Below, in pieces: positions 1 to 64,000 of a stretch of 64,000 nucleotides of DNA. The DNA lies in contig NC_020813.1 of assembly GCF_000348725.1 (NCBI RefSeq), positions 1,712,248-1,776,247 on the forward strand, in the 5' to 3' direction. Origin of the DNA: Pseudobdellovibrio exovorus JSS (GTDB lineage Bacteria; Bdellovibrionota; Bdellovibrionia; Bdellovibrionales; Bdellovibrionaceae). The position numbers and the translations under genes were made by a program. Each line of letters begins with the position of its first letter. Positions within the stretch are counted from its first letter, which is position 1. A model generated the notes under the pieces. The model saw only the letters and a list, made by a program, of their open reading frames with translations, made no database searches and was not told where the DNA came from.

Positions 1-2
1 AG

Positions 3-878
3 GTCAAAATGGTCTTTGACGAGACCTCATGGCAGCATATCACCCAACGGCTGACCAACCGCGGATTTCAAGTCCGTGAAATGCAAAAACAGCAATGCTA
101 CTTCCCTGAAGACAGTCGCATCCTCTATAACGTTGAAGGCACGGCCAACGGCTTTCAATTTGATGTTCTGAAAAATTCTGGAAAAAAAACAGTCTTTGTT
201 CTACCAGGGCCTCCACGTGAAATTGCCGCTATCTGGAGAGACCATCTGAATGAAACTCTAACTGAGTTGATGTCTGGCACTCCCAAAATTATTATTCGCT
301 CATGGGACACATTAGGCTTAGGCGAATCCGATATTGCCAGTCGCGTGGAAGAAGTTCTTAAAGATCGCCCTAGTTCACCATCACTTGAAATCGGCTATCG
401 CGTACATCACCCTTACTGTGAAGTAAAATTATCTTATTCTGAAAAAGACAAAGCCGTATGGGAACCATGGGTCAAAAAAGTCGATGCTGTTTTAGATGAT
501 GTCACCATCACAAGAGATTTTGCTGATATTTTTTCTCCGATTGTCGAGCGCCTTTCAAATAGAGACTTTACTTTCTATGATTTCGCTAGCCATGGGAATC
601 TGCACTTCAGATTAAGTCCGCATTTGAAATCGATTTCAAACTGGAGTTTCAAACAGAATCTTACGGCTCCGTCTGTGGATCTTTTTGATCACGAAGATGA
701 CTTCCTTGCCTTACTTCCCTATAATGACCTGAGCTGTATCCTCTTGTACTCAGTGGATGGACAAAGGTACCAAAAGCAGATTGAGCCCCCCCTTAAATCC
801 CCCCTGATGCAAGAAAGACGCTACCAATACTACGCTGAGATCGCATTAATTGAACTTGGGAAGCCTTCTCTTCAGTAG
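3..878 (+). CDS. CinA-like molybdopterin-binding-fold protein (5' truncated by window)
   Basis: The frame is already open at the left edge (codons for V and K before the first Met at 9), so the N-terminus lies outside the window. The segment FPEDSRILYN...GTANGF followed by LPGPPREIAAIW is the second half of the MoCF/CinA N-terminal fold, where the family has GTAPGF and LPGxPxEM. The remaining ~110 residues sit where CinA proteins carry the nicotinamide-nucleotide amidase domain, but its AESCTGG signature is missing. Pyrophosphatase-type activity on nucleotides is the family expectation, not shown here. It may be a COG1058-only or degenerate CinA. Confidence 0.7.
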   Translation, partial: VKMVFDETSWQHITQRLTNRGFQVREMQKQQCYFPEDSRILYNVEGTANGFQFDVLKNSGKKTVFVLPGPPREIAAIWRDHLNETLTELMSGTPKIIIRSWDTLGLGESDIASRVEEVLKDRPSSPSLEIGYRVHHPYCEVKLSYSEKDKAVWEPWVKKVDAVLDDVTITRDFADIFSPIVERLSNRDFTFYDFASHGNLHFRLSPHLKSISNWSFKQNLTAPSVDLFDHEDDFLALLPYNDLSCILLYSVDGQRYQKQIEPPLKSPLMQERRYQYYAEIALIELGKPSLQ

Positions 879-983
879 AGTTTTTACACTTCTACATTGC
901 TCTTGCCATCGTCTTTAAATCTCATTTAATCTAATAGTGGCTTTTTGTAGAGCTCCGGTTCTGCCAGAAGTCATCAACTTAAT

Positions 984-1012
984 CTTTTAATGAGTTTAGA
1001 ATTCATTAAGAG
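984..1012 (+). promoter_or_regulatory. Imperfect dyad in glnN leader
   Basis: The arms CTTTTAATGA (984-993) and TCATTAAGAG (1003-1012) pair with one mismatch across a 9-nt loop. They end only 6 nt before the AAGGAG ribosome binding site of glnN (1019-1024). It could be an operator or an mRNA hairpin. I do not recognise a known regulator site. Confidence 0.3.
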
Positions 1013-1030
1013 CCCACATAAGGAGTTCCT

Positions 1031-3271
1031 ATGAACAACACGACGTCGTCTTCGTCAACGACTCAACAATCGCGTGCGAGCGCTTTTTTAGCCTCAGTCG
1101 AAACACCCACCCGCAAAGTAGAAAAAATTAAAGATCATTTCGGAAAAGAAATTCCGATATCTGAATACTTTGGCTGTATGACATTTGGCCTTGCACAGAT
1201 GCGCGAAAAACTTCCTAAAGATGACTACACTCATCTGATGCGCACTTTAGATCAAAGCAAAAAACTTCCTAAAGACACCGCTGAATCTATTGCCTCCGCT
1301 GTAAAAGAATGGGCTGTTTCAAAAGGTGTAACTCACTTCTGTCACTGGTTCCAACCGATGACAGGTTCAACCGCTGAAAAACACGATGCCTTTATTTCAA
1401 TTCAACATGCACACCATTCTGAATTACGAGTGATCGAAAGATTTACTGGTTCACAGTTAATCCAAGGTGAACCTGATGCTTCTTCGTTTCCATCTGGTGG
1501 TATGCGCTCGACATTCGAAGCGCGTGGCTACACGGCATGGGATCCCACATCGCCATTATTTATTGTTGAAGAGGAAAACGGAAAAACTCTTTGTATTCCA
1601 ACTGTTTTCTTCGGCTATCACGGGCAAGCTCTAGATAACAAAACTCCGCTTTTACGCTCTGTCGATACGCTTTCAAAAGACGCTGTAGACTTCCTAAAAC
1701 TTTTAGGCGACGTCGATGTGAAAAAAGTTTCTCCTACTTTAGGTGTCGAGCAAGAATACTTTTTAATTGATAAAAAGTTTGCAGCTCTAAGACCGGATTT
1801 ATTATTAAGCGGCCGTACTTTACTAGGTGCCTCGTCAGCACGTGGCCAACAATTAGAAGATCACTATTTCGGTTCAATTCCTTCACGCATTAAATCGTTT
1901 ATGCAAGAAGTGGAATTTGAACTGTACAAGCTCGGTATTCCTGTTAAAACTCGCCATAATGAAGTGGCACCGGCACAGTTCGAATTAGCGCCGATCTTCG
2001 AAGACATGAATATCGCTTCGGACCACAATCTGTTAACAATGGAAGTTCTAAGACGTGTAGCTTTAAGACACGGATTAGTATGTCTATTACACGAAAAACC
2101 TTTTGCTGGAATTAATGGATCGGGAAAACACAACAACTGGTCTATTGCCAATGATAAAGGTGAAAATCTATTAGAACCGGGTCATACTCCACACCAAAAT
2201 CTACGTTTCTTAGCATGCCTAAGTGTGGTTTTAAGAGCTGTGTACAACCATGCCGCTGTTTTGCGCGCTGGTATTGCTAGCCCAGGGAATGATCATCGCC
2301 TTGGTGCCAACGAAGCTCCTCCTGCTATTATCTCAGTATTCTTAGGTAGCCTATTAGAAGATATTCTAAACTCTATCGAGTCTGGTAAGGCATTAAAAGC
2401 CACTGACGAACAGATTATTGATTTAGGTGTTAGTCAAATTCCTGACATTTCAAAAGACTACACAGATAGAAATCGAACAAGTCCTTTTGCTTTCACCGGC
2501 AACAAGTTCGAATTCCGCGCTGTGGGATCATCACAAAGTGTATCTGTCCCTATGTCGTTCTTAAATGCCGCTGTAGCTTTATCTTTCCGTGAATCAGCTA
2601 CAGAACTTCGCGATCTTCTTAAAAAGAAAAAACGCGACGAAGCCGTGATGGAACTTATCCGCAAAGTCATTAAAGAAACAAAAGCTATTCGCTTTAATGG
2701 CAATGGTTATTCTGACGAATGGAAAGCAGAAGCTAAAAAACGTGGACTTCCTATCCTTTCAACGACTCCAGATGCGCTGGATGTATTGAAAAACAAAAAG
2801 CTAACTCAATTCTTAGTCGACACGAAAGTTTTAACTAAAGAAGAAATTGAATCCCGCTATCACATCGCGGTTGAACGCTATGTGAAAACGATAGATATCG
2901 AACACACTAGCTTAATCGAAATGGTCGGAGTTTATATCATTCCTGCAATGGAAAAACATATGAAGCTGCTATCAGACTCACATGACTCGATGACGTCTGC
3001 ATCTTTAAAAAAGCTGCATAAAGGCCGTGTGGATGAATTCGAAAAAGTGTTCACGACAGTCCTTTCTACTTACGAGCAGTTTTTAGCTAAGACAGAGAAA
3101 TCACGCAATAGCCACGACGAGCATAAACGTATGTGGGACATCGTAAAAGACCTGCAACCCGCTTCATTTAAACTGCGTGATGCAGTTGACTCCGCTGAAT
3201 TGCTTGTTTCAGATGAACTGTGGCCATTCCCAAAATATCGTGAAATGTTGCTAGCACACAATCTGACGTAA
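1031..3271 (+). CDS. glnN: Type III glutamine synthetase
   Basis: Catalyses ATP-dependent amidation of glutamate with ammonia, the entry of nitrogen into glutamine. At 746 residues it has the length of the GSIII family (about 700-750) rather than GSI (~450-470). Visible motifs are GVEQEYFLID, the RHNEVAPAQFELAP segment typical of GSIII, the ATP/glutamate region GINGSGKHNNWS, and NDHRLGANEAPP. The AAGGAG site 6 nt before the ATG supports the start. It is monocistronic, with its own leader and a strong terminator after the stop. No PII or amt gene is beside it. Very confident in the family; regulation is unknown. Confidence 0.96.
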   Translation: MNNTTSSSSTTQQSRASAFLASVETPTRKVEKIKDHFGKEIPISEYFGCMTFGLAQMREKLPKDDYTHLMRTLDQSKKLPKDTAESIASAVKEWAVSKGVTHFCHWFQPMTGSTAEKHDAFISIQHAHHSELRVIERFTGSQLIQGEPDASSFPSGGMRSTFEARGYTAWDPTSPLFIVEEENGKTLCIPTVFFGYHGQALDNKTPLLRSVDTLSKDAVDFLKLLGDVDVKKVSPTLGVEQEYFLIDKKFAALRPDLLLSGRTLLGASSARGQQLEDHYFGSIPSRIKSFMQEVEFELYKLGIPVKTRHNEVAPAQFELAPIFEDMNIASDHNLLTMEVLRRVALRHGLVCLLHEKPFAGINGSGKHNNWSIANDKGENLLEPGHTPHQNLRFLACLSVVLRAVYNHAAVLRAGIASPGNDHRLGANEAPPAIISVFLGSLLEDILNSIESGKALKATDEQIIDLGVSQIPDISKDYTDRNRTSPFAFTGNKFEFRAVGSSQSVSVPMSFLNAAVALSFRESATELRDLLKKKKRDEAVMELIRKVIKETKAIRFNGNGYSDEWKAEAKKRGLPILSTTPDALDVLKNKKLTQFLVDTKVLTKEEIESRYHIAVERYVKTIDIEHTSLIEMVGVYIIPAMEKHMKLLSDSHDSMTSASLKKLHKGRVDEFEKVFTTVLSTYEQFLAKTEKSRNSHDEHKRMWDIVKDLQPASFKLRDAVDSAELLVSDELWPFPKYREMLLAHNLT

Positions 3272-3294
3272 TCATTTTTATCCTCAGATAAAAT

Positions 3295-3323
3295 AAAAAG
3301 AGGGTCGTAAAGACCCTCTTTTT
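3295..3323. terminator. Bidirectional intrinsic terminator between glnN and convergent gene
   Basis: A 12-bp perfect stem (3295-3306 with 3312-3323) has a GC core GAGGGTC and a GTAAA loop. It is flanked by A-tract and T-tract, so it works as a terminator on both strands, fitting two convergent genes. Confidence 0.9.
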
Positions 3324-3344
3324 ATTTATGAACTCTATGAGTTT

Positions 3345-4706
3345 TTATTCAGCATCAAAGAAGTTATAATTTTCATAGAAAGTCATATCAAAGATACTTC
3401 CCTCTAGGCCAATTCTCTGTAGCTCAGAACGGCGCCCCTTCACTTTATACAGGCTCCCTTCGCTGACACCAAAAGTATCACCTGAAACTTGAAATAGACT
3501 CGTATAGGCTCTGTCCAACTTAATGGAAGACTTTTTAATATAGGCCCGCAAAGAGCGACAACCAATTTCAACCACTTCTCCTTCACGGGTCATCACATGC
3601 CCCACGGAAGACTCACGGGAATAACCATTAGGGTATATGAAGTTCTGTGCGCTCAAGCCACTTGGAAGAGGCAATGTCTGCTTTTCATCTGACTTCGGAT
3701 TGCAGGCCATAATCACCGAGCGAGGCTCTAAACGGGCCTGCCATTGTGTCGCCATATGCAAATCCAAGAAGCGCTCACGTTCGACAACACTTTGCTCGTT
3801 GTAATCATTCGCGAAAAGAGGTGGAGACTGCGCAATCGTACCTTCTGCTTGTGCAAATAAGAACTGCGCCGGAAGTTCTTTCTGCGCGGGGAATAAAATC
3901 AAATGTGGTCCACGAAGAGTGACTTTTCCGTACAGAGGAAGTCTTCCAGACTCTTCTAACTCGAGGCTTTTAGGATTCATCAAGTACTGATCACCGGCAC
4001 CTGCAAATAACATAAGTTTCTGTGTTTTCTGCATGCGTACCGGCTTATCGAAAGTTTCGCTGGCATACAAAATGGCAGAGGCTCGCGCATAGGCCTTAAT
4101 CGCAGGATGTAACCCTTCAGCGTATTTAGAAAGCTGAGCATAGGTTTCCACTGTCACAGCATAAGAGCCACCATCAGAAATCGCTTCATCACAGGCACCA
4201 GCTAATCCTTTTCTTGGCCCACGACTACACTCAATATGTGGAAACCCATCAATGTGACGGGCTTCATGCATCATGACACTAGTCCTATCTAAAGCTGACA
4301 GTTGTGACGATAGCGCCAATGGACACGCGTACATAGTGCTTCCGCCCGACATGTAAACGTAGGCAATAGTGCCTTTAGGGCAATTCGAAACAACCTCGAT
4401 GTGATTAATTCTTCCAATAAAGTATTCGTACCAATTACCTGCAAAACGGCCACTGAAAAACTCATCCTGACTTGGATGCATGGACTCAGAGAAACGTGTT
4501 TGGCGCATAAACATCAGAGACGACAACAAATGCCATGTCTGTGAGTCATCATTACAGAACTCTTTATCAGCTAAGTATTGAAATTGCTTAAAATTTTCAG
4601 AGATGACAGCCATTTCACTTTGGGGAATGCAATCCAAAGAAGATGCAAAAGCAAAAGAAGTTCCGAACCCTAATAACAACAGGATAACAGCAATAGGTCT
4701 TTTCAT
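3345..4706 (-). CDS. Secreted metzincin-like metallopeptidase homologue (copy 1)
   Basis: A 453-residue protein of no family I recognise. Residues 1-~22 form a signal peptide. The N-terminal ~220 residues are closely similar to the neighbouring gene at 4837-6243. Residues 147-157 read HEARHIDGFPH, which fits the metzincin zinc motif HExxHxxGxxH (ligands H147, H151, H157; general base E148). Several conserved cysteines (around 26, 51, 109, 128, 160 and 172) suggest disulfides in an exported protein. I see no clear Met-turn close after the zinc motif, so true metzincin membership is unproven. The C-terminal half is more diverged between the copies. A lineage-specific secreted peptidase is plausible, for example acting on prey or envelope protein. 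Confidence 0.6.
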   Translation of the reverse strand: MKRPIAVILLLLGFGTSFAFASSLDCIPQSEMAVISENFKQFQYLADKEFCNDDSQTWHLLSSLMFMRQTRFSESMHPSQDEFFSGRFAGNWYEYFIGRINHIEVVSNCPKGTIAYVYMSGGSTMYACPLALSSQLSALDRTSVMMHEARHIDGFPHIECSRGPRKGLAGACDEAISDGGSYAVTVETYAQLSKYAEGLHPAIKAYARASAILYASETFDKPVRMQKTQKLMLFAGAGDQYLMNPKSLELEESGRLPLYGKVTLRGPHLILFPAQKELPAQFLFAQAEGTIAQSPPLFANDYNEQSVVERERFLDLHMATQWQARLEPRSVIMACNPKSDEKQTLPLPSGLSAQNFIYPNGYSRESSVGHVMTREGEVVEIGCRSLRAYIKKSSIKLDRAYTSLFQVSGDTFGVSEGSLYKVKGRRSELQRIGLEGSIFDMTFYENYNFFDAE

Positions 4707-4770
4707 ACCCCTATTTCTACTACAGTTCTTATGTCCTCAATAGTGTCATAAAATTTGACAGGCAAAAAAG

Positions 4771-4807
4771 AAAGGGCCTGCCCTGATACTCCTCAGGCAG
4801 GCCCTTT
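4771..4807 (-). terminator. Intrinsic terminator after copy 2 of the metzincin-like pair
   Basis: A long GC-rich hairpin (GGGCCTGCC paired with GGCAGGCCC, plus inner CTGA/TCAG with one bulged C) is followed on the minus strand by CTTTCTTTTTTG. It lies just downstream of the stop at 4837, so the two paralogues are separate transcription units. Confidence 0.85.
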
Positions 4808-4836
4808 TTAGCAGTTTAAGACTTAAATAGTATCGA

Positions 4837-6243
4837 TTACTCGAAGAAGCGGAACGACTCTTGTGGAGTAATATCCACAATCGTACCTTGAAGGTCTGTC
4901 GTAACAGGAGTTGATCGACCTTGCTCAATTTGGAATAAGTCACCAGTAGCCGTCAAACCTAGAACTACGCCACCCGCTTTTTGAATACGCTTGTAGGGTT
5001 GATCCAACACAACTGAAGAGGCCTTTACGTAAGCGCGCTTATTCGCACAGCCCACTTCCAGAAGATCTCCACTTACTGTCGATAGAACTACACTGTATTT
5101 GTCACGAGCGTAGCCCTCTGGATACACCAAAGAAGATGCTGTTAAACCATTTGGTAATGATAAAGTTGTTTCACTTGGTGATCTTGGATCACAAAGGAAT
5201 TTAACAGAGTCACCATATACACGTGCACTCCATTGAGCTCCGATATGCAAGTCGATTAACTTCGCTTTTTCTTCAGGAGTTTGCGCATTGTAATCTGTCA
5301 CCATATCAGATGGCGATTGTTCTAATCCACCTTCATCATGACTGAAAACATATCCCGCTTTTAATGTTTTATCTTCAGGGAATAAGATCATGTGTTGACC
5401 ACGACGAACAATGTGTCCCAAAGCTGGAGCTTTACCTAAAGTTTTGATCTCTTTAGTCTCCATATCCATTGAGTGAAAATCTTGTGTGTTTGTTAATGCT
5501 AACAATTTTTCAGCACGATGAATTTTAACAGGAATTTCAAATGCCTCATCCGCATAAACGATAGCAGAAGATTTAGCATAGGCTTTTAATGCAGGATGAA
5601 TGCCTTCAGCATACTTTGAAAGTTGAGCATAAGTTTCAACCGTCACCGCGTAAGATCCACCTTTAGAGATGCGATCATCACATGCACCTTGTAGACCCTG
5701 ACGAGCCCCTTTTGAACACGTGATATGAGGAAAGCCATCAATATGACGAGCTTCATGCATCATCACGCTGGCGCGATCTAAAGATGAAAAGCTATTTGTA
5801 AGCGCCATCGGGCATGTGTACATCGTATTGCCCCACATATAAACATAGGCAATAACACCTTTTTGGCAGTTACTTACGATTTCTAATTTGTTAATACGAC
5901 CAACAAAGTAATCATACCAACCATGTGCAAATTTACCCGAAAACAACTCATCTTCACTTGGAGTCATGGTCTCAGCAAACTTCGTCTGACGCATGAACAT
6001 CAATGACGACAATAAATGCCATGTCTGAGAGTCGTCGTTACAAAATTCACGATTAGCAATATTGGAAAACTGTTTAAAGTTCTTCGCAATAGCTGCCATT
6101 TCGCTTTGAGGAATACAGTCACCTGTATGTACCGGATTGTTGTCATTTGCTGGTTCTGGAAAAATATCCACTTGTGCATTTGAAACTGACACGAATGTAA
6201 ATGAAATCACCACAGCTAAAAACTGAGAAATAGATTTGATCAT
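4837..6243 (-). CDS. Secreted metzincin-like metallopeptidase homologue (copy 2)
   Basis: Tandem paralogue of the gene at 3345-4706. It shares DCIPQSEMA, NFKQF, EFCNDDSQTWHLL, SSLMFMRQT and the zinc motif HEARHIDGFPH, with the same cysteine pattern. I chose the ATG at 6243 because GAGGGGG lies 5-6 nt upstream and the protein then opens with a normal signal peptide (MIKSISQFLAVVISF, cut near VSNA). The alternative start 24 nt upstream would put eight charged or small residues first. A short Pro/Asp/Asn linker follows the signal peptide. Function is unknown. The exact zinc motif in both copies argues both are kept active. Confidence 0.6.
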   Translation of the reverse strand: MIKSISQFLAVVISFTFVSVSNAQVDIFPEPANDNNPVHTGDCIPQSEMAAIAKNFKQFSNIANREFCNDDSQTWHLLSSLMFMRQTKFAETMTPSEDELFSGKFAHGWYDYFVGRINKLEIVSNCQKGVIAYVYMWGNTMYTCPMALTNSFSSLDRASVMMHEARHIDGFPHITCSKGARQGLQGACDDRISKGGSYAVTVETYAQLSKYAEGIHPALKAYAKSSAIVYADEAFEIPVKIHRAEKLLALTNTQDFHSMDMETKEIKTLGKAPALGHIVRRGQHMILFPEDKTLKAGYVFSHDEGGLEQSPSDMVTDYNAQTPEEKAKLIDLHIGAQWSARVYGDSVKFLCDPRSPSETTLSLPNGLTASSLVYPEGYARDKYSVVLSTVSGDLLEVGCANKRAYVKASSVVLDQPYKRIQKAGGVVLGLTATGDLFQIEQGRSTPVTTDLQGTIVDITPQESFRFFE

Positions 6244-6324
6244 AGAGCCCCCTCTGCCCACCTTCATATTTGAAGACAGCAGATTCTATCTAGGCAAATT
6301 CTGAAACGTCTATCTAAAACTGAA

Positions 6325-7014
6325 TTATCGCAGCTCTTTCAGCAGTCTTTCTGCATAGCTCCGAACCTGTTGGGACTCCGCCTTTTGACTCAATAATTTT
6401 AACTTATCTTTGGCATTAGGATTTGTTTTCGCCCGTTGAGCCAGCTCATCCACTTGCATATAGCGCAGCGCTAGCTCTTGAGCGTTTCTTAGCTCGGCCT
6501 CTGAGTGCGGAATTGAGGGACCATGATCTGTTATTGGCTGTGCTGAGACCTCAAACATGGCCTCTAAAGAATTTGCCGACGTATTTAAACTGAGCATATA
6601 AGCAGCTAAGACCCGCTCGTTTGCCGGCATACTGCTTTCACGTGTGACCTTAACCAAAGCCTTCAACTGTTCTGTTGTCAATGTCTGCGCTTGTGCCTTG
6701 AGACGTAGCTGGATTTCTTCCGTATTCAGTCCTGTCGAATTCATCGAACGTGACTCTTCGGAAATCCACTTTTTCAACTGCTGTTCATTTAATGACTGTA
6801 ATCCTACAGGAGCGCCTGACTCAGAAGTGACGCTTGTAGCAGCAATTTCACTGTCAGAAACTTCCTCTTGCTCCTCATCATCTGTAACAGAGGAATCCAT
6901 CGTCTGCTCTTCTAAAATATCTTCAGATTTCAAAGAGTCCGTCGTCTGAAAAAAGTAAATACTGGCTAAAATAACAGCGGCCAAAACGATTAAGATGATG
7001 ACTGATTTACGCAT
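6325..7014 (-). CDS. Membrane-anchored acidic protein of unknown function
   Basis: 229 residues. Residues 4-23 are one hydrophobic segment (signal anchor). They are followed by a strongly acidic stretch (about 30-60, many E/D) and then an Ala/Leu/Gln-rich helical region that could form HEAT/TPR-like repeats. No catalytic motif is recognised. Probably exposed to the periplasm. It stands alone, divergent from ilvE. Only the existence of the gene is well supported. Confidence 0.6.
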   Translation of the reverse strand: MRKSVIILIVLAAVILASIYFFQTTDSLKSEDILEEQTMDSSVTDDEEQEEVSDSEIAATSVTSESGAPVGLQSLNEQQLKKWISEESRSMNSTGLNTEEIQLRLKAQAQTLTTEQLKALVKVTRESSMPANERVLAAYMLSLNTSANSLEAMFEVSAQPITDHGPSIPHSEAELRNAQELALRYMQVDELAQRAKTNPNAKDKLKLLSQKAESQQVRSYAERLLKELR

Positions 7015-7071
7015 AAGGCGTATTAAACCCTTAAGGCCTATAAAAAGTCCACCAGTTTGATCGGAGACCTC

Positions 7072-8142
7072 ATGAAAACGACTATCTCAATTGAAAAAAC
7101 AAAATCTGAGCGCACCCGCCACCCTGAAGACCAATTAGGTTTTGGGAAATACTTTGCCGACCATATGTTTATAGCCGAGTATTCCGAAGGTTCTTGGAAA
7201 GAGGCGCGCATTGTACCCTACGGGCCTTTATCATTAGATCCCGGCGCTTCTGTATTTCACTACGGGCAGGCGCTTTTCGAAGGAATGAAAGCCTTCCGAG
7301 GACAAAATGATCGTATCCACCTTTTTCGTCCTGACTTTCACGTTCGTAGATTAGCTCACGGAGCCGAAAAACTCTGTATGCCTTCCGTTCCCGCAGAGCT
7401 TTTTACAGAAGCGGTAGAAGCTTTAGTAAAAGTAGACAGCTCGTGGATTCCAAAATCTGAAGGCTCTGCTCTGTATTTACGTCCCACTTTAATTGGAACA
7501 GAATCTTTCTTAGGTGTACGCCCTTCACAGAAATACTTATTTTTTATTATCACGTCTCCTGTTGGTCCTTATTACAGTGAGGGGTTTAACCCAGTTAAAA
7601 TTTGGATTGAGCGTTCACGTGTTCGCGCCGCTGTTGGTGGACTCGGAGACATCAAAGCCGGTGCCAACTATGCCGCCAGCCTTGCCGCTTCAACTGCTGC
7701 AAAGAAAAAAGATTTCGCGCAGGTACTTTGGTTAGACTCGATGGAAAGAAAATATATCGAAGAAGTGGGAACTATGAACGTCTTCTTCAAAATCAATGAT
7801 GAAGTGATCACTCCCGCTTTAAACGGAAGTATCCTTGCTGGCGCCACCCGAGACTGCGTCATCCAACTTCTTAAATCATGGAACATTCCTGTTACGGAAA
7901 GAAAAATCAGCATCGACGAAGTTTTCGACGCTCACAAAACAGGTCAACTAAAAGAAGTCTTCGGTTCCGGCACGGCTGCTGTTGTTTCGTCTGTCGGAGA
8001 ACTTGCAGACCAAGATCACCGCATCACTATTAATAACAACCAAGTGGGTGATTTAACGAAAAAGCTCTTAAATGAAATCACTTCCATTCAGCTAGGAAAA
8101 AAATCTGATCCCTTTGGTTGGGTTAAGGTATTGGAATCTTAG
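7072..8142 (+). CDS. ilvE: Branched-chain amino acid aminotransferase
   Basis: A PLP fold-type IV transaminase that interconverts Leu/Ile/Val and their 2-oxo acids with glutamate. The motif GLGDIKAGANYAASL holds the PLP lysine, and YIEEVGTMNVFF and GSGTAAVVSSV bind cofactor phosphate. This is the longer BCAT subfamily (~356 residues). The ATG at 7072 is preferred to an in-frame TTG at 7057, because GGAG sits 5 nt before it and the TTG has none. Single gene; the next gene is convergent. Confidence 0.95.
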   Translation: MKTTISIEKTKSERTRHPEDQLGFGKYFADHMFIAEYSEGSWKEARIVPYGPLSLDPGASVFHYGQALFEGMKAFRGQNDRIHLFRPDFHVRRLAHGAEKLCMPSVPAELFTEAVEALVKVDSSWIPKSEGSALYLRPTLIGTESFLGVRPSQKYLFFIITSPVGPYYSEGFNPVKIWIERSRVRAAVGGLGDIKAGANYAASLAASTAAKKKDFAQVLWLDSMERKYIEEVGTMNVFFKINDEVITPALNGSILAGATRDCVIQLLKSWNIPVTERKISIDEVFDAHKTGQLKEVFGSGTAAVVSSVGELADQDHRITINNNQVGDLTKKLLNEITSIQLGKKSDPFGWVKVLES

Positions 8143-8172
8143 TTGGTTTTAGGTTTTATTATTCGCTCGAAA

Positions 8173-10434
8173 CTAACTGGCACAAGCCGTGGTCGTACCA
8201 CAGTTCAAACAACGATAACAACCAGACTCTAATATCGTCTGATGACCGCACTCCCCACAAAGTGGCAGGGGTTTTTCTTCTTCTGCATCTTTAGTATTCT
8301 GAGCATTCAGAGGCTGAGCAAACTTACTGCCATCACGGTAGATCGCAACGGCCTTGAGTCCTAGTTTCCACGCTTGAAAATAGGTCCGACTGATATCCTC
8401 TACTGTTGCCTCAGCGGGTAAATTCACTGTCTTTGAAATAGCTCCACTAATAAAAGGCTGAACCGCCGCCATCATTTTTAAATGAGCGTCAGAAGATAAA
8501 GACAGATCACCTGTCGCACAGGCAAAAATCGATTCATGCTCACTCTGTACACCACTCCCTCGAATCGAGCCAGTTTGCGATACACACTCTATAATTTGTC
8601 TTATCGAATCCGAACTGTATCCTAAAATTTTTAGAGCATGACTTACCGATTGGTTTACTATTTGTAAGTATCCACCGCCAGAAAGCTTTTTATTTTTGAT
8701 CAATGAAAAATCAGGCTCTATGCCCGTGGTATCACAATCCATTACAAGCCCAATGGTTCCTGTCGGAGCGATCACTGTCGCCTGCGCATTGCGGTAACCA
8801 TGTTTTTTTCCTGTCGCTATAACAGTTTCCCAAACTTCAGATGCGTTGGCTTTTAATTCTTGAGGTAGGTTTCTCCACTGCACATGTTTAAGTGATGTTT
8901 GATGACGCTTTAGCACACGTAACATTTCAGTTTTGTTTTTTTGATAACCAGCAAAACTACCCAAGATAGCTGACATCTCGGCACTTGTTTTATATGCGGT
9001 TCCAGCCAGAATTGAAGTTAAAGCTCCGGCCCATGCGCGGGCCTCTTCAGAGTCATATGGCAAAGCCTTGCGCATAAAGAAAGAACCTAGATTCGCAAAG
9101 CCAAGCCCCAAAGGGCGATAGTCGTGGGAGTTCTGCGCAATGACTTCAGTTGGATAACTGGAAAAATCCACCAAACATTCCTGAGCGATGAACATCATAC
9201 GGCACACATAAATGAATTCATCTAGTAAAAATCCCTGCTGCCCATCTAGAAATTTCACTAGATTCAAAGAAGCCAAGTTACAGGCGGAGTTATCTAAGAA
9301 CATGTATTCCGAACATGGATTACTGGCTTTAATTCGACCTGTAACGCCACAGGTATGCCATGTGTTGATCGTATCTTCGAACTGTAATCCTGGATCAGCA
9401 CAATGCCATGCGGCCTCACATATTTGCTTCCACAAATCATCCACTAAGATTTGCTTGAATGTTTTTCCATCGGTGCGATTTACCAATGCCCATTTTTTAT
9501 TTTTTCCAATAGATCGCATAAACCGATCTGGCACACGGACAGAGTTATTTGCATTCTGCCCCGAGACAGTCCTATAAGCTTCTCCATCTAGATCAGCAGA
9601 ATATCCCTGAGCTATTAAAGATTGAGCTTTCTTTTCTTCTTTCCACTTCCACCGAATGAAGTCTTCCACTTCAGGGTGATCTAAATCCAAACAGACCATC
9701 TTAGCCGCGCGACGAGTGGTTCCACCTGACTTGATAGCTCCGGCAGCTTTATCTAAAACCTCTAAGAACGAGATCAATCCAGAGCTATATCCACCTGAAG
9801 ACAATTTTTCATTTTTACCTCGTAAAGCCGAAAAATTAGTCCCAGATCCAGAACCAAACTTAAAAAGTTTAGCCTCGGAATCAAGAAGTCCCAAAATCGA
9901 TTCCAAGTTATCGTCAATAGATTGAATAAAGCACGCAGAGGTCTGAGGATGACGATAAGCTTCGTTCACCGCCACAACTGATTTTTTCTTTTTATTCCAA
10001 ATAAAATGTTCACTCTGTGACTTGGCTCCATAGCTGTCGTGTAGCCCCAGATTGAACCAGACAGGTGAGTTAAATGCAGCCTTCTGAGAATACAAAATGT
10101 ATTTGATCTCTTCGATAAATATATGAATATCTTTTTTATTTTTAAATAATCCCGATTGCTCAGCTGCACGGCTAAGTCCTTTACCCACTCTTTCTATTAA
10201 AGCTTCAACTGAGTTTTCCGATTTTTCAGATTTACGAAAGTACTTACTGGCCGCGATATCAATAGCTGTCGCCGACCAATCTTCAGGAGCTTTGACACGC
10301 TTCTTTTGATAATAGATCTGTCCATCTTTTCCTGTAATTTGAGAATCGTGATGCTTCCATTTAAACTGCTGCCGCGCTGTTTTTCCGGCTGGAACAAAAT
10401 AAGGTTTAATAGTAAATCGCGCTGCGTGAGCCAT
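8173..10434 (-). CDS. nrdJ: Adenosylcobalamin-dependent ribonucleotide reductase (class II)
   Basis: Reduces ribonucleotides to deoxyribonucleotides using B12 radical chemistry, oxygen-independent and without a separate radical subunit. At 753 residues it fits the compact class II form. It has [15 protein letters not shown], the catalytic-barrel segment [42 protein letters not shown], and a C-terminal zinc-ribbon-like tail (CGECG...CYRCLNCG). The leader to the divergent Fe-S gene is short, and I found no cobalamin riboswitch in it. Confidence 0.96.
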
Positions 10435-10585
10435 GACTTACAGTTTATACTGTTTTGGATTTTTAACCAAGTCTGCCTCCAAAGCCAATATAGGCCACTT
10501 TTACATCCCTTTAAGCCCCGAAAGCGCCTCTACGCGACCCGTTTTATCCATAAAAAAGGACCTCCCCAAAAAGATAAAAAAGCGC

Positions 10586-10591
10586 TATAAT
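10586..10591 (+). promoter_or_regulatory. Candidate -10 box of erpA-like gene
   Basis: A perfect TATAAT ends only 6 nt before the ATG at 10598. A transcript from it would start at or next to the start codon. There is no convincing Shine-Dalgarno sequence, and I see no good -35 at 17 nt. Confidence 0.35.
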
Positions 10592-10597
10592 CAAAGC

Positions 10598-10924
10598 ATG
10601 ATTAAAATTACAGAATCCGCTTCACAGAAAATCCTCGCTTTAAAAAATGAAGAAGGTAAGCCTTCGGAAGCTTTTTTACGTGTTGAAGTTAAAAAAGGGG
10701 GCTGCTCTGGGCTTTCTTATAAAATGGATTTCGATACGGAACTAAAAGAAGGCGATAAAGCTTTTGAGGCCCACGGGCAACGTATTGTGGTTGATACTCA
10801 AAGCATTCTTTACCTTATTGGTATGGAGTTAGATTACTCTGGTGGCTTGAATGGCAAAGGTTTTGTCTTCAACAACCCCAATGCGACAAAAAATTGTGGA
10901 TGCGGCTCTAGCTTCAACGTCTAG
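10598..10924 (+). CDS. A-type iron-sulfur carrier (IscA/ErpA/HesB family)
   Basis: A 108-residue carrier that delivers Fe-S clusters to apo-proteins. The three family cysteines are present: GGCSGL and the C-terminal CGCG. The frame is open for 55 codons upstream, but I chose the ATG at 10598. It gives the usual family length and the standard opening (ITESASQKI), whereas the upstream extension is Cys/Phe-rich and unlike the family. No SD is visible, so it may be leaderless. It cannot be assigned to ErpA or IscA by motif alone. Confidence 0.93.
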   Translation: MIKITESASQKILALKNEEGKPSEAFLRVEVKKGGCSGLSYKMDFDTELKEGDKAFEAHGQRIVVDTQSILYLIGMELDYSGGLNGKGFVFNNPNATKNCGCGSSFNV

Positions 10925-10986
10925 ATCTTTCCTACACTCGCTTCACTCATCACTTTACTTATTAGCTAACAATCACTTCTCTAAAT

Positions 10987-11020
10987 AAAAAAAGCCAGAA
11001 ACTGAGTTTCTGGCTTTTTT
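10987..11020. terminator. Bidirectional intrinsic terminator
   Basis: Stem AGCCAGAAAC / GTTTCTGGCT (10993-11002 with 11006-11015), loop TGA, bounded by A6 and T5-6 tracts. It separates two convergent genes. Confidence 0.92.
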
Positions 11021-11043
11021 ATTTTTATCATTCACTTTTTCGA

Positions 11044-12702
11044 TTAGAAACGAACGCGGTCCGAAGCCGGTCTTGGAGCTGGTGGTGGCGGAGTCGGCGG
11101 TTTGCAAAGAGCTTCATCTTTTGCAATCGAGATGGTCGCGCGTTTACTAGCCATCTCTGCATTTTCGATTTGTGTCACAACTAAGTAGAACTCAGAAGCA
11201 TCTTTACAAGCTGTTTGAGGTAAGATGCGTACTGGCACTTCTACTGAAGTTAAACCTGGAGCCACAACAACTCTTTGCTTCACTGGAGCATAATCTACAT
11301 CAGCACGTGCGCTACCATCTTGCGTTTCAATTTCAATCACCACAGGTAAAGTCGAACTTTCAGTTAACACCACTTTGGCTGTAGCAATCGTACCTTGAGC
11401 TGCCGAAATTCTATCACGCTCGTAGCTAGCTGATGGCTGTTTTACTTTATCTAGTAATGTCAGATCTGCTTTCAAGTTACCTAAAGTTGTTCCCGCATCA
11501 CGTTCTTCAGGAGTTAATACGATTTCAAATTCTTGATCTCCTTGGCGTAAGTTATCAATATCCACCGCGCTTACGATGATGCTTGCGTAGTTCGTATTAG
11601 CTGTTGCGAACATGCGTCCACTTAGTGTCTTAAATCTTTCGCCAACCACAATCCCTTGTTCTTTAGGAATGATCGTCCATCCAAAGTTCATGTCTTGTTT
11701 GAAGTTCTCGACAAAGTGCAGAGTTAAGTTACGAGTATCCCCTTCAGACATGATGAATCTTTGTCCATCAACTAAAGCCACGACTACTGGAGCTGGTGGT
11801 TCTGGAATTGGCTCTGGTGTAGGTTCAGGCGTTGGAGTTGGAGGCACTGGTGCCGGACGACATGGAATAACGATAGTCGCCTTATCTTTAACAATAGTTG
11901 CACCTTGTACTGTGATTCTGTTCATCTTAGCGTAAAACTCTGTATGGCAAAGTGCTTGCGAGTGAATACCAACAACTGGCAAATCCATACGTGTTGTTCC
12001 CGGAGGGAAGATCAATGTTTGTTCTACGGCATTGTTAGGACTCAATGTTTTGTAACCCGTGTAATCACGGTGACGAATAGCAGACCCATCACGTAGTTTT
12101 ACATCGACTACAACTGGAGACGTCGACGAACGACTCAACTGTAAAGCTAAGCGCACTTCACCGCGAATATCGGATTCAAGATTGTATTCTACAAAGCTCA
12201 CGATTGGCAGATTGTCTGGTGTGTTACCTACGCTCGCATCCAATAATGTTAAATCCGCGTTCAGGATTTCACGTTGATTGTTTACTGGTGTTAACGCAAT
12301 AACGAACTCTTGTGTGCCTTGTTGAATAGAATCGATGTCTACAGCTGAAATTTGAACTGTTAAACTTTTCTGTCCACGAGTTCCAACTGCTGTACCATGT
12401 GGAGTTTCAAAACGATCATTTGGGTTAATACTTTGATCTTTAGAAACGATCGTCCATGAATAGTTCGTGTCGGCATTAAATGCATTAGTTAACTGCAAGG
12501 TGAACTGTTTGTTCTTTTCACCTTCTGTCATCACGAATGCGTTCGCGCCATCTAATTTATTTTGCGGAGACTGCTGTCCTTGCCCCAAAATCCCTGCAGG
12601 TCGTCCATCGTAGTTTACTTTAGAACATGAACTCACGACTGCAATAGCAGTAAAGGCCATCAACAAACGAACAACAAATTTCAATGACAGGTTCAACGAC
12701 AT
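11044..12702 (-). CDS. Lipoprotein with two tandem Calx-beta-like modules
   Basis: 552 residues. The signal peptide ends in a lipobox-like VVSSC, so it is probably a lipoprotein. It contains two copies of the same ~230-residue unit. Each starts with a segment like FVMTEGEKNKQFTLQL and NYSWTI / NFGWTI, and each ends in a Calx-beta-like domain (DGSA-x-x-x-DYxxxK, VxPG-TxxxxPV). A Pro/Thr/Glu-rich linker separates the units, and the C-terminus is Pro-rich. Calx-beta folds are found in surface adhesion and Ca-binding proteins. No acidic metal cluster is certain here. Likely role: surface or periplasmic structural protein. Confidence 0.7.
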   Translation of the reverse strand: MSLNLSLKFVVRLLMAFTAIAVVSSCSKVNYDGRPAGILGQGQQSPQNKLDGANAFVMTEGEKNKQFTLQLTNAFNADTNYSWTIVSKDQSINPNDRFETPHGTAVGTRGQKSLTVQISAVDIDSIQQGTQEFVIALTPVNNQREILNADLTLLDASVGNTPDNLPIVSFVEYNLESDIRGEVRLALQLSRSSTSPVVVDVKLRDGSAIRHRDYTGYKTLSPNNAVEQTLIFPPGTTRMDLPVVGIHSQALCHTEFYAKMNRITVQGATIVKDKATIVIPCRPAPVPPTPTPEPTPEPIPEPPAPVVVALVDGQRFIMSEGDTRNLTLHFVENFKQDMNFGWTIIPKEQGIVVGERFKTLSGRMFATANTNYASIIVSAVDIDNLRQGDQEFEIVLTPEERDAGTTLGNLKADLTLLDKVKQPSASYERDRISAAQGTIATAKVVLTESSTLPVVIEIETQDGSARADVDYAPVKQRVVVAPGLTSVEVPVRILPQTACKDASEFYLVVTQIENAEMASKRATISIAKDEALCKPPTPPPPAPRPASDRVRF

Positions 12703-12884
12703 AAGAACTCCTCAAGTTTTGATACCGGCGCAGTATATGCAAACTCAGGTCAAATAACCATTGTCAAAAAATTAGTCATGTAAAAAGGTAAAATAGAAAA
12801 TTTGTATCTTGAAAAAGCGACAAAAATCGTCGTTATCGTCTGAAAGTTAGATAGTGGTAACCCCTCTATGGCGAGGGTCTTCAT
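12703..12884. other. AT-rich spacer upstream of the lipoprotein gene
   Basis: 182 nt without an ORF. It must contain the lipoprotein promoter (minus strand). A weak hairpin (ACCCCTC/GAGGGT, 12858-12879) lies after the ferredoxin stop but lacks a U-tract, so I do not call it a terminator. Confidence 0.3.
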
Positions 12885-13286
12885 CTACTGAGGTTTTTCA
12901 GGCTTTTTCTGAGCTAAAATCATCGTGTCTTGTACTGCTGAAAGCTCTTTTGGATCACGCTGTTTAAAGCCTCTGACTTTTTTCTGCGAGTCCACTTTAT
13001 TGATTTGCTCTGTTAAATCCACAGTGACAGAACCAAAACATCTGACCTGGCAGCTCAGGCGACGTCCATCTAAGTAATAACTTGAACCGATAAGATTCAG
13101 CTCGGCTTTGCTGGGCTCTGGAATCGAATTTTCACCCTCAACAATGCGCACACGACACTCTGAACACGAAGCAATTCCACCACAAATAGACTTAATTTTT
13201 AAACCCGCTTCTGTCGCCAACTGCATCAGAGTTTTAGAGGGATCGACATCGACTTCAACATTTTGAGGAATAAATTTAATCTTCAT
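12885..13286 (-). CDS. fdx: [2Fe-2S] ferredoxin
   Basis: A plant/adrenodoxin-type ferredoxin of 133 residues. Three cluster ligands lie in CGGIASCSEC and the fourth in LSCQVRC. A Lys/Gln-rich ~35-residue tail follows the fold. It begins directly after tyrS (one-base gap), so it is the last gene of the rny-tyrS-fdx unit. Electron donor role inferred; partner unknown. Distant from the A-type carrier gene and not in an isc operon. Confidence 0.9.
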   Translation of the reverse strand: MKIKFIPQNVEVDVDPSKTLMQLATEAGLKIKSICGGIASCSECRVRIVEGENSIPEPSKAELNLIGSSYYLDGRRLSCQVRCFGSVTVDLTEQINKVDSQKKVRGFKQRDPKELSAVQDTMILAQKKPEKPQ

Positions 13287-13287
13287 A

Positions 13288-14508
13288 TTAAGAAACCACT
13301 ACCTTGATAAATTTCTTCTTACCTGCACGGATAACCATCGACTGTCCAGACCGTAAGCTGAGCTTCAGCTTCGGATCGCTCACTTTTTGTTGATCAATTT
13401 GTACACCGCCGCCAGTGATAAGACGGCTAGCTTCACTGTTCGAAGCTGTAAGTCCTGCTTGTGTCATCAAATTCACTAATCCAATTTCAGCCTGTGGGGC
13501 TATCGAAAATTCTTCGATAACATCTGGCATCCCTTTATCAACAAAGATCCGATTGAATTCATCCTCGGCCGCCTGTGCCGCCGCTTGAGAATGAAAACGT
13601 GCCACTAAGATCTTAGCTAAATTCACTTTTACTTCGCGTGGATGACGACGTTTTTCACTGACATCCGAAATTAATTTTGCCAGCTCCGTCGGAGTAATGT
13701 CCGTCAATAGTTGATAATAGCGGAACATCAAATCATCCGAAACACGCATTGTTTTACCAAACATGTCCTTAGGAGACTCATTTACTCCGATATAATTATC
13801 CAAAGACTTCGACATTTTATTCACACCGTCTAAGCCTTCAAGGATTGGCATCGTCAAAATACACTGAGGTTCTTGACCATAAGCAGACTGTAAATCACGT
13901 CCAACTAGAAGGTTAAATTTCTGATCGGTTCCACCTAGTTCAAGATCACTTTTCAAAGCCACAGAGTCATACCCCTGACAAAGTGGATACATAAACTCGT
14001 GAATAGAAATTGGACTATTGGCCTTGTAACGCTTCGTAAAATCATCACGTTCTAACATACGTGCCACAGTGTACTGCGCCGACAGCCGTATGAAATCAAT
14101 CGATGTTAATTTTAACAACCAGCTAGAGTTGTACACGATCTCTGTTTTTTCAGGATCAAGGATTTTATAAATTTGTGAAGCGTAAGTTTTCGCATTTTGT
14201 TCGATCTCTTCACGACTCAGAATCGGGCGCGTGGTATTTTTACCAGATGGGTCCCCGATCAATGCCGTGAAATCACCAATTAGAAATTGGATGTGATGTC
14301 CCAGATCTTGAAGTGTCTTCAGTTTATTAATAACAACTGTATGACCTAAATGAATGTCAGGACGACTTGGGTCCGCCCCTAGCTTCACCTTAAGAGGCTT
14401 TTTGGTTTCATAGCTTTTTTTCAGTTTCTTCAAAAAATCAGCTTCACTGATAAAGTCTACAGCACCAAACTTGATAAGCTCTAGTTGCTCTTCGGGACGT
14501 TTGAACAT
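13288..14508 (-). CDS. tyrS: Tyrosyl-tRNA synthetase
   Basis: Class I synthetase, 406 residues, of the TyrZ-like bacterial subgroup. The HIGH motif reads HLGH within [14 protein letters not shown] is intact, and a C-terminal S4 RNA-binding domain (~340-400) is present. The start codon overlaps the rny stop (TAATG), so translation is probably coupled to rny. All catalytic signatures look normal. Confidence 0.97.
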
Positions 14509-16070
14509 TAGCGTGCAACCTCAACCGAGCGAGTTTCTCGAACGATTGTTACCTTAACTTGTCCAGCATGAGGTAATTCTCTTTCGATCTTTTTCACGAT
14601 ATCGCGAGCTAACATAAGGCTTTGATCGTCTGTCACACGTGAGCTTTCGACTAAGACACGCACTTCACGACCAGCTTGAATGGCCACAGACTTCATAACG
14701 CCATCAAAAGAATTGGCAATACTTTCTAAATCTTTTAAGCGATTAATGAAGCTATCCATTTGCTGACGACGAGCACCCGGTCTGTTATTAGATAAAGTAT
14801 TCGCGCAGTGAACTATCCACGCCAAAGCAGATGATGGTTTTTCATAATCGTTATGGGCACGAATCGCATGACATACATCATCTGACTCACCATACTTCTT
14901 GGCAATTTCAGCACCTACAAAGGCATAACTGCCCTCAAAAGTATGATCTGCAGCTAAACCGATGTTATGCAACAAACCCGCGCGTTTAGCGATCTTCACA
15001 TTCATACCCAATTCAGCAGCCAATAGACCTGACACGTGCGCCACTTCCATAGCATGATTCAAACAGTTTTGCGCATGCGTACTGCGGTATTTTAAGCTTC
15101 CTAGCATTTTAATCAATTCGTTATGAATTTGTGAAACGCCCAGCTCAACAATAACTTTATCGCCCTCTTCCTTCATCGACTTCGCCAGCTCTACTTTTTG
15201 TTTTTCAACTACTTCTTCGATACGCGCTGGATGAACACGGCCATCTTCCATTAACTTATCAATTGTTCTTCTAGCTAGTTCACGACGAACAGGATCGAAT
15301 CCCGAAATAACAATCGTTTCAGGAGTGTCATCTACGATAAGATCCACACCACAGTGGGCCTCTAAGGTACGGATATTACGACCTTCACGACCAATGATCT
15401 TACCTTTCATCTCGTCAGAAGTAAGAGACATAACGGAAACAGTTCTTTCAGATGTATACTCAGAAGCAAATCGAGCCATGGCGCGCGCCAAGATGTTACG
15501 CCCTTTTTTGTCCGCTTCTTTTTGTGCTTCTTCTTCAATTTGAGCGATTTTCTTAGCTGCTTCCGCCTTTGCTGTTTCTTCTAGAACTTGAAATAGCTCA
15601 CGACGAGCTTGTTCCTGTGTCATCTGCGCGACACTTTCAAGCTTCTTCTGTAAGTTGTTGATTTGCTCTTGATTTGTTTTTTCAGCATCTTTGATGCGAT
15701 TTTCAGAGATTAAAATTTTCTCTTCACGATCTTTCAATTGATTCATGAATTTATCGTTTTCGTCCTGACGGCTTTTGAACTGATCATCAATTTCTTTCAG
15801 ACGTCTTTCCAATTGAGACTCTTTGTTCTTCAACTGCGCACGCTGTTTATTGATGTCAGCTTCTACGTTACGGCGAGCTTTCGTTTCAAAATCTTTCGCT
15901 TTGCTTTCTGAATCTTTTTTGATTTTCAAGCTTTCAGATTTAGCTTTATTCAAAATTCTTTCAGCTTCCGCTTTTGCAGACTTTTTCGAGTTTTGATCTT
16001 GCAATCTTTTAAAAGCAAAAACGATAAATCCGCCGACGATGACTCCCACTAATGCGAATACTAATTCCAC
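14508..16070 (-). CDS. rny: RNase Y homologue with degenerate HD catalytic site
   Basis: 520 residues with full RNase Y architecture: N-terminal membrane anchor (~3-20), long charged coiled coil (~25-205), KH domain (~215-280, intact GREGRNIR) and HD domain (~335-430). RNase Y enzymes have HDIGK and AADALSAARPGAR. Here they read H368-N369-IGL and HCAN424[10 protein letters not shown], and the HHGD motif reads AHND. Both metal-binding Asp residues are Asn; I checked both codons (14964-14966 and 14799-14801). The fold is kept but the nuclease may be inactive. It overlaps fthC upstream by 10 nt and tyrS downstream by 1 nt. Confidence 0.9.
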
Positions 16071-16621
16071 TTACCTACTCCTTCAAAATTCCGACCTGTT
16101 TGGTATACATGATCTTCCGTCACAACTAGGTCACATTGAATATCGTGTTCTTCGCGAGGTAACTCCTCACACAAAGACACATTAAAACAAACACCAATTT
16201 TTATACCCGCATAATCTTGTAATGCGCGGTCATAATGCCCTTTACCCCGACCTAATCGATAACCTTTTTTATCGTAAGCCACCGCCGGAATAACGAACCC
16301 TTTAATATCTTCTAAAGAAACTGTTTCCCCATCATTTGGCTCCATAAAACCAAATTCTGATTTTTCAAATACTTGTGCCGAATGCACAAAGCTCAGCTCT
16401 TGTTTTTGCATTTTAGGAAAAGCCCAATTGATTTTTCCTGAAACCTGATCCCACTGAATTTGCGGCTCATCACTTAAATAACTGTAAGCGCCCCAAACCC
16501 CGGTTTGAGAAGATAGGACTTTTTTTAAATTGTCTTGAATACGCGACGACTGGCTTTGCTTGTCAGCCAAATCTAATGCACGCAATTTTTGTAAGATGTT
16601 ACTTCTAACAACTGATTTCAA
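16061..16621 (-). CDS. 5-formyltetrahydrofolate cyclo-ligase
   Basis: Converts 5-formyl-THF to 5,10-methenyl-THF with ATP. 186 residues, normal for FthC/YgfA. The family signature RLGRGKGHYDRAL is present, along with the late CDLVVTEDHVYQT. It lies 30 nt after zapA, the same neighbour order as zapA-ygfA in enterobacteria. There is no room for a 6S RNA gene between them here. Its end overlaps rny by 10 nt. Confidence 0.93.
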   Translation of the reverse strand: MKSVVRSNILQKLRALDLADKQSQSSRIQDNLKKVLSSQTGVWGAYSYLSDEPQIQWDQVSGKINWAFPKMQKQELSFVHSAQVFEKSEFGFMEPNDGETVSLEDIKGFVIPAVAYDKKGYRLGRGKGHYDRALQDYAGIKIGVCFNVSLCEELPREEHDIQCDLVVTEDHVYQTGRNFEGVGKWN

Positions 16622-16650
16622 AACAACCTCAAAGCCTGTACGAGTACAGA

Positions 16651-16974
16651 TTAGTAAATACTAGCTTTGTTCGTTTTGGAATTTTCTAGGTCTTGAGAAA
16701 GTTTCAGCGCTTTAGCTTCTAGCTTTTCTAATTCGGCCTGCGCCTTTTGTTTTAACAGAATCATCTCTTCGGCAATATTAAGTGCTGCTAGCACAGCCGC
16801 ATTTTGAAAGGATGAGTTCTTGGTCACAGCCAAGGCCTCAGTCACTTTTTGATCGACATAGTCCACAAGCTCGTACACCGTGTGTTCTTCATGAGAAGTC
16901 TTTAACTTATATGGAACACCTGCGATGGTGAAATTGAAGGTTTTTTTTAAATGAGCTTTGTCGGACTCAACCAT
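16651..16974 (-). CDS. zapA: Cell division protein ZapA
   Basis: A 107-residue Z-ring-associated protein that bundles FtsZ filaments. The N-terminal ZapA fold contains FNFTIAGVPYKLKTSHEEHTV. A central helix has LAALNIAEEMILLK, and a C-terminal coiled coil is rich in K/E/L. Size and order of elements match the family. First gene of the zapA-fthC-rny-tyrS-fdx run. Confidence 0.88.
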   Translation of the reverse strand: MVESDKAHLKKTFNFTIAGVPYKLKTSHEEHTVYELVDYVDQKVTEALAVTKNSSFQNAAVLAALNIAEEMILLKQKAQAELEKLEAKALKLSQDLENSKTNKASIY

Positions 16975-17066
16975 GATTTAATCTGTACTTTCCTAGTAAA
17001 AATCCAAAGTAAACAAATACTTAGCTTTATAAGTATTAAGCCTCTAGAGGCATGAGGCAAGAAAAT

Positions 17067-17651
17067 TTATCCTGTACAGGTGCAAATGTCGGCTGACTCT
17101 TTTTGAGTACAATTCAGGCTCTTTTTTGACTCTGAAAAATCGATTTTCAAAGAGCGTATTTGTTGGTCTGACCACGAGATATTCAATATGAGGCCACCTG
17201 AGCGTCTTTCACGCACACGTGTAAAATCAGAGCGAATGTCCGCACGGATAAGAAGCTGGCGAATTCTGGCTTCGGCACTCAATGGTTTATGACGCAACTC
17301 ATTAGTCTTGTCGTCTTCCCCTACTTTTTCAGTGGAGATCAGCTTCAGACTGTCGTCTTCCTCGTCGACCTCATAAACATTAATGGAACCATTTTCATAC
17401 TTCAGCTTTTTAAGGTCACTGCGCTGTTTATAAACAACTTCACGATACAACAGCTCTGAAGAGACTAACGAATACGCGGACTCAATAGCGCTGTAGAGTT
17501 TGCGGTGATTGTCTGTTTTTTGAAGATCAATGGCAGAGCCCAGACAACTTTGTAGACTGACCTGATAAGGAGTCAACTTCGGCACACGGACAGTGGCAAA
17601 AGACAAGGGTCCCCAAAAAAGAAGAATCAAAAACAGTTTCACTTCCCGCAT
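17067..17651 (-). CDS. Exported protein of unknown function
   Basis: 194 residues with an N-terminal signal sequence (residues 5-19, LFLILLFWGPLSFA). The rest is charged, with Cys36 and a cluster of cysteines at the C-terminus (NCTQKESADICTCTG) that could form disulfides. No domain recognised. It starts 9 nt after ftsY and is probably co-transcribed with smc-ftsY. Confidence 0.55.
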   Translation of the reverse strand: MREVKLFLILLFWGPLSFATVRVPKLTPYQVSLQSCLGSAIDLQKTDNHRKLYSAIESAYSLVSSELLYREVVYKQRSDLKKLKYENGSINVYEVDEEDDSLKLISTEKVGEDDKTNELRHKPLSAEARIRQLLIRADIRSDFTRVRERRSGGLILNISWSDQQIRSLKIDFSESKKSLNCTQKESADICTCTG

Positions 17652-17660
17652 GGCTCCATT

Positions 17661-18872
17661 TTATTCGTGGCCTAAGATGGAATCAACATATTCAGAGTAA
17701 TCGAAAGTTTTTAGATGATTAATCTTTTCTCCGATACCCACAAGTTTCACTGGAATCCCAATTTGATCCACAACTCCCAAGGCGACTCCACCTTTAGCTG
17801 TGCCATCCATTTTCGTTAGAACCACTCCATTTAATCCTAAAGCCTGATGGAATTCTTTCGCTTGCATCAAGGCATTTTGTCCAGAATTCGCATCCAGTAC
17901 GATCCATGTTTCATGTGGGGCCGATTCGATAACTTTCGCCATCACACGTTTTACTTTTTTGAGTTCATCCATCAGATGAGCCTGAGTATGTAAGCGACCT
18001 GCTGTATCTAAAATCACAAAATCAAACCCTTGCGACTTCGCTTTTGTCACTGCATCGAATGCCACTGCACTTGGGTCTTTTGTGTTTTCCGGCCAGTAAA
18101 TTTCAACAGCGCCTTCACCACTGGAGGCATTGCTAGCACGGTCTGTCCATGTCTTGAGTTGCCCACCAGCTGCGGCTCTGAACGTATCCCCCGCAGCCAC
18201 TAAAACACGATAGTTCTGTGATGCCAGTTGAGCCGTAATTTTACCTATCGAAGTGGTTTTGCCCGCGCCATTAACTCCTACCACCATCAGAACAAACGGT
18301 CCTGACTCTGGTTTCTTTAACAGCTCTGCAACCTTCACTTTACCGTGATCAGCACTTTGTACCGGTTCTAAAATCTCTAACATCGTTCGACGCAAAGATG
18401 ACTTCACTGTGTCTATCTTAGCCATCTCACTGCCACTCAATTCAGACTCTACTGTATCCAAAAGTTTCTGCACCGTTGTCGGGCCAAGATCACTTGTGTA
18501 AAGAACTTCTTCCACTTCTTCTAAAACAGCCTTTTTGTCCGCCTGAGAAAATGCACGGCGAATACGTCCAAAAAAGTTCTCTTCGGTTTTGCGTAAGGCT
18601 TGGTGTAAATTGGGCTCAGCTTCAACAGCCACAGAAACAGTCTCGGACTTAGCCACACCTGCCACGACGGCCGTTGGTATCGAAGACGAAGTCGGCAGAG
18701 GCTCCGGAGCTTCCGGCAGTCTGGCTGGACTGACTGAGCCTTCTGATTTTAATTCCGATTTTGATTTTCTTTTTTTAGATTGAGATAGGGCAATAACGAC
18801 GATGACTACTAAAAATAGTAATCCGATAAAACCCAACAAAAACAGCATTTGATTCGAGTGAGCTTCTGACAT
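17661..18872 (-). CDS. ftsY: Signal recognition particle receptor FtsY
   Basis: The SRP receptor GTPase that brings ribosomes making membrane proteins to SecYEG. Residues ~8-28 form a membrane segment, followed by an acidic/Ser/Pro linker and then the NG domain. G motifs: GVNGAGKTT, DTFRAAA, DTAGR and TKMDGTAKGG. 403 residues. It follows smc by 23 nt, a common pairing. Confidence 0.97.
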   Translation of the reverse strand: MSEAHSNQMLFLLGFIGLLFLVVIVVIALSQSKKRKSKSELKSEGSVSPARLPEAPEPLPTSSSIPTAVVAGVAKSETVSVAVEAEPNLHQALRKTEENFFGRIRRAFSQADKKAVLEEVEEVLYTSDLGPTTVQKLLDTVESELSGSEMAKIDTVKSSLRRTMLEILEPVQSADHGKVKVAELLKKPESGPFVLMVVGVNGAGKTTSIGKITAQLASQNYRVLVAAGDTFRAAAGGQLKTWTDRASNASSGEGAVEIYWPENTKDPSAVAFDAVTKAKSQGFDFVILDTAGRLHTQAHLMDELKKVKRVMAKVIESAPHETWIVLDANSGQNALMQAKEFHQALGLNGVVLTKMDGTAKGGVALGVVDQIGIPVKLVGIGEKINHLKTFDYSEYVDSILGHE

Positions 18873-18895
18873 AGAAGCCCACCCTATTATAGAAA

Positions 18896-21800
18896 CTATC
18901 TGATGTCAGCTAAACTTACAGAAACCATGGTTGATACACCACGCTCTTGCATTGTTACGCCGTAAAGCTTTTGTGCCACTTCCATCGTGTGTTTGTTATG
19001 TGTCACAACGATGATTTGAGAACGCTTCGCCATCTCTTTAACTAAGTCGTTAAATCTGAATACGTTTGCATCATCCAATGGCGCATCAACCTCATCCAGT
19101 AAGCAGTACGGAGACGGCTTCACAAGGAAGATCGAGAATACCAACGCCACCGCTGTCAGGGCTTTTTCACCACCCGACATCAACGTTACGTTCTGCATTT
19201 TCTTTCCTGGAGGTTTCGCAATGATCTCGATACCCATTTCGCCCTTATCTTCATCTTCTACCAGTTGAAGCATGGCTTCACCACCGCCGAATAAGACAGG
19301 GAAAACTTTTTGGAAGCGATCATTAACAAGATCAAATGTTTCTTTAAAGCGTTTCGCACAGATTTTATTGATACGATCAATAACTTTACGAAGCTGTTCT
19401 TTCGCCTCTGTCAAATCAGCATGCTGCTGAGTCAAGAAAGCATAGCGCTCTTGAGTTTCAGAGAACTCAGTGATCGCCGAAAGATTCACTTCGCCAATCT
19501 TAGCTAATTTATCTCTTAAGTCTTTTAGCTCAGCATCAGCGACCACTGGATCACCTTCGCGGCCAGCGTATTTTTCAACAACATCAGGTAAAATTAACAT
19601 GTACTTTTCACGAACTTGATCGATCAAATACTGTTCTTTCATTTTCGCTTGCTCAAGTTTCAACTGAGCATCATTCATTTTAGAAAGACGCTCATTTCTT
19701 TCACGTTGCATCGTGATCACTTTGTCTTCTAGTTCACGAATATGCGATGTTTCCATCTCGAACTGGTTTTTCACCTGCGAAACTTCAAGACGACGAGCTT
19801 CCACATCCGCCAACATACGTTCGAAATCAATCTTCGCTTGTTCAAGCGCGTACTGACCTTCTGACATTTGTGACGTGTAACCTTCTGCCTCTTCTGACAT
19901 ACGTGAAAGTTGAGATTCAAGATCGTTCACTTGTTTTTGAACCATATCTAATTGACGACTAACACCTGCATACTCTTGCGCTTTAGAGGCCGCACGTACC
20001 TGCAGATCCATCACTTCAGACTGTTGTGATTCAAAACCATCTTTCATCGAATTGTACTCAGTACTCAATTCAGCTAATGATGTTTCCAACTCTAGCTTTT
20101 GAGTTCTTGTTTCAACTAAGCGACTTTCTAGGTCTTCAATCTTTTCAGATAACTGTTCAATTTGCTCAGCTACGCGACGCACTTCTTTTTCTTGTTTTTC
20201 AACTGCATTTTGAGCTTGGTTAAACTCGACATCTGCGCGTTCGTAGTCTTTTTTCAATTCAGCAACTTTAATTTCCTGTTCAATACGACGCTGTTGCGCC
20301 CCTTCGAAGTCAGAAACCACGTTAGCTAATTGCTCTTCCACTTTTTTCAAAGCAGCCGTTGCTAAGGCTAATTTACCAGCCCATTCGTTCTTTTTGTCTG
20401 ACAACTCTTTGATTTCACGACGACGTTTTAGAACACCAGACTCCGCAGAGTCTTTAGATCCACCTGTTAATACGCCATCAGCTGACAACGTATCGCCATC
20501 CATCGTGACAAAAGTCCATCCTTTATAGTTCGGACGTAGTCTTAGAGCCGTACGAATAGAATCCACAATCGCAACGCCATCTAAAATCTCAGACACTTTG
20601 CTTTGATAGATTTCATTTGAGTTCACTACATTCTTTAACAGATCAATAACACCTGTTTCAGATTTAGGATTACCCTGTAAATGTTTGATGTAATGTCCAT
20701 CATTTGAGTAGAAGCTTGAACGACCTGAATTTTGTGACTTCAAGTGATCAACAGCTTCAACTGCTGTATCTGGTTTTTGTGACAATAACATCTGTAGTTT
20801 AGAGCCTAAAGCTGCTTCCATCGCGATTTCATAGTCCGCAGGGACTTCTACCACTTCAGAAACAGGCTTGAAGAACTCACTTACAGTTCCATCAGCATGC
20901 ATTTCTACTGACTTAGCTTTGCTCCACAACATCACTTGTTTAACACCCTCTTCGAAACCTTCGAAGTTAGCTGCTAAATTTTCTAAGCCATAAAGGCGTG
21001 ATGCCGTTTCATTTAAATTATCTTTAAAATCCTGAACCTCTACCTGCTTTTGTTGCAATTGTTCCGTTAGGATTTTTTTATTCGTTTCAAAAGCTGTCAC
21101 ATCGCTAGAAAGGTCCATTTGTAATTGGCGCTCTTGTTCTAACTGATTTAACACTTTTCTACGGCGGCCTTCAAAGTCATGCAATGTCTCGCGCAACTCA
21201 TTCAAAGTGATTTCTTCTTCTGCTTGAGAAGACTCAAGTTCAGATTTACGTCCTAAGAATGACTGTGTTTGCGCATCTAATGCCGATTCACTTTGCCCCA
21301 AAGCAATTTGCTGACGACGCTTTTCAGTCAATTCTGTATCAATTTGGCTGTAACGAGCTTGCGCCGATGAAAAGGCTTCTGATTTTAACATGGAATCCGC
21401 AGCTAGTTCTTCAGATTCAATTTTTAAAGTATCCGCTTGCTCAACAAGGAACGATAAATCACGAGCTAATAACTCATGACGAGCTTTTTGCTCGCTAAGG
21501 ATATTCCCCGTCATTTGCTCATTGCGTTTCGCTTGTTCTAACTCAAAGCGAAGCTCTTGAATTTCCATTTCTTTCTTTTGAACTGAAGTTTGGAAATTAT
21601 AAAAATCCTGTTGTTTCGCTTCGACTGCTTTTTCTTGCTCTAGAACTGACAACTTCAAAGTTTCGAGTTCTGACTGCATTGACGCTAAATTCGCCTCGCT
21701 GCCCACTTCAATAGATTGAGCTTCATCGAAAATGCGTTGGGCTTCATCAGCCGCTTGTTTCAAATTCACATATTGAGCTGAAGATAACCACAACTCTAGG

Positions 21801-22480
21801 TCTTCGATTTGAGTTTTGATATTGCGGTAGCGTTCAGCACGTTGTGCTTGTCTTTGTAAAGAATCAATTTGGCGTTTTAACTCGCCGATGATGTCTTGCA
21901 AACGCACTAAGTTCTGATCAGTTGAAATCAACTTTCTTTGCGATTCTTTTTTACGAGCTTTAAACTTAGTGATCCCCGCCGCTTCTTCGATCAACATACG
22001 GCGATCTTCTGGTTTCGCTGTGATGATTTTTCCGATCATACCTTGAGCAATGATCGAGAAACCTTTAGAGCCCGCACCCGTATCCATAAAGATCTCTTGT
22101 ACGTCTTTTAAACGAGCAGGTTCTTTATTGATAAAGTACTCACCTTCACCATTTCTGTGAAGTTTACGAGTCACCATAATTTCAGAATGTTTTAAATACT
22201 TGGCTGGGAATGGACCGCCATCGTTTTCTAACGTCAACGAAACTTCACACATTCCCAACGGAGCATAACCTTCAGCACCAGCAAAGATTACATCCGTCAT
22301 AGCGCTTGCGCGCAGATCTTTTGCGGATTGGTCACCCATAACCCACATTAAGGCATCTACTATATTAGATTTACCACAACCGTTCGGTCCAACAACACCG
22401 GTAATACCCGCATCAAACTGAATAACCGTACGATCTTTAAAAGATTTAAAACCAATAAGTTCGAGTTTTTTAATTCTCAC
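18896..22480 (-). CDS. smc: Chromosome segregation ATPase SMC
   Basis: 1194 residues. Walker A GPNGCGKSNIVDALMWVMG is near the N-terminus, with long coiled coils around a hinge (about 510-680). The C-terminal ABC signature is LMSGGEKALTA, with Walker B YCLLDEVDAPLDD. Folds and compacts chromosomes with ScpAB. The start is GTG (22480) with AAGGAG about 8 nt upstream. A 125-nt gap to holA leaves room for its own promoter. Confidence 0.98.
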   Translation of the reverse strand: MRIKKLELIGFKSFKDRTVIQFDAGITGVVGPNGCGKSNIVDALMWVMGDQSAKDLRASAMTDVIFAGAEGYAPLGMCEVSLTLENDGGPFPAKYLKHSEIMVTRKLHRNGEGEYFINKEPARLKDVQEIFMDTGAGSKGFSIIAQGMIGKIITAKPEDRRMLIEEAAGITKFKARKKESQRKLISTDQNLVRLQDIIGELKRQIDSLQRQAQRAERYRNIKTQIEDLELWLSSAQYVNLKQAADEAQRIFDEAQSIEVGSEANLASMQSELETLKLSVLEQEKAVEAKQQDFYNFQTSVQKKEMEIQELRFELEQAKRNEQMTGNILSEQKARHELLARDLSFLVEQADTLKIESEELAADSMLKSEAFSSAQARYSQIDTELTEKRRQQIALGQSESALDAQTQSFLGRKSELESSQAEEEITLNELRETLHDFEGRRRKVLNQLEQERQLQMDLSSDVTAFETNKKILTEQLQQKQVEVQDFKDNLNETASRLYGLENLAANFEGFEEGVKQVMLWSKAKSVEMHADGTVSEFFKPVSEVVEVPADYEIAMEAALGSKLQMLLSQKPDTAVEAVDHLKSQNSGRSSFYSNDGHYIKHLQGNPKSETGVIDLLKNVVNSNEIYQSKVSEILDGVAIVDSIRTALRLRPNYKGWTFVTMDGDTLSADGVLTGGSKDSAESGVLKRRREIKELSDKKNEWAGKLALATAALKKVEEQLANVVSDFEGAQQRRIEQEIKVAELKKDYERADVEFNQAQNAVEKQEKEVRRVAEQIEQLSEKIEDLESRLVETRTQKLELETSLAELSTEYNSMKDGFESQQSEVMDLQVRAASKAQEYAGVSRQLDMVQKQVNDLESQLSRMSEEAEGYTSQMSEGQYALEQAKIDFERMLADVEARRLEVSQVKNQFEMETSHIRELEDKVITMQRERNERLSKMNDAQLKLEQAKMKEQYLIDQVREKYMLILPDVVEKYAGREGDPVVADAELKDLRDKLAKIGEVNLSAITEFSETQERYAFLTQQHADLTEAKEQLRKVIDRINKICAKRFKETFDLVNDRFQKVFPVLFGGGEAMLQLVEDEDKGEMGIEIIAKPPGKKMQNVTLMSGGEKALTAVALVFSIFLVKPSPYCLLDEVDAPLDDANVFRFNDLVKEMAKRSQIIVVTHNKHTMEVAQKLYGVTMQERGVSTMVSVSLADIR

Positions 22481-22605
22481 GGGTTTTTCTCCTTATAACA
22501 CAGTATATAACTGTCCTTTGGTCTGGGTAGTGAGTCAATAATGAAATCAACTTTCTGTTGCTGAAATATAGGGCTAATTTTGATGGCGAAAAACGGAGCA
22601 AATAC

Positions 22606-23607
22606 CTATAAAGAGCAGGATTTTAATACCAAATTTTCAAGCCAAATATGCGAAGACAGTGGTGATGATTTAAGCGCTTTGTCTGTTTCATGTAATACGA
22701 TCAGGGCTTCTTCAATCTTTTTCACGGGCCAAATGCGGGCCTGATCGCAGTAGCTTTCAATGTAATAACTCGGCACATTAGCAAGGCCGGCTAACTTAGC
22801 ACCGCCGTAACCCTGATCCATGCCCGCACGCACTGTCAGTAAAAGGCGCATGTGGCGCGCCACTAAGCTGACAATAGCAATTTCGTTTTGTCCTTGATCC
22901 ATCAAGTTCACTAATTGTTCTAGGGCTTTCACGCGATCTTTTTGACCTAGCGCTTTGGTAAAATCAAAGACACTTTCTTCACGACTGACAGAAACCACCG
23001 TGTTGACGTCGGTGATGTCAATTTGAGTCTTATCCCCGATATAATCTTGAATTTTGAAAATCTGATTTTCAAGCTCTGTCAGGTTGTTTCCGACTAATCT
23101 ATGCAATCTATGAATCGCATCAGTTGTGATTTTTAAGTTCACATTTTTGCAAATATAAGAAATCCACTGTGGCACTTGGTTTTCATAGGGCTTTTTAAAT
23201 TCGACACAGGTGGCATTATCTAGAATATTTTTGATAACTTTTTTCCGTTTATCAATTTTTTCAGCCAACATCACAAACACAGTGGAATCTACAGGATTTG
23301 TGATTAGCGATTCTAATTCCTGTAAGGCTGAATCCTTTAAGTCATGTGCATTCTTAAGAATAACTAAGCGATTTGGAGCAAAAACTGGCAATGTTTCAAC
23401 CGTATCTTTGACCTGCGTGATATCAGCATCACCACCATAATAGAGTGAGTAGTTAAAATCCGTGCTGTTTTCATCTAAAACCGCATACTTGAAACGATTC
23501 ACACATTGATTCAGTAAATAGGGCTCGTCACCAAACAGAAAATAGACCGGCTTGAATTTCTTATCTTCAAGGTCTTTATAAAATTTCTGATGATCTACTA
23601 TCGCCAT
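22606..23607 (-). CDS. holA: DNA polymerase III delta subunit
   Basis: 333 residues, the clamp-loader subunit that opens the beta clamp. It contains PVYFLFGDEPYLLNQ at the start, as in HolA, and a helical C-terminal collar. Follows lptE by 37 nt, the gene order lptE-holA seen in many Gram-negative bacteria, which supports both calls. Confidence 0.93.
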   Translation of the reverse strand: MAIVDHQKFYKDLEDKKFKPVYFLFGDEPYLLNQCVNRFKYAVLDENSTDFNYSLYYGGDADITQVKDTVETLPVFAPNRLVILKNAHDLKDSALQELESLITNPVDSTVFVMLAEKIDKRKKVIKNILDNATCVEFKKPYENQVPQWISYICKNVNLKITTDAIHRLHRLVGNNLTELENQIFKIQDYIGDKTQIDITDVNTVVSVSREESVFDFTKALGQKDRVKALEQLVNLMDQGQNEIAIVSLVARHMRLLLTVRAGMDQGYGGAKLAGLANVPSYYIESYCDQARIWPVKKIEEALIVLHETDKALKSSPLSSHIWLENLVLKSCSL

Positions 23608-23644
23608 TATTCTACCTAAATTAACCTAAGTTAAATTTGCCAAA

Positions 23645-24235
23645 TTAAAAATCTTCTACCATGCGATCGAACGCAGCTTGCATCATCTCTTTCGCAATAG
23701 CGTCAAGAGTCTGCCTTTTAGCCGAGACGTTGTAAAGTGCATTGGCCGTATTAATAACCGGTAGCGTAATTTGTGGTGCTGAATAATTCGACTCTTGTCT
23801 AAAACTTCCGCTCCACAACACTTCCGTGCTGCCACGTCTTTTTAAAACCACATCTACATTTACAGTCACCTTATATTGAGTCGCTAAAACGGTTTCTGTT
23901 GGCATGTACTGAGTGTTTTTTGCTTCGATGACCGACTCATCGGCAATCACAGTGATACTTTTAATAGTTCCTTGCAAAACAGCTTCGGCGGTCGACTCTT
24001 CATTTTGCAAACGCACAAATCGTGAGCGTAAAGCTTCTGATTTCAACGAGTTGGTGAAAAAAGTTTCAACTCCAACTTCTGGGGACTCATTTTTAAACAC
24101 TGGAATTTGAATACTTTTAACCCCACCCGGCAATGTGGCATACTCAGAGCTTAATCGATAAGCACACCCAGAAGACACGAGCAACATGACTGAGGCCGTT
24201 ATGAGCAAAAAAATGAGGGAAAATTTAGTCTTCAT
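23645..24235 (-). CDS. lptE: LPS-assembly lipoprotein LptE
   Basis: 196 residues. The signal peptide has the lipobox LLVSSGC. The fold segment GVKSIQIPVFKNES is typical of LptE. It plugs LptD in the outer membrane and helps deliver lipopolysaccharide. This marks the host as having a Gram-negative outer membrane. Only 30 nt separate it from the divergent aminotransferase gene, so promoters must overlap coding sequence. Confidence 0.9.
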   Translation of the reverse strand: MKTKFSLIFLLITASVMLLVSSGCAYRLSSEYATLPGGVKSIQIPVFKNESPEVGVETFFTNSLKSEALRSRFVRLQNEESTAEAVLQGTIKSITVIADESVIEAKNTQYMPTETVLATQYKVTVNVDVVLKRRGSTEVLWSGSFRQESNYSAPQITLPVINTANALYNVSAKRQTLDAIAKEMMQAAFDRMVEDF

Positions 24236-24265
24236 CTGCTTTAATAAACCCGCAAGGAAAGACCA

Positions 24266-25408
24266 ATGTCAAATGCTATTCTTCTAGCTCCAGGCCCGGT
24301 TCAACTGCACCCCGAAGTGCAGAAGATCTTGGCACAACCCATGATCCATCACCGCACACCTGAATTCGACGCCATCCTAAAACGTGTTTTGCAAGATTTG
24401 AAATTTTTATTTCAAACGACTCAACCTGTTTTTATGCACACCTCTACTGGTAGCGGCGGTATGGAATCTTTGCTCGTAAACTTACTATCACCAAACGATG
24501 AAGTTCTAGCAATTGTCTCTGGAAAATTCGGTGAGCGCTGGGCCGATATGGCCGCTTTGTACGGAGCCAAAGTGCATCGCCTTGATGTCACATGGGGCGA
24601 AGCTGTGAATCCGGATGTTGTTCAACAATATCTGGATCAACACCCACAGACACGTTTAGTTTTGTGCCAAGCAACAGAAACAAGTACGGCAACCGCACAC
24701 AATATCGAAGCTCTTGGAAAGATCATTTCTAAAACATCCGCATTATTTTTAGTTGATGGCATCACAGCAACAGGTGCTTACAACATTCCAATGGATACAT
24801 GGCATATTGATGGCCTTGTGGCTGGCAGTCAAAAAGCAGTGATGTTACCAACCGGTCTTAGCTTCGTCTGCCTGTCGGAAAAAGCATGGAAAGTGGCGCA
24901 GACAGCTCCGCTTCCACGTTTTTATTTTGATCTACGTAAAGAATATAAAGCGAATCAAAACGGAGAAACTCTTTTTTCTTCTAGTGTACCTTTAATTAAA
25001 GCTTTGGATTTTGTGCTGACGCGTATTCAAGAAGTTGGTTTACAACGACATTTCTTACAACTGCGTCGACGTGCAGACTTCACACGTGAACTGGCCCGCC
25101 AAATGAATCTGCAACTTTTTTCAAAATCCCCTTCTGATTCCGTCACAGCCCTGTGTGTTCCAGAGGGAATTGATGGAGCCAAACTGCGCACTCACCTAGA
25201 ACAGAAATATCAAGTTACGGTTATGGGTGGACAGGATCAATTAAAAGGAAAAATTCTGCGCATTGGTCACATGGGTTACATCCGCGATGAAGATATGGTG
25301 GAAACGATGACTCGCCTCGCTCAGGCTTTGCAAGACTTTCAATTCAACATCGATCCTCAACAAATTAAAGTCGCCAGCGAAAATTGGCTGAAGTCCCACA
25401 CTGTATGA
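24266..25408 (+). CDS. Class V aminotransferase (serine/alanine-glyoxylate type)
   Basis: 380 residues of PLP fold type I, class V. Visible are LLAPGPVQLHPEV, STGSGGMESLLVNLL (phosphate-binding), LFLVDGITATGAY (Asp to PLP N1) and GSQKAVMLP (Schiff-base Lys). AAGGA precedes the ATG. It overlaps the next gene by ATGA, a SerA-like dehydrogenase. In several bacteria and archaea such a pair makes phosphoserine without SerC. That role is inferred from context; alanine- or serine-glyoxylate transamination is the alternative. Confidence 0.85.
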   Translation: MSNAILLAPGPVQLHPEVQKILAQPMIHHRTPEFDAILKRVLQDLKFLFQTTQPVFMHTSTGSGGMESLLVNLLSPNDEVLAIVSGKFGERWADMAALYGAKVHRLDVTWGEAVNPDVVQQYLDQHPQTRLVLCQATETSTATAHNIEALGKIISKTSALFLVDGITATGAYNIPMDTWHIDGLVAGSQKAVMLPTGLSFVCLSEKAWKVAQTAPLPRFYFDLRKEYKANQNGETLFSSSVPLIKALDFVLTRIQEVGLQRHFLQLRRRADFTRELARQMNLQLFSKSPSDSVTALCVPEGIDGAKLRTHLEQKYQVTVMGGQDQLKGKILRIGHMGYIRDEDMVETMTRLAQALQDFQFNIDPQQIKVASENWLKSHTV

Positions 25409-26388
25409 ACATGAACTCCGACATCAAAAATATTTTAATTTGTGAGCGGTTTGACTTAGAAGCCTTGCTCGAACTTAAGAAAAATAAAAAGTTTCTTGTT
25501 GAAAATTACTCAGATGAAAAATCTGAAACTGCGGATGCTCTTGTTATTCGTTCGAAATTTCGTATCACAGCAGCGCAGTTAGATAAATCACCGAATTTAA
25601 AACTTATCGTCACTTGCACCAGTGGTTTTGATCATATTGACCTTGAGGAAACACAGAAACGCAGCATTACTGTGATGTTTACCCCAGAAGCTAATGCGAT
25701 ATCGGCAGCGGAACTGGCATGGTCACTTCTGATGGCAGCTAATCGCCAAGTTTGCGCCGCCCATCGCGAGATGAAAGCTGGAAAATGGAATCGCGAACCT
25801 TTTTTAGGCCATGAACTGAGTGGAAAAACCTTAGGTATTATTGGTTTGGGTCGTATCGGCTCACGTGTGGCCAATTTTGCCAAAGCTTTTGGAATGAAGA
25901 CTCTGGCTTTCGATCCCTACCAAGACGAAGCCGTTTTTCAGCAGACACAAGCTTTGCGCGTCAGTTACGAAGAGATTCTAAAACAATCTGATTTTCTGAG
26001 TTTTCATGTTCCGGCCACCTTTGAAACCAAAAATATGTTTTCTAGATCGCAAATCGAATATGTAAATCCAGAAGTGATTATTGTAAACACCTCTAGAGGC
26101 AGTGCTATCAACGAAGATGATTTAGCCGATGCCCTTTTAGATAAAAAAATTCGATTTGCCGCCTTAGACGTCTTTCAAAAAGAGCCTCTAACACGGGATT
26201 CTAAGCTCAATAAATGTCAAAATGTTATTTTAACCCCTCATCTTGGAGCCTATACTGAGGAAGCTTTTTCAAAAGCCTCGTTAGAAGCCGCACAAAGAGT
26301 GACAGAATTCTTCGAATTGAATAAAACACTGAACACATTGCCACTTAAAAACGACTGGGGAAGCCTGTCGTTTGCAGAAAGGGTCTGA
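25405..26388 (+). CDS. D-3-phosphoglycerate dehydrogenase-like 2-hydroxyacid dehydrogenase
   Basis: 327 residues of the NAD-dependent D-2-hydroxyacid dehydrogenase family without a C-terminal ACT domain. Rossmann motif GLGRIGSR; catalytic Arg in NTSRGS, Glu in FQKEP, His in PHLGAY. I chose the ATG at 25405, which overlaps the upstream stop (ATGA), over the TTG at 25384. Pairing with the aminotransferase suggests serine biosynthesis (a short SerA). Other 2-hydroxy acids are possible substrates. Confidence 0.85.
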   Translation: MNMNSDIKNILICERFDLEALLELKKNKKFLVENYSDEKSETADALVIRSKFRITAAQLDKSPNLKLIVTCTSGFDHIDLEETQKRSITVMFTPEANAISAAELAWSLLMAANRQVCAAHREMKAGKWNREPFLGHELSGKTLGIIGLGRIGSRVANFAKAFGMKTLAFDPYQDEAVFQQTQALRVSYEEILKQSDFLSFHVPATFETKNMFSRSQIEYVNPEVIIVNTSRGSAINEDDLADALLDKKIRFAALDVFQKEPLTRDSKLNKCQNVILTPHLGAYTEEAFSKASLEAAQRVTEFFELNKTLNTLPLKNDWGSLSFAERV

Positions 26389-26391
26389 GTT

Positions 26392-27690
26392 ATGTCAGCA
26401 ACGGTAGTTATCGGAGCCCAATGGGGAGACGAAGGAAAAGGTAAATTAGTCGATGTTCTAGCAGCGAAAGCTGATCTAGTTGTCCGCTTTCAAGGCGGAT
26501 CGAACGCAGGACACACACTTGTCGTTAACGGCAAAAAAACAGTGCTTCATTTAATTCCTTCAGGAATTTTACATACCGATAAAACCTGCGTGATCGCTTC
26601 AGGCGTTGTCGTGGATATCTTCGGATTAACTCAAGAAATTCGTCAGTTGAAAGAAAGTGGATTTGAAATTGGCTCTTCACAATTGTTGATTTCAGATAAT
26701 GCCACAGCCTTACTTCCCTACCATAAAGCTTTAGATCAAGCCCGCGAAAAGGCTCTATCTGAAGGGAAAATTGGAACAACAGGAAAAGGAATCGGCCCAG
26801 CCTATGAAGATCGCGCGGCCCGTCGCGCTTTAGTGATGAGTGATCTTTTTGATGAAAAGACTTTATTAGCAAAACTCGAAGCCGTTTTAAAAGAAAAGAA
26901 CGTGCTTTTACAAAACCTCTATGATGCTCCAGAAATTAAAGCGAAAGATATCTTTGATCAAATTCAAACTGTTATTGGTGAACTCAAAGCTTATCGTACA
27001 ACTGACGTGAGTCTTTTGGTCTCTCAGAAAATCAAACAGGGAAAACGCATCTTGTTTGAAGGCGCTCAAGGTACGTTATTAGATATTCATCACGGCACGT
27101 ATCCATTTGTAACCAGCTCTTCAACGATTGCAGGTTCTGGTTCTATCAGTGCGGGTATTGGGCCTCACCATCTTTCAAAAATTGTGGGTGTTTTTAAAGC
27201 TTACTGTACGCGTGTTGGTAGCGGTCCATTTCCAACAGAATTACATGACGATGTCGGCACTAAAATTCAGAAGGATGGGCACGAGTTTGGCTCTACCACT
27301 GGGCGTGCCCGTCGCTGTGGCTGGTTAGATCTGGTCGCCTTGAAATATGCGATCCGTTTAAATGGTATCAACAGTTTAGCCATGATGAAGTTAGATGTTC
27401 TTTCTGAGCATGAGCAAATCGGCGTTTGTACGGGCTATAAGCTTGATGGTGAAGTGATCACCGAGTTCCCAACATCTACAGAGCTAGTGAGTCGCCTAGA
27501 GCCAGTAATTGAATATTTACCAGGCTGGAAAGAGGATTTGACTGAAGTTAAGTCAGTAAAAGATTTACCTCGCCAAGCTATTGGCTACATTGACTTTATT
27601 TCACGCCATGTAGGCTGTCCAATTGACGTGGTTTCAGTGGGACCAGACCGAGATCAGACCCTTTGGATCAAACCCTTGTATAAAGATTAA
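26392..27690 (+). CDS. purA: Adenylosuccinate synthetase
   Basis: 432 residues. Joins IMP and aspartate with GTP on the way to AMP. The N-terminal GAQWGDEGKGKLVD and GSNAGHT motifs and the conserved TGKGIGPAYEDRAAR are intact, as is the C-terminal SVGPDR. It starts 3 nt after the SerA-like stop, so all three genes form an operon. Confidence 0.98.
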   Translation: MSATVVIGAQWGDEGKGKLVDVLAAKADLVVRFQGGSNAGHTLVVNGKKTVLHLIPSGILHTDKTCVIASGVVVDIFGLTQEIRQLKESGFEIGSSQLLISDNATALLPYHKALDQAREKALSEGKIGTTGKGIGPAYEDRAARRALVMSDLFDEKTLLAKLEAVLKEKNVLLQNLYDAPEIKAKDIFDQIQTVIGELKAYRTTDVSLLVSQKIKQGKRILFEGAQGTLLDIHHGTYPFVTSSSTIAGSGSISAGIGPHHLSKIVGVFKAYCTRVGSGPFPTELHDDVGTKIQKDGHEFGSTTGRARRCGWLDLVALKYAIRLNGINSLAMMKLDVLSEHEQIGVCTGYKLDGEVITEFPTSTELVSRLEPVIEYLPGWKEDLTEVKSVKDLPRQAIGYIDFISRHVGCPIDVVSVGPDRDQTLWIKPLYKD

Positions 27691-27757
27691 GCACTGCGAA
27701 AAAGTATTTGACTGATTCGCAAGTCTGATAGAAATTGGCTCTTCATTGATTCAAAGT

Positions 27758-27833
27758 GATCCGCTAGCTCAGCTGGTAGAGCATTTCACTTTTAATGAAA
27801 GGGTCGATGGTTCGAATCCATCGCGGGTCACCA
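27758..27833 (+). tRNA. tRNA-Lys (UUU)
   Basis: 76 nt. Acceptor GATCCGC pairs with GCGGGTC (one T-G wobble), D-arm GCTC...GAGC, anticodon stem TTTCA/TGAAA with loop CTTTTAA (anticodon TTT at 27791-27793), T-arm GATGG-TTCGAAT-CCATC, and encoded CCA. All arms fold. Confidence 0.97.
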
Positions 27834-27850
27834 ACTTTGAATCTCTGTCT

Positions 27851-27926
27851 GTTCCCATCGTCTAGTGGCCTAGGACACCTCCCTTTCACGGAGGATACAG
27901 GGGTTCAAATCCCCTTGGGAACGCCA
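27851..27926 (+). tRNA. tRNA-Glu (UUC)
   Basis: 76 nt. Acceptor GTTCCCA/TGGGAAC, anticodon stem CCTCC/GGAGG with loop CTTTCAC (anticodon TTC at 27885-27887), T-arm AGGGG-TTCAAAT-CCCCT, G discriminator and encoded CCA. Only 17 nt after tRNA-Lys, so probably one transcript. Confidence 0.97.
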
Positions 27927-27939
27927 AGTTTGTAAATTA

Positions 27940-27971
27940 AAAAAACCCGAGTCGAAAGATTCGGGTTTTTT
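27940..27971 (+). terminator. Terminator after the tRNA pair
   Basis: Stem CCCGAGTC / GATTCGGG with one G-T pair and a GAAA tetraloop, A-tract before and T6 after. It also faces the end of hicB on the other strand. Confidence 0.92.
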
Positions 27972-28010
27972 CGTTTTGGTGGATCTAAAGTCTTACTTCA
28001 ATTAATTTAA

Positions 28011-28436
28011 TTATCCGAATATCCGCGCCACACTCAACTCAGGTAACTTACCCTGCAATTCAAATAAAGTTTTCAGTTCTGGATTCGCACGATCGGGATC
28101 TTCAAGGCGTTGATAGTTGGAAAGATTCCGAATTCCCAATAGCTCCATCATCGCTTTCTGAGTCATCTTTCTTTTCAAGCGAGTTTGACGAAGCTCCATC
28201 GCAAAGGCCACACTCGGTGAAACCTGAACAGCCACGATACTTCTTCCTTTCAAATCAGCTTGGGGCTCTGGAAATAAAACGTTCGAGTTCTCGGGCTCAG
28301 CTAAGTGTAGATCCAAAGCTTCTTGCATATTCGTAACCAACTCTTCTTTGCTCTCTGCCTGAGTTAGACAGTCTAGCTCGATACACTCAGCCCAAAATCC
28401 TTTTTTATCTTTATGAACTTTAAAGTGATATTTCAT
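28011..28436 (-). CDS. hicB: HicB antitoxin
   Basis: 141 residues. The N-terminal HicB fold (KYHFKVHKDKKGFWAECIELDCLTQAES..., residues ~1-60) is a partly degraded RNase H-like domain. The C-terminal half (~85-141) has an HTH-like MELRQTRLKRKMTQKAMMELLG that would bind the operator. The start is MKYHF at 28436, overlapping the hicA stop by ATGA. The longer reading frame upstream is hicA in another frame. Neutralises HicA and represses the operon. Confidence 0.85.
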   Translation of the reverse strand: MKYHFKVHKDKKGFWAECIELDCLTQAESKEELVTNMQEALDLHLAEPENSNVLFPEPQADLKGRSIVAVQVSPSVAFAMELRQTRLKRKMTQKAMMELLGIRNLSNYQRLEDPDRANPELKTLFELQGKLPELSVARIFG

Positions 28437-28615
28437 AAATTGCCTTTCAATCTTTTCCTCAATTTCTGCTCTAAACCTTTTTTCAGTTCTCGATGCAGCG
28501 GAATAGTCTCGCGCCGTATACCTTTTCCAACTGTGACATGACTGCCACTTTGCCGCAGCTCTTGCCATCCATGCTCTTTATATAGTTTGAGCATCTCTTT
28601 ACCACTTATCGGCAT
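28433..28615 (-). CDS. hicA: HicA mRNA interferase toxin
   Basis: 60 residues, starting at MPISGKEM. The family core is present: GW-x5-QSGSHVTVGK with the catalytic His in GSH, followed by IPLHRELKKG. HicA toxins cut mRNA when free of HicB. Gene order hicA-hicB and the 4-nt overlap are usual. An ATG 21 nt upstream (28636) is possible but would overlap the -10 element. Confidence 0.85.
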   Translation of the reverse strand: MPISGKEMLKLYKEHGWQELRQSGSHVTVGKGIRRETIPLHRELKKGLEQKLRKRLKGNL

Positions 28616-28635
28616 ATTCGACCTAACCTTTATCA

Positions 28636-28664
28636 TAATACCACTTAAAAGTGGTATTTGCAAT
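28636..28664 (-). promoter_or_regulatory. hicAB promoter
   Basis: On the minus strand: -35 TTGCAA (28664-28659), 17-nt spacer, -10 TATTAT (28641-28636), predicted start about 28629, some 14 nt before hicA. Confidence 0.7.
28638..28659. promoter_or_regulatory. hicAB operator palindrome
   Basis: A perfect 22-nt inverted repeat, AATACCACTT-aa-AAGTGGTATT. It fills the promoter spacer and overlaps the -10, the expected place for HicB autorepression. Confidence 0.75.
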
Positions 28665-28692
28665 TACACGAAAATATCATGTAATTGCAAAT
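28657..28692. repeat. Second dyad upstream of hicA
   Basis: Arms TTTGCAATTACA and TGTAATTGCAAA (about 12 bp, ~10-nt gap). The left arm holds the -35 hexamer. Possible second regulator site. Confidence 0.5.
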
Positions 28693-28737
28693 AGTTAGAG
28701 CTGCCGAAAATGACTCTTATAACAATAGACGGATAGT

Positions 28738-29322
28738 CTATCCGAAAATCGGTTTTCTCCCTCTCAATCCGATATCCTCTGGATTCGCCACATAGATCAC
28801 GTGATCGACCCACTGTCCGTCTTCGTACCAGTAGCGCTTTTTAATGCCTTCTTTTTTCATTCCGATAGAACGGGCCAATTTGATAGATTTTTTGTTATCC
28901 AAATTGATTGCCGCTTCTAGACGATTCAACTTCAGATGTTTGAAGCCGATTTTAAGTCCCATGGTGGCCGCTTCTTTTCCAAGCTTTTTACCCCAATGTC
29001 GATTGTAAATCTGATATCCGAAATTCGCGAACTGATGCGTGCTTCTGACGAATATATCGAAATCAACTTGACCAACGATGGCACCCGTCTTTTTTTCAAA
29101 AAGATAATATCGATAATAGTCGTCTACCTTTGCCAACTGCTCGTGCTCTTTCAAAACCTTTTGAAAGATTTTGCGAGTGCATTTGTCAGCTGACAACGGC
29201 GGAGCATCCCATCTGCTTTTCTGCGGCAGTCTATTGACGTAGGCATCAAACCAAACATCATAGTCTTTGGAATTAATAGCTCTTAAAATAAGTCGGCGCG
29301 TTTTAAAAAGACCTCTACGCAT
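28738..29322 (-). CDS. GNAT-family N-acetyltransferase (RimJ/RimL-like)
   Basis: 194 residues. Opens like RimJ/RimL proteins (FKTRRLILRAINSKDYDVW). It has a GNAT core with QIYNRHWGKKLGKEAATMG (acetyl-CoA loop, variant of Q/RxxGxG/A) and NLDNKKSIKLARSIGMKKEG. Acetylates an amine on protein or small molecule; substrate not deducible. GGAAGGA precedes the start. It lies upstream of hicAB on the same strand. Confidence 0.85.
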   Translation of the reverse strand: MRRGLFKTRRLILRAINSKDYDVWFDAYVNRLPQKSRWDAPPLSADKCTRKIFQKVLKEHEQLAKVDDYYRYYLFEKKTGAIVGQVDFDIFVRSTHQFANFGYQIYNRHWGKKLGKEAATMGLKIGFKHLKLNRLEAAINLDNKKSIKLARSIGMKKEGIKKRYWYEDGQWVDHVIYVANPEDIGLRGRKPIFG

Positions 29323-29334
29323 AGAGGGTCCTTC

Positions 29335-29359
29335 CGACCAAAGTTATTGGTCGTTTTTT
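29335..29359 (+). terminator. Plus-strand terminator with no plus-strand gene before it
   Basis: Stem CGACCAA / TTGGTCG, loop AGTTA, then T6, correct for the plus strand only. On the minus strand the same hairpin lies in the acetyltransferase leader, just before its ribosome binding site. Confidence 0.6.
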
Positions 29360-29464
29360 GTTATAAAAAAACATGATTAACCTCAAGTTTGTTATAGATT
29401 AATAAAATACTCTGTATTGTTATACTGTGACTTGAGCAGAAAAATTTGACAGTAATTCAAATAA

Positions 29465-29515
29465 CTAAATAACAGACAAAGAAGACTGCTCAGATTGTGA
29501 ATTTAATTTTTCCAT
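29465..29515 (-). CDS. Probable 16-residue small protein or leader peptide
   Basis: Reading frame MEKLNSQSEQSSLSVI. The ribosome binding site AAAGGAGG is near-perfect, ending 5 nt before the ATG. A promoter (TTGACT-N17-TTAGAT) lies at 29574-29546. It stands 142 nt before the acetyltransferase gene on the same strand, so it may be a stand-alone small gene or a leader. The peptide is Ser/Gln-rich and soluble, not membrane-like. No homologue known to me. Confidence 0.5.
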   Translation of the reverse strand: MEKLNSQSEQSSLSVI

Positions 29516-29545
29516 ACAGACCTCCTTTGATTTTGATCTGGGACT

Positions 29546-29574
29546 ATCTAACTTAGCCGTATTAATGAAGTCAA
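29546..29574 (-). promoter_or_regulatory. Promoter of the 16-codon gene
   Basis: -35 TTGACT (29574-29569), exactly 17 nt, -10 TTAGAT (29551-29546). Predicted start near 29539, ~24 nt before the ATG. Confidence 0.55.
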
Positions 29575-29598
29575 TCTTATCCAAAAAATTTTTGAACT

Positions 29599-30696
29599 TT
29601 AATCCACCTCAAAACTCAACTGATCACTAGGCCGTTTAAATAAGTCTGTGCGCAGTGGGTGGTAGTCTTGTTTGGGGAAATATTTGCGTTTGAAAATTTG
29701 GAAGACTTCGGCGATGTGATCGGCTCGCGCTCCTGTTCCGGTCATGCGGGTTGCAAAGTCGGCATTGTACAGCTTGCCGTTACGGATATCTCGGATGGCG
29801 CTTAAAACCTTTTCTTTTTTTTCGGGAAAGTTGGTTTCAAGCCATTCGCTGAATAGATCTTTTACCGAGTGTGGAAGTCTGACCACGACATTACCGGCAG
29901 ATCTAGCTCCGGCTTTGGCAGCCGCCTCTAAAATGCGTGGAATTTCGTGATCGGTAAGGCCGGGAATAATCGGAGCTACATTTACAAATACAGGTACGCC
30001 CGCCTCGGACAGAATTCGAATGGCTTCTAATCTGCGCTTCGGCGTTGATGTTCGTGGCTCCATCACGCGACCTAAATGATCATCTAATGTGGTAACAGAC
30101 AAAGTCACTGCCGCCAAATTTTCCGAAGCCATCTTAGAAAGAATGTCCACATCACGGGTGACTAAGAAATTTTTTGTAATTAAAGCCACTGGATTTTTAA
30201 ACTCTGCCAAAACTTGTAAGCACTGACGCGTCAGTTGAAGTTTTCTTTCAATGGGTTGATAACAATCCGTCACTCCGCTGGTCATAATCACTTCGGGCTG
30301 CCAACTGCGCTTCATCAGCTCTTTTCTTAACAACTCAGGAGCATTGTATTTAACAAATATCTTGGATTCAAAGTCCAATCCTGCGGATAAATTAAAATAC
30401 TCGTGAGTTGGTCTTGCATAACAATAGATACAACCATGCTCGCAACCTCGATAGACATTCATACTGACCATCTTGCCCATGTCGGGGCTATCATTACGGG
30501 AAAGAATCGATTTCGCACTATCGACCAAAAACTCAGTCTTGAGTGAGGGAATCTCGTTTTCATCGGCGTAGTAATCAGCATCCGTCACATCATAGATACG
30601 CTGGGTTTTATTAAATCGCCCCGACTGATTGCTGACAGCCCCACGTCCTTTTGTTTTTAATAATAGGTCTAAAGATTTTCTTGCTTTTTCACTCAT
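29599..30696 (-). CDS. Radical SAM protein of the SPL-like / PA0069 family
   Basis: 365 residues. The radical SAM motif CEHGCIYCYARPTHEY (CxxxCxxC) binds a 4Fe-4S cluster. The segments VALITKNFLVTRDVDIL and VTLSVTTLDDHLGRVMEPR are typical of the family annotated as PA0069 or Rv2578c-like, related to spore photoproduct lyase. The reaction is unknown in this family; a role in DNA photodamage is only an analogy. Divergent from the copper-type ATPase. Confidence 0.85.
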   Translation of the reverse strand: MSEKARKSLDLLLKTKGRGAVSNQSGRFNKTQRIYDVTDADYYADENEIPSLKTEFLVDSAKSILSRNDSPDMGKMVSMNVYRGCEHGCIYCYARPTHEYFNLSAGLDFESKIFVKYNAPELLRKELMKRSWQPEVIMTSGVTDCYQPIERKLQLTRQCLQVLAEFKNPVALITKNFLVTRDVDILSKMASENLAAVTLSVTTLDDHLGRVMEPRTSTPKRRLEAIRILSEAGVPVFVNVAPIIPGLTDHEIPRILEAAAKAGARSAGNVVVRLPHSVKDLFSEWLETNFPEKKEKVLSAIRDIRNGKLYNADFATRMTGTGARADHIAEVFQIFKRKYFPKQDYHPLRTDLFKRPSDQLSFEVD

Positions 30697-30745
30697 TATT
30701 TACATATAATTTACATACTAAAAACAAGCAATACAAATCAATTTC

Positions 30746-30773
30746 TTGTCACAAAATTTAAGCTCTCTTCGTA
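30746..30773 (+). promoter_or_regulatory. ECF-type promoter element before the copper P-ATPase
   Basis: TTGTCACAA (30746-30754), 15 nt, CGTA (30770-30773). The same element precedes the ECF sigma gene at 40204 and, with a 16-nt spacer, the divergent operon at 40178. It lies 35 nt before the ATPase start codon. Confidence 0.6.
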
Positions 30774-30807
30774 TACTCTATATTGAGCTATACCTAGCGG
30801 AGACTTT

Positions 30808-33174
30808 ATGAGCCATTCAGATCATTCACACCATCATCACTCGCCACCATCGCCAACTTCTGAAAAAGATCCCGTATGTGGGATGACTGTTGAACCCGCA
30901 ACAGCTAAGGGTGGAAGTACGCGCTACAAAGAAAAAAATTTCTACTTCTGTAACCCTAAATGCAAAACTAAATTTGAAGCTGAACCTGAAAAGTACATTT
31001 CCTCAAACACCAATGAAGCGAAGAAAGAGCTAACAACAGCTGAATTGGAATCTATCTACACCTGCCCGATGCATCCAGAAATTCGTCAGAAAGGGCCCGG
31101 TAGTTGTCCTATCTGTGGGATGGCTTTAGAGCCAGAAGAAATTTCTTTGGAGGATGTTGAAAATCCCGAGCTCATTGATTTTACACGACGATTAAAAGTC
31201 AGTATTCCATTGGCAGTTCCTCTTTTACTGTTAGCGATGTCGGACCTGATTCCCGGTCAACCTGTACAACACGCCATCCCCGCATGGTTAAATGCGATAA
31301 TACAGTTTATCTTGGCGACTCCTGTTGTACTTTGGGCAGGACAACCTTTTTTCGAAAGAGGCTGGGCCTCGGTTAAGTCAAAAAACTTCAATATGTTCAC
31401 CTTGATTGCTCTCGGCACCGGTGTTGCTTACCTCTTTAGTTTGGTCGGAACTTTCATTCCTTCTCTTATTCCTGAAAGTTTAAAAATGCACGGAGGCCTT
31501 CCCCCACTTTACTATGAAGCGTCCGCAGTTATTATTACGCTAGTTCTATTGGGACAAGTCCTTGAACTACGTGCTCGCAACCAAACCGGAAATGCAATTC
31601 GTGCACTGCTAGGATTAGCCCCAAAAACTGCACGTAGAATAAAAGCCGATGGTACAGAAGAAGATATTCCCGTTGAACATATTCACTTAGGAAACCTTCT
31701 ACGTGTCAGACCCGGAGAAAAAATTCCTGTGGACGGCACAATCGTAGAAGGTCGAAGCCTTGTTGATGAATCCATGATCACTGGGGAACCCATTCCTTTA
31801 GAAAAACAAATCGGTTCACATGTAACGGGAGCCACTGTCAATGGTACAGGAAGCTTTGTCATGAAAGCTACCAAAGTGGGCTCGGATACACTGTTGTCTC
31901 AAATTGTAAAAATGGTATCCCAAGCACAAAGAAGCCGAGCTCCTATTCAAAAATTAGCCGACACAGTGTCGGGCTATTTTGTTCCAGCGGTCGTTTTAAT
32001 TTCAATCGTGACTGCGCTAATTTGGTATTTTGTCGGTCCAGAGCCTAAACTGACACATGCGATTGTCAATGCCGTCGCGGTACTGATCATCGCCTGCCCG
32101 TGTGCTTTGGGGTTAGCAACTCCGATGTCGATTATGGTGGGCACAGGCAAAGGAGCCAACCTCGGTGTCTTAATTAAAAATGCAGAGGCCTTAGAGAGTT
32201 TAGAGAAGATCACCACTTTGGTTGTCGACAAAACTGGGACTTTAACATTGGGAAAACCGAAGCTAGCGCACGTCAAAACTCTAAATGGATTTGATGAAGC
32301 CACGACTTTGTCTGCTGTTGCTGCTCTTGAAAAATCTAGCGAGCATCCTTTGGCGGAAGCTATCGTCAATGGCGCAGTGGAAAAAGGATTACAAATCCAT
32401 GCGGTTAGCGATTTTGAATCTATCACCGGAATGGGTGTAAAAGGAACTGTGCAAAATCGCCTTGTACTTGTAGGTAACCGCAAACTTCTAGAAAAATTTC
32501 TAGTAGATACAACCGAACTTGTCAGCATCGCAAAAGAACTTCAAAGCACAGGTCATGGAGCTATGCTCGCCGCAATTGATGGAAAACCTGCAGCAGTTAT
32601 TGCCGTCAAAGATCCAATTAAAGAATCTGCAAAACCCGCCATTGCCTATTTTCACTCGAAAAAAGTTCAAGTGGTGATGTTAACCGGAGACAGTCGTCAT
32701 ACGGCCGAAGTGGTGGCCCGTGAAATGGGAATTGATCGCGTTGAGGCGGAAGTGCTTCCTCAACAAAAAAACGAAATCATCAAAAAGCTACAAAGTGAAG
32801 GACACATCGTGGCTATGGCCGGAGACGGGATCAATGATGCCCCCGCCTTGGCGCAAGCCAATGTCGGTGTCGCCATGGGTACAGGCACAGATGTGGCCAT
32901 TGAAAGCGCCAGTGTGACCTTAGTGAAAGGCGATCTGATTGGCATCGTTCGCGCCCACCGACTCAGCCAAGCTACCATGTCCAATATCCGTCAGAATCTA
33001 GTCTTTGCCTTTGGTTACAATATGCTCGGTGTTCCCATCGCGGCGGGCCTTCTTTACCCTGCTTTTGGTATTCTATTGAGCCCAATGCTGGCTAGTTTAG
33101 CAATGAGCCTTAGCTCTGTCTCGGTCGTGGGAAATGCCCTACGCCTTAGGAACCTTAAAATTAGGGAGCATTAA
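30808..33174 (+). CDS. copA: Copper/silver-translocating P1B-type ATPase with YHS and metal-binding N-terminal domains
   Basis: 788 residues. Order: His-rich start, YHS domain (DPVCGMTV...[11 protein letters not shown], ~20-65), heavy-metal-binding domain (YTCPMHPEI...[10 protein letters not shown], ~86-115), then the P-type core. CPC at 430-432, phosphorylation site DKTGT (D474), [13 protein letters not shown], and the Cu(I)-class final segments [11 protein letters not shown] and MSLSSVSVV. No HMA domain. Exports Cu(I), possibly Ag(I), across the inner membrane. Resembles SilP/CopA-type exporters. An ECF-like element upstream ties it to the sigma locus at 40.2 kb. Confidence 0.92.
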
Positions 33175-33213
33175 TTGTTAATTTTTCTAATTTTATCGAA
33201 ATAGAGTGAAACT

Positions 33214-33233
33214 ACTGGCAGCTTGCCGCCAGT
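33214..33233. repeat. Hairpin between copA and the helicase
   Basis: ACTGGC / GCCAGT arms around AGCTTGCC, with no T-tract close by. Possible weak terminator or mRNA-end hairpin. Confidence 0.35.
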
Positions 33234-33278
33234 ATCTATATATTCCTTTTTGTAATCTTTACTTAAAGGACTCTCGAC

Positions 33279-34604
33279 ATGAAAACGTTTTCTGATTTTG
33301 GTTTATTGCCTTCAATTCTTAAAACTCTAAAAGCTCAGAAAATTTTTGTACCTACAGAAATTCAAAGTAATACCATTCCTTTGACGATGTCAGGACAATC
33401 AACAGTTGGCGTTTCTGAAACTGGCAGTGGAAAAACATTAGCTTACGCACTGCCTATGCTGCATTTACTGAAGACATTGGAAAATGAAGGCCGTCCTGTA
33501 ACTGATACAGCCGCTCCGCGCGGAATCGTGATGGTTCCTTCCCGTGAATTAGGGGAACAGGTTTCGAAAGTTTTTAAAACATTCACCCATGATACACGCG
33601 TTCGCGTCCGCCCTGCCTTGGGTGGTATGGAGTTCGAGCATGCTCGTCGTAATGTCAGTGGTCCATTTGAAATTCTACTGGCAACGCCGGGGCGACTGGC
33701 ACAACTGATTTCGAAAGACTTAATCTACTTACATGATGTCCGCATGCTCGTTTTCGATGAAGCCGATCAAATGCTTGATAAAGGTTTTTTAGAAGACTCA
33801 CAAGCTATCGTTGATATTTGCCCTGAAGACACCACTCTGGCTTTGTTTTCAGCAACTGTTTCCACAACCGTGCAAGCTCTGATTAACTCTATTTTTACAA
33901 AAGCAGAAGTTGTTCGCAGCAGTGGCAGTGGAAAAACGGCGAAGAAGTTAATAACTAAAAATGAAACCGTCATTGATGGTATACGCTGGCCTATATTTGA
34001 AAGATACCTAAAACAAAAAGTAGAAGGTGGAACTATTGTCTTCACGAATACCCGTGAGCAATGTGATAAACTAGCTCAGCTTATCACGGAAAAAGGTTAT
34101 CAATGCCTCGTCTACCGCGGAGAAATGGACAAAGGTGAACGCCGCACTAATTTGAAAAAGTTCCGTACAGGAGAAATCGATATTCTTGTTTCAACAGACC
34201 TTGCAGCTCGCGGTTTGGATATTGAACACGTAGGACGAGTTATCAACTATCACCTGCCTCAACAGAAAGAAAACTACCTCCACCGCGCAGGACGTACGGC
34301 GCGCGCAGGACGCTCGGGACTTGTGGTCAACCTTGTCACAGAAAGAGATCTGAATCTGATCGCTAATATCGAAGGAAAAGGTCAATCCCCGAAAGAGCTC
34401 AAGAAACGCTTTCAAGATAAATCTGGAAAGCGCCTGCATGTGACCGAAGAGCAGCGTAAACCGCGTCCAACAAAGTTAGCTACAGGAAAGGCTACAACCG
34501 GAAAACCTAGTAAACCGAAAAGAAGTGCTCCTCCGAAGTTTAAACCTAAGCCAAAACCTTCTGATGCCACTATGCTGAAGATTCACGGACGCATTAAACG
34601 ATAA
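33279..34604 (+). CDS. DEAD-box ATP-dependent RNA helicase
   Basis: 441 residues. Motifs in order: Q-motif region (PTEIQ), I (ETGSGKT), Ia (PSRELGEQ), Ib (TPGRL), II (DEAD), III (SAT), IV (IVFTNTREQ), V (TDLAARGLD), VI (HRAGRTARAGR). The C-terminal tail is Lys/Pro-rich, suited to RNA binding. Unwinds short RNA duplexes in ribosome assembly or mRNA decay. Cannot be assigned to RhlE, SrmB or CsdA by eye. Confidence 0.95.
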   Translation: MKTFSDFGLLPSILKTLKAQKIFVPTEIQSNTIPLTMSGQSTVGVSETGSGKTLAYALPMLHLLKTLENEGRPVTDTAAPRGIVMVPSRELGEQVSKVFKTFTHDTRVRVRPALGGMEFEHARRNVSGPFEILLATPGRLAQLISKDLIYLHDVRMLVFDEADQMLDKGFLEDSQAIVDICPEDTTLALFSATVSTTVQALINSIFTKAEVVRSSGSGKTAKKLITKNETVIDGIRWPIFERYLKQKVEGGTIVFTNTREQCDKLAQLITEKGYQCLVYRGEMDKGERRTNLKKFRTGEIDILVSTDLAARGLDIEHVGRVINYHLPQQKENYLHRAGRTARAGRSGLVVNLVTERDLNLIANIEGKGQSPKELKKRFQDKSGKRLHVTEEQRKPRPTKLATGKATTGKPSKPKRSAPPKFKPKPKPSDATMLKIHGRIKR

Positions 34605-34718
34605 AGACCTTTTGATTCTATAACTTTTACAACGCCTCTTTAGAAAAATCGTCACTAGTGCTAAGACACTAATGATAAAACACTAACGAATGTTCTATTT
34701 AAACAAAAGGGGCTCTAC

Positions 34719-35069
34719 ATGAAGACTGTTATTGCATTTCTGATGTTGTCTATTTCAATCAACGCGGCTGCAGGGACACTGGTTTGTAAAGGATTCGAAA
34801 CCAAAACTGTTCTTAGTTATAACGAAACCTACTCGGATGAGTCAGGAACCGTTGCCGAAATCTGGGACCGTGAATACGAAAAAGCACAATATGCAGACCT
34901 CTTCAATGCCTTTATCAGCAATAAAACTGTCGAACAATTAATTGAAAAAGGTGTTATTCGCGGCAATGCTTCTAATGCAAAATTCAAATTAGATTTAAAT
35001 AAGAACACATTAGAAGTCACCACTCGCGGAACAACAATTAAAGATATCGTAAAGTGTGAGTACAGATAA
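34719..35069 (+). CDS. Small exported protein of unknown function
   Basis: 116 residues with a clear signal peptide (cut near NAAAG). The mature protein of ~97 residues has two cysteines, near each end (LVCKGF and VKCEYR), likely one disulfide. Preceded by AAGG-rich leader sequence. No family recognised. Confidence 0.6.
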   Translation: MKTVIAFLMLSISINAAAGTLVCKGFETKTVLSYNETYSDESGTVAEIWDREYEKAQYADLFNAFISNKTVEQLIEKGVIRGNASNAKFKLDLNKNTLEVTTRGTTIKDIVKCEYR

Positions 35070-35092
35070 CGAATTAACTTCATCCCTCTTTC

Positions 35093-35150
35093 AGCTCCTC
35101 TACATCTAACCTCTACATCTAAGAGGAGCTATTAAGAGGAGCTATTTTTT
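35093..35150 (+). terminator. Terminator with duplicated 3' arm
   Basis: AGCTCCTCT (35093-35101) can pair with either of two AGAGGAGCT copies (35122-35130, 35135-35143). The second is followed by a T6 run. It overlaps the stop codon of the convergent hydrolase gene. Confidence 0.7.
35097..35146. repeat. Two adjacent 13-nt tandem duplications
   Basis: CCTCTACATCTAA occurs twice back to back (35097-35109, 35110-35122), then AAGAGGAGCTATT twice (35121-35133, 35134-35146). All copies are exact, implying recent slippage. Confidence 0.9.
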
Positions 35151-35951
35151 CTCTTTCAGAAACTCTTCAACAGCACTTAAAATTTCGTCTGTCTTTTCCC
35201 GATGAGGCACGTGCCCACAATCGTTGATAATAAGCTTCTTAGAGCTACCGCCGCTCCACTGGGTTATCATCTCGGGAAACTGCAATGATCCATATTCATC
35301 GCGGTCACCATGAATGGCCAACAACGGACAATTTACCTGCGATAAAACTTCCTTCAAATTCCACGTAGAAAACTCAGCTGACAACCAAATATCTGTCCAT
35401 GCTCGCAGGACTCTTTCAGTTTTACTGCCGTGGTATTTCTGTAGGCGTGAAAGTTCACTTGGGTTGGAAAAGCTCGTCTTCGCTGCCGAAATACCCTCTA
35501 GCGTCAACTGTTCAACAAATGCCTGTGTGGACTCAGTGATAACTGCGACGCAAGACTCTTCTGATTGAGTAGACACGTACGCCGCACAGCTCGCCGCCAT
35601 TGCTCCGCCCACACTATGGCCGAAAGCCACGAACTGTTGTAAATTTAATTGCTCCCGAACATACGGAAAAAAATAAGCGGCCTCTTCTTGAATAAAATCT
35701 GTGTGTGGTTCTTCTTCATAGGCATCAGATTGCCCGAAGCCCAAACGATCATAGGCAATGACTGTCCTTTTGGACTTGTGGGACAATAACTCAGGAAAAC
35801 TCCGCCATAACTGAACACAACCAAGTGAATCATGAAACAATACAATTGGTGCTAATTCTGATGCTACTGGTGCAGCCTCTGTTGACACAGAACGTGCAAA
35901 CAGCTTCCCTTTAGGAGTTTGTATCCAATGATCGTGAGTAATAGCGCTCAT
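35142..35951 (-). CDS. Alpha/beta-hydrolase
   Basis: 269 residues of the alpha/beta-hydrolase fold: oxyanion segment LFHDSLGC, AYDRLGFGQSD, nucleophile elbow GHSVGG, acid DxDE in IHGDRDEYGSL and His in CGHVPHREK. No signal peptide, so cytoplasmic. Substrate unknown; esterase or ring-cleavage hydrolase-like. Confidence 0.85.
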   Translation of the reverse strand: MSAITHDHWIQTPKGKLFARSVSTEAAPVASELAPIVLFHDSLGCVQLWRSFPELLSHKSKRTVIAYDRLGFGQSDAYEEEPHTDFIQEEAAYFFPYVREQLNLQQFVAFGHSVGGAMAASCAAYVSTQSEESCVAVITESTQAFVEQLTLEGISAAKTSFSNPSELSRLQKYHGSKTERVLRAWTDIWLSAEFSTWNLKEVLSQVNCPLLAIHGDRDEYGSLQFPEMITQWSGGSSKKLIINDCGHVPHREKTDEILSAVEEFLKEKK

Positions 35952-36000
35952 GAAACCTCAAGACAAATCTTGCTCATGTCTTATCGTTTAATAATTAATC

Positions 36001-36504
36001 TTAATGCAGATCGGCCGCTTCACCTTTTAAACTGGAATCCCAATGCTGAACGGCCTTCCCGTCTTTGATTCTCCACATATCAAACCAGGTTGTAGTATAT
36101 GACTTTTTCGGATCGTTCTTGTCTTTAACTGTTCGCACAAAGGCCACAGTGACTAAGTCATCTTCTGCGGTCACAGCTACTACTTTATACTTTTGAATTT
36201 TCTTTGGAATACGTGTTGGTTTAACCTTTAAAACTTCAGTAAAAAACTTTACAACAGAATCTCTTCCTGAAGCGGCATTGGGGTTATGTTGAATATACTC
36301 TTCTGAGATATATTTATCGGCTAAGTTCCAGTTGTTGGCTTCTAACAAATCACGGATAATGAAATACACCACTTGTTTGTTGGCATGTAATTTCGGATCT
36401 GCACTTGTAAATAGCTTCTCGATATCTGGCGCTGGTGTCACGGCCTCTTGCGCACTCACCCCTAACTGCAGTAACAAAATAAATCCAAATACTATTTTTT
36501 TCAT
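36001..36504 (-). CDS. Exported SnoaL-like (NTF2-fold) protein
   Basis: 167 residues. Signal peptide of ~18 residues (cut after VSAQ or similar). The rest matches the SnoaL-like polyketide-cyclase-type fold: YISEEYIQHNP, GRDSVVKFF, and the end WDMWRIKDGKAVQHWD-like segment. Often seen in proteins of unknown role with a small-molecule pocket. Confidence 0.75.
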   Translation of the reverse strand: MKKIVFGFILLLQLGVSAQEAVTPAPDIEKLFTSADPKLHANKQVVYFIIRDLLEANNWNLADKYISEEYIQHNPNAASGRDSVVKFFTEVLKVKPTRIPKKIQKYKVVAVTAEDDLVTVAFVRTVKDKNDPKKSYTTTWFDMWRIKDGKAVQHWDSSLKGEAADLH

Positions 36505-36523
36505 AAAAACTCCCTTTTTGTGA

Positions 36524-36868
36524 CTATAGTAATTTCGCGCCGTTTGGCACGTTTCTTTCTGTCGTGGCTAAGACAACAGATTGATCTTCCAGATAAAATC
36601 CCGTTGTTAAAACTTCAGAAATAAAATTTGCTATTTGTCGTGGTTTAAAGTTAACGACACAAATAACCTGCTTACCCACCAATTGCTCTGGCGTATAGTT
36701 TTGCGTGATTTGTGCTGAGCTGTTTTTAATGCCGAAATCGCCAAGATCAATTTTTAGTTTATATGCAGGTTTTTTTGCTTCAGGAAAAAGCCTCGCCTCA
36801 AGAATAGTTCCCACCCGAATATCGACTTTTACGAAATCATCCCACGATATAAAATCCTGTGTACTCAT
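36524..36868 (-). CDS. csaA: CsaA-type tRNA-binding-domain protein
   Basis: 114 residues from MSTQDF. A single tRNA-binding OB fold: [58 protein letters not shown], and VPNGAKL at the end. CsaA binds tRNA and has chaperone-like, secretion-related activity in Bacillus. I trimmed 23 residues from the longer open frame because the family starts here. Stands alone. Confidence 0.88.
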
Positions 36869-36937
36869 CTTGTTATTAGAACTCACTCTGCATATTTTTT
36901 TAACCATATTTTCAGAAGATGCGTAATAGTTGTTCAT

Positions 36938-37118
36938 TTGACATCATGGCTATTTATCTGTTTAATTAACGCCATGGACGATGACCCCGGCGGTGCCAGG
37001 TGCACCACTGCATATACATCAAAAGTCTGTGATCTATTTCAAATTATTAACGCTTCGAATGCGTTGATCTTCTTTTGCCTTACAACAATTAAAGAAATTA
37101 AAGTTAGGAATTTAATCC
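36938..37118. other. Intergenic region upstream of the CNNM/CBS gene
   Basis: 181 nt. AGGAA at 37106-37110 serves the next gene. A 62-codon frame here overlaps that gene's start and has no ribosome binding site. I see no promoter strong enough to call. Confidence 0.3.
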
Positions 37119-38171
37119 ATGGATGAGCTTATCGTTGTCGCGATTTGTCTGTTACTCAATGCCCTTTTAGCCGCCTATGAAATGGCGTTTGTTTCTGTGG
37201 CCAGATCTGAACTTAGAGCCCTTGCTAAAGCAGGCCATAATGAAGCCAAAACTCTTTTAAATCTACGGGAAAACCCAGAGCGCACACTCTCTATTATACA
37301 AATCGGTATCACATTAGTAGGTGCCATCGCCGCTGCTGTTGGCGGAGCTGGAGCCGGAGAAACTTTAGAACCCTACTTAATGCAAACCTTTCATCTTTCT
37401 GAGCGTGTCGCAGAAGCCATTTCACTTCTGATCGTCGTCGTTCCCATTACCTACCTCAGTGTGGTCGTAGGGGAACTTGTCCCGAAAACTCTTGCGTTAA
37501 GAAACCCTTCAAAAGTGGTTCTAGCCGGAGCTAAGTTTTTATTTGTCGCCGATAGAATCTTTTCACCTATTATTACGGTACTTGAGTGGTCAACCCAGTT
37601 CCTTTTAAAAAATCTATTTCCTCGCTCTAAAAAAGCCATGCCACAGGAACTTCCGACGATTGAGTTAAATGAACTGTCCCCGATTCACCAAACCTTCATG
37701 CTCAACTTAGCCGATATCGAAAAAAAACAAATCAAAGACATTATGTTGCCATTTGCTCAAGTCGTGTCCGTTGATGTCGTGACAGATATAGGCGATGTTC
37801 TACAAACTGTTTTGAATTCAGGCCACACCAGATTACCCGTCAGACTCAACGACACTATTGCAGGTGTCCTGCATACAAAAGAGTTTATCTCTTTTAAAGA
37901 ATCCGGAGAAACCGAATGGCAAAAAATCATTAGGCCTCACACTGTCGTTAAATCTACAGACTCAGCTCTTGGGGCTATGCGCCTGTTACAGGATAAAAAA
38001 ACACATATGGCTGTAGTCATAACACCACAGGGGCAAGTCGCCGGCATTGTGACTTTAGAAGATATTCTTGAAGAAGTTGTGGGAGATATCTTCGATGAAG
38101 ACGATGATGGCCGTATTCGTAAAATTTATGCATCAAAAACAAAATCCAGAATGGTTAAGCCACAAAAATAG
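37119..38171 (+). CDS. CNNM/CorC-family membrane protein with CBS pair
   Basis: 350 residues. The N-terminal CNNM (DUF21) domain has 3-4 membrane helices (ICLLLNALLAAYEMAFVSV..., ~1-140). It is followed by a CBS pair (~205-330: IMLPFAQVVSVD, HTRLPV, HMAVVITPQG-V-GIVTLEDILEEVVGDI). The CorC C-terminal domain is absent. Linked to Mg/Co or other ion efflux. AGGAA lies 8 nt upstream. Confidence 0.88.
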   Translation: MDELIVVAICLLLNALLAAYEMAFVSVARSELRALAKAGHNEAKTLLNLRENPERTLSIIQIGITLVGAIAAAVGGAGAGETLEPYLMQTFHLSERVAEAISLLIVVVPITYLSVVVGELVPKTLALRNPSKVVLAGAKFLFVADRIFSPIITVLEWSTQFLLKNLFPRSKKAMPQELPTIELNELSPIHQTFMLNLADIEKKQIKDIMLPFAQVVSVDVVTDIGDVLQTVLNSGHTRLPVRLNDTIAGVLHTKEFISFKESGETEWQKIIRPHTVVKSTDSALGAMRLLQDKKTHMAVVITPQGQVAGIVTLEDILEEVVGDIFDEDDDGRIRKIYASKTKSRMVKPQK

Positions 38172-38180
38172 GTATTACAT

Positions 38181-38813
38181 ATGAAAACACACAAAAGCCC
38201 CTTAATTGCACACCTCACTGAATTAGAAAAAAAAGCAGCACACCAAGAGATTACATTGAAAGATGTTGTCACTATTTTCGGTACCGATGGACACTTCGTT
38301 CTGATTTTATTTTGTATTCTTCCATTCTTACAGCCCATTCCTCTGATGGGACTTTCAACCCCTTTCGGGCTATTGATTTCACTAGTCGCTTTTTTTTACT
38401 ATCTGCAAAAACCTCCTTACTTACCTAAAAGATGGCAAAACAAAACCATCAATCACACCACCCTCTTAAAAATAGCAGAAGGAGCTGAAAAGTTTTTTAA
38501 AAAGCTCGAAAGATTCATCAAACCTCGTTTAGAGTTTCTTTTTTCTGAACCTTTTAAATCTATCAATATTATATTTATTATTTTGAATGCAATTCTATTA
38601 GCACTGCCTCTTCCCATACCTTTTTCGAATGCCATTCCAGCATGGGTGATCCTTTTGCAAGCGATTGGTCATCTTGAGCGCGATGGCGTATTAGTTCTGA
38701 TTTCCTATATACAAGCAGTGCTCAGTCTGATTTTCTTCACAACGCTTGCCTATGGATTGAAAACTGGCATCGAATTTATCGACAATTCAATGCCAACAGT
38801 CGCTGCGATTTAA
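38181..38813 (+). CDS. ExoD-like membrane protein
   Basis: 210 residues with 4 or so membrane helices (about 40-75, 135-165, 172-195). It matches the ExoD family: PFLQPIPLMGLSTPFG and LALPLPIPFSNAIPAWVILLQAIGHLERDG. ExoD is needed for exopolysaccharide production in rhizobia; the mechanism is unknown. Follows the CNNM gene by 9 nt, so co-transcribed. Overlaps the convergent gene by 4 nt. Confidence 0.88.
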   Translation: MKTHKSPLIAHLTELEKKAAHQEITLKDVVTIFGTDGHFVLILFCILPFLQPIPLMGLSTPFGLLISLVAFFYYLQKPPYLPKRWQNKTINHTTLLKIAEGAEKFFKKLERFIKPRLEFLFSEPFKSINIIFIILNAILLALPLPIPFSNAIPAWVILLQAIGHLERDGVLVLISYIQAVLSLIFFTTLAYGLKTGIEFIDNSMPTVAAI

Positions 38814-39196
38814 AACATCAAGACTGGTAAAACGTAAGCAAATAGAAAGCCTAATACAAAAACTCCAACACTCACAATGTACAAATTACGGCTTGCCTTT
38901 CTTCCCGAAATGCAAGCTTCACGTAACTTGGGATCTATTGGACATGGAGCATTTCGGTTTCGCCATAATAAGAAACCATTTAAGGCCAACATACTGCCAG
39001 CAAATATAAAAAATTTAACTTTATGTTCTGACATCCAAATTAATGCTGGAAAATTAGAGGCCATTCCGGCAAGAACAGCACCCAGTCCTAAACTCACGAG
39101 TAACGCTGGCAAAGCGCAGCACAACAATGTGCTCAGTGAACCAAACAGAGTGAAATAATTTAAAAGGGACTCTTTTATCTTCGTCATATTATTCAC
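38810..39196 (-). CDS. MerT-like inner membrane metal transporter
   Basis: 128 residues, three membrane helices (~14-45, 57-75, 100-126). The LLCCALPALL Cys pair in the first helix resembles MerT/MerC. Further Cys are at the cytoplasmic or periplasmic loop (CPIDPKLREAC). It overlaps the MerP-like gene by 4 nt. No merA, merR or merB nearby, so mercury specificity is not assumed; a broader thiophilic metal is equally likely. Confidence 0.7.
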   Translation of the reverse strand: MNNMTKIKESLLNYFTLFGSLSTLLCCALPALLVSLGLGAVLAGMASNFPALIWMSEHKVKFFIFAGSMLALNGFLLWRNRNAPCPIDPKLREACISGRKASRNLYIVSVGVFVLGFLFAYVLPVLMF

Positions 39197-39486
39197 TCTT
39201 TAAAAACAGCTTCGTAACCTGAGTCTTTTAGAAGCTCAGTAATTTTATCTTCGCTTAGGCTCTTGCCTTCTTTAAATTTGATTTTGACAAATTTCTTTTC
39301 CAGACTGACTTCGATATCTTCTACTTCTGATTGGCTTTTAAATTTTTTCTCGATCCCCTGTGCACAGAAAGCACAAACCATACCATTAACGCCTACTGTT
39401 TTGATGCGGGCTGAGTCTATCGGCGCATTCGCCTGTGCGAATGCCACTGAGCTAAAAAGCAAAGCTATTGTGATTATCTTTTTCAT
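39193..39486 (-). CDS. MerP-like periplasmic heavy-metal-binding (HMA) protein
   Basis: 97 residues. Signal peptide (~17 residues), then one HMA fold with GMVCAFCAQGIEKKF (metal site CxxC) and the typical ILKDSGYEAV-like end. Hands metal to the MerT-like permease or another acceptor. It sits between the OMP gene (8-nt gap) and the MerT-like gene (4-nt overlap), clearly one operon. Confidence 0.85.
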   Translation of the reverse strand: MKKIITIALLFSSVAFAQANAPIDSARIKTVGVNGMVCAFCAQGIEKKFKSQSEVEDIEVSLEKKFVKIKFKEGKSLSEDKITELLKDSGYEAVFKE

Positions 39487-39494
39487 AAATCCCC

Positions 39495-40124
39495 CTAAAT
39501 ATGGATCATAAAGTTAAATGTGTATCCGCCACCAAAATCAGATCCTACCTCCCACAAAACATTGCGGATGTAGAATCGCAATAGTTGAGTAGTTCCAATA
39601 GGCTTATCATTTTGTTTTGAAAATTGAGTGATAAACCAGATATTCAAATCTGTATAATCAGCTAAGAAGGGAGCAAACCCCAGTCTGACTTTAGTGCGAT
39701 GGTCATCACGCTGACCCCAAAGAGGATTCAGACGATTATCGCGGGATAAATATAAATGTTCAAATGTCGTGTAATACTTACGGCTTTCCCAATCCGCCAC
39801 CACTTCTAACATTCGCACACCATAGACATCAGAGTTATACTTTTCTGCTCCGGCCCCAGCACTGATATAAAAGTTTCCTTGAGAGTCCTCATTATTCCAT
39901 CTTTTAACTAAGTAATTAGCACGAGGTATATAGAGTTCTGACTTATCTGCCTGTAAGTACATTCCTCCAATAGCTACGCGATGACTGAGGGAGTAGTTCA
40001 ACAAGAGCTCATTCATCTGATCGGTATTGTAAGACATCAAACTCACGGCACCTTTATAAGATACAGGATGAGACCAAGCCTGCCCCCCAAGCAAAAGTAA
40101 CAATCCAAATAGCACAGATCGCAT
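39495..40124 (-). CDS. Predicted outer-membrane protein of the ECF-linked operon
   Basis: 209 residues from MRSVLF; I prefer this ATG because AGGGTG precedes it and the predicted ECF transcript starts around 40142. A GTG six codons upstream is the alternative. Signal peptide ~18 residues (cut near QAWS). The mature protein has alternating hydrophobic/polar segments rich in aromatics (YNSDVYGVRM, YYTTFEHLYLSR, WEVGSDFGGGYTFNF), typical of a beta barrel. Family unknown. First gene of the OMP-MerP-MerT-like operon. Confidence 0.65.
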   Translation of the reverse strand: MRSVLFGLLLLLGGQAWSHPVSYKGAVSLMSYNTDQMNELLLNYSLSHRVAIGGMYLQADKSELYIPRANYLVKRWNNEDSQGNFYISAGAGAEKYNSDVYGVRMLEVVADWESRKYYTTFEHLYLSRDNRLNPLWGQRDDHRTKVRLGFAPFLADYTDLNIWFITQFSKQNDKPIGTTQLLRFYIRNVLWEVGSDFGGGYTFNFMIHI

Positions 40125-40149
40125 AATCACCCTTTCTTTCACCTTGTCT

Positions 40150-40178
40150 TACGTTTAAAAGAAGATAGATTGTGACAA
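40150..40178 (-). promoter_or_regulatory. ECF-type promoter element of the OMP-MerP-MerT-like operon
   Basis: On the minus strand: TTGTCACAA (40178-40170), 16 nt, CGTA (40153-40150; extended ACGTAA). Mirrors the plus-strand element at 40204; together they form a perfect 9-bp inverted repeat 25 nt apart. Confidence 0.6.
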
Positions 40179-40203
40179 GTACTAGTTTTTATTTTTGTTG
40201 GCG

Positions 40204-40231
40204 TTGTCACAAAGTAAGCAGCACCCACGTA
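40204..40231 (+). promoter_or_regulatory. ECF-type autoregulatory promoter element of the sigma gene
   Basis: TTGTCACAA (40204-40212), 15 nt, CGTA (40228-40231; extended ACGTAA). The AGAGGA site and GTG start follow within 20 nt. Confidence 0.6.
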
Positions 40232-40250
40232 ATAGCCTATAGAGGAATAT

Positions 40251-40826
40251 GTGCACCCCAAAGGGCCAGTAACCATTAACGAGATGACCGATGAACAGCT
40301 GATGAAGCTGTATCAAAACGGAGACGAAGCTGCTTTCCAACAGCTTTACAGTCGTCATTCGTCCAAAATCTATGGGTTTATAAAAAAGCGTATTCCAAAT
40401 GAGGCAAAAGTGTCCGAGATCTATCAAGAGGTCTTCATTAAAATACACAAATCTAAGCATCGTTATAATGACAGCTTTGCCGTGCTTCCTTGGATTTTTA
40501 CTGTTACAAAGTCCGTTTTGATTGATGAAGTTCGCAAAGATAAAAAAATAGAAGGACAACATGTTATGTTCGAAGATGTTATCGCTTCTGGGCCTGAAGT
40601 GACCGCTAGCCCAATTGATACGGACTCTCTGCTTGGCCAACTGCCTTCACAGCAACAAAAGGCCCTTGAGCTTCGCTATGTTGATGACAAAACATTTAAT
40701 GAAATTGCGGCAACACTGAATATGTCCGAAAACAATGCACGACAGATTATCAGTCGTGGTATTAGACGCCTAAGACAACTGGTTAATCCTAGCGAAAAAG
40801 TAGGAGGAAATCATGACAGATCATAG
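40251..40826 (+). CDS. ECF-type RNA polymerase sigma factor
   Basis: 191 residues. Sigma-2 region ~18-90 (LYSRHSSKIYGFI, YQEVFIKIHK, LPWIFTVTKSVLIDEVRK) and sigma-4 ~130-180 (LPSQQQKALELRY, TFNEIAATLNMSENNARQIISRGIRRLRQ). Domain 3 is absent, as in ECF factors. GTG start at 40251, AGAGGA 4 nt before; ATG at 40284 is the alternative. The 14-nt overlap with the membrane protein downstream marks a sigma/anti-sigma pair. Probably drives its own promoter, the divergent operon and copA. Confidence 0.88.
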   Translation: MHPKGPVTINEMTDEQLMKLYQNGDEAAFQQLYSRHSSKIYGFIKKRIPNEAKVSEIYQEVFIKIHKSKHRYNDSFAVLPWIFTVTKSVLIDEVRKDKKIEGQHVMFEDVIASGPEVTASPIDTDSLLGQLPSQQQKALELRYVDDKTFNEIAATLNMSENNARQIISRGIRRLRQLVNPSEKVGGNHDRS

Positions 40827-41346
40827 TGATAAATGGCTTCAAGATTATCAAGATTTTCTGGATGCAGAACAAACTCCCGTTCCACCGGATCAGACCACTG
40901 CTGTTTTCAGTAAAATCAATCCTCTGCTAAAACCGAATGCCCTATTCGTGTTTTCAAAAATATTAGGTGTGCATCTGGTAACGGGATTTCTTTCTTTAGC
41001 TGTGTGCCATCAATTCGGACTTAATCCCTTCCAAACTCAATACTCTTTAGCCGATTGGTTCATGAAAGTCGGTGGTCACCACTTTTGTATGCTTGGCTGT
41101 GGATTGACATTCGTAAGCATCAGTTTGTTATTCTCAGGTTATTTCTTAACGTTGGAAGAAATAAAAGCTCTGAAAAGAACAGAGCTTTTACAAAATTTAA
41201 CTTTAGGACTTATCTCGATTGGTATCTTCCTATCCTTCGGCGTCGAAATGGCTTTAAGCATCGGAGCTTTATGGCTACTGGGTGCACTGTTAGGTGGCTT
41301 CATTGCGACCACGCTTGTGTGGAAATTTAAAAAAGCCACTGCCTAA
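40813..41346 (+). CDS. Putative membrane anti-sigma factor with Cys/His cluster
   Basis: 177 residues, no named family recognised. A ~42-residue soluble N-terminus would bind sigma. Then about four membrane helices (~43-66, 91-114, 126-147, 150-172). With the N-terminus inside, C65-H66 and H89-H90-F-C92...C96 would all lie at the outer face, a plausible metal sensor. It resembles, in logic only, the NrsF-type (DUF1109) membrane anti-sigmas. Start supported by AGGAGG 6 nt upstream, inside the sigma gene. Confidence 0.65.
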   Translation: MTDHSDKWLQDYQDFLDAEQTPVPPDQTTAVFSKINPLLKPNALFVFSKILGVHLVTGFLSLAVCHQFGLNPFQTQYSLADWFMKVGGHHFCMLGCGLTFVSISLLFSGYFLTLEEIKALKRTELLQNLTLGLISIGIFLSFGVEMALSIGALWLLGALLGGFIATTLVWKFKKATA

Positions 41347-41361
41347 ACTCTTACTCAACTC

Positions 41362-42615
41362 TTAAGTTCGATCACGACCTGTACTGCGTGTGATAAAGCG
41401 GTTCCACTGCGCACTCATACGGCTGAAGTGCGAAATCACATCACAGGCGTACTCTTCACGCATTTGCACGCGATCACGGCGTAAACACTGGCCACGAGTC
41501 ATCGCATCATCACCATTGTACATTTGGAATGTAGTCCGATAAGCCTCAATATTTCCTGCACTGTTATTGCTAAGACCGCCACCAGCCTTAACATAACTCA
41601 CAATCGCTTTTGTCATAATCTGACCGAAAATTAAATCCAATCCCCAACGCTCTGTTAAACTTTTTTGTACTTCAACACGACCGCCAGTCGGCACTGAGAA
41701 ATTCTCAAGACCTGTAAAGCAGCGAATTGCTTTTTGGAATGTCGCGCGCGCATTTCCCATCGAGATCGTGCTATTACCACTCATCTGATCTTGAACTTCA
41801 CGAATACCCGCACCAGTCATCTGTGAAAAACCCACCGCTCCCGTTGGACTTTCCTCTGCGCGCGAGAAGTGTGTCTCGCGTCTCATCTTTGATAAAACCA
41901 TAAAGGGATCATTCCCAAAACAGAAAGACGCTCTCACCACATGACTCGCTAAAGCGCGGTGTGATAAACCATTAGTTCTTTCTGCACCTTCACGTGCGTT
42001 AGAGCGGATATAACCTTCAACAAATTGAATTAGTGGAGTAAATGCGGCTGGCAATGCAATTCCACGATGATTTCTTAAAGCAGCGTAACGTTGAAACAAA
42101 CTGGCCACATTCGGATTAGCGATAATACCCGCTGTTAACTGTGTATCCATTCCACCACGCATGTATCCTGATTCCAGTAATAGATATTGTTTACCGTCAT
42201 AATCCATTCCAAACGATGGACCTGGGTTTAAATCGCTTGCAGAAAAAAGACTGGTATCGACACTAGAGCCAAATTGATCTGCCATGTTGACGATAACACG
42301 CTCGTAGCCATCTGTTGGTTCTTCTACCGTATAATGACTCAGAATATCCTCTATACTCATCTCGGCCAAACGCGCCTCAAGAGAATCAGTTGCATCTTCA
42401 TCTTGCACAAACTCATTTTCAGATGGCTCTACAGCGAAAGCCTCACTGCCCTGATCTATGACCTCTTCATCTGTCTGTTCACCCTGTTCAATAACTCCGG
42501 GTGCATCAACATACAGTGCATTTTCCATTTCATAAGACCATGCCAATGGATTGCATAATTGACTGCACAGAACAACAAGAGTTAACTTAGCGAATTGATC
42601 CAGATTTTTAGCCAT
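41362..42615 (-). CDS. Exported lytic transglycosylase-like protein
   Basis: 417 residues. The ATG at 42615 has GAGGTG just upstream, and gives a signal peptide (~27 residues). An acidic linker (~35-100) precedes a C-terminal SLT domain. Catalytic Glu ~247 in KMRRETHF, followed by SPTGAVGFSQMTGAG, the pattern ES-x-SPxGAxGxxQ. Cuts peptidoglycan glycan strands. For a predator this could act on its own or prey wall; which is not shown. An in-frame ATG at 42642 has no SD. Confidence 0.82.
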   Translation of the reverse strand: MAKNLDQFAKLTLVVLCSQLCNPLAWSYEMENALYVDAPGVIEQGEQTDEEVIDQGSEAFAVEPSENEFVQDEDATDSLEARLAEMSIEDILSHYTVEEPTDGYERVIVNMADQFGSSVDTSLFSASDLNPGPSFGMDYDGKQYLLLESGYMRGGMDTQLTAGIIANPNVASLFQRYAALRNHRGIALPAAFTPLIQFVEGYIRSNAREGAERTNGLSHRALASHVVRASFCFGNDPFMVLSKMRRETHFSRAEESPTGAVGFSQMTGAGIREVQDQMSGNSTISMGNARATFQKAIRCFTGLENFSVPTGGRVEVQKSLTERWGLDLIFGQIMTKAIVSYVKAGGGLSNNSAGNIEAYRTTFQMYNGDDAMTRGQCLRRDRVQMREEYACDVISHFSRMSAQWNRFITRSTGRDRT

Positions 42616-42783
42616 AAACACACCTCGTGATTTTTTACTCACCCTTTACATATCAATTTCTATTCCGTTTAAAATAGCTGAAATGCTTTTAAATTTAAGC
42701 TGAGGTGTCTCAGTATGAGATTATTTATAAATAGAGAATAAAGAGCCTAATATTGTCATAGGGCTACCATTCCCTTTACAAAA

Positions 42784-43635
42784 CTATAAGAGTTTATAAT
42801 TTGTAAATGTATCAATGAGGTAACGGGAGCTGCTCGTCTTCACAAGATCGGAACGATAAATAAAACAGATTTCATCTTGATAAACGGGTAACCCCTCGAC
42901 TAACTCAAGATCTTTATTAAAGAATCTTGCTACTCGCGTAGGGAGTATTGCCGTGCCCAATCCGGCCTGCGCCAACGAAGCCACAACCTCTAAACTGTCG
43001 GATGTAATCGTGCGTGAGAATACTTTTTTAGATTTGATTTTTTTTAATAGACTCTGTGTCTGGTGCAGATGACTGTTACACAACAGCACATCTTTAAGCC
43101 CCCCACTCACTTTCCAAAATCCAACTTCATCCGTGGCTAACTTTTGAATCACAAGATCAGGATGCCGTGTGGGATTCACGACAATACCAAAATCAATTTC
43201 ACCGCTGATCACCCGTTCACTGATCACGCGCGACAGATCATGCTCCAATTGTATTTCGATCCCTTGATGTTCTGAATATATTTTCTTTAGAGCCTTATTT
43301 ATAGCGTACAGAGCCACAGAAGGATGGGCCCCTAAGCTGAAGCGTCCCACCATCTCGTTCTGTGATTTTTTTGTCTGAGCTATTAAAGCTTCCCAATCAG
43401 CCAATAGACGATTGCTTTCTTTAAGCAGCCTCTGTCCTGCTGAGGTTAGCGTCAGTCCTTTGTGACGGCGGTAAAAGAGCTTCGCCTGAATACTTTCTTC
43501 TAATCTTTTCAAAGATAGGCTCAAAGCAGGCTGCCCTATCCCCAGCCTTTCTGCCGCACGTGAAAGATTTTGCGTGTAGGCGATCTCTTGAAAGTATCTG
43601 AGGTCCCATGGGTTTGGATAGGTATTAATTTTCAT
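42784..43635 (-). CDS. LysR-family transcriptional regulator
   Basis: 283 residues from MKINTYPNPW. N-terminal winged HTH (DLRYFQEIAYTQNLSRAAERLGIGQPALSLSLKRLEESI), then a substrate-binding domain (~90-283). The longer frame adds 13 hydrophobic residues unlike the family and was trimmed. It is divergent from the secreted-protein gene at 43730, its possible target. Inducer unknown. Confidence 0.92.
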   Translation of the reverse strand: MKINTYPNPWDLRYFQEIAYTQNLSRAAERLGIGQPALSLSLKRLEESIQAKLFYRRHKGLTLTSAGQRLLKESNRLLADWEALIAQTKKSQNEMVGRFSLGAHPSVALYAINKALKKIYSEHQGIEIQLEHDLSRVISERVISGEIDFGIVVNPTRHPDLVIQKLATDEVGFWKVSGGLKDVLLCNSHLHQTQSLLKKIKSKKVFSRTITSDSLEVVASLAQAGLGTAILPTRVARFFNKDLELVEGLPVYQDEICFIYRSDLVKTSSSRYLIDTFTNYKLL

Positions 43636-43655
43636 AATAGTAAAACTAATATTAT
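43634..43655. promoter_or_regulatory. Possible LysR autoregulatory site
   Basis: ATAATA ... TATTAT inverted repeat with a 10-nt gap, overlapping the regulator start codon, in the divergent spacer. AT-rich sequence makes chance likely. Confidence 0.3.
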
Positions 43656-43729
43656 TAATTTTAAAAAATACCAAGATAATTCTATAAACAAGCTGTTTTT
43701 ACAGGCCTTGCCTGACTAAAGGAGAAAAA

Positions 43730-44356
43730 ATGAAAAGATTTATCGTATGCACCCTCTTAGGATTAACTTTAAATACTCTGTCTGTAGCTCAAGCTGCTGA
43801 TTTAGCAGCTAAAAATCCTATTAAAGAGACACACTTCGTATGTGAAAACAGAATGTTTCGTGAAGCTCTTTTTGAAGTTAACGAACACACACTTATTTTA
43901 AGAGACAGCATGGTTCGCAGTTCACAGAACTTCGTGGACATCATCCAGAAAAAATTAGGCTTACAAGGTGATTTTTCCGTCCGCAAAACCAGCCTCATTG
44001 TGGCCAAACACAACGGAGAATGCCAAGTTCACTCGGGCTTCCTTGTTACCTGCACCAACACGCCTTCTACAGCCACACTTCAACTTGAGGGTTACTTACA
44101 CCAAACAGGTAAAGACTGGGTTGGCCTAACGCTGAGTGTTCCTATCGAAGTTAAAGACCTCAAACTACGTACTGTTTTACGCAGCCACGGACCTCATCAA
44201 TTAGACAGCAGCAAAACTATCACGATCAGTATGGATCAACTGGATGTAGAAGCTGAAGTGCAAACTGAGATCGACAATCAGCTTATCACATTGAAGTGGG
44301 ATACTTTTTTCTACACACAAAAAGACAACAACGGCTCTTTTTGTATCCGTAAATAA
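43730..44356 (+). CDS. Exported protein of unknown function
   Basis: 208 residues. Signal peptide ~22 residues (cut near AQAAD). The mature part is beta-rich with four cysteines (FVCENR, GECQVH, VTCTNT, FCIRK), likely two disulfides. AAAGGAG site before the ATG. No family recognised. Divergent from the LysR gene. Confidence 0.6.
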   Translation: MKRFIVCTLLGLTLNTLSVAQAADLAAKNPIKETHFVCENRMFREALFEVNEHTLILRDSMVRSSQNFVDIIQKKLGLQGDFSVRKTSLIVAKHNGECQVHSGFLVTCTNTPSTATLQLEGYLHQTGKDWVGLTLSVPIEVKDLKLRTVLRSHGPHQLDSSKTITISMDQLDVEAEVQTEIDNQLITLKWDTFFYTQKDNNGSFCIRK

Positions 44357-44520
44357 AGTCTTTTAAATCGTGCTATTGTCCCTGCCATTTCTGCTTCTTT
44401 ATCTTAATACTTAAGCAATCACAAAAAGTATTATGTAACATATCGAATTATCAAAAGAACTACGTCTAGACGCTAGATCATTTTTTAGATAAATTCACAA
44501 TGTTAGAAAAAGGAGCAGTT
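44357..44520. other. Intergenic leader of the DedA gene
   Basis: 164 nt, AT-rich, no ORF and no terminator hairpin that I can see. AGGAG at 44511-44515 belongs to the DedA gene. Confidence 0.3.
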
Positions 44521-45168
44521 ATGAGCATCATGGATTTCATGGATATTATCTTGAATCTCGACACCCACCTTCCACAGTGGATTGCCTTTTTCGGACCTTG
44601 GATCTACGTCATCATGTTCTTAATCATCTTCGCGGAAACAGGATTGGTTGTAACCCCATTCCTGCCGGGAGACTCTTTACTATTTGCCTTAGGGGCCATG
44701 ACGACTTTTGCAGGCGGACTAAATCTTTGGATTCTACTGGTCTCTTTAATTATCGCAGGTATTATCGGTGATACTGTCAATTACCATATAGGAAAATACC
44801 TTGGCCCTCTTGCCTTTGAAAAGTATCCGCGTGTTTTCCGTCCGGAATATCTGCAACAGACACAAAAGTTCTATGATCGCTGGGGGGCCTTTACAATCGT
44901 AGCGGCCCGTTTTGCTCCGATTGTACGAACATTCGCTCCGTTCGTTGCTGGCATAGGAACTATGCAATATCGCAGGTTTATTACCTACAATGTGGCCGGT
45001 GCTATTTTGTGGGTGAGTATTTTCTTATTCGCTGGACACTTCTTCGGAAATCTTCCTGTGGTTAAACGCAACTTCCACATTGTTATTTTTGGAGTTATCG
45101 CCGTTTCTTTAATTCCTGTCGTTTGGCCTTTTGTTCAAAATTATTTTGAAAAAAGACGCGCCCACTAG
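44521..45168 (+). CDS. DedA-family membrane protein
   Basis: 215 residues from MSIMDF (AGGAG 5 nt upstream). DedA/SNARE-associated family: FAETGLVVTPFLPGDSLLFALG, the GDTVNYHIGKYLGP and FYDRWGAFTIVAARFAPIVRTFAPFVAG signatures with functional acidic and Arg residues. Likely a lipid-carrier flippase or membrane-homeostasis transporter (undecaprenyl phosphate or phospholipid). Confidence 0.92.
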   Translation: MSIMDFMDIILNLDTHLPQWIAFFGPWIYVIMFLIIFAETGLVVTPFLPGDSLLFALGAMTTFAGGLNLWILLVSLIIAGIIGDTVNYHIGKYLGPLAFEKYPRVFRPEYLQQTQKFYDRWGAFTIVAARFAPIVRTFAPFVAGIGTMQYRRFITYNVAGAILWVSIFLFAGHFFGNLPVVKRNFHIVIFGVIAVSLIPVVWPFVQNYFEKRRAH

Positions 45169-45182
45169 TCTCTAACTAGTGG
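45162..45182. terminator. Hairpin between convergent dedA and sugE/gdx
   Basis: CCACTAGT / ACTAGTGG, loop CTCTA, overlapping the dedA stop codon. A weak T-tract follows. Confidence 0.5.
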
Positions 45183-45201
45183 CGTTTGGTTAATCTGACT
45201 T

Positions 45202-45531
45202 CTATTTTGATGTGAGCTTAAGTCCCACGATGGAAACCAACAGCAACACAACGAAAAAAATTCTCATCGGTGATGCCGATTCATTGAAAAGAAAAATACC
45301 TAGGATCGCAGCTCCCATGGCTCCGATACCTACCCATACCGCATAAGCCGTACCAATCGGTAATGTCTGACTTGCTTTCGCTAATAAAAACATACTGATC
45401 GCCAATGTAGAAAGAGTGAAGATACTGGGAACTAGTTTGGTGAAGCCTTCGGTGTATTTCAATCCGATGGCCCAACAAATTTCAAATAAGCCCGCAATAA
45501 TAAGAATGATCCAAGACCAAGTCGTCGACAT
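45202..45531 (-). CDS. gdx: SMR-family guanidinium exporter (Gdx/SugE type)
   Basis: 109 residues, four membrane helices. The essential Glu is in [18 protein letters not shown]. The Gdx/SugE-type segments [20 protein letters not shown] and ESASPMR closely match E. coli SugE, now known as a guanidinium/proton antiporter. Guanidine-III riboswitch just upstream (45552-45593) supports this substrate over drug export. GGAG 5 nt before the ATG. Confidence 0.92.
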
Positions 45532-45551
45532 GTTTTCTCCTTTTGTTAGAA

Positions 45552-45593
45552 GACCCGTCTTTACTTACCTGGTACGGTTCACCTCGTCAGGGG
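45552..45593 (-). promoter_or_regulatory. Guanidine-III (ykkC-III) riboswitch
   Basis: Minus-strand sequence has the guanidine-III core in order: CCTGACGAGGTG, CCGTACCAGG, a variable AAGTAAAG link, then ACGGG. P1 forms from CCTG/CAGG, and AACCGT pairs with ACGGGT to make the pseudoknot. It lies 21 nt before the gdx start; folding would leave or hide the GGAG site, implying translational control. Confidence 0.85.
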
Positions 45594-45850
45594 CTGATGC
45601 CACTCAGTGATTCTAGCACAAACAAAACACAAATCCATAAAAATTAAAATGTGTTTTCATGTAACCTTTTTTATAACTTTTTGTACAACTTTATAGTTCC
45701 ACTCTGAAACCACTGAATTTTTATTTATTCAACTCGTATTCAGTTATATCCATTTCAAGCGAATTCTTGCTCCGAAGGAATGAACGGGCCTATAAGAGCT
45801 TCAACATACAGACTGTCATCTACGACAACTTCAAAAAAAGGAGACTCCTC
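45594..45850. other. Spacer between the riboswitch and hmuT
   Basis: 257 nt, AT-rich. Must hold the gdx promoter (minus) and the hmuT promoter (plus). I find no convincing Fur box and no ORF with a ribosome binding site other than the hmuT N-terminal extension. Confidence 0.3.
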
Positions 45851-46735
45851 ATGCCTGTGAGATTATTTTTCGTTTATGTATTGCCATTTGTATTACTATC
45901 TTTCAATTTTGCAGAAGGTGCTACCGTTCAAGGAGCTGACAATACAGAAGTCAGTGTTCAAAACCCAAAACGTCTTGTTGTTATTAATTCATCTGCAACA
46001 GAAACTTTATTTGCCTTAGGACTCGGAGATCGCATTGTCGGCACTGATGCCGGCTCTACTTATCCTGCTGTCGCTGAAAAACTTCCAAAAGTAGGTCACC
46101 CTTATAGACCTTCAGCAGAAGGTATCATCAGCTTAAAACCAGATCTGGTAATTGCTACGGAAGATAGTCTTCCGCCTGCAACAGCTCAACAAATTCGATC
46201 TGCAAAGATTCCCGTTTTAGTACTTGAAGCTTCAGATAAAAGTGGCGTTGATGGCTACAAACGCCGTGTTCGCATGATAGCAAAAGCTTTTGATATTGAA
46301 GCAAAAGCAGAAAAAGAAATTCAGCGTTTTGAAGAAGGACTTAAAAAAATCAACAGTTCTGCGACTGAAGGCAAGTCAGCAAAAGTTTTCTTCCTGTACG
46401 CCCACGGAGCGGCTTCGGGCCGCATCTATGGAACACAAACTGGTCCCCACTATTTAATCGAGGCTGCTGGCGCTCATAATGCCGCAGAATCAGTTGAAGG
46501 CGTTAAAGACTTCACTTCAGAAGCTATGGTAAAGATGCAGCCAGATGCCATTCTGGTTTTGAAACGTGTCTCTAAAAACTTAGGTGGAACTGAGGGCGTA
46601 TTAAAACTACAAGGAATCTCGTTAACACCTGCAGGAAAAAACAAACGTGTTATCGAAATCGATGACAGCGTTCGTTGGATTGGACCTCGCTTCCCTGAGT
46701 TTGCACAAGAGTTAAATACGGCTCTAGCGAAATGA
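45851..46735 (+). CDS. hmuT: Hemin-type ABC transporter, substrate-binding protein
   Basis: 294 residues from MPVRLF; AGGAG lies 7 nt upstream, and a normal signal peptide (cut near EGAT) results. The 28-residue upstream extension is basic and unlikely. Class III periplasmic binding protein: RLVVINSSATETLFALGLGDRIVGTD and VDGYKRRVRMIAKAFDI. It resembles HmuT rather than siderophore or B12 proteins. Overlaps hmuU by 4 nt. Confidence 0.82.
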   Translation: MPVRLFFVYVLPFVLLSFNFAEGATVQGADNTEVSVQNPKRLVVINSSATETLFALGLGDRIVGTDAGSTYPAVAEKLPKVGHPYRPSAEGIISLKPDLVIATEDSLPPATAQQIRSAKIPVLVLEASDKSGVDGYKRRVRMIAKAFDIEAKAEKEIQRFEEGLKKINSSATEGKSAKVFFLYAHGAASGRIYGTQTGPHYLIEAAGAHNAAESVEGVKDFTSEAMVKMQPDAILVLKRVSKNLGGTEGVLKLQGISLTPAGKNKRVIEIDDSVRWIGPRFPEFAQELNTALAK

Positions 46736-47772
46736 ATCTTGCCCGTCGCTCTGTCATTTTAGTTTCCTTTATACTATTGTTAGCAGCGCTGCTGCTGACA
46801 ATAGTCATTTCTATTTCTAAAGGTGCCGTCACTATTGCACCAGCCGAAGTTGTTCGCATTTTATTAAAAAACTTTGGACTACTCACTCAGACCTCTGTGG
46901 ATGCACAACATGAAGCCGTTATCTGGGCGATTCGCCTCCCACGCGTTCTACAAGGTGTTATCGTTGGCGCCACACTGGCTGCCGCTGGCGTTGTGCTACA
47001 GGGACTTTTTAGAAATCCTTTAGCAGATTCTGGATTACTTGGTATCTCGAGCGGAGCTTCCTTTTTTGTGGCCGCCGCGGTGGTTTTACAATTTCACAAA
47101 TTTGGACTCTTTACTTTACCACTCGCAGCTTTTGTCGGTAGCACCTGTGCCATCTTATTAGTTTCGGGATTATCACATTCCGCCAGAAAAACTCAGGTCG
47201 CCAGTATGTTATTAGCTGGTATCGCCTTAAATTCATTTTTTATGGCAGGGACCGGACTTGCCACTTATTTTTCAACGGATGAGCAGCTGCGTACCATTAC
47301 ATTTTGGCAAATGGGTTCACTAGCCAGTGCCAGTTGGACATCATTAGCCATTGCTGGCCCATTTATGCTGGTGAGTATTTTCGGCCTTCCCTTTTTAGCA
47401 GGCTCTTTGAATGCCTTGTTGTTAGGTGAAGACAATGCTCAATATCTTGGTGTGCGCGTCGAGCGCTTGAAGTGGTGTATTATCTTTTTAGTGGCTCTTG
47501 GCGTAGGAGCCTCAGTCGCCATTTCCGGTCTGATTGGTTTCATCGGTTTGATCGTGCCCCATTTAGTTCGATTGGTAACAGGCCCTAATCATAAACTAGT
47601 AATTCCGGGATCTATTTTAGTAGGTGCTATTCTACTCACTTCTGCAGATCTCTTAGCAAGAACTGTTATCACACCACAAGAGCTGCCTATTGGATTAATG
47701 ACTTCTATTCTAGGAGCACCATTTTTCTTATACCTTATTTTAAGAGAGAAACGCCGAGGTTTACATGGCTAA
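46732..47772 (+). CDS. hmuU: Hemin-type ABC transporter permease (FecCD family)
   Basis: 346 residues, ~10 membrane helices. FecCD/BtuC-type signatures: RLPRVLQGVIVGATLAAAGVVLQGLFRNPLADSGLLGISSGA and GLIGFIGLIVPHLVRL, plus PQELPIGLMTSILGAPFFLYL. Overlaps hmuT by 4 nt and hmuV by 8 nt. Confidence 0.88.
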   Translation: MNLARRSVILVSFILLLAALLLTIVISISKGAVTIAPAEVVRILLKNFGLLTQTSVDAQHEAVIWAIRLPRVLQGVIVGATLAAAGVVLQGLFRNPLADSGLLGISSGASFFVAAAVVLQFHKFGLFTLPLAAFVGSTCAILLVSGLSHSARKTQVASMLLAGIALNSFFMAGTGLATYFSTDEQLRTITFWQMGSLASASWTSLAIAGPFMLVSIFGLPFLAGSLNALLLGEDNAQYLGVRVERLKWCIIFLVALGVGASVAISGLIGFIGLIVPHLVRLVTGPNHKLVIPGSILVGAILLTSADLLARTVITPQELPIGLMTSILGAPFFLYLILREKRRGLHG

Positions 47773-48559
47773 CCCACTTCTTCAGGTTAGAAATCTCTCT
47801 TTTGAAATTTCCGATAAAAGTTCAAAAAGAAAATTAGTGGATCAATTAGAGTTTGCTGTCAGCAGCCAAGAACTACTTGTTATCCTCGGCCGCAATGGTG
47901 CTGGCAAAAGTACATTGATGAAGTTAATCACGAAACAGCTTAAACCTAATGAAGGTTCCGTGCAGGTTTTTGGCAAAGAACTCGGTGAGCACCATCCTCG
48001 TGAACTGGCGAAGCGTCGCGCTGTTTTAACACAATTCACCTCTTTAACTTTTGATTACTCGGTTCTAGATGTGGTGTTGTTAGGGCGCACGCCTCATTCC
48101 GAATTTAACTCTATAAAACAATTTGATCGTGAACTGGCACTGCATTGTTTAGAACTCGTAGATCTACAAGATTTCGCTAATCGGGGTTACCTCTCTTTGT
48201 CTGGCGGAGAACAACAGCGTGTCCACATGGCCCGCGTCTTAGCGCAGCTCGGAGACTCTCAAGAAGAGCGGCTTTTACTTTTAGATGAACCGACCAGTAG
48301 TCTTGATCTTTACCATCAACATCAACTTCTAGAGCTTCTTAGAAAAATCAAAAAAAACAATGTGGGTATCCTAGCTATTCTACATGATCTTAATCTGGCA
48401 GCCCGCTATGCCGATCGCCTATTGATTATGAAACAAGGAAAAACTTTAGCGTTAGGAACACCACAAGACGTTTTCACCAGTGAGAATATCGCTGAAGCTT
48501 TTAACTATCATGCAAACGTGTTGCAAGATCCTACAAGAGGCTGCCCGTATCTGATCTAG
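47765..48559 (+). CDS. hmuV: Hemin-type ABC transporter ATP-binding protein
   Basis: 264 residues. Walker A GRNGAGKST, Q-loop in LTQFTS, signature LSGGEQQRVHMARVL, Walker B LLLLDEPTSSLD, switch His in ILHDLNLA. Same operon as hmuTU. A hairpin at 48602-48628 follows. No TonB receptor or heme oxygenase is in the window. Confidence 0.92.
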   Translation: MANPLLQVRNLSFEISDKSSKRKLVDQLEFAVSSQELLVILGRNGAGKSTLMKLITKQLKPNEGSVQVFGKELGEHHPRELAKRRAVLTQFTSLTFDYSVLDVVLLGRTPHSEFNSIKQFDRELALHCLELVDLQDFANRGYLSLSGGEQQRVHMARVLAQLGDSQEERLLLLDEPTSSLDLYHQHQLLELLRKIKKNNVGILAILHDLNLAARYADRLLIMKQGKTLALGTPQDVFTSENIAEAFNYHANVLQDPTRGCPYLI

Positions 48560-48584
48560 GTACAACTTCTCTAGATATAACTTC
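48555..48584. repeat. 15-nt tandem repeat at the hmuV stop
   Basis: TCTAGGTACAACTTC then TCTAGATATAACTTC, 13 of 15 identical; the first copy contains the hmuV stop codon. Confidence 0.75.
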
Positions 48585-48601
48585 TGCTGCACAATCTCAA
48601 G

Positions 48602-48628
48602 CAAAACGGCAGGACAACTGCCGTTTTG
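48602..48628 (+). terminator. Hairpin terminator after hmuV
   Basis: CAAAACGGCAG / CTGCCGTTTTG, 5-nt loop; T-run lies in the stem itself. Confidence 0.65.
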
Positions 48629-48669
48629 TAAACTGTCGTTAATAAAAATTTGATTTAATTTAATTAATT

Positions 48670-48695
48670 TTTATTTCACTGGTTTATTTCACTGG
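48670..48695. repeat. Exact 13-nt tandem duplication
   Basis: TTTATTTCACTGG at 48670-48682 and again at 48683-48695, in the short spacer before the convergent gene. Confidence 0.9.
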
Positions 48696-48712
48696 CTCAC
48701 TCATGACGTGTG

Positions 48713-48964
48713 CTAGTGAAGTGTGCTCGCTTGCGCCACATCACTTGGTCTGTAATCGGATAAATCGATTTTTTCTTGAACCGATGTCGCTTCAACATCA
48801 ATAAACTGTTTAAGTGGTGGCATCTTTCCAAAAAAGCCCCGTCCCGCGAGATATTTTAGGACGTAATAAGCAGCTGCTCCGTAAAGAAGCCACTGCCACC
48901 GAAAGCTCTTTACTACTTTTGGCGCTATTACCGCCATTGCTGCATTTTTTAAAGATGAGTCCAT
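48713..48964 (-). CDS. Small protein of unknown function, one membrane segment
   Basis: 83 residues with one hydrophobic stretch (~24-42, WLLYGAAAYYVLKYLAG) and a polar acidic C-terminus. Strong AGGAGGT before the ATG. 46 nt after the DUF1634 gene on the same strand, so possibly in the same operon. Confidence 0.6.
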   Translation of the reverse strand: MDSSLKNAAMAVIAPKVVKSFRWQWLLYGAAAYYVLKYLAGRGFFGKMPPLKQFIDVEATSVQEKIDLSDYRPSDVAQASTLH

Positions 48965-49010
48965 ACAACCTCCTGTATATAGAAAGCTGAATGCATAAAT
49001 CTTGCCAGAA

Positions 49011-49373
49011 TTAAATCGCCCCTAAAATTAAAGAAAGCGTCAATGTGATTAATACGGCCAGTGAAACACCTACAAATTTCCAGTCCTTTTCACGCCACCA
49101 TAAGAACAGCAATGTGATAACACGAAATGCCGGAGTCAATGCTAGAATCAACATCCCAAAAGACAAAAGACGATAAGCCCAACCTAAATCAGAATAAAAA
49201 ATATCCAAAATACTGACTGCTGTCAGCGAGGTCTCGCCCATCCAGAGTAAAGCAATCAATCCCACCAACATTAACGTTACAGATAAGATCACTCCACCGC
49301 TAAGAAGAAACTGCACTGATTTTCTTTCAAATGCCGTATTTGATTTTTGTGGAAGTTTAATTTTATTGCCCAA
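49011..49373 (-). CDS. DUF1634 membrane protein, partner of TauE/SafE
   Basis: 120 residues, three membrane helices (~25-45, 65-85, 97-118). Conserved FLLSGGVILSVTLMLVGL and YRLLSFGMLILALTPAFRVITLLFLWWREKDW. DUF1634 proteins usually lie beside TauE/SafE exporters, as here (11-nt overlap). Confidence 0.82.
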   Translation of the reverse strand: MGNKIKLPQKSNTAFERKSVQFLLSGGVILSVTLMLVGLIALLWMGETSLTAVSILDIFYSDLGWAYRLLSFGMLILALTPAFRVITLLFLWWREKDWKFVGVSLAVLITLTLSLILGAI

Positions 49374-50277
49374 ACTTCACCCCCATCGCACTCAATAACA
49401 TTTGAACAGCAACCAACACCAGCAGTATCGCAAATACTTTTTTCATAAGCGCGGCCGATATTTTCTGCGCCAAAGTTGTTCCATATAAAGCGCCACCCAC
49501 AACACCGATCGCTACAGGGGCTGCCACCAATGGATAAACCATGCCTTTCATAAAATACACAAATAAACTGGAAATCGCCGTCACCCCAATCATAAAGTTA
49601 GAGGTCGCTGTTGCGACTTTGATCGGAACATTCATCCCTAGATGCATCGCTGGAACTTTAATAAAGCCGCCGCCAACACCTAAAAGACCTGACAGCATCC
49701 CTGCAAAAAATGAGATGATACTGCCTAGAAAACTTCGCTCGACTTGATAGTGAATAGTCGAACGACTGCTGACATCGTAATAAGACCCCGAAAGACTGTG
49801 AGCATCTTCTTGCGATTCGATCATCACTGTCTTCGAGTCCTCTGTCCCATCAAACTTCACTGTTTTAGTTTTATCTTTTGCTCTGAAGACTAAAAAAGCG
49901 ATGATCATCATCAGAAAAGAAAAAATCATAGTAATCAAATGCGAAGAGACAAATACAGCAACTAAACCACCTGCGATACCGCCCAAAGTAGTTGCTACTT
50001 CTAACCACATGCCTAACCGCATATTCGCCAAACCTTTACCCACATAGACACTACCAGCGGCTGTGGAAGATGCGACCACGGCAAATAAGGATGAGACTAC
50101 GGCTACTTTAATATCGAAACCAAAGGCCAATACCAGTATAGGGACAACGATGATCCCACCGCCGACACCCATTAGTGCTCCTAAAATACCTGCAAAGACA
50201 CCGGTAAAAATTAAGCCGCAGATCAAGGCCACTGATAAATTTATGGATAAGGTTGGTAAACTTGTAAGTGCGTCCAC
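49363..50277 (-). CDS. TauE/SafE-family sulfite/organosulfur exporter
   Basis: 304 residues, ~8-9 membrane helices, duplicated motif: GALMGVGGGIIVVPILV and GMLSGLLGVGGGFIKVPAMH. The central loop (~150-185) is hydrophilic. The start is GTG at 50277. Substrate (sulfite, sulfoacetate or similar) unknown. Confidence 0.9.
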   Translation of the reverse strand: MDALTSLPTLSINLSVALICGLIFTGVFAGILGALMGVGGGIIVVPILVLAFGFDIKVAVVSSLFAVVASSTAAGSVYVGKGLANMRLGMWLEVATTLGGIAGGLVAVFVSSHLITMIFSFLMMIIAFLVFRAKDKTKTVKFDGTEDSKTVMIESQEDAHSLSGSYYDVSSRSTIHYQVERSFLGSIISFFAGMLSGLLGVGGGFIKVPAMHLGMNVPIKVATATSNFMIGVTAISSLFVYFMKGMVYPLVAAPVAIGVVGGALYGTTLAQKISAALMKKVFAILLVLVAVQMLLSAMGVKFGQ

Positions 50278-50348
50278 TCAGCGTCCCTTCTTATGAGTTC
50301 TGAGTCTTCAATTTAATCTATAGAGTTAGATGTGACAACTTATATGGA

Positions 50349-50984
50349 TTAAGACTTGTGCCTGTCGGCATCAAAGCGATAGATGTAGTCTTCAACAAAA
50401 TTTTTAAGATTTTTTAACACGACATCTTTAGGTTCATTGTCCATAATGATCTTAAATAAAACGCAACTAAACGCATATAGCTCTAGCGGTTCACAAATCT
50501 CTTCCGTCGTTCGAGATGATTTGAGTTTTCCAGCTTTTCTGAATTTTTCCATGCGCTCTAGGAAAAGTGGATTTACTTTTTGCGAGAAAGTCAGTTGCTC
50601 TTTAAATTTTTTACTGAACTTTGGATCAACAAGCAGTTGTACGAAAATGATTTTCACGAAACTCAGATCTTGGCAAACACCATGGATCTTACTAGCACAG
50701 TAACTGACCGCTTCTTTTGTTACAGTAGCTTCTTCTGGATAAGACAGTTGTTCGATCTTAAATCTTTCCATCTTTCTTTTTAGAAGGGCGATTAATAGTC
50801 CCTGCTTACCATCGAAGTAGCGATTGATCAGAGCGATGTTCACATCAGATTTTTTGGCGATTTCTCGAGTAGTTGCTCTATCATAGCCGATCTTAGAAAA
50901 GAGCTCTTCGGCGGCATTTAATAACCGCTCTTCTGAAGCTGCTCTATCATTTAATCGCACTACCGTCTTTTTTTGACTCACCAC
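50349..50984 (-). CDS. TetR-family regulator, divergent from the efflux operon
   Basis: 211 residues. N-terminal HTH (EERLLNAAEELFSKIGYDRATTREIAKKSDVNIALINRYFDGKQGLL) is classic TetR. Start codon GTG at 50984 (GTG-GTG; either could serve), with GAGGTG just before. Lies upstream and divergent from tolC/RND; the two palindromes at 51066 and 51108 are its likely operators. Confidence 0.9.
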   Translation of the reverse strand: MVSQKKTVVRLNDRAASEERLLNAAEELFSKIGYDRATTREIAKKSDVNIALINRYFDGKQGLLIALLKRKMERFKIEQLSYPEEATVTKEAVSYCASKIHGVCQDLSFVKIIFVQLLVDPKFSKKFKEQLTFSQKVNPLFLERMEKFRKAGKLKSSRTTEEICEPLELYAFSCVLFKIIMDNEPKDVVLKNLKNFVEDYIYRFDADRHKS

Positions 50985-51065
50985 TCACCTCAACTTAACT
51001 CATTAAAAACACAGGGTTTTATTGGGTTTCTTAGATTATAGCGAATTCTCACCTGCTTTTCAACT

Positions 51066-51085
51066 AAGTAATCGCTTGATTACTT
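51066..51085. promoter_or_regulatory. Efflux-operon operator O1
   Basis: Palindrome AAGTAATC-GCTT-GATTACTT. It contains the -35 of the tolC promoter. Matches O2 except one base in the spacer. Confidence 0.8.
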
Positions 51086-51104
51086 TAAGATTTTAGTTCA
51101 TATT
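51076..51104 (+). promoter_or_regulatory. Promoter of the tolC-RND-tetR operon
   Basis: -35 TTGATT (51076-51081), 17 nt, -10 CATATT (51099-51104). Operator O1 covers the -35; O2 covers the start region. Confidence 0.5.
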
Positions 51105-51107
51105 GTT

Positions 51108-51127
51108 AAGTAATCGTTTGATTACTT
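51108..51127. promoter_or_regulatory. Efflux-operon operator O2
   Basis: Palindrome AAGTAATC-GTTT-GATTACTT, centre 42 nt (four helical turns) from O1. Confidence 0.8.
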
Positions 51128-51155
51128 ATTTAAAGCACCCGAAAGGACCGTTCCT

Positions 51156-52589
51156 ATGATGACGAAACCCTTACTTGTCTTAGCGCTAAGTTTTGTATCG
51201 CTTAACGCTTCCGCACTTAGTTTACCCGAATACCTTGAACAGGTAAAAAAGCACAGTCTTTCCTACCAAAGCAATGTGAATAGCGCCGAAGGTGCTGCTT
51301 TGCAGGCTCGTGAAGCTGACTTACTTTTTACTCCGCATTTTTTTGCTGAAGGTCGCAGTGGCCACGACGCCAAGCTTTCTAGCCCACCCGTCATGGTTTA
51401 CGATGACCTGAAATCGCAAAACTATTCTGTTGGTGTATCTCAGCAGTTTAACTTCGGTCTAAAAGCCTCTTTATCTTACCAATTAAACAAAACAGATTTT
51501 GATGGAGCCAACTTCGGTCCCAACGTGCCCACCTCTTATTGGGATGCATCTCCGCGCCTAGAGTGGTCTTTACCCCTTTGGCAGAATGGTTTTGGTCGTG
51601 CAGATCGCGCCAATCAACAGTTAATCCGTAGCCAAGCCGAAGCCGCTAAATATGGTAACTTAGCCAAAGTTGATGGTTCTTTAATTGAAGCGGAAATCGC
51701 TTACTGGAGACTATCTTCTGCTCAAGAAAGCTTGAAAGTCCAACAACAAGCTTTGAAAGCAGCACAGAACATCTATAACTATGTAAACGAAAAGAAACGT
51801 AAGAACTTAGGTGAAGCTGCTGATGTATTACAAGCCACTGCATTAGTTGAAGCTTATCAATTACAATTGAAACAAGCCGAAATCGAAGAACAAGCGGCAA
51901 AACGTAATTTCAACTTACATCTCAATCAAGACTTCAATACTGAAGTTCCTGTTTTGAGCGCTCTGGATCTACAAGCTTTAGAAAATGTGGAAGTCACTAA
52001 AGTCCGCCCTGGTGACAGAGCAGACGTAAAAGCCGCACAAGCTCAAACAGAGCTAGCGCGCGCGAATAGCCAAGTCGTTTTAGAGCGTAACCGTCCTAAA
52101 GTAGATCTCTATGGTATCTATGCAATGAATGGTCGTGAGGCCAAAGCCACTGATGCGATGACTGATGTTAATCGTGCAGATCGCGAAACAGCTTTTATCG
52201 GTGTCAGACTGCAAGTTCCTTTGAATTTCAGCGCCACATCGGACGCTCGCGAAGGGGCACGTAAAAGTGTTTTAGCTGCGGAACAAAATGAAAAATATAT
52301 TAAATTTACGCAAGACCAACACTGGGCTGATCTTGTTGAAAAAATCGAAGAAGCAAAAGCAACTCTGAAATTGACTACAGCGATGGAAAAAGCTCAAAAA
52401 TCAAAATTGGATAATGAACGTGTTCGCCTAAGACAAGGCCGTACAACTACGTATCAAATCCTATTGTTCGAACAAGATTACAGCCAAGCGCAGGCGTCTC
52501 GTATCCGTGCAGCTTCGCAAATTTTAGCTTTACAATCACAACTTAAACTTTATCAGGCCTCAAACTCTGACGCCGCAGATGGGATCTAA
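51156..52589 (+). CDS. TolC-family outer-membrane efflux channel
   Basis: 477 residues. Signal peptide ~20 residues (cut near NASA). Two repeats of long helical hairpins rich in Ala/Gln (e.g. EAYQLQLKQAEIEEQAAKRNFNL), as in TolC/OEP proteins. AAAGG lies before the ATG. It starts the tolC-RND-tetR operon; the RND gene follows 2 nt later. Confidence 0.87.
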   Translation: MMTKPLLVLALSFVSLNASALSLPEYLEQVKKHSLSYQSNVNSAEGAALQAREADLLFTPHFFAEGRSGHDAKLSSPPVMVYDDLKSQNYSVGVSQQFNFGLKASLSYQLNKTDFDGANFGPNVPTSYWDASPRLEWSLPLWQNGFGRADRANQQLIRSQAEAAKYGNLAKVDGSLIEAEIAYWRLSSAQESLKVQQQALKAAQNIYNYVNEKKRKNLGEAADVLQATALVEAYQLQLKQAEIEEQAAKRNFNLHLNQDFNTEVPVLSALDLQALENVEVTKVRPGDRADVKAAQAQTELARANSQVVLERNRPKVDLYGIYAMNGREAKATDAMTDVNRADRETAFIGVRLQVPLNFSATSDAREGARKSVLAAEQNEKYIKFTQDQHWADLVEKIEEAKATLKLTTAMEKAQKSKLDNERVRLRQGRTTTYQILLFEQDYSQAQASRIRAASQILALQSQLKLYQASNSDAADGI

Positions 52590-52591
52590 TT

Positions 52592-55500
52592 ATGAGTCTC
52601 GCTAACGTATCCATTAAAAGACCGATCTTTATCACCAGTGTGATCATTGCGATTCTTGCTGCCGGTATCGCTGGTTTTAAAGCCATGAGTGTCGACTTAT
52701 ACCCTGACGTCAGTATCCCTGTCGTATCAGTACAAACAGTCTACCCTGGAGCAGGCCCAGAAGAGATTGAAAACTTAATCAGTCGCCCTATTGAGGACAA
52801 TGTCAGTACAATATCCGGAATTAAGCGTCTGACATCGCGAAACCTTGAAGGCGTCAGTATGGTTATCGTCGAGTTCCAAAGTACTGTGGAAGCGAAAGAT
52901 GCCGAGCAACAAGTTCGTGATAAAATCAATCTGACGAAGCCAAACTTGCCAGATGATATTGAAGAACCTGTCATTAAAAAGTTTGACCCTGCAGATAGCC
53001 CTATCATGATGTTGGCCTTATCTGCCAAGGATATCGGCGATGCAAAACTTTATGACATTGCAGATAGATACGTTAAGCCGCGCTTAGAGCAAGTGAATAA
53101 CGTCGGTGCGATTGAAATCGTCGGTGGACGAAAAAGAGAAGTTCACGTTATCCTTGATCGTCAAAAGCTTAAAGCTCGTGAAATTTCTGTCGGACAAGTA
53201 GCGGCACAAATTGGAGCTTCAGGTGAAAACATCCCAAGTGGTAAAGTTAACAAAGGTGATCAAGAGTTAATTTTCCGTGGCCTAGGTGAATTTCGTTCTG
53301 TTCCAGAAGTTGCAGATACACTAGTTAACCTTTACGGAAATGAAGTTCCTACCCGCGTAGCCGATCTTGGTACTGTTGTTGATACATTAGAAGATGAAAA
53401 AACACGCAGTTTCTTTGAGGGCGATAAAGTTATCGTGCTTCAAGTGTTCAGACAAGCTGGATCAAATACTTTAAGTGTTACAGATGACATCAAAAAACAA
53501 CTTGTTAAAATCGAACCTGAGCTATCTCAATTAGAAGGAACTCCACAACTTCAAGTTGTGATCGATTCCAGCCGTGTTATCCGTAACAACGTAGCTGACG
53601 TTTACGAAACTATTATTATCGGTATTATCTTAACAGTTATCACTGTTTTCTTCTTCTTAGGAAGTATGCGTTCTACTTTAATCACAGCACTTTCATTACC
53701 GGTTTCATTGATCGGTGCCTTTGCTCTGATGAAGTTTGCAGGATTCTCTATCAACGTTGTGAGTTTATTGGCCCTAACCCTTGCCGTCGGTCTTCTTATC
53801 GATGATGCCATCGTAGTTATCGAAAATATCTACCGCCGTATGGAGCTAGGTGAAAACTCGTTAGAAGGTGCTGAAAAAGGTACGAGCGAAATCCAAATGG
53901 CTGTTTTCGCCATCACTCTTGTGGTTATCGCCGTTTTCGTTCCAGTTGCTATGATGACTGGTATCGTGGGTCAGTTCTTAAAGCAATTCGGTTTAACCGT
54001 AGCTATTTCTATGGCGATCAGTTTGTTCGTAGCCTTAACGATCATCCCAATGTTAGCCGCTTACTTCGGTGGCGATGGACATGGCGCTCATGGCAAACAA
54101 CACAAACCTCATGGACTATACGAAAAAACTATTGGTCGTATGTTAAGAGGTTTCGATCGTTTCCAAACATGGTTAGAAAATGTTTACGAAAATATGTTAG
54201 AGTGGTCTTTACGTCATACACGTCTAACAATCGCGGGGACATTTGTCGTCTTTGCTCTGAGTATCTATACTGTAGCCCACGTCCCTTCTGAGTTTATCCC
54301 AGATGATGACAGTGGTGAGGTTGCTGTAACTCTTGAGTTAGCTCCAGGTGCCAGCCTTGATCGCACAGCTCAGGCAGTGGACGAAGTGAATACTATCATC
54401 AAGAAAAACTCTGATGTGGAATTTTCACTGGTGACTATTGGTGGTGTTTACGGTGAAGCAAATAAAGCCGATATCCTTGTAAAACTTAAACCAACTCGTA
54501 AAATTACAAGTTTAATGTATCGTGATCAATTGCGACAAGAACTTGCTGGTTTCGTTGAGGAGTACAACCCTATCGTAAAAAAATACGATACAAGTGGTGG
54601 TATGCAAGCACAGCCTATTACGCTGAATTTGTTGTCTCCTAACCCTGAGGCTTTAGCAAAAGCTGCTGATCAGGTTTTTGAAAGACTAAAAAATGATCCG
54701 CGCGTAAAAGATCCAAATACGAACTACAGAACTGGTAAACCAGAAATGCAAGTACGTCTTAAACCAGGGGCTGCTAAAGAGTATGGTATCAATACTTCTA
54801 CTATGGGTGTTGAGTTACGCGCTCAAGTTGAGGGTTTAACAACAGCTAAGTTCCGTGAAATGGGTCGTGAGTATGATGTTCGTGTTCGTCTAAAAGACGA
54901 CCAACGTGACTTACAAAAAGACTTTAAAAACATCTATGTCCCTAATATCAATAGAAAGCTTGTTAGACTTTCTGATATCGCAAATGGAGAAGTTGTTGCG
55001 GGACCAGCCTCTATCGAAAGACAAGATAGATCTCGTTACGTGCAATTGACTGCCAGTGTGGCGCCAGGTGTAGGTTTAAGTGAAGTGGTTAACGACCTTG
55101 TTAAATCTATGACTACCGGAGACACTAAATTACCTGTTGATGTTCGTTACAGCTTCGCAGGTGATGCGGAAAATATGCAAGAGTTAGCAGGTTCTGCTGT
55201 TCTAGCAATTATCTTCGGTACTCTGTGTGTGTACTTAATTCTTGCGAGTCTTTACGAATCGTTTATCACTCCGATCACGATTCTAGTGGCTCTACCTCTA
55301 GCATTGAGTGGTGCTTTCCTTGGTTTATTCATCACAGGAAAAACGATCAATCTATTTGCTATCCTCGGTCTCTTTATGTTGATTGGTGTCGCAGGTAAGA
55401 ATGGTATCCTTCTAGTCGACTTTACAAAACAGTTGATGGATCAAGGTATCGATCGTACGACAGCATTAATTAGAGCTGGACGCACACGTCTTCGTCCAAT

Positions 55501-55825
55501 CCTAATGACTTCATTTGCCTTGATCGCTGGTACACTTCCAATCGCGATTGGTCTAAATCCGGCATCAAGAACTCGTACCTCTATGGGTGTGGCGATTGTG
55601 GCCGGTGTTCTATTGTCTACAATCCTGACTCTGATCGTGGTTCCGGCTCTTTTCGTGTACGTAGATCGTTTCAGAGTGTGGGCTAATAATTATGGTGCCC
55701 GTTTCACTTCACACGAAAAATCTGGTGCTGCTCCAACAGCAAGTCAGCACCAAGAAGAGAAAGAAATCGAAACTGTTCAGCCGGCAATCGTTAACTCAAA
55801 TGCCTCTGAACCAACTGAGGCCTAG
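52592..55825 (+). CDS. RND-family (HAE1-type) efflux transporter
   Basis: 1077 residues, 12 membrane helices with two large periplasmic loops. First helix after SIKRPIFITSVII, the GLLIDDAIVVIENIYRR proton-relay helix 4 (DD pair), GVAGKNGILLVDF in helix 10-11, and PVDVRYSFAGDAENM. Exports hydrophobic compounds. No membrane-fusion adaptor is encoded in the operon, unusual for HAE1 pumps; one must come from elsewhere. C-terminal ~40 residues polar. Confidence 0.94.
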   Translation: MSLANVSIKRPIFITSVIIAILAAGIAGFKAMSVDLYPDVSIPVVSVQTVYPGAGPEEIENLISRPIEDNVSTISGIKRLTSRNLEGVSMVIVEFQSTVEAKDAEQQVRDKINLTKPNLPDDIEEPVIKKFDPADSPIMMLALSAKDIGDAKLYDIADRYVKPRLEQVNNVGAIEIVGGRKREVHVILDRQKLKAREISVGQVAAQIGASGENIPSGKVNKGDQELIFRGLGEFRSVPEVADTLVNLYGNEVPTRVADLGTVVDTLEDEKTRSFFEGDKVIVLQVFRQAGSNTLSVTDDIKKQLVKIEPELSQLEGTPQLQVVIDSSRVIRNNVADVYETIIIGIILTVITVFFFLGSMRSTLITALSLPVSLIGAFALMKFAGFSINVVSLLALTLAVGLLIDDAIVVIENIYRRMELGENSLEGAEKGTSEIQMAVFAITLVVIAVFVPVAMMTGIVGQFLKQFGLTVAISMAISLFVALTIIPMLAAYFGGDGHGAHGKQHKPHGLYEKTIGRMLRGFDRFQTWLENVYENMLEWSLRHTRLTIAGTFVVFALSIYTVAHVPSEFIPDDDSGEVAVTLELAPGASLDRTAQAVDEVNTIIKKNSDVEFSLVTIGGVYGEANKADILVKLKPTRKITSLMYRDQLRQELAGFVEEYNPIVKKYDTSGGMQAQPITLNLLSPNPEALAKAADQVFERLKNDPRVKDPNTNYRTGKPEMQVRLKPGAAKEYGINTSTMGVELRAQVEGLTTAKFREMGREYDVRVRLKDDQRDLQKDFKNIYVPNINRKLVRLSDIANGEVVAGPASIERQDRSRYVQLTASVAPGVGLSEVVNDLVKSMTTGDTKLPVDVRYSFAGDAENMQELAGSAVLAIIFGTLCVYLILASLYESFITPITILVALPLALSGAFLGLFITGKTINLFAILGLFMLIGVAGKNGILLVDFTKQLMDQGIDRTTALIRAGRTRLRPILMTSFALIAGTLPIAIGLNPASRTRTSMGVAIVAGVLLSTILTLIVVPALFVYVDRFRVWANNYGARFTSHEKSGAAPTASQHQEEKEIETVQPAIVNSNASEPTEA

Positions 55826-55840
55826 ATTAACCCCTAGGCC
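55819..55840. repeat. Hairpin at the RND/tetR junction
   Basis: GGCCTAG / CTAGGCC, 8-nt loop, overlapping the RND stop. No T-tract; may tune expression of the second tetR. Confidence 0.4.
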
Positions 55841-55851
55841 GAAAGGTTATT

Positions 55852-56487
55852 ATGAGTGCGGCAGATTTAAAGAAAAAAATTCTTAAGCCCACAAAGCGAG
55901 AAGCTTTAAAATGCGCCGCACTCAAATTGTTTTCTGAAAAAGGTTTTCACGCTGTCAGCACAAAAGAACTCAGCGAAAAAGCCAAAGCCAATATCAGTCT
56001 GATTTCATTTTATTTCGGTAGCAAAAAAGGTCTTTTACAAAATCTTTTTGAAGAATTAAGTCAGCATCAAATTTTCGATACAGATCGTCTTTTCTCTGGA
56101 CCGATCAACTCCCGTGAAGAGTTAGAACAAAAAACTTATAATTTTCTTAAAGAACTTACAGATTTTTTCTCGCAACACCATGAGCTTCTGATTTTATTCT
56201 TTTGTGAGCTAGAGCTTGAAAGCCAAGAGGCGCAGGATCTTTTTCCAAAAACATTTGTCGGACTTTATCAAAGCTTCATGGCTTTCTTAGAAAAGGCAAA
56301 ATCCCAAGGTTTGATCTCTGCAGAGACCGATATCGAGATTTTATCTTTGCGAACTATTTCGCCTATCTCTAGTCTACTAAGAAGTTTTAAATCCAGCAAA
56401 CAGCACTTCCATATCTCTTTGAAGAATCCTGAGTTTCGAGAAAAACTCATTGCCACTATCGCCAAAGATGTCGCTTATAAAAACTAG
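55852..56487 (+). CDS. TetR-family regulator, last gene of the efflux operon
   Basis: 211 residues. HTH KREALKCAALKLFSEKGFHAVSTKELSEKAKANISLISFYFGSKKGLLQ. C-terminal ligand domain differs from the other TetR (50349). AAAGG lies 8 nt before the ATG. 26 nt after RND. A second regulator of the pump, or of other genes. Ends overlapping the convergent sixA by 4 nt. Confidence 0.9.
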   Translation: MSAADLKKKILKPTKREALKCAALKLFSEKGFHAVSTKELSEKAKANISLISFYFGSKKGLLQNLFEELSQHQIFDTDRLFSGPINSREELEQKTYNFLKELTDFFSQHHELLILFFCELELESQEAQDLFPKTFVGLYQSFMAFLEKAKSQGLISAETDIEILSLRTISPISSLLRSFKSSKQHFHISLKNPEFREKLIATIAKDVAYKN

Positions 56488-56960
56488 AAAATATTGACGA
56501 GCTGATACTTCTTCTGATCTTTTTGGTACTTAATAACTACAATTGCACCTTTTTTGATTTTGATAAAATCAGTCTCTTTTTTAAAAATAGACTTCAGACA
56601 GTTACTTAGAAAAGGCTCGTGGGATACAGCGACCACACATTCTTCGCCTCTATCTTGTAACCACTTTAAAAACTCTATTGGATTCTTATCTGGTTCAATC
56701 AATGAATTACTTTCGATGAAGGCTTCTTTGAGTTCCAATCCTTCCAGCAAAATATCTAAGGTCTGTGCCGCACGTAGATAAGGGCTTGTAATAAATAGCT
56801 CCACCTCTTTGAATACCTTTTTATTTTTCTTTACCTGTTTACGAAACTCTTCTATTCCCTCTTCTGTCAGCGGTCGTTGAGCTTCTTTAATTTTCTTAAT
56901 AAGTGCCACTGCACGATCTAATGCCTTTGCATGACGTACAAAGATGAGCGTCTTTGTCAT
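56484..56960 (-). CDS. sixA: SixA-like phosphohistidine phosphatase
   Basis: 158 residues from MTKTLIFVRHAKALD (AGGGGAT upstream). Histidine phosphatase superfamily: RHA with the catalytic His, SPYLRAAQT, and SHEPFLSN. SixA removes phosphate from His of phosphotransfer proteins. Start 30 nt upstream is possible but less supported. Confidence 0.82.
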   Translation of the reverse strand: MTKTLIFVRHAKALDRAVALIKKIKEAQRPLTEEGIEEFRKQVKKNKKVFKEVELFITSPYLRAAQTLDILLEGLELKEAFIESNSLIEPDKNPIEFLKWLQDRGEECVVAVSHEPFLSNCLKSIFKKETDFIKIKKGAIVVIKYQKDQKKYQLVNIF

Positions 56961-57146
56961 TCTATCCCCTATTCCATCGAATATCGTCATCCATAGCCAC
57001 AGTCTTTATAGCTCTAAGACATAGAATCTTTCGGCAATCCATCCTCACGGATGAAAATCTGTCCCACAATGAAACGAAAATCTGTATCCCCTTAGAATCC
57101 GATGATTTTTTTAATTTACTCAATTCGAAATCCGATAAAAAGGTCT

Positions 57147-59747
57147 ATGCAATTCAGATATTTTCAATCACTTGTTTACGGGCTTGTCTTAACTGTGTTC
57201 TGTGGCGTTCTAGGTATGGCCTGTTGGTTTGATTTTAATGAAGATCATCGCACAACGACCTCTGTAACAGAAAGACTTCCTCAGTCTGTAGATCCCTCGT
57301 TATCTGAAGTGACTGTTTCATTTAAGCTGTCTGACAGTTTACCGGAAGCTATTCGCCTTCGTCTTTCGTCCCTGATTACGTCTACTTTTCCTCAAGTGAC
57401 AGAAAACAGTTGTCCGACAACATCGTCACGTCATTTACATCTACAGTTTGGTTATGTACCTGATGGACCAATTCAGTTGGCTGAAAAACGTGCCCTTAAA
57501 ACAAATGAGGGATTTATTATCAAAGCGCAAAAAGGACGTCTTCCCCACTGTCTGACTTTAGCCGCCGATGGAAAGGCCACCGAGCTTTCAGATTTTAAAT
57601 CCTCACGGGGTGCCAGCTATGGTGCCTACGCTGTCATGCAAGACTTGGGATTCCGTTTCTTACACCCACTTAAACCGCAGAATGACTCGGTCACTTTAGA
57701 TTTTTCCAAACTCGAAAAGCTTTCACGCACAGAAGAACCACGTTGGGAAACACGCGCTATGCATCTGCACACTATGCATCCTTTAGAACTCACCAACCTT
57801 GTCAATGGTTGGGGACTACGTGGCCCACAAGATCTACGCGGCTGGGAAGAGATGCTTCCCTATTGGACGTATTTCATGGAATGGATGACTGCACATAAGC
57901 AAAACGAAGTAGAGTGGATGTTACTTTGGTCGCCGAATGCAGGTACTTATAATCAAAGTGCCGAAAGACAAAACCGACTGAAGCGCCTGACAACTGTATC
58001 AAAAGATTGGGGTGTTGATGTTGGCGCCGTTACCCCTGTTCGCTTCGTTCAACAAAATGGATGGACCTTACTAAGAAATCACGAATCTCGTAAAGGTCAG
58101 CCGAATGAAGAGCGACAAAATATCAACGAAATTCTACACAATATCAATTGGCTTCTACAGGCTGGTTTCACCGCTATTGGCGGAGAACTCGGCGAAGGTG
58201 AATTCAGCAGTGCCCCTGCTGCTAATACAATCCAAGAACTCAATGCGATTGCAGATCATCTAGCCGCACAAAATCCAAAAGTTCCTTACCGCGTAAAAGT
58301 GCATGTCTCGCAGAAACAGTATGCCAAGGGTTACCAAGACCCTATGACAAGAAAAGACATCAATTTCAATTACCTGCCTCTTTATGCCAATTCAAATGTG
58401 GGTGTACTTCCACACACGATTCAGATTTATTCTTTAGATGATCCAGCCCCGACTTACGAAAATGAAAACTTCATGGATATGTTCCGCTTTATCAAAATGG
58501 CGGCCACAGGGGCTGTCGAAGGACGCCGTCGTGAAGTTCTATTTTATCCCGAAACTTCTTACTGGGTTTCTTATGATATTGATGTGCCTTTATTTCTACC
58601 CGTCTATGCCTACCGCCGCGTCCACGATTTGCGCTTGATCGCACGCGATGAAACTTCCGGAGAAATGAAACGGAAAAATGCGCATATTCACGGGCAAGTT
58701 ATTTTTTCTAGTGGTTGGGAATGGGGCTATTGGTTTAATGATGTGATCACAGCCGAGGCCGCGTGGAATCCACGTTTAAATGCAGCCAGTTCTGCTTTGG
58801 CTTTCCAAGAAATTATTCGTGACACTTTCCGCTTAGATGAAAAAGTCGATGGTCGCTCTAGTGGTCTAGCACAATTGATCTCGTCTATTTCTCAGAATCA
58901 ACATCGTCTTTTGATTTTAGGTCAGCATTCAAATGCTCGGCAGAACTCTATTGAGAAACGCAATGGCATGGCCTACATGGCCGGAGTCGATAGTTTTGAT
59001 GAAATCGGCATGTGGACCCGCGAGAACCTGCCTTCTCCGCTAAAGAATTCAGTACCTCTAACTCAGCCTAATAAATTTCGCGATGATTGGGCTTTCCAAT
59101 TCGCTCGCCCTTTTTATTTGAATGAAGCTAAATACAACTCTGAACTTAAGCCCTTATTAAGGGCCATGGCCAATACGTTTCAACAAGATGCTCAACGTAT
59201 ACAGGCATTCAAAGAACAAAAAATAATTAAAGGTCTTGAGTTTTTCTTACAAGAATTCACAGACGGAGCCCATATCAATTCATTAAGGGCCGCGTTTGTT
59301 TTTAATATTTATGAAGCCCGTCTAGCCCGTTCTAAAAATAAATCAGCGAATGAGATGAAGCCATTCTTCAACAGCCTTGATCGCTTGCTTCAAACAGGAC
59401 GACAAATCACAGACAGAAGAAAATCCCTTATTCCTATGCAGCCAGCCCACCAAAAACTAGTAACTGCATGGGAAGCCAACGACTCGCAAAACCCCACGGA
59501 CTATCGTTTTGGTTATCTGTGGACCGCTTACAATCTTTTCTACTGGCAACGCGAACTTAACAAACTCCGCTATGTCGAGGATGACAAATCCAATTTCTGT
59601 TATATGAATATTATTAAAGCTTCAGATCTGGAAGGTAAGGTCAATGGACCAACACAACAGGCAGAGGCCTTTGCACGTATGGCTCCGTACTTCCGCAGTT
59701 GTGCCACCATCCCGACTTCAGAACCCAATTTACAGCAAGGATGGTAG
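57147..59747 (+). CDS. Large exported protein with glycosidase-like features
   Basis: 866 residues from MQFRYF (57147); an upstream ATG at 57102 would add 15 residues. N-terminal hydrophobic segment with Cys in VLGMAC, perhaps a lipoprotein. Residues ~60-200 resemble the small N-terminal domain found before GH20/GH67-type barrels: SSRGASYGAYAVMQDLGFRFLHPL. A TIM-barrel-like middle follows (ETRAMHLHTMHPLEL, WLLQAGFTAIGGELGEGEFSS). Acidic residues in GGELGEGE could be catalytic. No named family. A surface enzyme attacking polymer sugars is plausible, not proven. Confidence 0.5.
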   Translation: MQFRYFQSLVYGLVLTVFCGVLGMACWFDFNEDHRTTTSVTERLPQSVDPSLSEVTVSFKLSDSLPEAIRLRLSSLITSTFPQVTENSCPTTSSRHLHLQFGYVPDGPIQLAEKRALKTNEGFIIKAQKGRLPHCLTLAADGKATELSDFKSSRGASYGAYAVMQDLGFRFLHPLKPQNDSVTLDFSKLEKLSRTEEPRWETRAMHLHTMHPLELTNLVNGWGLRGPQDLRGWEEMLPYWTYFMEWMTAHKQNEVEWMLLWSPNAGTYNQSAERQNRLKRLTTVSKDWGVDVGAVTPVRFVQQNGWTLLRNHESRKGQPNEERQNINEILHNINWLLQAGFTAIGGELGEGEFSSAPAANTIQELNAIADHLAAQNPKVPYRVKVHVSQKQYAKGYQDPMTRKDINFNYLPLYANSNVGVLPHTIQIYSLDDPAPTYENENFMDMFRFIKMAATGAVEGRRREVLFYPETSYWVSYDIDVPLFLPVYAYRRVHDLRLIARDETSGEMKRKNAHIHGQVIFSSGWEWGYWFNDVITAEAAWNPRLNAASSALAFQEIIRDTFRLDEKVDGRSSGLAQLISSISQNQHRLLILGQHSNARQNSIEKRNGMAYMAGVDSFDEIGMWTRENLPSPLKNSVPLTQPNKFRDDWAFQFARPFYLNEAKYNSELKPLLRAMANTFQQDAQRIQAFKEQKIIKGLEFFLQEFTDGAHINSLRAAFVFNIYEARLARSKNKSANEMKPFFNSLDRLLQTGRQITDRRKSLIPMQPAHQKLVTAWEANDSQNPTDYRFGYLWTAYNLFYWQRELNKLRYVEDDKSNFCYMNIIKASDLEGKVNGPTQQAEAFARMAPYFRSCATIPTSEPNLQQGW

Positions 59748-59762
59748 CACCTAAATCAAATC

Positions 59763-59780
59763 ACGCTATCCTGTAGCGAT
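59763..59780. terminator. Weak hairpin between convergent genes
   Basis: CGCTA / TAGCG with TCCTG loop, extended by AT pairs; no clear T-tract. Confidence 0.3.
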
Positions 59781-59783
59781 CCT

Positions 59784-60266
59784 CTAGAAGCGAAATCTGG
59801 CTCCGATGCCTGCATTTAAATGCACATCTGTACTCGGAGCCAAATCTAGCACTGGCACCAATTCACCAAATAATTCCAGATTAGGATTTGTCGTTAAGTA
59901 ATTAATGCCAATGGGGGCTCGAATTCCCACACGCGCTTTACCTCTATCACTGCCATCTGTAATATCACTGACGCGCGCGCCCAAACCATAATACAAATTT
60001 AACGGAGTCAGCTCACCAGCATTGAGCCTCCGTGCAGGATCAATCAAATAGTCCGCATGGATCGACATTCCCTTACGCCCATCAAAAGTGTAAGCCAAAG
60101 CCCCATCAATAGCGCGCCCGTTATCTAGGCGATATTTACCTGATATCCCAGTCAATGAACCCAAAATCACACCCAATTGCATCTCCTCTGCAAATGCTGA
60201 CGTCGAAAAAATAAGGACCAATAAACTTACGATCTTTCCAGCTCTCTTGCTGTAATGTTGAAACAT
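59784..60266 (-). CDS. Small outer-membrane beta-barrel-like protein
   Basis: 160 residues from MFQHYS (AAAGGTG before it); the longer frame adds 23 polar residues. Signal peptide to ~ SAFAEE. Mature part has alternating strands rich in Gly/Tyr and ends in the aromatic F (GIGARFRF), typical of barrels inserted by BAM. No family recognised. Confidence 0.6.
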   Translation of the reverse strand: MFQHYSKRAGKIVSLLVLIFSTSAFAEEMQLGVILGSLTGISGKYRLDNGRAIDGALAYTFDGRKGMSIHADYLIDPARRLNAGELTPLNLYYGLGARVSDITDGSDRGKARVGIRAPIGINYLTTNPNLELFGELVPVLDLAPSTDVHLNAGIGARFRF

Positions 60267-60422
60267 GCTGTTCACCTTTCGTTGTTTTCTTGACTCATTT
60301 GTAAGCGAGCAGTTTTTAATTGATTCAGAATTCATTTGATGAAATCTTCAAACTACGATTTTCAAAAAAAAATGTGATTACTTATTGATCAAAAATAAGC
60401 AAAAAGTCTGGTGGAGGTTGAA

Positions 60423-60794
60423 ATGGGTCTTAAAGTTTATGAATACAGCAAGTGCAGCACTTGTGTGAAAGCATTGAAATTCTTAGATACAAAAAAAGTT
60501 AAATATGAAAAGCTCCCTATCGTCGAACAGCCTCCCACATTGAAAGAACTGAAAACTATGCTGTCCTACTTAGAAGAACAAGGTGGAAGCTTCAAAAATC
60601 TTTTCAATACCTCAGGACAGCTTTATCGCGAGTTCGGTATATCAGATAAACTCAAGGCTGGTATGACAGAAACTGAAGCTTTAAAGTTACTAGCGGCGAA
60701 CGGAAAACTGATCAAGCGTCCCTTCATCTTAAGCGACAAAACTGGAACTGTGGGTTTTAAGGAAGATGTTTGGAAGAAGCTCTTTACGAAGTAA
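60423..60794 (+). CDS. ArsC/Spx-family thioredoxin-fold protein
   Basis: 123 residues from MGLKVYEY (GGAGG 5 nt upstream). CxxC at KCSTC near the N-terminus; LIKRPFIL matches the ArsC/Spx family end. YffB/ArsC-like; could be a glutathione/thioredoxin-dependent reductase. No ars genes nearby, so arsenate is not assumed. Confidence 0.82.
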   Translation: MGLKVYEYSKCSTCVKALKFLDTKKVKYEKLPIVEQPPTLKELKTMLSYLEEQGGSFKNLFNTSGQLYREFGISDKLKAGMTETEALKLLAANGKLIKRPFILSDKTGTVGFKEDVWKKLFTK

Positions 60795-60837
60795 TCTTAT
60801 AATCGAATTTGTAGTATCCATAGGATTGTGAAGCCGG

Positions 60838-60874
60838 ATACAGTCTTAGTTACTTTACTAGTTTAAGACTGTAT
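60838..60874. repeat. Hairpin at the 3' end of udk
   Basis: ATACAGTCTTA / TAAGACTGTAT, 15-nt loop that holds the udk stop codon. No T-tract; maybe an mRNA-end hairpin. Confidence 0.4.
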
Positions 60875-61503
60875 TCTTTCAACGCCTGATTGTAATCCCC
60901 TAAATCGTGAACAATCGTCTTCGCAAAAGCTTTTGATGGTTCAACAAATAGATCGTGCATCGGCTTTACTTGTTTCAGGAATTGCTCTTTCACACCTTCA
61001 GGTGTGCGGCCTCTTTCTTTCACGTCTCTTTCAAGGCGGCGCGAGTAGCGCAACTCTTCTGGGGTTTGAAAAAACACTAAGTCGTCAAAAAGATCACGCA
61101 CTTCTTGTGTATGGAAAATTAAAATCCCATCCACAATAATAATTTTTTTAGGAATGACTTCTAACGTTTCATTGCGTCTTTTATGAGTGGCAAAATCATA
61201 GGTGGGAATCTGCACAGACTCGCCCGCTTTAAGACGGCGCAGGCACTGGGCTAATAAAGAAAAATCAATACTATCGGGATGATCGAAATTAACAGCCCCA
61301 CCATCTTTGTCGAATCTGTGGGACTGATCGATATAGAAATTATCTTGGTAGACAATTTGACAAACACCTTCACCGTGTTGACGAGTTAACTCTTGTACTA
61401 GGGCTTCCGAGAAAAATGTCTTTCCCGAGCCACTGCCCCCCGCAACACCTAAAATGAATGGTCTGACTTGACTACTTGGTTTGATAAAGTCGGTCTCCTG
61501 CAT
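60850..61503 (-). CDS. udk: Uridine kinase
   Basis: 217 residues. Walker A GVAGGSGSGKT, FDHPDSIDF, PTYDFATHKR, RLERDVKERGRT. Phosphorylates uridine/cytidine, feeding pyrimidine salvage. The start overlaps the end of upp by 32 nt; the only Met available. Last gene of the uracil cluster. Confidence 0.9.
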   Translation of the reverse strand: MQETDFIKPSSQVRPFILGVAGGSGSGKTFFSEALVQELTRQHGEGVCQIVYQDNFYIDQSHRFDKDGGAVNFDHPDSIDFSLLAQCLRRLKAGESVQIPTYDFATHKRRNETLEVIPKKIIIVDGILIFHTQEVRDLFDDLVFFQTPEELRYSRRLERDVKERGRTPEGVKEQFLKQVKPMHDLFVEPSKAFAKTIVHDLGDYNQALKEYSLKLVK

Positions 61504-62104
61504 CGCCCAATCCTGGAACTAAATACCCAAGATCGTTTATTTCTTTTTCTATGTTTAAAGTAAAAATATCAACATCCGGATGAAAATGTCTAATTTTTTC
61601 AATAGCAAACTCACTACAAAGGATGGTTAAAATGCGTATTTTTTTCACTTCATAGCTTTTTAAGCGGTCAATCGCCGCAATCATCGTGTCTGCCGTTGAA
61701 ACCAAGGGGTCACACATGATGGCCATTTTACCTTTAATGTCCTCTGGCATCTTGAAATAATACTCAACTGTATTGTGAATAAACTTATCGCGATAGATTC
61801 CAATAAAGCCAGCAGAGGCGAAAGGAATCATGGAAAGGACAGCATCCAACATCCCATTTCCTGCACGCATAATCGAAACCACAACTGGTGCATTGGCAAT
61901 ACGTTGCACTTTCGTTTGTGCGATAGGTGTTTCAACCACCACATCCCGCATTTCATTCCAATCCCGCATCACTTCGTGAGCCAAGATACGACTGATTTCT
62001 TTTACTAGCTCACGGAACTCGCCCGAGCCTGTTTCTTTATCACGTAAATATCCCAATTTGTGTTGTAACAGGGGATGATCAATTACAATTACTTTTCCAG
62101 ACAT
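61472..62104 (-). CDS. upp: Uracil phosphoribosyltransferase
   Basis: 210 residues. PRPP-binding CDPLVSTADTMIAAI, and uracil-binding IVSIMRAGNGMLDA and the end YLVPGLGDAGDRLY. Makes UMP from uracil. GAGGAT lies a few nt before the ATG. In yeast the equivalent gene (URC6) belongs to the URC uracil-catabolic pathway, and here URC4- and URC1-like genes lie upstream. Confidence 0.95.
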   Translation of the reverse strand: MSGKVIVIDHPLLQHKLGYLRDKETGSGEFRELVKEISRILAHEVMRDWNEMRDVVVETPIAQTKVQRIANAPVVVSIMRAGNGMLDAVLSMIPFASAGFIGIYRDKFIHNTVEYYFKMPEDIKGKMAIMCDPLVSTADTMIAAIDRLKSYEVKKIRILTILCSEFAIEKIRHFHPDVDIFTLNIEKEINDLGYLVPGLGDAGDRLYQTK

Positions 62105-62122
62105 AAAATCCTCATCTTACTA

Positions 62123-62174
62123 TTTAGTCTTATAATTTAGTCTTACAGCTTAATCTTTCTACTTAATCCTACAG
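62123..62174. repeat. Four imperfect 13-nt repeats in the upp leader
   Basis: TTTAGTCTTA at 62123 and 62136, CTTAATCTTT at 62149, CTTAATCCTA at 62162: starts 13 nt apart. They sit between the URC4 stop and upp, covering most of the leader. Confidence 0.8.
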
Positions 62175-63401
62175 TTAAAAGACTGTTCCATCGCTTTGAA
62201 TGTTCAATGGCGGAGTCCCACCTGCTCGTTTTTGTTGAGCAATAAAGCGACCTGCCCACCATGTGCCTCCTTCAAGAACTTTTGCCAAAGGAAAGTCCTC
62301 AGCAGATTTGTTCAAAGCCTTCTGCACACGTTCCCCGATCATGTCTAATAGCAGAACTGTTAAAGCTCGCCATTCCACAATCAAATCCATGTCAGGAGTT
62401 AATGGCGTTTGGGCCGCTTCAGGATTTCGAAGTGTTAAAAGACCTGAGTCTAACATCAGTCCACCATTGCGGTATTCTGCAAGCCCTGTAAGCCCCTCTA
62501 CTTGAGTGACTTTGAAGCCCGCTTCTTCAATTGGCTCAATCAGTGAATAAGTCATCCACTGCGATAGTTTGTGAATAGGCACAAGACTTTCAAAACTACC
62601 TGCATCTCCTAATTGAGAGTGGCGCCAAACATCCCCAAGATTGACTCCATTTGCCGACAAACGCCCCGGCCAAATAACTCCTAGGCCATCCAATACTGCA
62701 CGGAAAATTTCTGTGGCAGGAATTGTTTGGCCACATTTCGCCGCTAAATAATCGACAATATTTCCCGGTCGCCCATCTTTAAAAATAGTGCGATTTTCCA
62801 TGGCCTTGCCTAGATTATTCAACAGCTGAACACGTCCTTCAACACCCACAAGAGGATTGCTATCAGAAACTTGAAAATACTTTTTCAAATCGGACGCCGT
62901 CACTTTCAATAAGCCCTCTTGATCAGCCTTCATAGAATAGCCATCCGAGCACATCACTCCGGAAGTGAACATGTAATAGCTTGCAACGCCTAGCCCCTCT
63001 GATCTAGCAAAACTTTTTTTTGTGCTTTCTTCTAAATACTTCCAATCCGCACCCGCGCCGGCATCTAACAATACCGATGTGATCACAAGATCTAATTGCG
63101 AACGCACGCGTTCCATTTTATCTGTGGGATCTAAAAGTGATCTGAATTTTTTTGCACGATCAATTTGTCCTGCACGAAAATGTCCCCATCTTGAGTGAAA
63201 TGGGATATTCAGATCAGGATAGTTTTGACGAATCACTGACAAAACATAGTCTACAGTTTCATCTAACTTTTCTGGGTGATATTCAAAGTGACCTTTACCT
63301 GACTCTGTCAGTTGTAAAATTTTTTGCGCGCGCTCACGAATGGCCGCTGGCGATAACAAATAATTCACTTGTTTTTCTGTCAAATTCAAATTCTGACTCA
63401 T
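62175..63401 (-). CDS. URC4-like protein (DUF1688)
   Basis: 408 residues. Matches the DUF1688 family: YLLSPAAIRERAQKIL at the start, PFHSRWGHFRAGQIDR, RPGNIVDYLAAKCG, WAGRFIAQQKRAGGTPPL at the end. URC4 (urg3 in Aspergillus) is required for the GTP-cyclohydrolase-II-linked uracil degradation pathway, exact reaction not certain. Directly downstream of the URC1-like gene (9-nt gap). Confidence 0.88.
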   Translation of the reverse strand: MSQNLNLTEKQVNYLLSPAAIRERAQKILQLTESGKGHFEYHPEKLDETVDYVLSVIRQNYPDLNIPFHSRWGHFRAGQIDRAKKFRSLLDPTDKMERVRSQLDLVITSVLLDAGAGADWKYLEESTKKSFARSEGLGVASYYMFTSGVMCSDGYSMKADQEGLLKVTASDLKKYFQVSDSNPLVGVEGRVQLLNNLGKAMENRTIFKDGRPGNIVDYLAAKCGQTIPATEIFRAVLDGLGVIWPGRLSANGVNLGDVWRHSQLGDAGSFESLVPIHKLSQWMTYSLIEPIEEAGFKVTQVEGLTGLAEYRNGGLMLDSGLLTLRNPEAAQTPLTPDMDLIVEWRALTVLLLDMIGERVQKALNKSAEDFPLAKVLEGGTWWAGRFIAQQKRAGGTPPLNIQSDGTVF

Positions 63402-63410
63402 ACTTAATTC

Positions 63411-64000
63411 CTACTCTTTAATCGCGCGACCAGTTACTTTTTTAAGTTCCTCAGTCGTTTTTTTCGGCTCTTTCGAAAAATATCCCGCCGCTTTTTTCGC
63501 TTCCATCTCTACTTGTGCATCTTGGGGAATCAGATGATCCGGAATGGATACGCGGTTCACCACTTCGATTCCACTTTTGACGATGGCATCGTATTTCATA
63601 TTACTCATAGAATGCAGGTTGTGAATTTTGCTAATTCCAAAAAGATGTAAACAGTCTGGCATAAACTCTTGGAAACGCGCATCTTCCGTTCCAGCCACAC
63701 ACTCTGTGCGTCTAAAGTAAGTCGCGGCCGTATCACCACCCTCTTGGCGCTTACGAGCATTATAAACTAAGAACTTCGTCACTTCACCAAGAGCGCGGCC
63801 CTCTTTACGATAGTAAATAATAATCCCCACACCGCCTCGTTGGGCTGTGCGAGTCGCATCTTCAATTCCATACATCAAATATGGACGACACGTGCAAATA
63901 TCCGAACCAAATACATCCGAACCATTACATTCGTCATGCACACGGCATGTGAGTTCTACCTTTGGATTTGCTAGATCTTCTGCCTTCCCAAAAATATACG
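63411..64000 (-). CDS. URC1-type GTP cyclohydrolase II-like protein (5' truncated by window)
   Basis: The frame stays open past the right edge (upstream codons read YIFGKAEDLANPKVELTCRVH), so the N-terminus is missing. The RibA core is visible: RVHDECNGSDVFGSDICTC (zinc Cys), then YRKEGRALGEV. It differs from riboflavin RibA in the tail. With URC4 and upp beside it, the URC1 role in uracil catabolism is more likely than riboflavin synthesis. Confidence 0.82.
   Translation of the reverse strand, partial: YIFGKAEDLANPKVELTCRVHDECNGSDVFGSDICTCRPYLMYGIEDATRTAQRGGVGIIIYYRKEGRALGEVTKFLVYNARKRQEGGDTAATYFRRTECVAGTEDARFQEFMPDCLHLFGISKIHNLHSMSNMKYDAIVKSGIEVVNRVSIPDHLIPQDAQVEMEAKKAAGYFSKEPKKTTEELKKVTGRAIKE

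Follow-up and report, generated by a model that had tools for sequence, protein, structure and literature searches.

The window, by which we mean the whole 64,000-nucleotide stretch analyzed here, contains copA, an operon for an ECF sigma factor and a membrane protein, and a unit on the minus strand encoding a probable outer-membrane protein (OMP), a heavy-metal-associated (HMA) protein and a MerT-like protein. Each of the three units is preceded by a short promoter-like element:

30746 to 30773, plus strand: predicted ECF-type promoter of copA (TTGTCACAA-N15-CGTA; exact pattern and both profiles)
30808 to 33174, plus strand: copA, P1B-type copper-translocating ATPase (YHS and HMBD domains; Pfam and NCBIfam)
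38810 to 39196, minus strand: MerT-like membrane protein (alignment; CCALP within membrane segment 1, plus another pair of cysteines)
39193 to 39486, minus strand: secreted HMA protein, MerP/CopZ-like (Pfam HMA)
39495 to 40142, minus strand: secreted protein, probably of the outer membrane (open reading frame and conservation)
40150 to 40178, minus strand: predicted ECF-type promoter of the OMP-HMA-MerT-like unit (16-base spacer; relatives have the element in this position too)
40204 to 40231, plus strand: predicted ECF-type promoter of the sigma operon (TTGTCACAA-N15-CGTA; pattern, profiles and conservation)
40251 to 40826, plus strand: ECF sigma factor (sigma2 and sigma4 regions, GTG start)
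40813 to 41346, plus strand: putative membrane anti-sigma factor and metal sensor of 177 aa (four predicted membrane helices; invariant H54, C65, C92 and C96)

The product of copA scores 599 bits against TIGR01511 (cut-off 397). The sigma gene encodes a small protein of 191 aa with sigma2 and sigma4 regions only (Pfam Sigma70_r2 and Sigma70_r4; TIGR02937 at 80.9 bits, cut-off 42.9), and its own operon is preceded by the promoter common to the target genes, as in other ECF factors. In the minus-strand unit, translation of the first gene more likely begins at an ATG 18 nt into the frame from the listed GTG; the product of this gene matched no family and is probably located in the outer membrane. 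A vicinal Cys pair in the first membrane segment is a feature of MerT, and CCALP is invariant in 14 homologs of the MerT-like protein, although neither the Pfam nor the NCBIfam MerT model matched it. The HMA protein fell short of the MerP model (34.1 bits against a cut-off of 92.55). With both the MerP and MerT models unmatched, a mercury operon of the MerTP uptake type was rejected.

TTGTCACAA occurs four times in the window, at 20777 (-), 30746 (+), 40170 (-), and 40204 (+), where 1.04 copies are expected by chance and 1 of 100 shuffles reached four. The combination TGTCACAA-N14-17-CGTA occurs three times, at 30747 (+, N15), 40205 (+, N15), and 40150 (-, N16), against a chance expectation of 0.04, and none of 100 shuffles reached three. 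The spacer is thus N15 at both the copA and sigma sites and one base longer on the OMP side. CGTA ends 34 nt upstream of the copA start codon, an ATG at 30808. The first-pass annotation had reported the element right before copA with the same spacing as at the sigma gene and had found TTGTCACAA, apart from the promoter sites, only in smc; both observations hold, the copy at 20777 (-) lying within the smc open reading frame (18896-22480) and lacking CGTA. The element at 30746-30773 is very probably a promoter read by a specialized (ECF) sigma factor.

A pattern scan of the whole assembly of this organism (2,657,893 bp in one contig, C1) returned six strict matches in the 2.66-Mb genome; base composition predicts about 1.5, and a control scan with the pattern reversed gave none. 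Three of the six are the window sites and two are intragenic. Four are intergenic, each directly before genes: copA, the sigma/anti-sigma pair, the OMP-HMA-MerT-like unit, and a gene for a His-rich secreted protein. The last lies outside the window:

C1:245611-245637 (L001 1501-1527), minus strand: fourth intergenic promoter-like site (strict pattern and profile)

The part of this site that starts at the -10 element, CGTAATAGCCTATAG, is identical to its counterpart in the sigma promoter, and the site stands 20 nt upstream of a gene for a 159-aa secreted protein ending in HHH. That protein matched no Pfam or NCBIfam family; in relatives its homologs belong to copper loci and in many cases have this promoter too. 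When a profile that included the organism's own sites was used, only the His-rich, sigma, and copA sites stood above noise genome-wide (17.5-19.2 versus 10.0 bits). With a profile built from other genomes only, these three N15 sites scored 15.9, 15.7, and 15.0 bits, and the next best score in the window was 7.6 bits. Neither profile listed the N16 site upstream of the OMP genes; its candidacy as a promoter comes from the exact pattern and its conserved position. The genome-wide scan had been proposed in the first-pass annotation with many random intergenic hits as the outcome that would speak against the element, and what emerged was four intergenic sites, all before genes of this kind. On the window and genome counts and the profile from other genomes, a chance match was rejected. 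Two near-identical transposase-like copies (L238 and L239, at C1:1464454 and C1:2277679) each carry the same weak 10-bit profile match, and part of the frame at C1:2277679 reads X.

Of 40 related loci, 29 have TGTCAC-N16-18-CGTA before the sigma gene, a number that rises to 32 with a relaxed form requiring NGTCAC and CGT. In a shuffled-word control on the same 40 loci, 300 word pairs gave a mean of 0.04 and a maximum of 2. The consensus among relatives, of which Bdellovibrio sp. qaytius is among the nearest, is TGTCACAA-N15-CGTATTA, and neither the AA after TGTCAC nor the A after CGT played a part in site selection. Profile matches were present in 14 of 15 family genomes with a close sigma versus 7 of 51 others (Fisher p = 2e-8, 66 genomes), a comparison that is partly circular since some of these genomes contributed sites to the profile. 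In the Bdellovibrio-like relatives (g4) and the one relative of genus g10 examined, the sigma and partner genes are kept and the promoter was not found. Four of the Bdellovibrio-like loci (L055-L058, in G004, G009, G022, and G006) had no TGTCACAA-CGTA upstream of sigma, and in three of the four the divergent gene is H+-pyrophosphatase-like, not a copper gene. Three other loci (L242, L247, and L257, in G055, G046, and G053) have the promoter near copper-type genes and no close sigma was found in those genomes, which incomplete assemblies or a different sigma factor could explain.

The genes found beside the element in relatives point to copper. In many of them an element divergent from sigma faces either an OMP-HMA-MerT-like operon or a CusC-CusB-CusA efflux operon. 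Distant sites in relatives lie before His-rich genes, RND operons of the CusA/CzcA type, and genes for a multicopper oxidase of the copper_res_A type and a cupredoxin. The linkage of sigma gene, promoter, and copper genes is kept across the phylum (Bdellovibrionota). Since the element precedes CusCBA, multicopper oxidase, cupredoxin, and His-rich genes across Bdellovibrionota, copper is most likely the inducing signal. A search of the organism's own genome found no close CusA, only an RND protein at 32%, where G045 and G048 gave 75-80%. The first-pass annotation had joined copper export, a MerP/MerT-like route, and an OMP in one ECF-controlled metal-stress regulon. The single regulon is supported and gains a fourth unit; the cusCBA, multicopper oxidase, and cupredoxin genes of relatives indicate copper as the signal instead of mercury or metals in general.

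The second gene of the sigma operon overlaps the sigma gene, and in all loci examined the partner gene overlaps or abuts sigma. Its 177-aa product has no Pfam or NCBIfam family; members of its own family turned up in 185 of 340 genomes from the phylum, and a sequence search did not find any on plasmids. Two alignments, of 21 and 19 sequences, share the invariant residues H54, C65, Q67, F68, C92, C96, and G97. An AlphaFold2 model (pLDDT 86.7, pTM 0.75) and hydropathy together give N-terminal helices at 5-18 and 25-39 and long helices at 43-64, 79-111, 124-141, and 148-176. The PDB contained no relative by sequence search, and a PDB structure search with the model gave no match at E <= 0.001. 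Being encoded with sigma and consisting of an N-terminal part, placed on the cytoplasmic side from its charge, followed by four membrane helices, the protein has the layout of a membrane anti-sigma factor. A cytoplasmic N-terminus would place C65, C92, and C96 towards the periplasm. The protein is likely an anti-sigma factor and Cu(I) sensor.

The situation at copA is different. The element is absent directly upstream of all 29 copA homologs in the family, which rules out a conserved copA promoter, and because these homologs never carry it the copA site is without comparative support; its proposed role rests on the quality of the match and its position. In two genomes (L125 and L130) the sigma and partner genes are followed by copA in the same orientation. 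A CueR-type box is present in 13 of 30 copA upstream regions (about 40%, own excluded; 1.5% by chance), with two or three of the 13 being poor matches, and a cueR-type gene adjoins copA in eight relatives, the member tested passing the CueR equivalog cut-off. The organism's own copA upstream region has no CueR-type box, so that copA here does not have the marks of CueR control. Sequence searches of its one assembly found no CueR, and the single MerR-family protein was not matched by the CueR query. CsoR was rejected as a copA regulator, as the single CsoR/RcnR-family gene adjoins a CDF transporter and not copper genes. That gene, the only regulator of the family found (L270 4903-6176, approximately C1:263902-265175), stands beside a metal transporter of the CDF type that has a loop rich in His, and the pair reads as DmeR-DmeF-like. 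With the site missing from the copA genes of relatives, many of which carry a CueR-type box, a direct link of the regulon to copA is specific to this genome. The absence of the promoter from all 29 homologs, the CueR boxes and cueR genes of relatives, and the lack of either here suggest that in this lineage copA has probably passed from CueR to the ECF factor.

These features can be combined into a mechanism. In the resting state, the four-helix protein (40813-41346), co-transcribed with the sigma factor (40251-40826), would keep it at the inner membrane. Under copper excess the metal, probably as Cu(I) in the periplasm, would bind the invariant C65, C92, C96, and H54 and free the sigma factor, which would then start transcription at TGTCACAA-N15/16-CGTA promoters. 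Four units would be switched on in this way: the sigma operon itself, the OMP-HMA-MerT-like operon, copA, and the distant gene for the secreted His-rich protein. Their products would jointly bind envelope copper and export copper from the cytoplasm. What the analysis shows are the sequences, how rare they are and where they lie, and a linkage of sigma, promoter, and copper genes that is kept throughout the phylum; we infer the promoter activity, the anti-sigma function, the metal, and the mechanism of sensing. We consider the model as a whole, with an ECF promoter at copA, a membrane anti-sigma copper sensor, a four-unit regulon, and copA switched from CueR, to be likely and a good deal more plausible than its competitors.

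The most serious of these keeps the ECF regulon and replaces copper by silver, mercury, another soft metal, or thiol oxidation acting on the conserved cysteines. HMA and MerT-like proteins occur in mercury systems too, and NrsF of Caulobacter, a membrane anti-sigma factor with conserved Cys, answers chromium and cadmium (PMC3511200). Yet the recurrent targets are of the copper type (cusCBA, copper_res_A multicopper oxidase, cupredoxin, and copA) and the MerP model failed at 34.1 bits, so we regard a signal other than copper as unlikely, though deserving of some weight. Much less probable is a regulon confined to the sigma, OMP, and His-rich units, with the copA site a chance match and copA regulated otherwise. 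The lack of conservation before copA homologs would fit such a reading, but a match of this kind within 150 bp upstream has a probability of about 2e-5, its profile score equals that of the sigma site, and neither a CueR box nor CueR was found in this genome.

We give the least credence, and very little, to TTGTCACAA being the operator of a repressor or activator instead of the -35 element of an ECF promoter. The nonamer is near-identical on both strands, as an operator might be; elsewhere, however, the conserved unit is asymmetric, consisting of TGTCACAA and CGTA at 14-16 bp with nothing conserved before TGTCAC. Moreover, the layout is that of ECF promoters, with ECF41 using TGTCACA-n16-CGTC (PMC3426412), and profile matches concentrate in genomes with a close sigma, a partly circular comparison as given above. 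A promoter read by the ECF factor is the reading we retain.

By analogy, the system may work like other ECF/anti-sigma metal systems, and it differs in some respect from each one compared. CorE and CorE2 of Myxococcus xanthus, formerly ECF44 and now within ECF238, are likewise ECF factors over copper genes that include a P-type ATPase (PMC3107203, PMC10141476). In CorE, copper is sensed by a Cys-rich domain fused to the C-terminus of the sigma factor, and there is no anti-sigma factor; the translated sigma factor here is free of cysteine and has a membrane protein as its partner. In SigF-NrsF of Caulobacter crescentus, an ECF sigma factor is encoded with a polytopic membrane anti-sigma factor whose conserved cysteines affect release under metal stress (PMC3511200). 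NrsF has six helices, two Cys, and the DUF1109 domain, while the partner has four long helices and three Cys plus a His, and DUF1109 was not matched in 21 partner homologs. The promoters differ as well, GTAACC-N16-CGAA with chromium and cadmium for SigF and TGTCACAA-N15-CGTA with copper-type targets here. ECF41 has a near-identical promoter (PMC3426412) but a large C-terminal regulatory extension and COE targets; the matches of the 191-aa sigma factor end with sigma4. Finally, CueR-copA places the same gene family under copper control, and relatives have cueR and its box, where this genome has a predicted ECF promoter and neither CueR nor its box was found.

The literature searched yielded no paper describing an ECF factor for copper in Bdellovibrio. 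Whether an undescribed four-helix anti-sigma family senses periplasmic Cu(I) through Cys3/His, runs a phylum-wide ECF copper regulon, and captured copA is to our judgment evenly poised. CorE, the copper ECF factor of the papers found, carries its sensor on sigma; a membrane anti-sigma factor of an uncatalogued family, here the likely copper sensor, would be a separate solution. If copA was captured from CueR by the ECF factor, export of cytoplasmic copper would be commanded by an envelope signal, and the change of regulator would be a case of regulatory rewiring. One promoter code appears to be kept across a phylum that includes predatory Bdellovibrio relatives, and the system offers a testable regulon, a clean promoter rule, and four named residues as a candidate Cu(I) site.

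Elsewhere in the window, at 28011-28663 on the minus strand, lie open reading frames of 76 and 185 aa; the latter has no NCBIfam match, and the two read like a HicA-HicB toxin-antitoxin pair.
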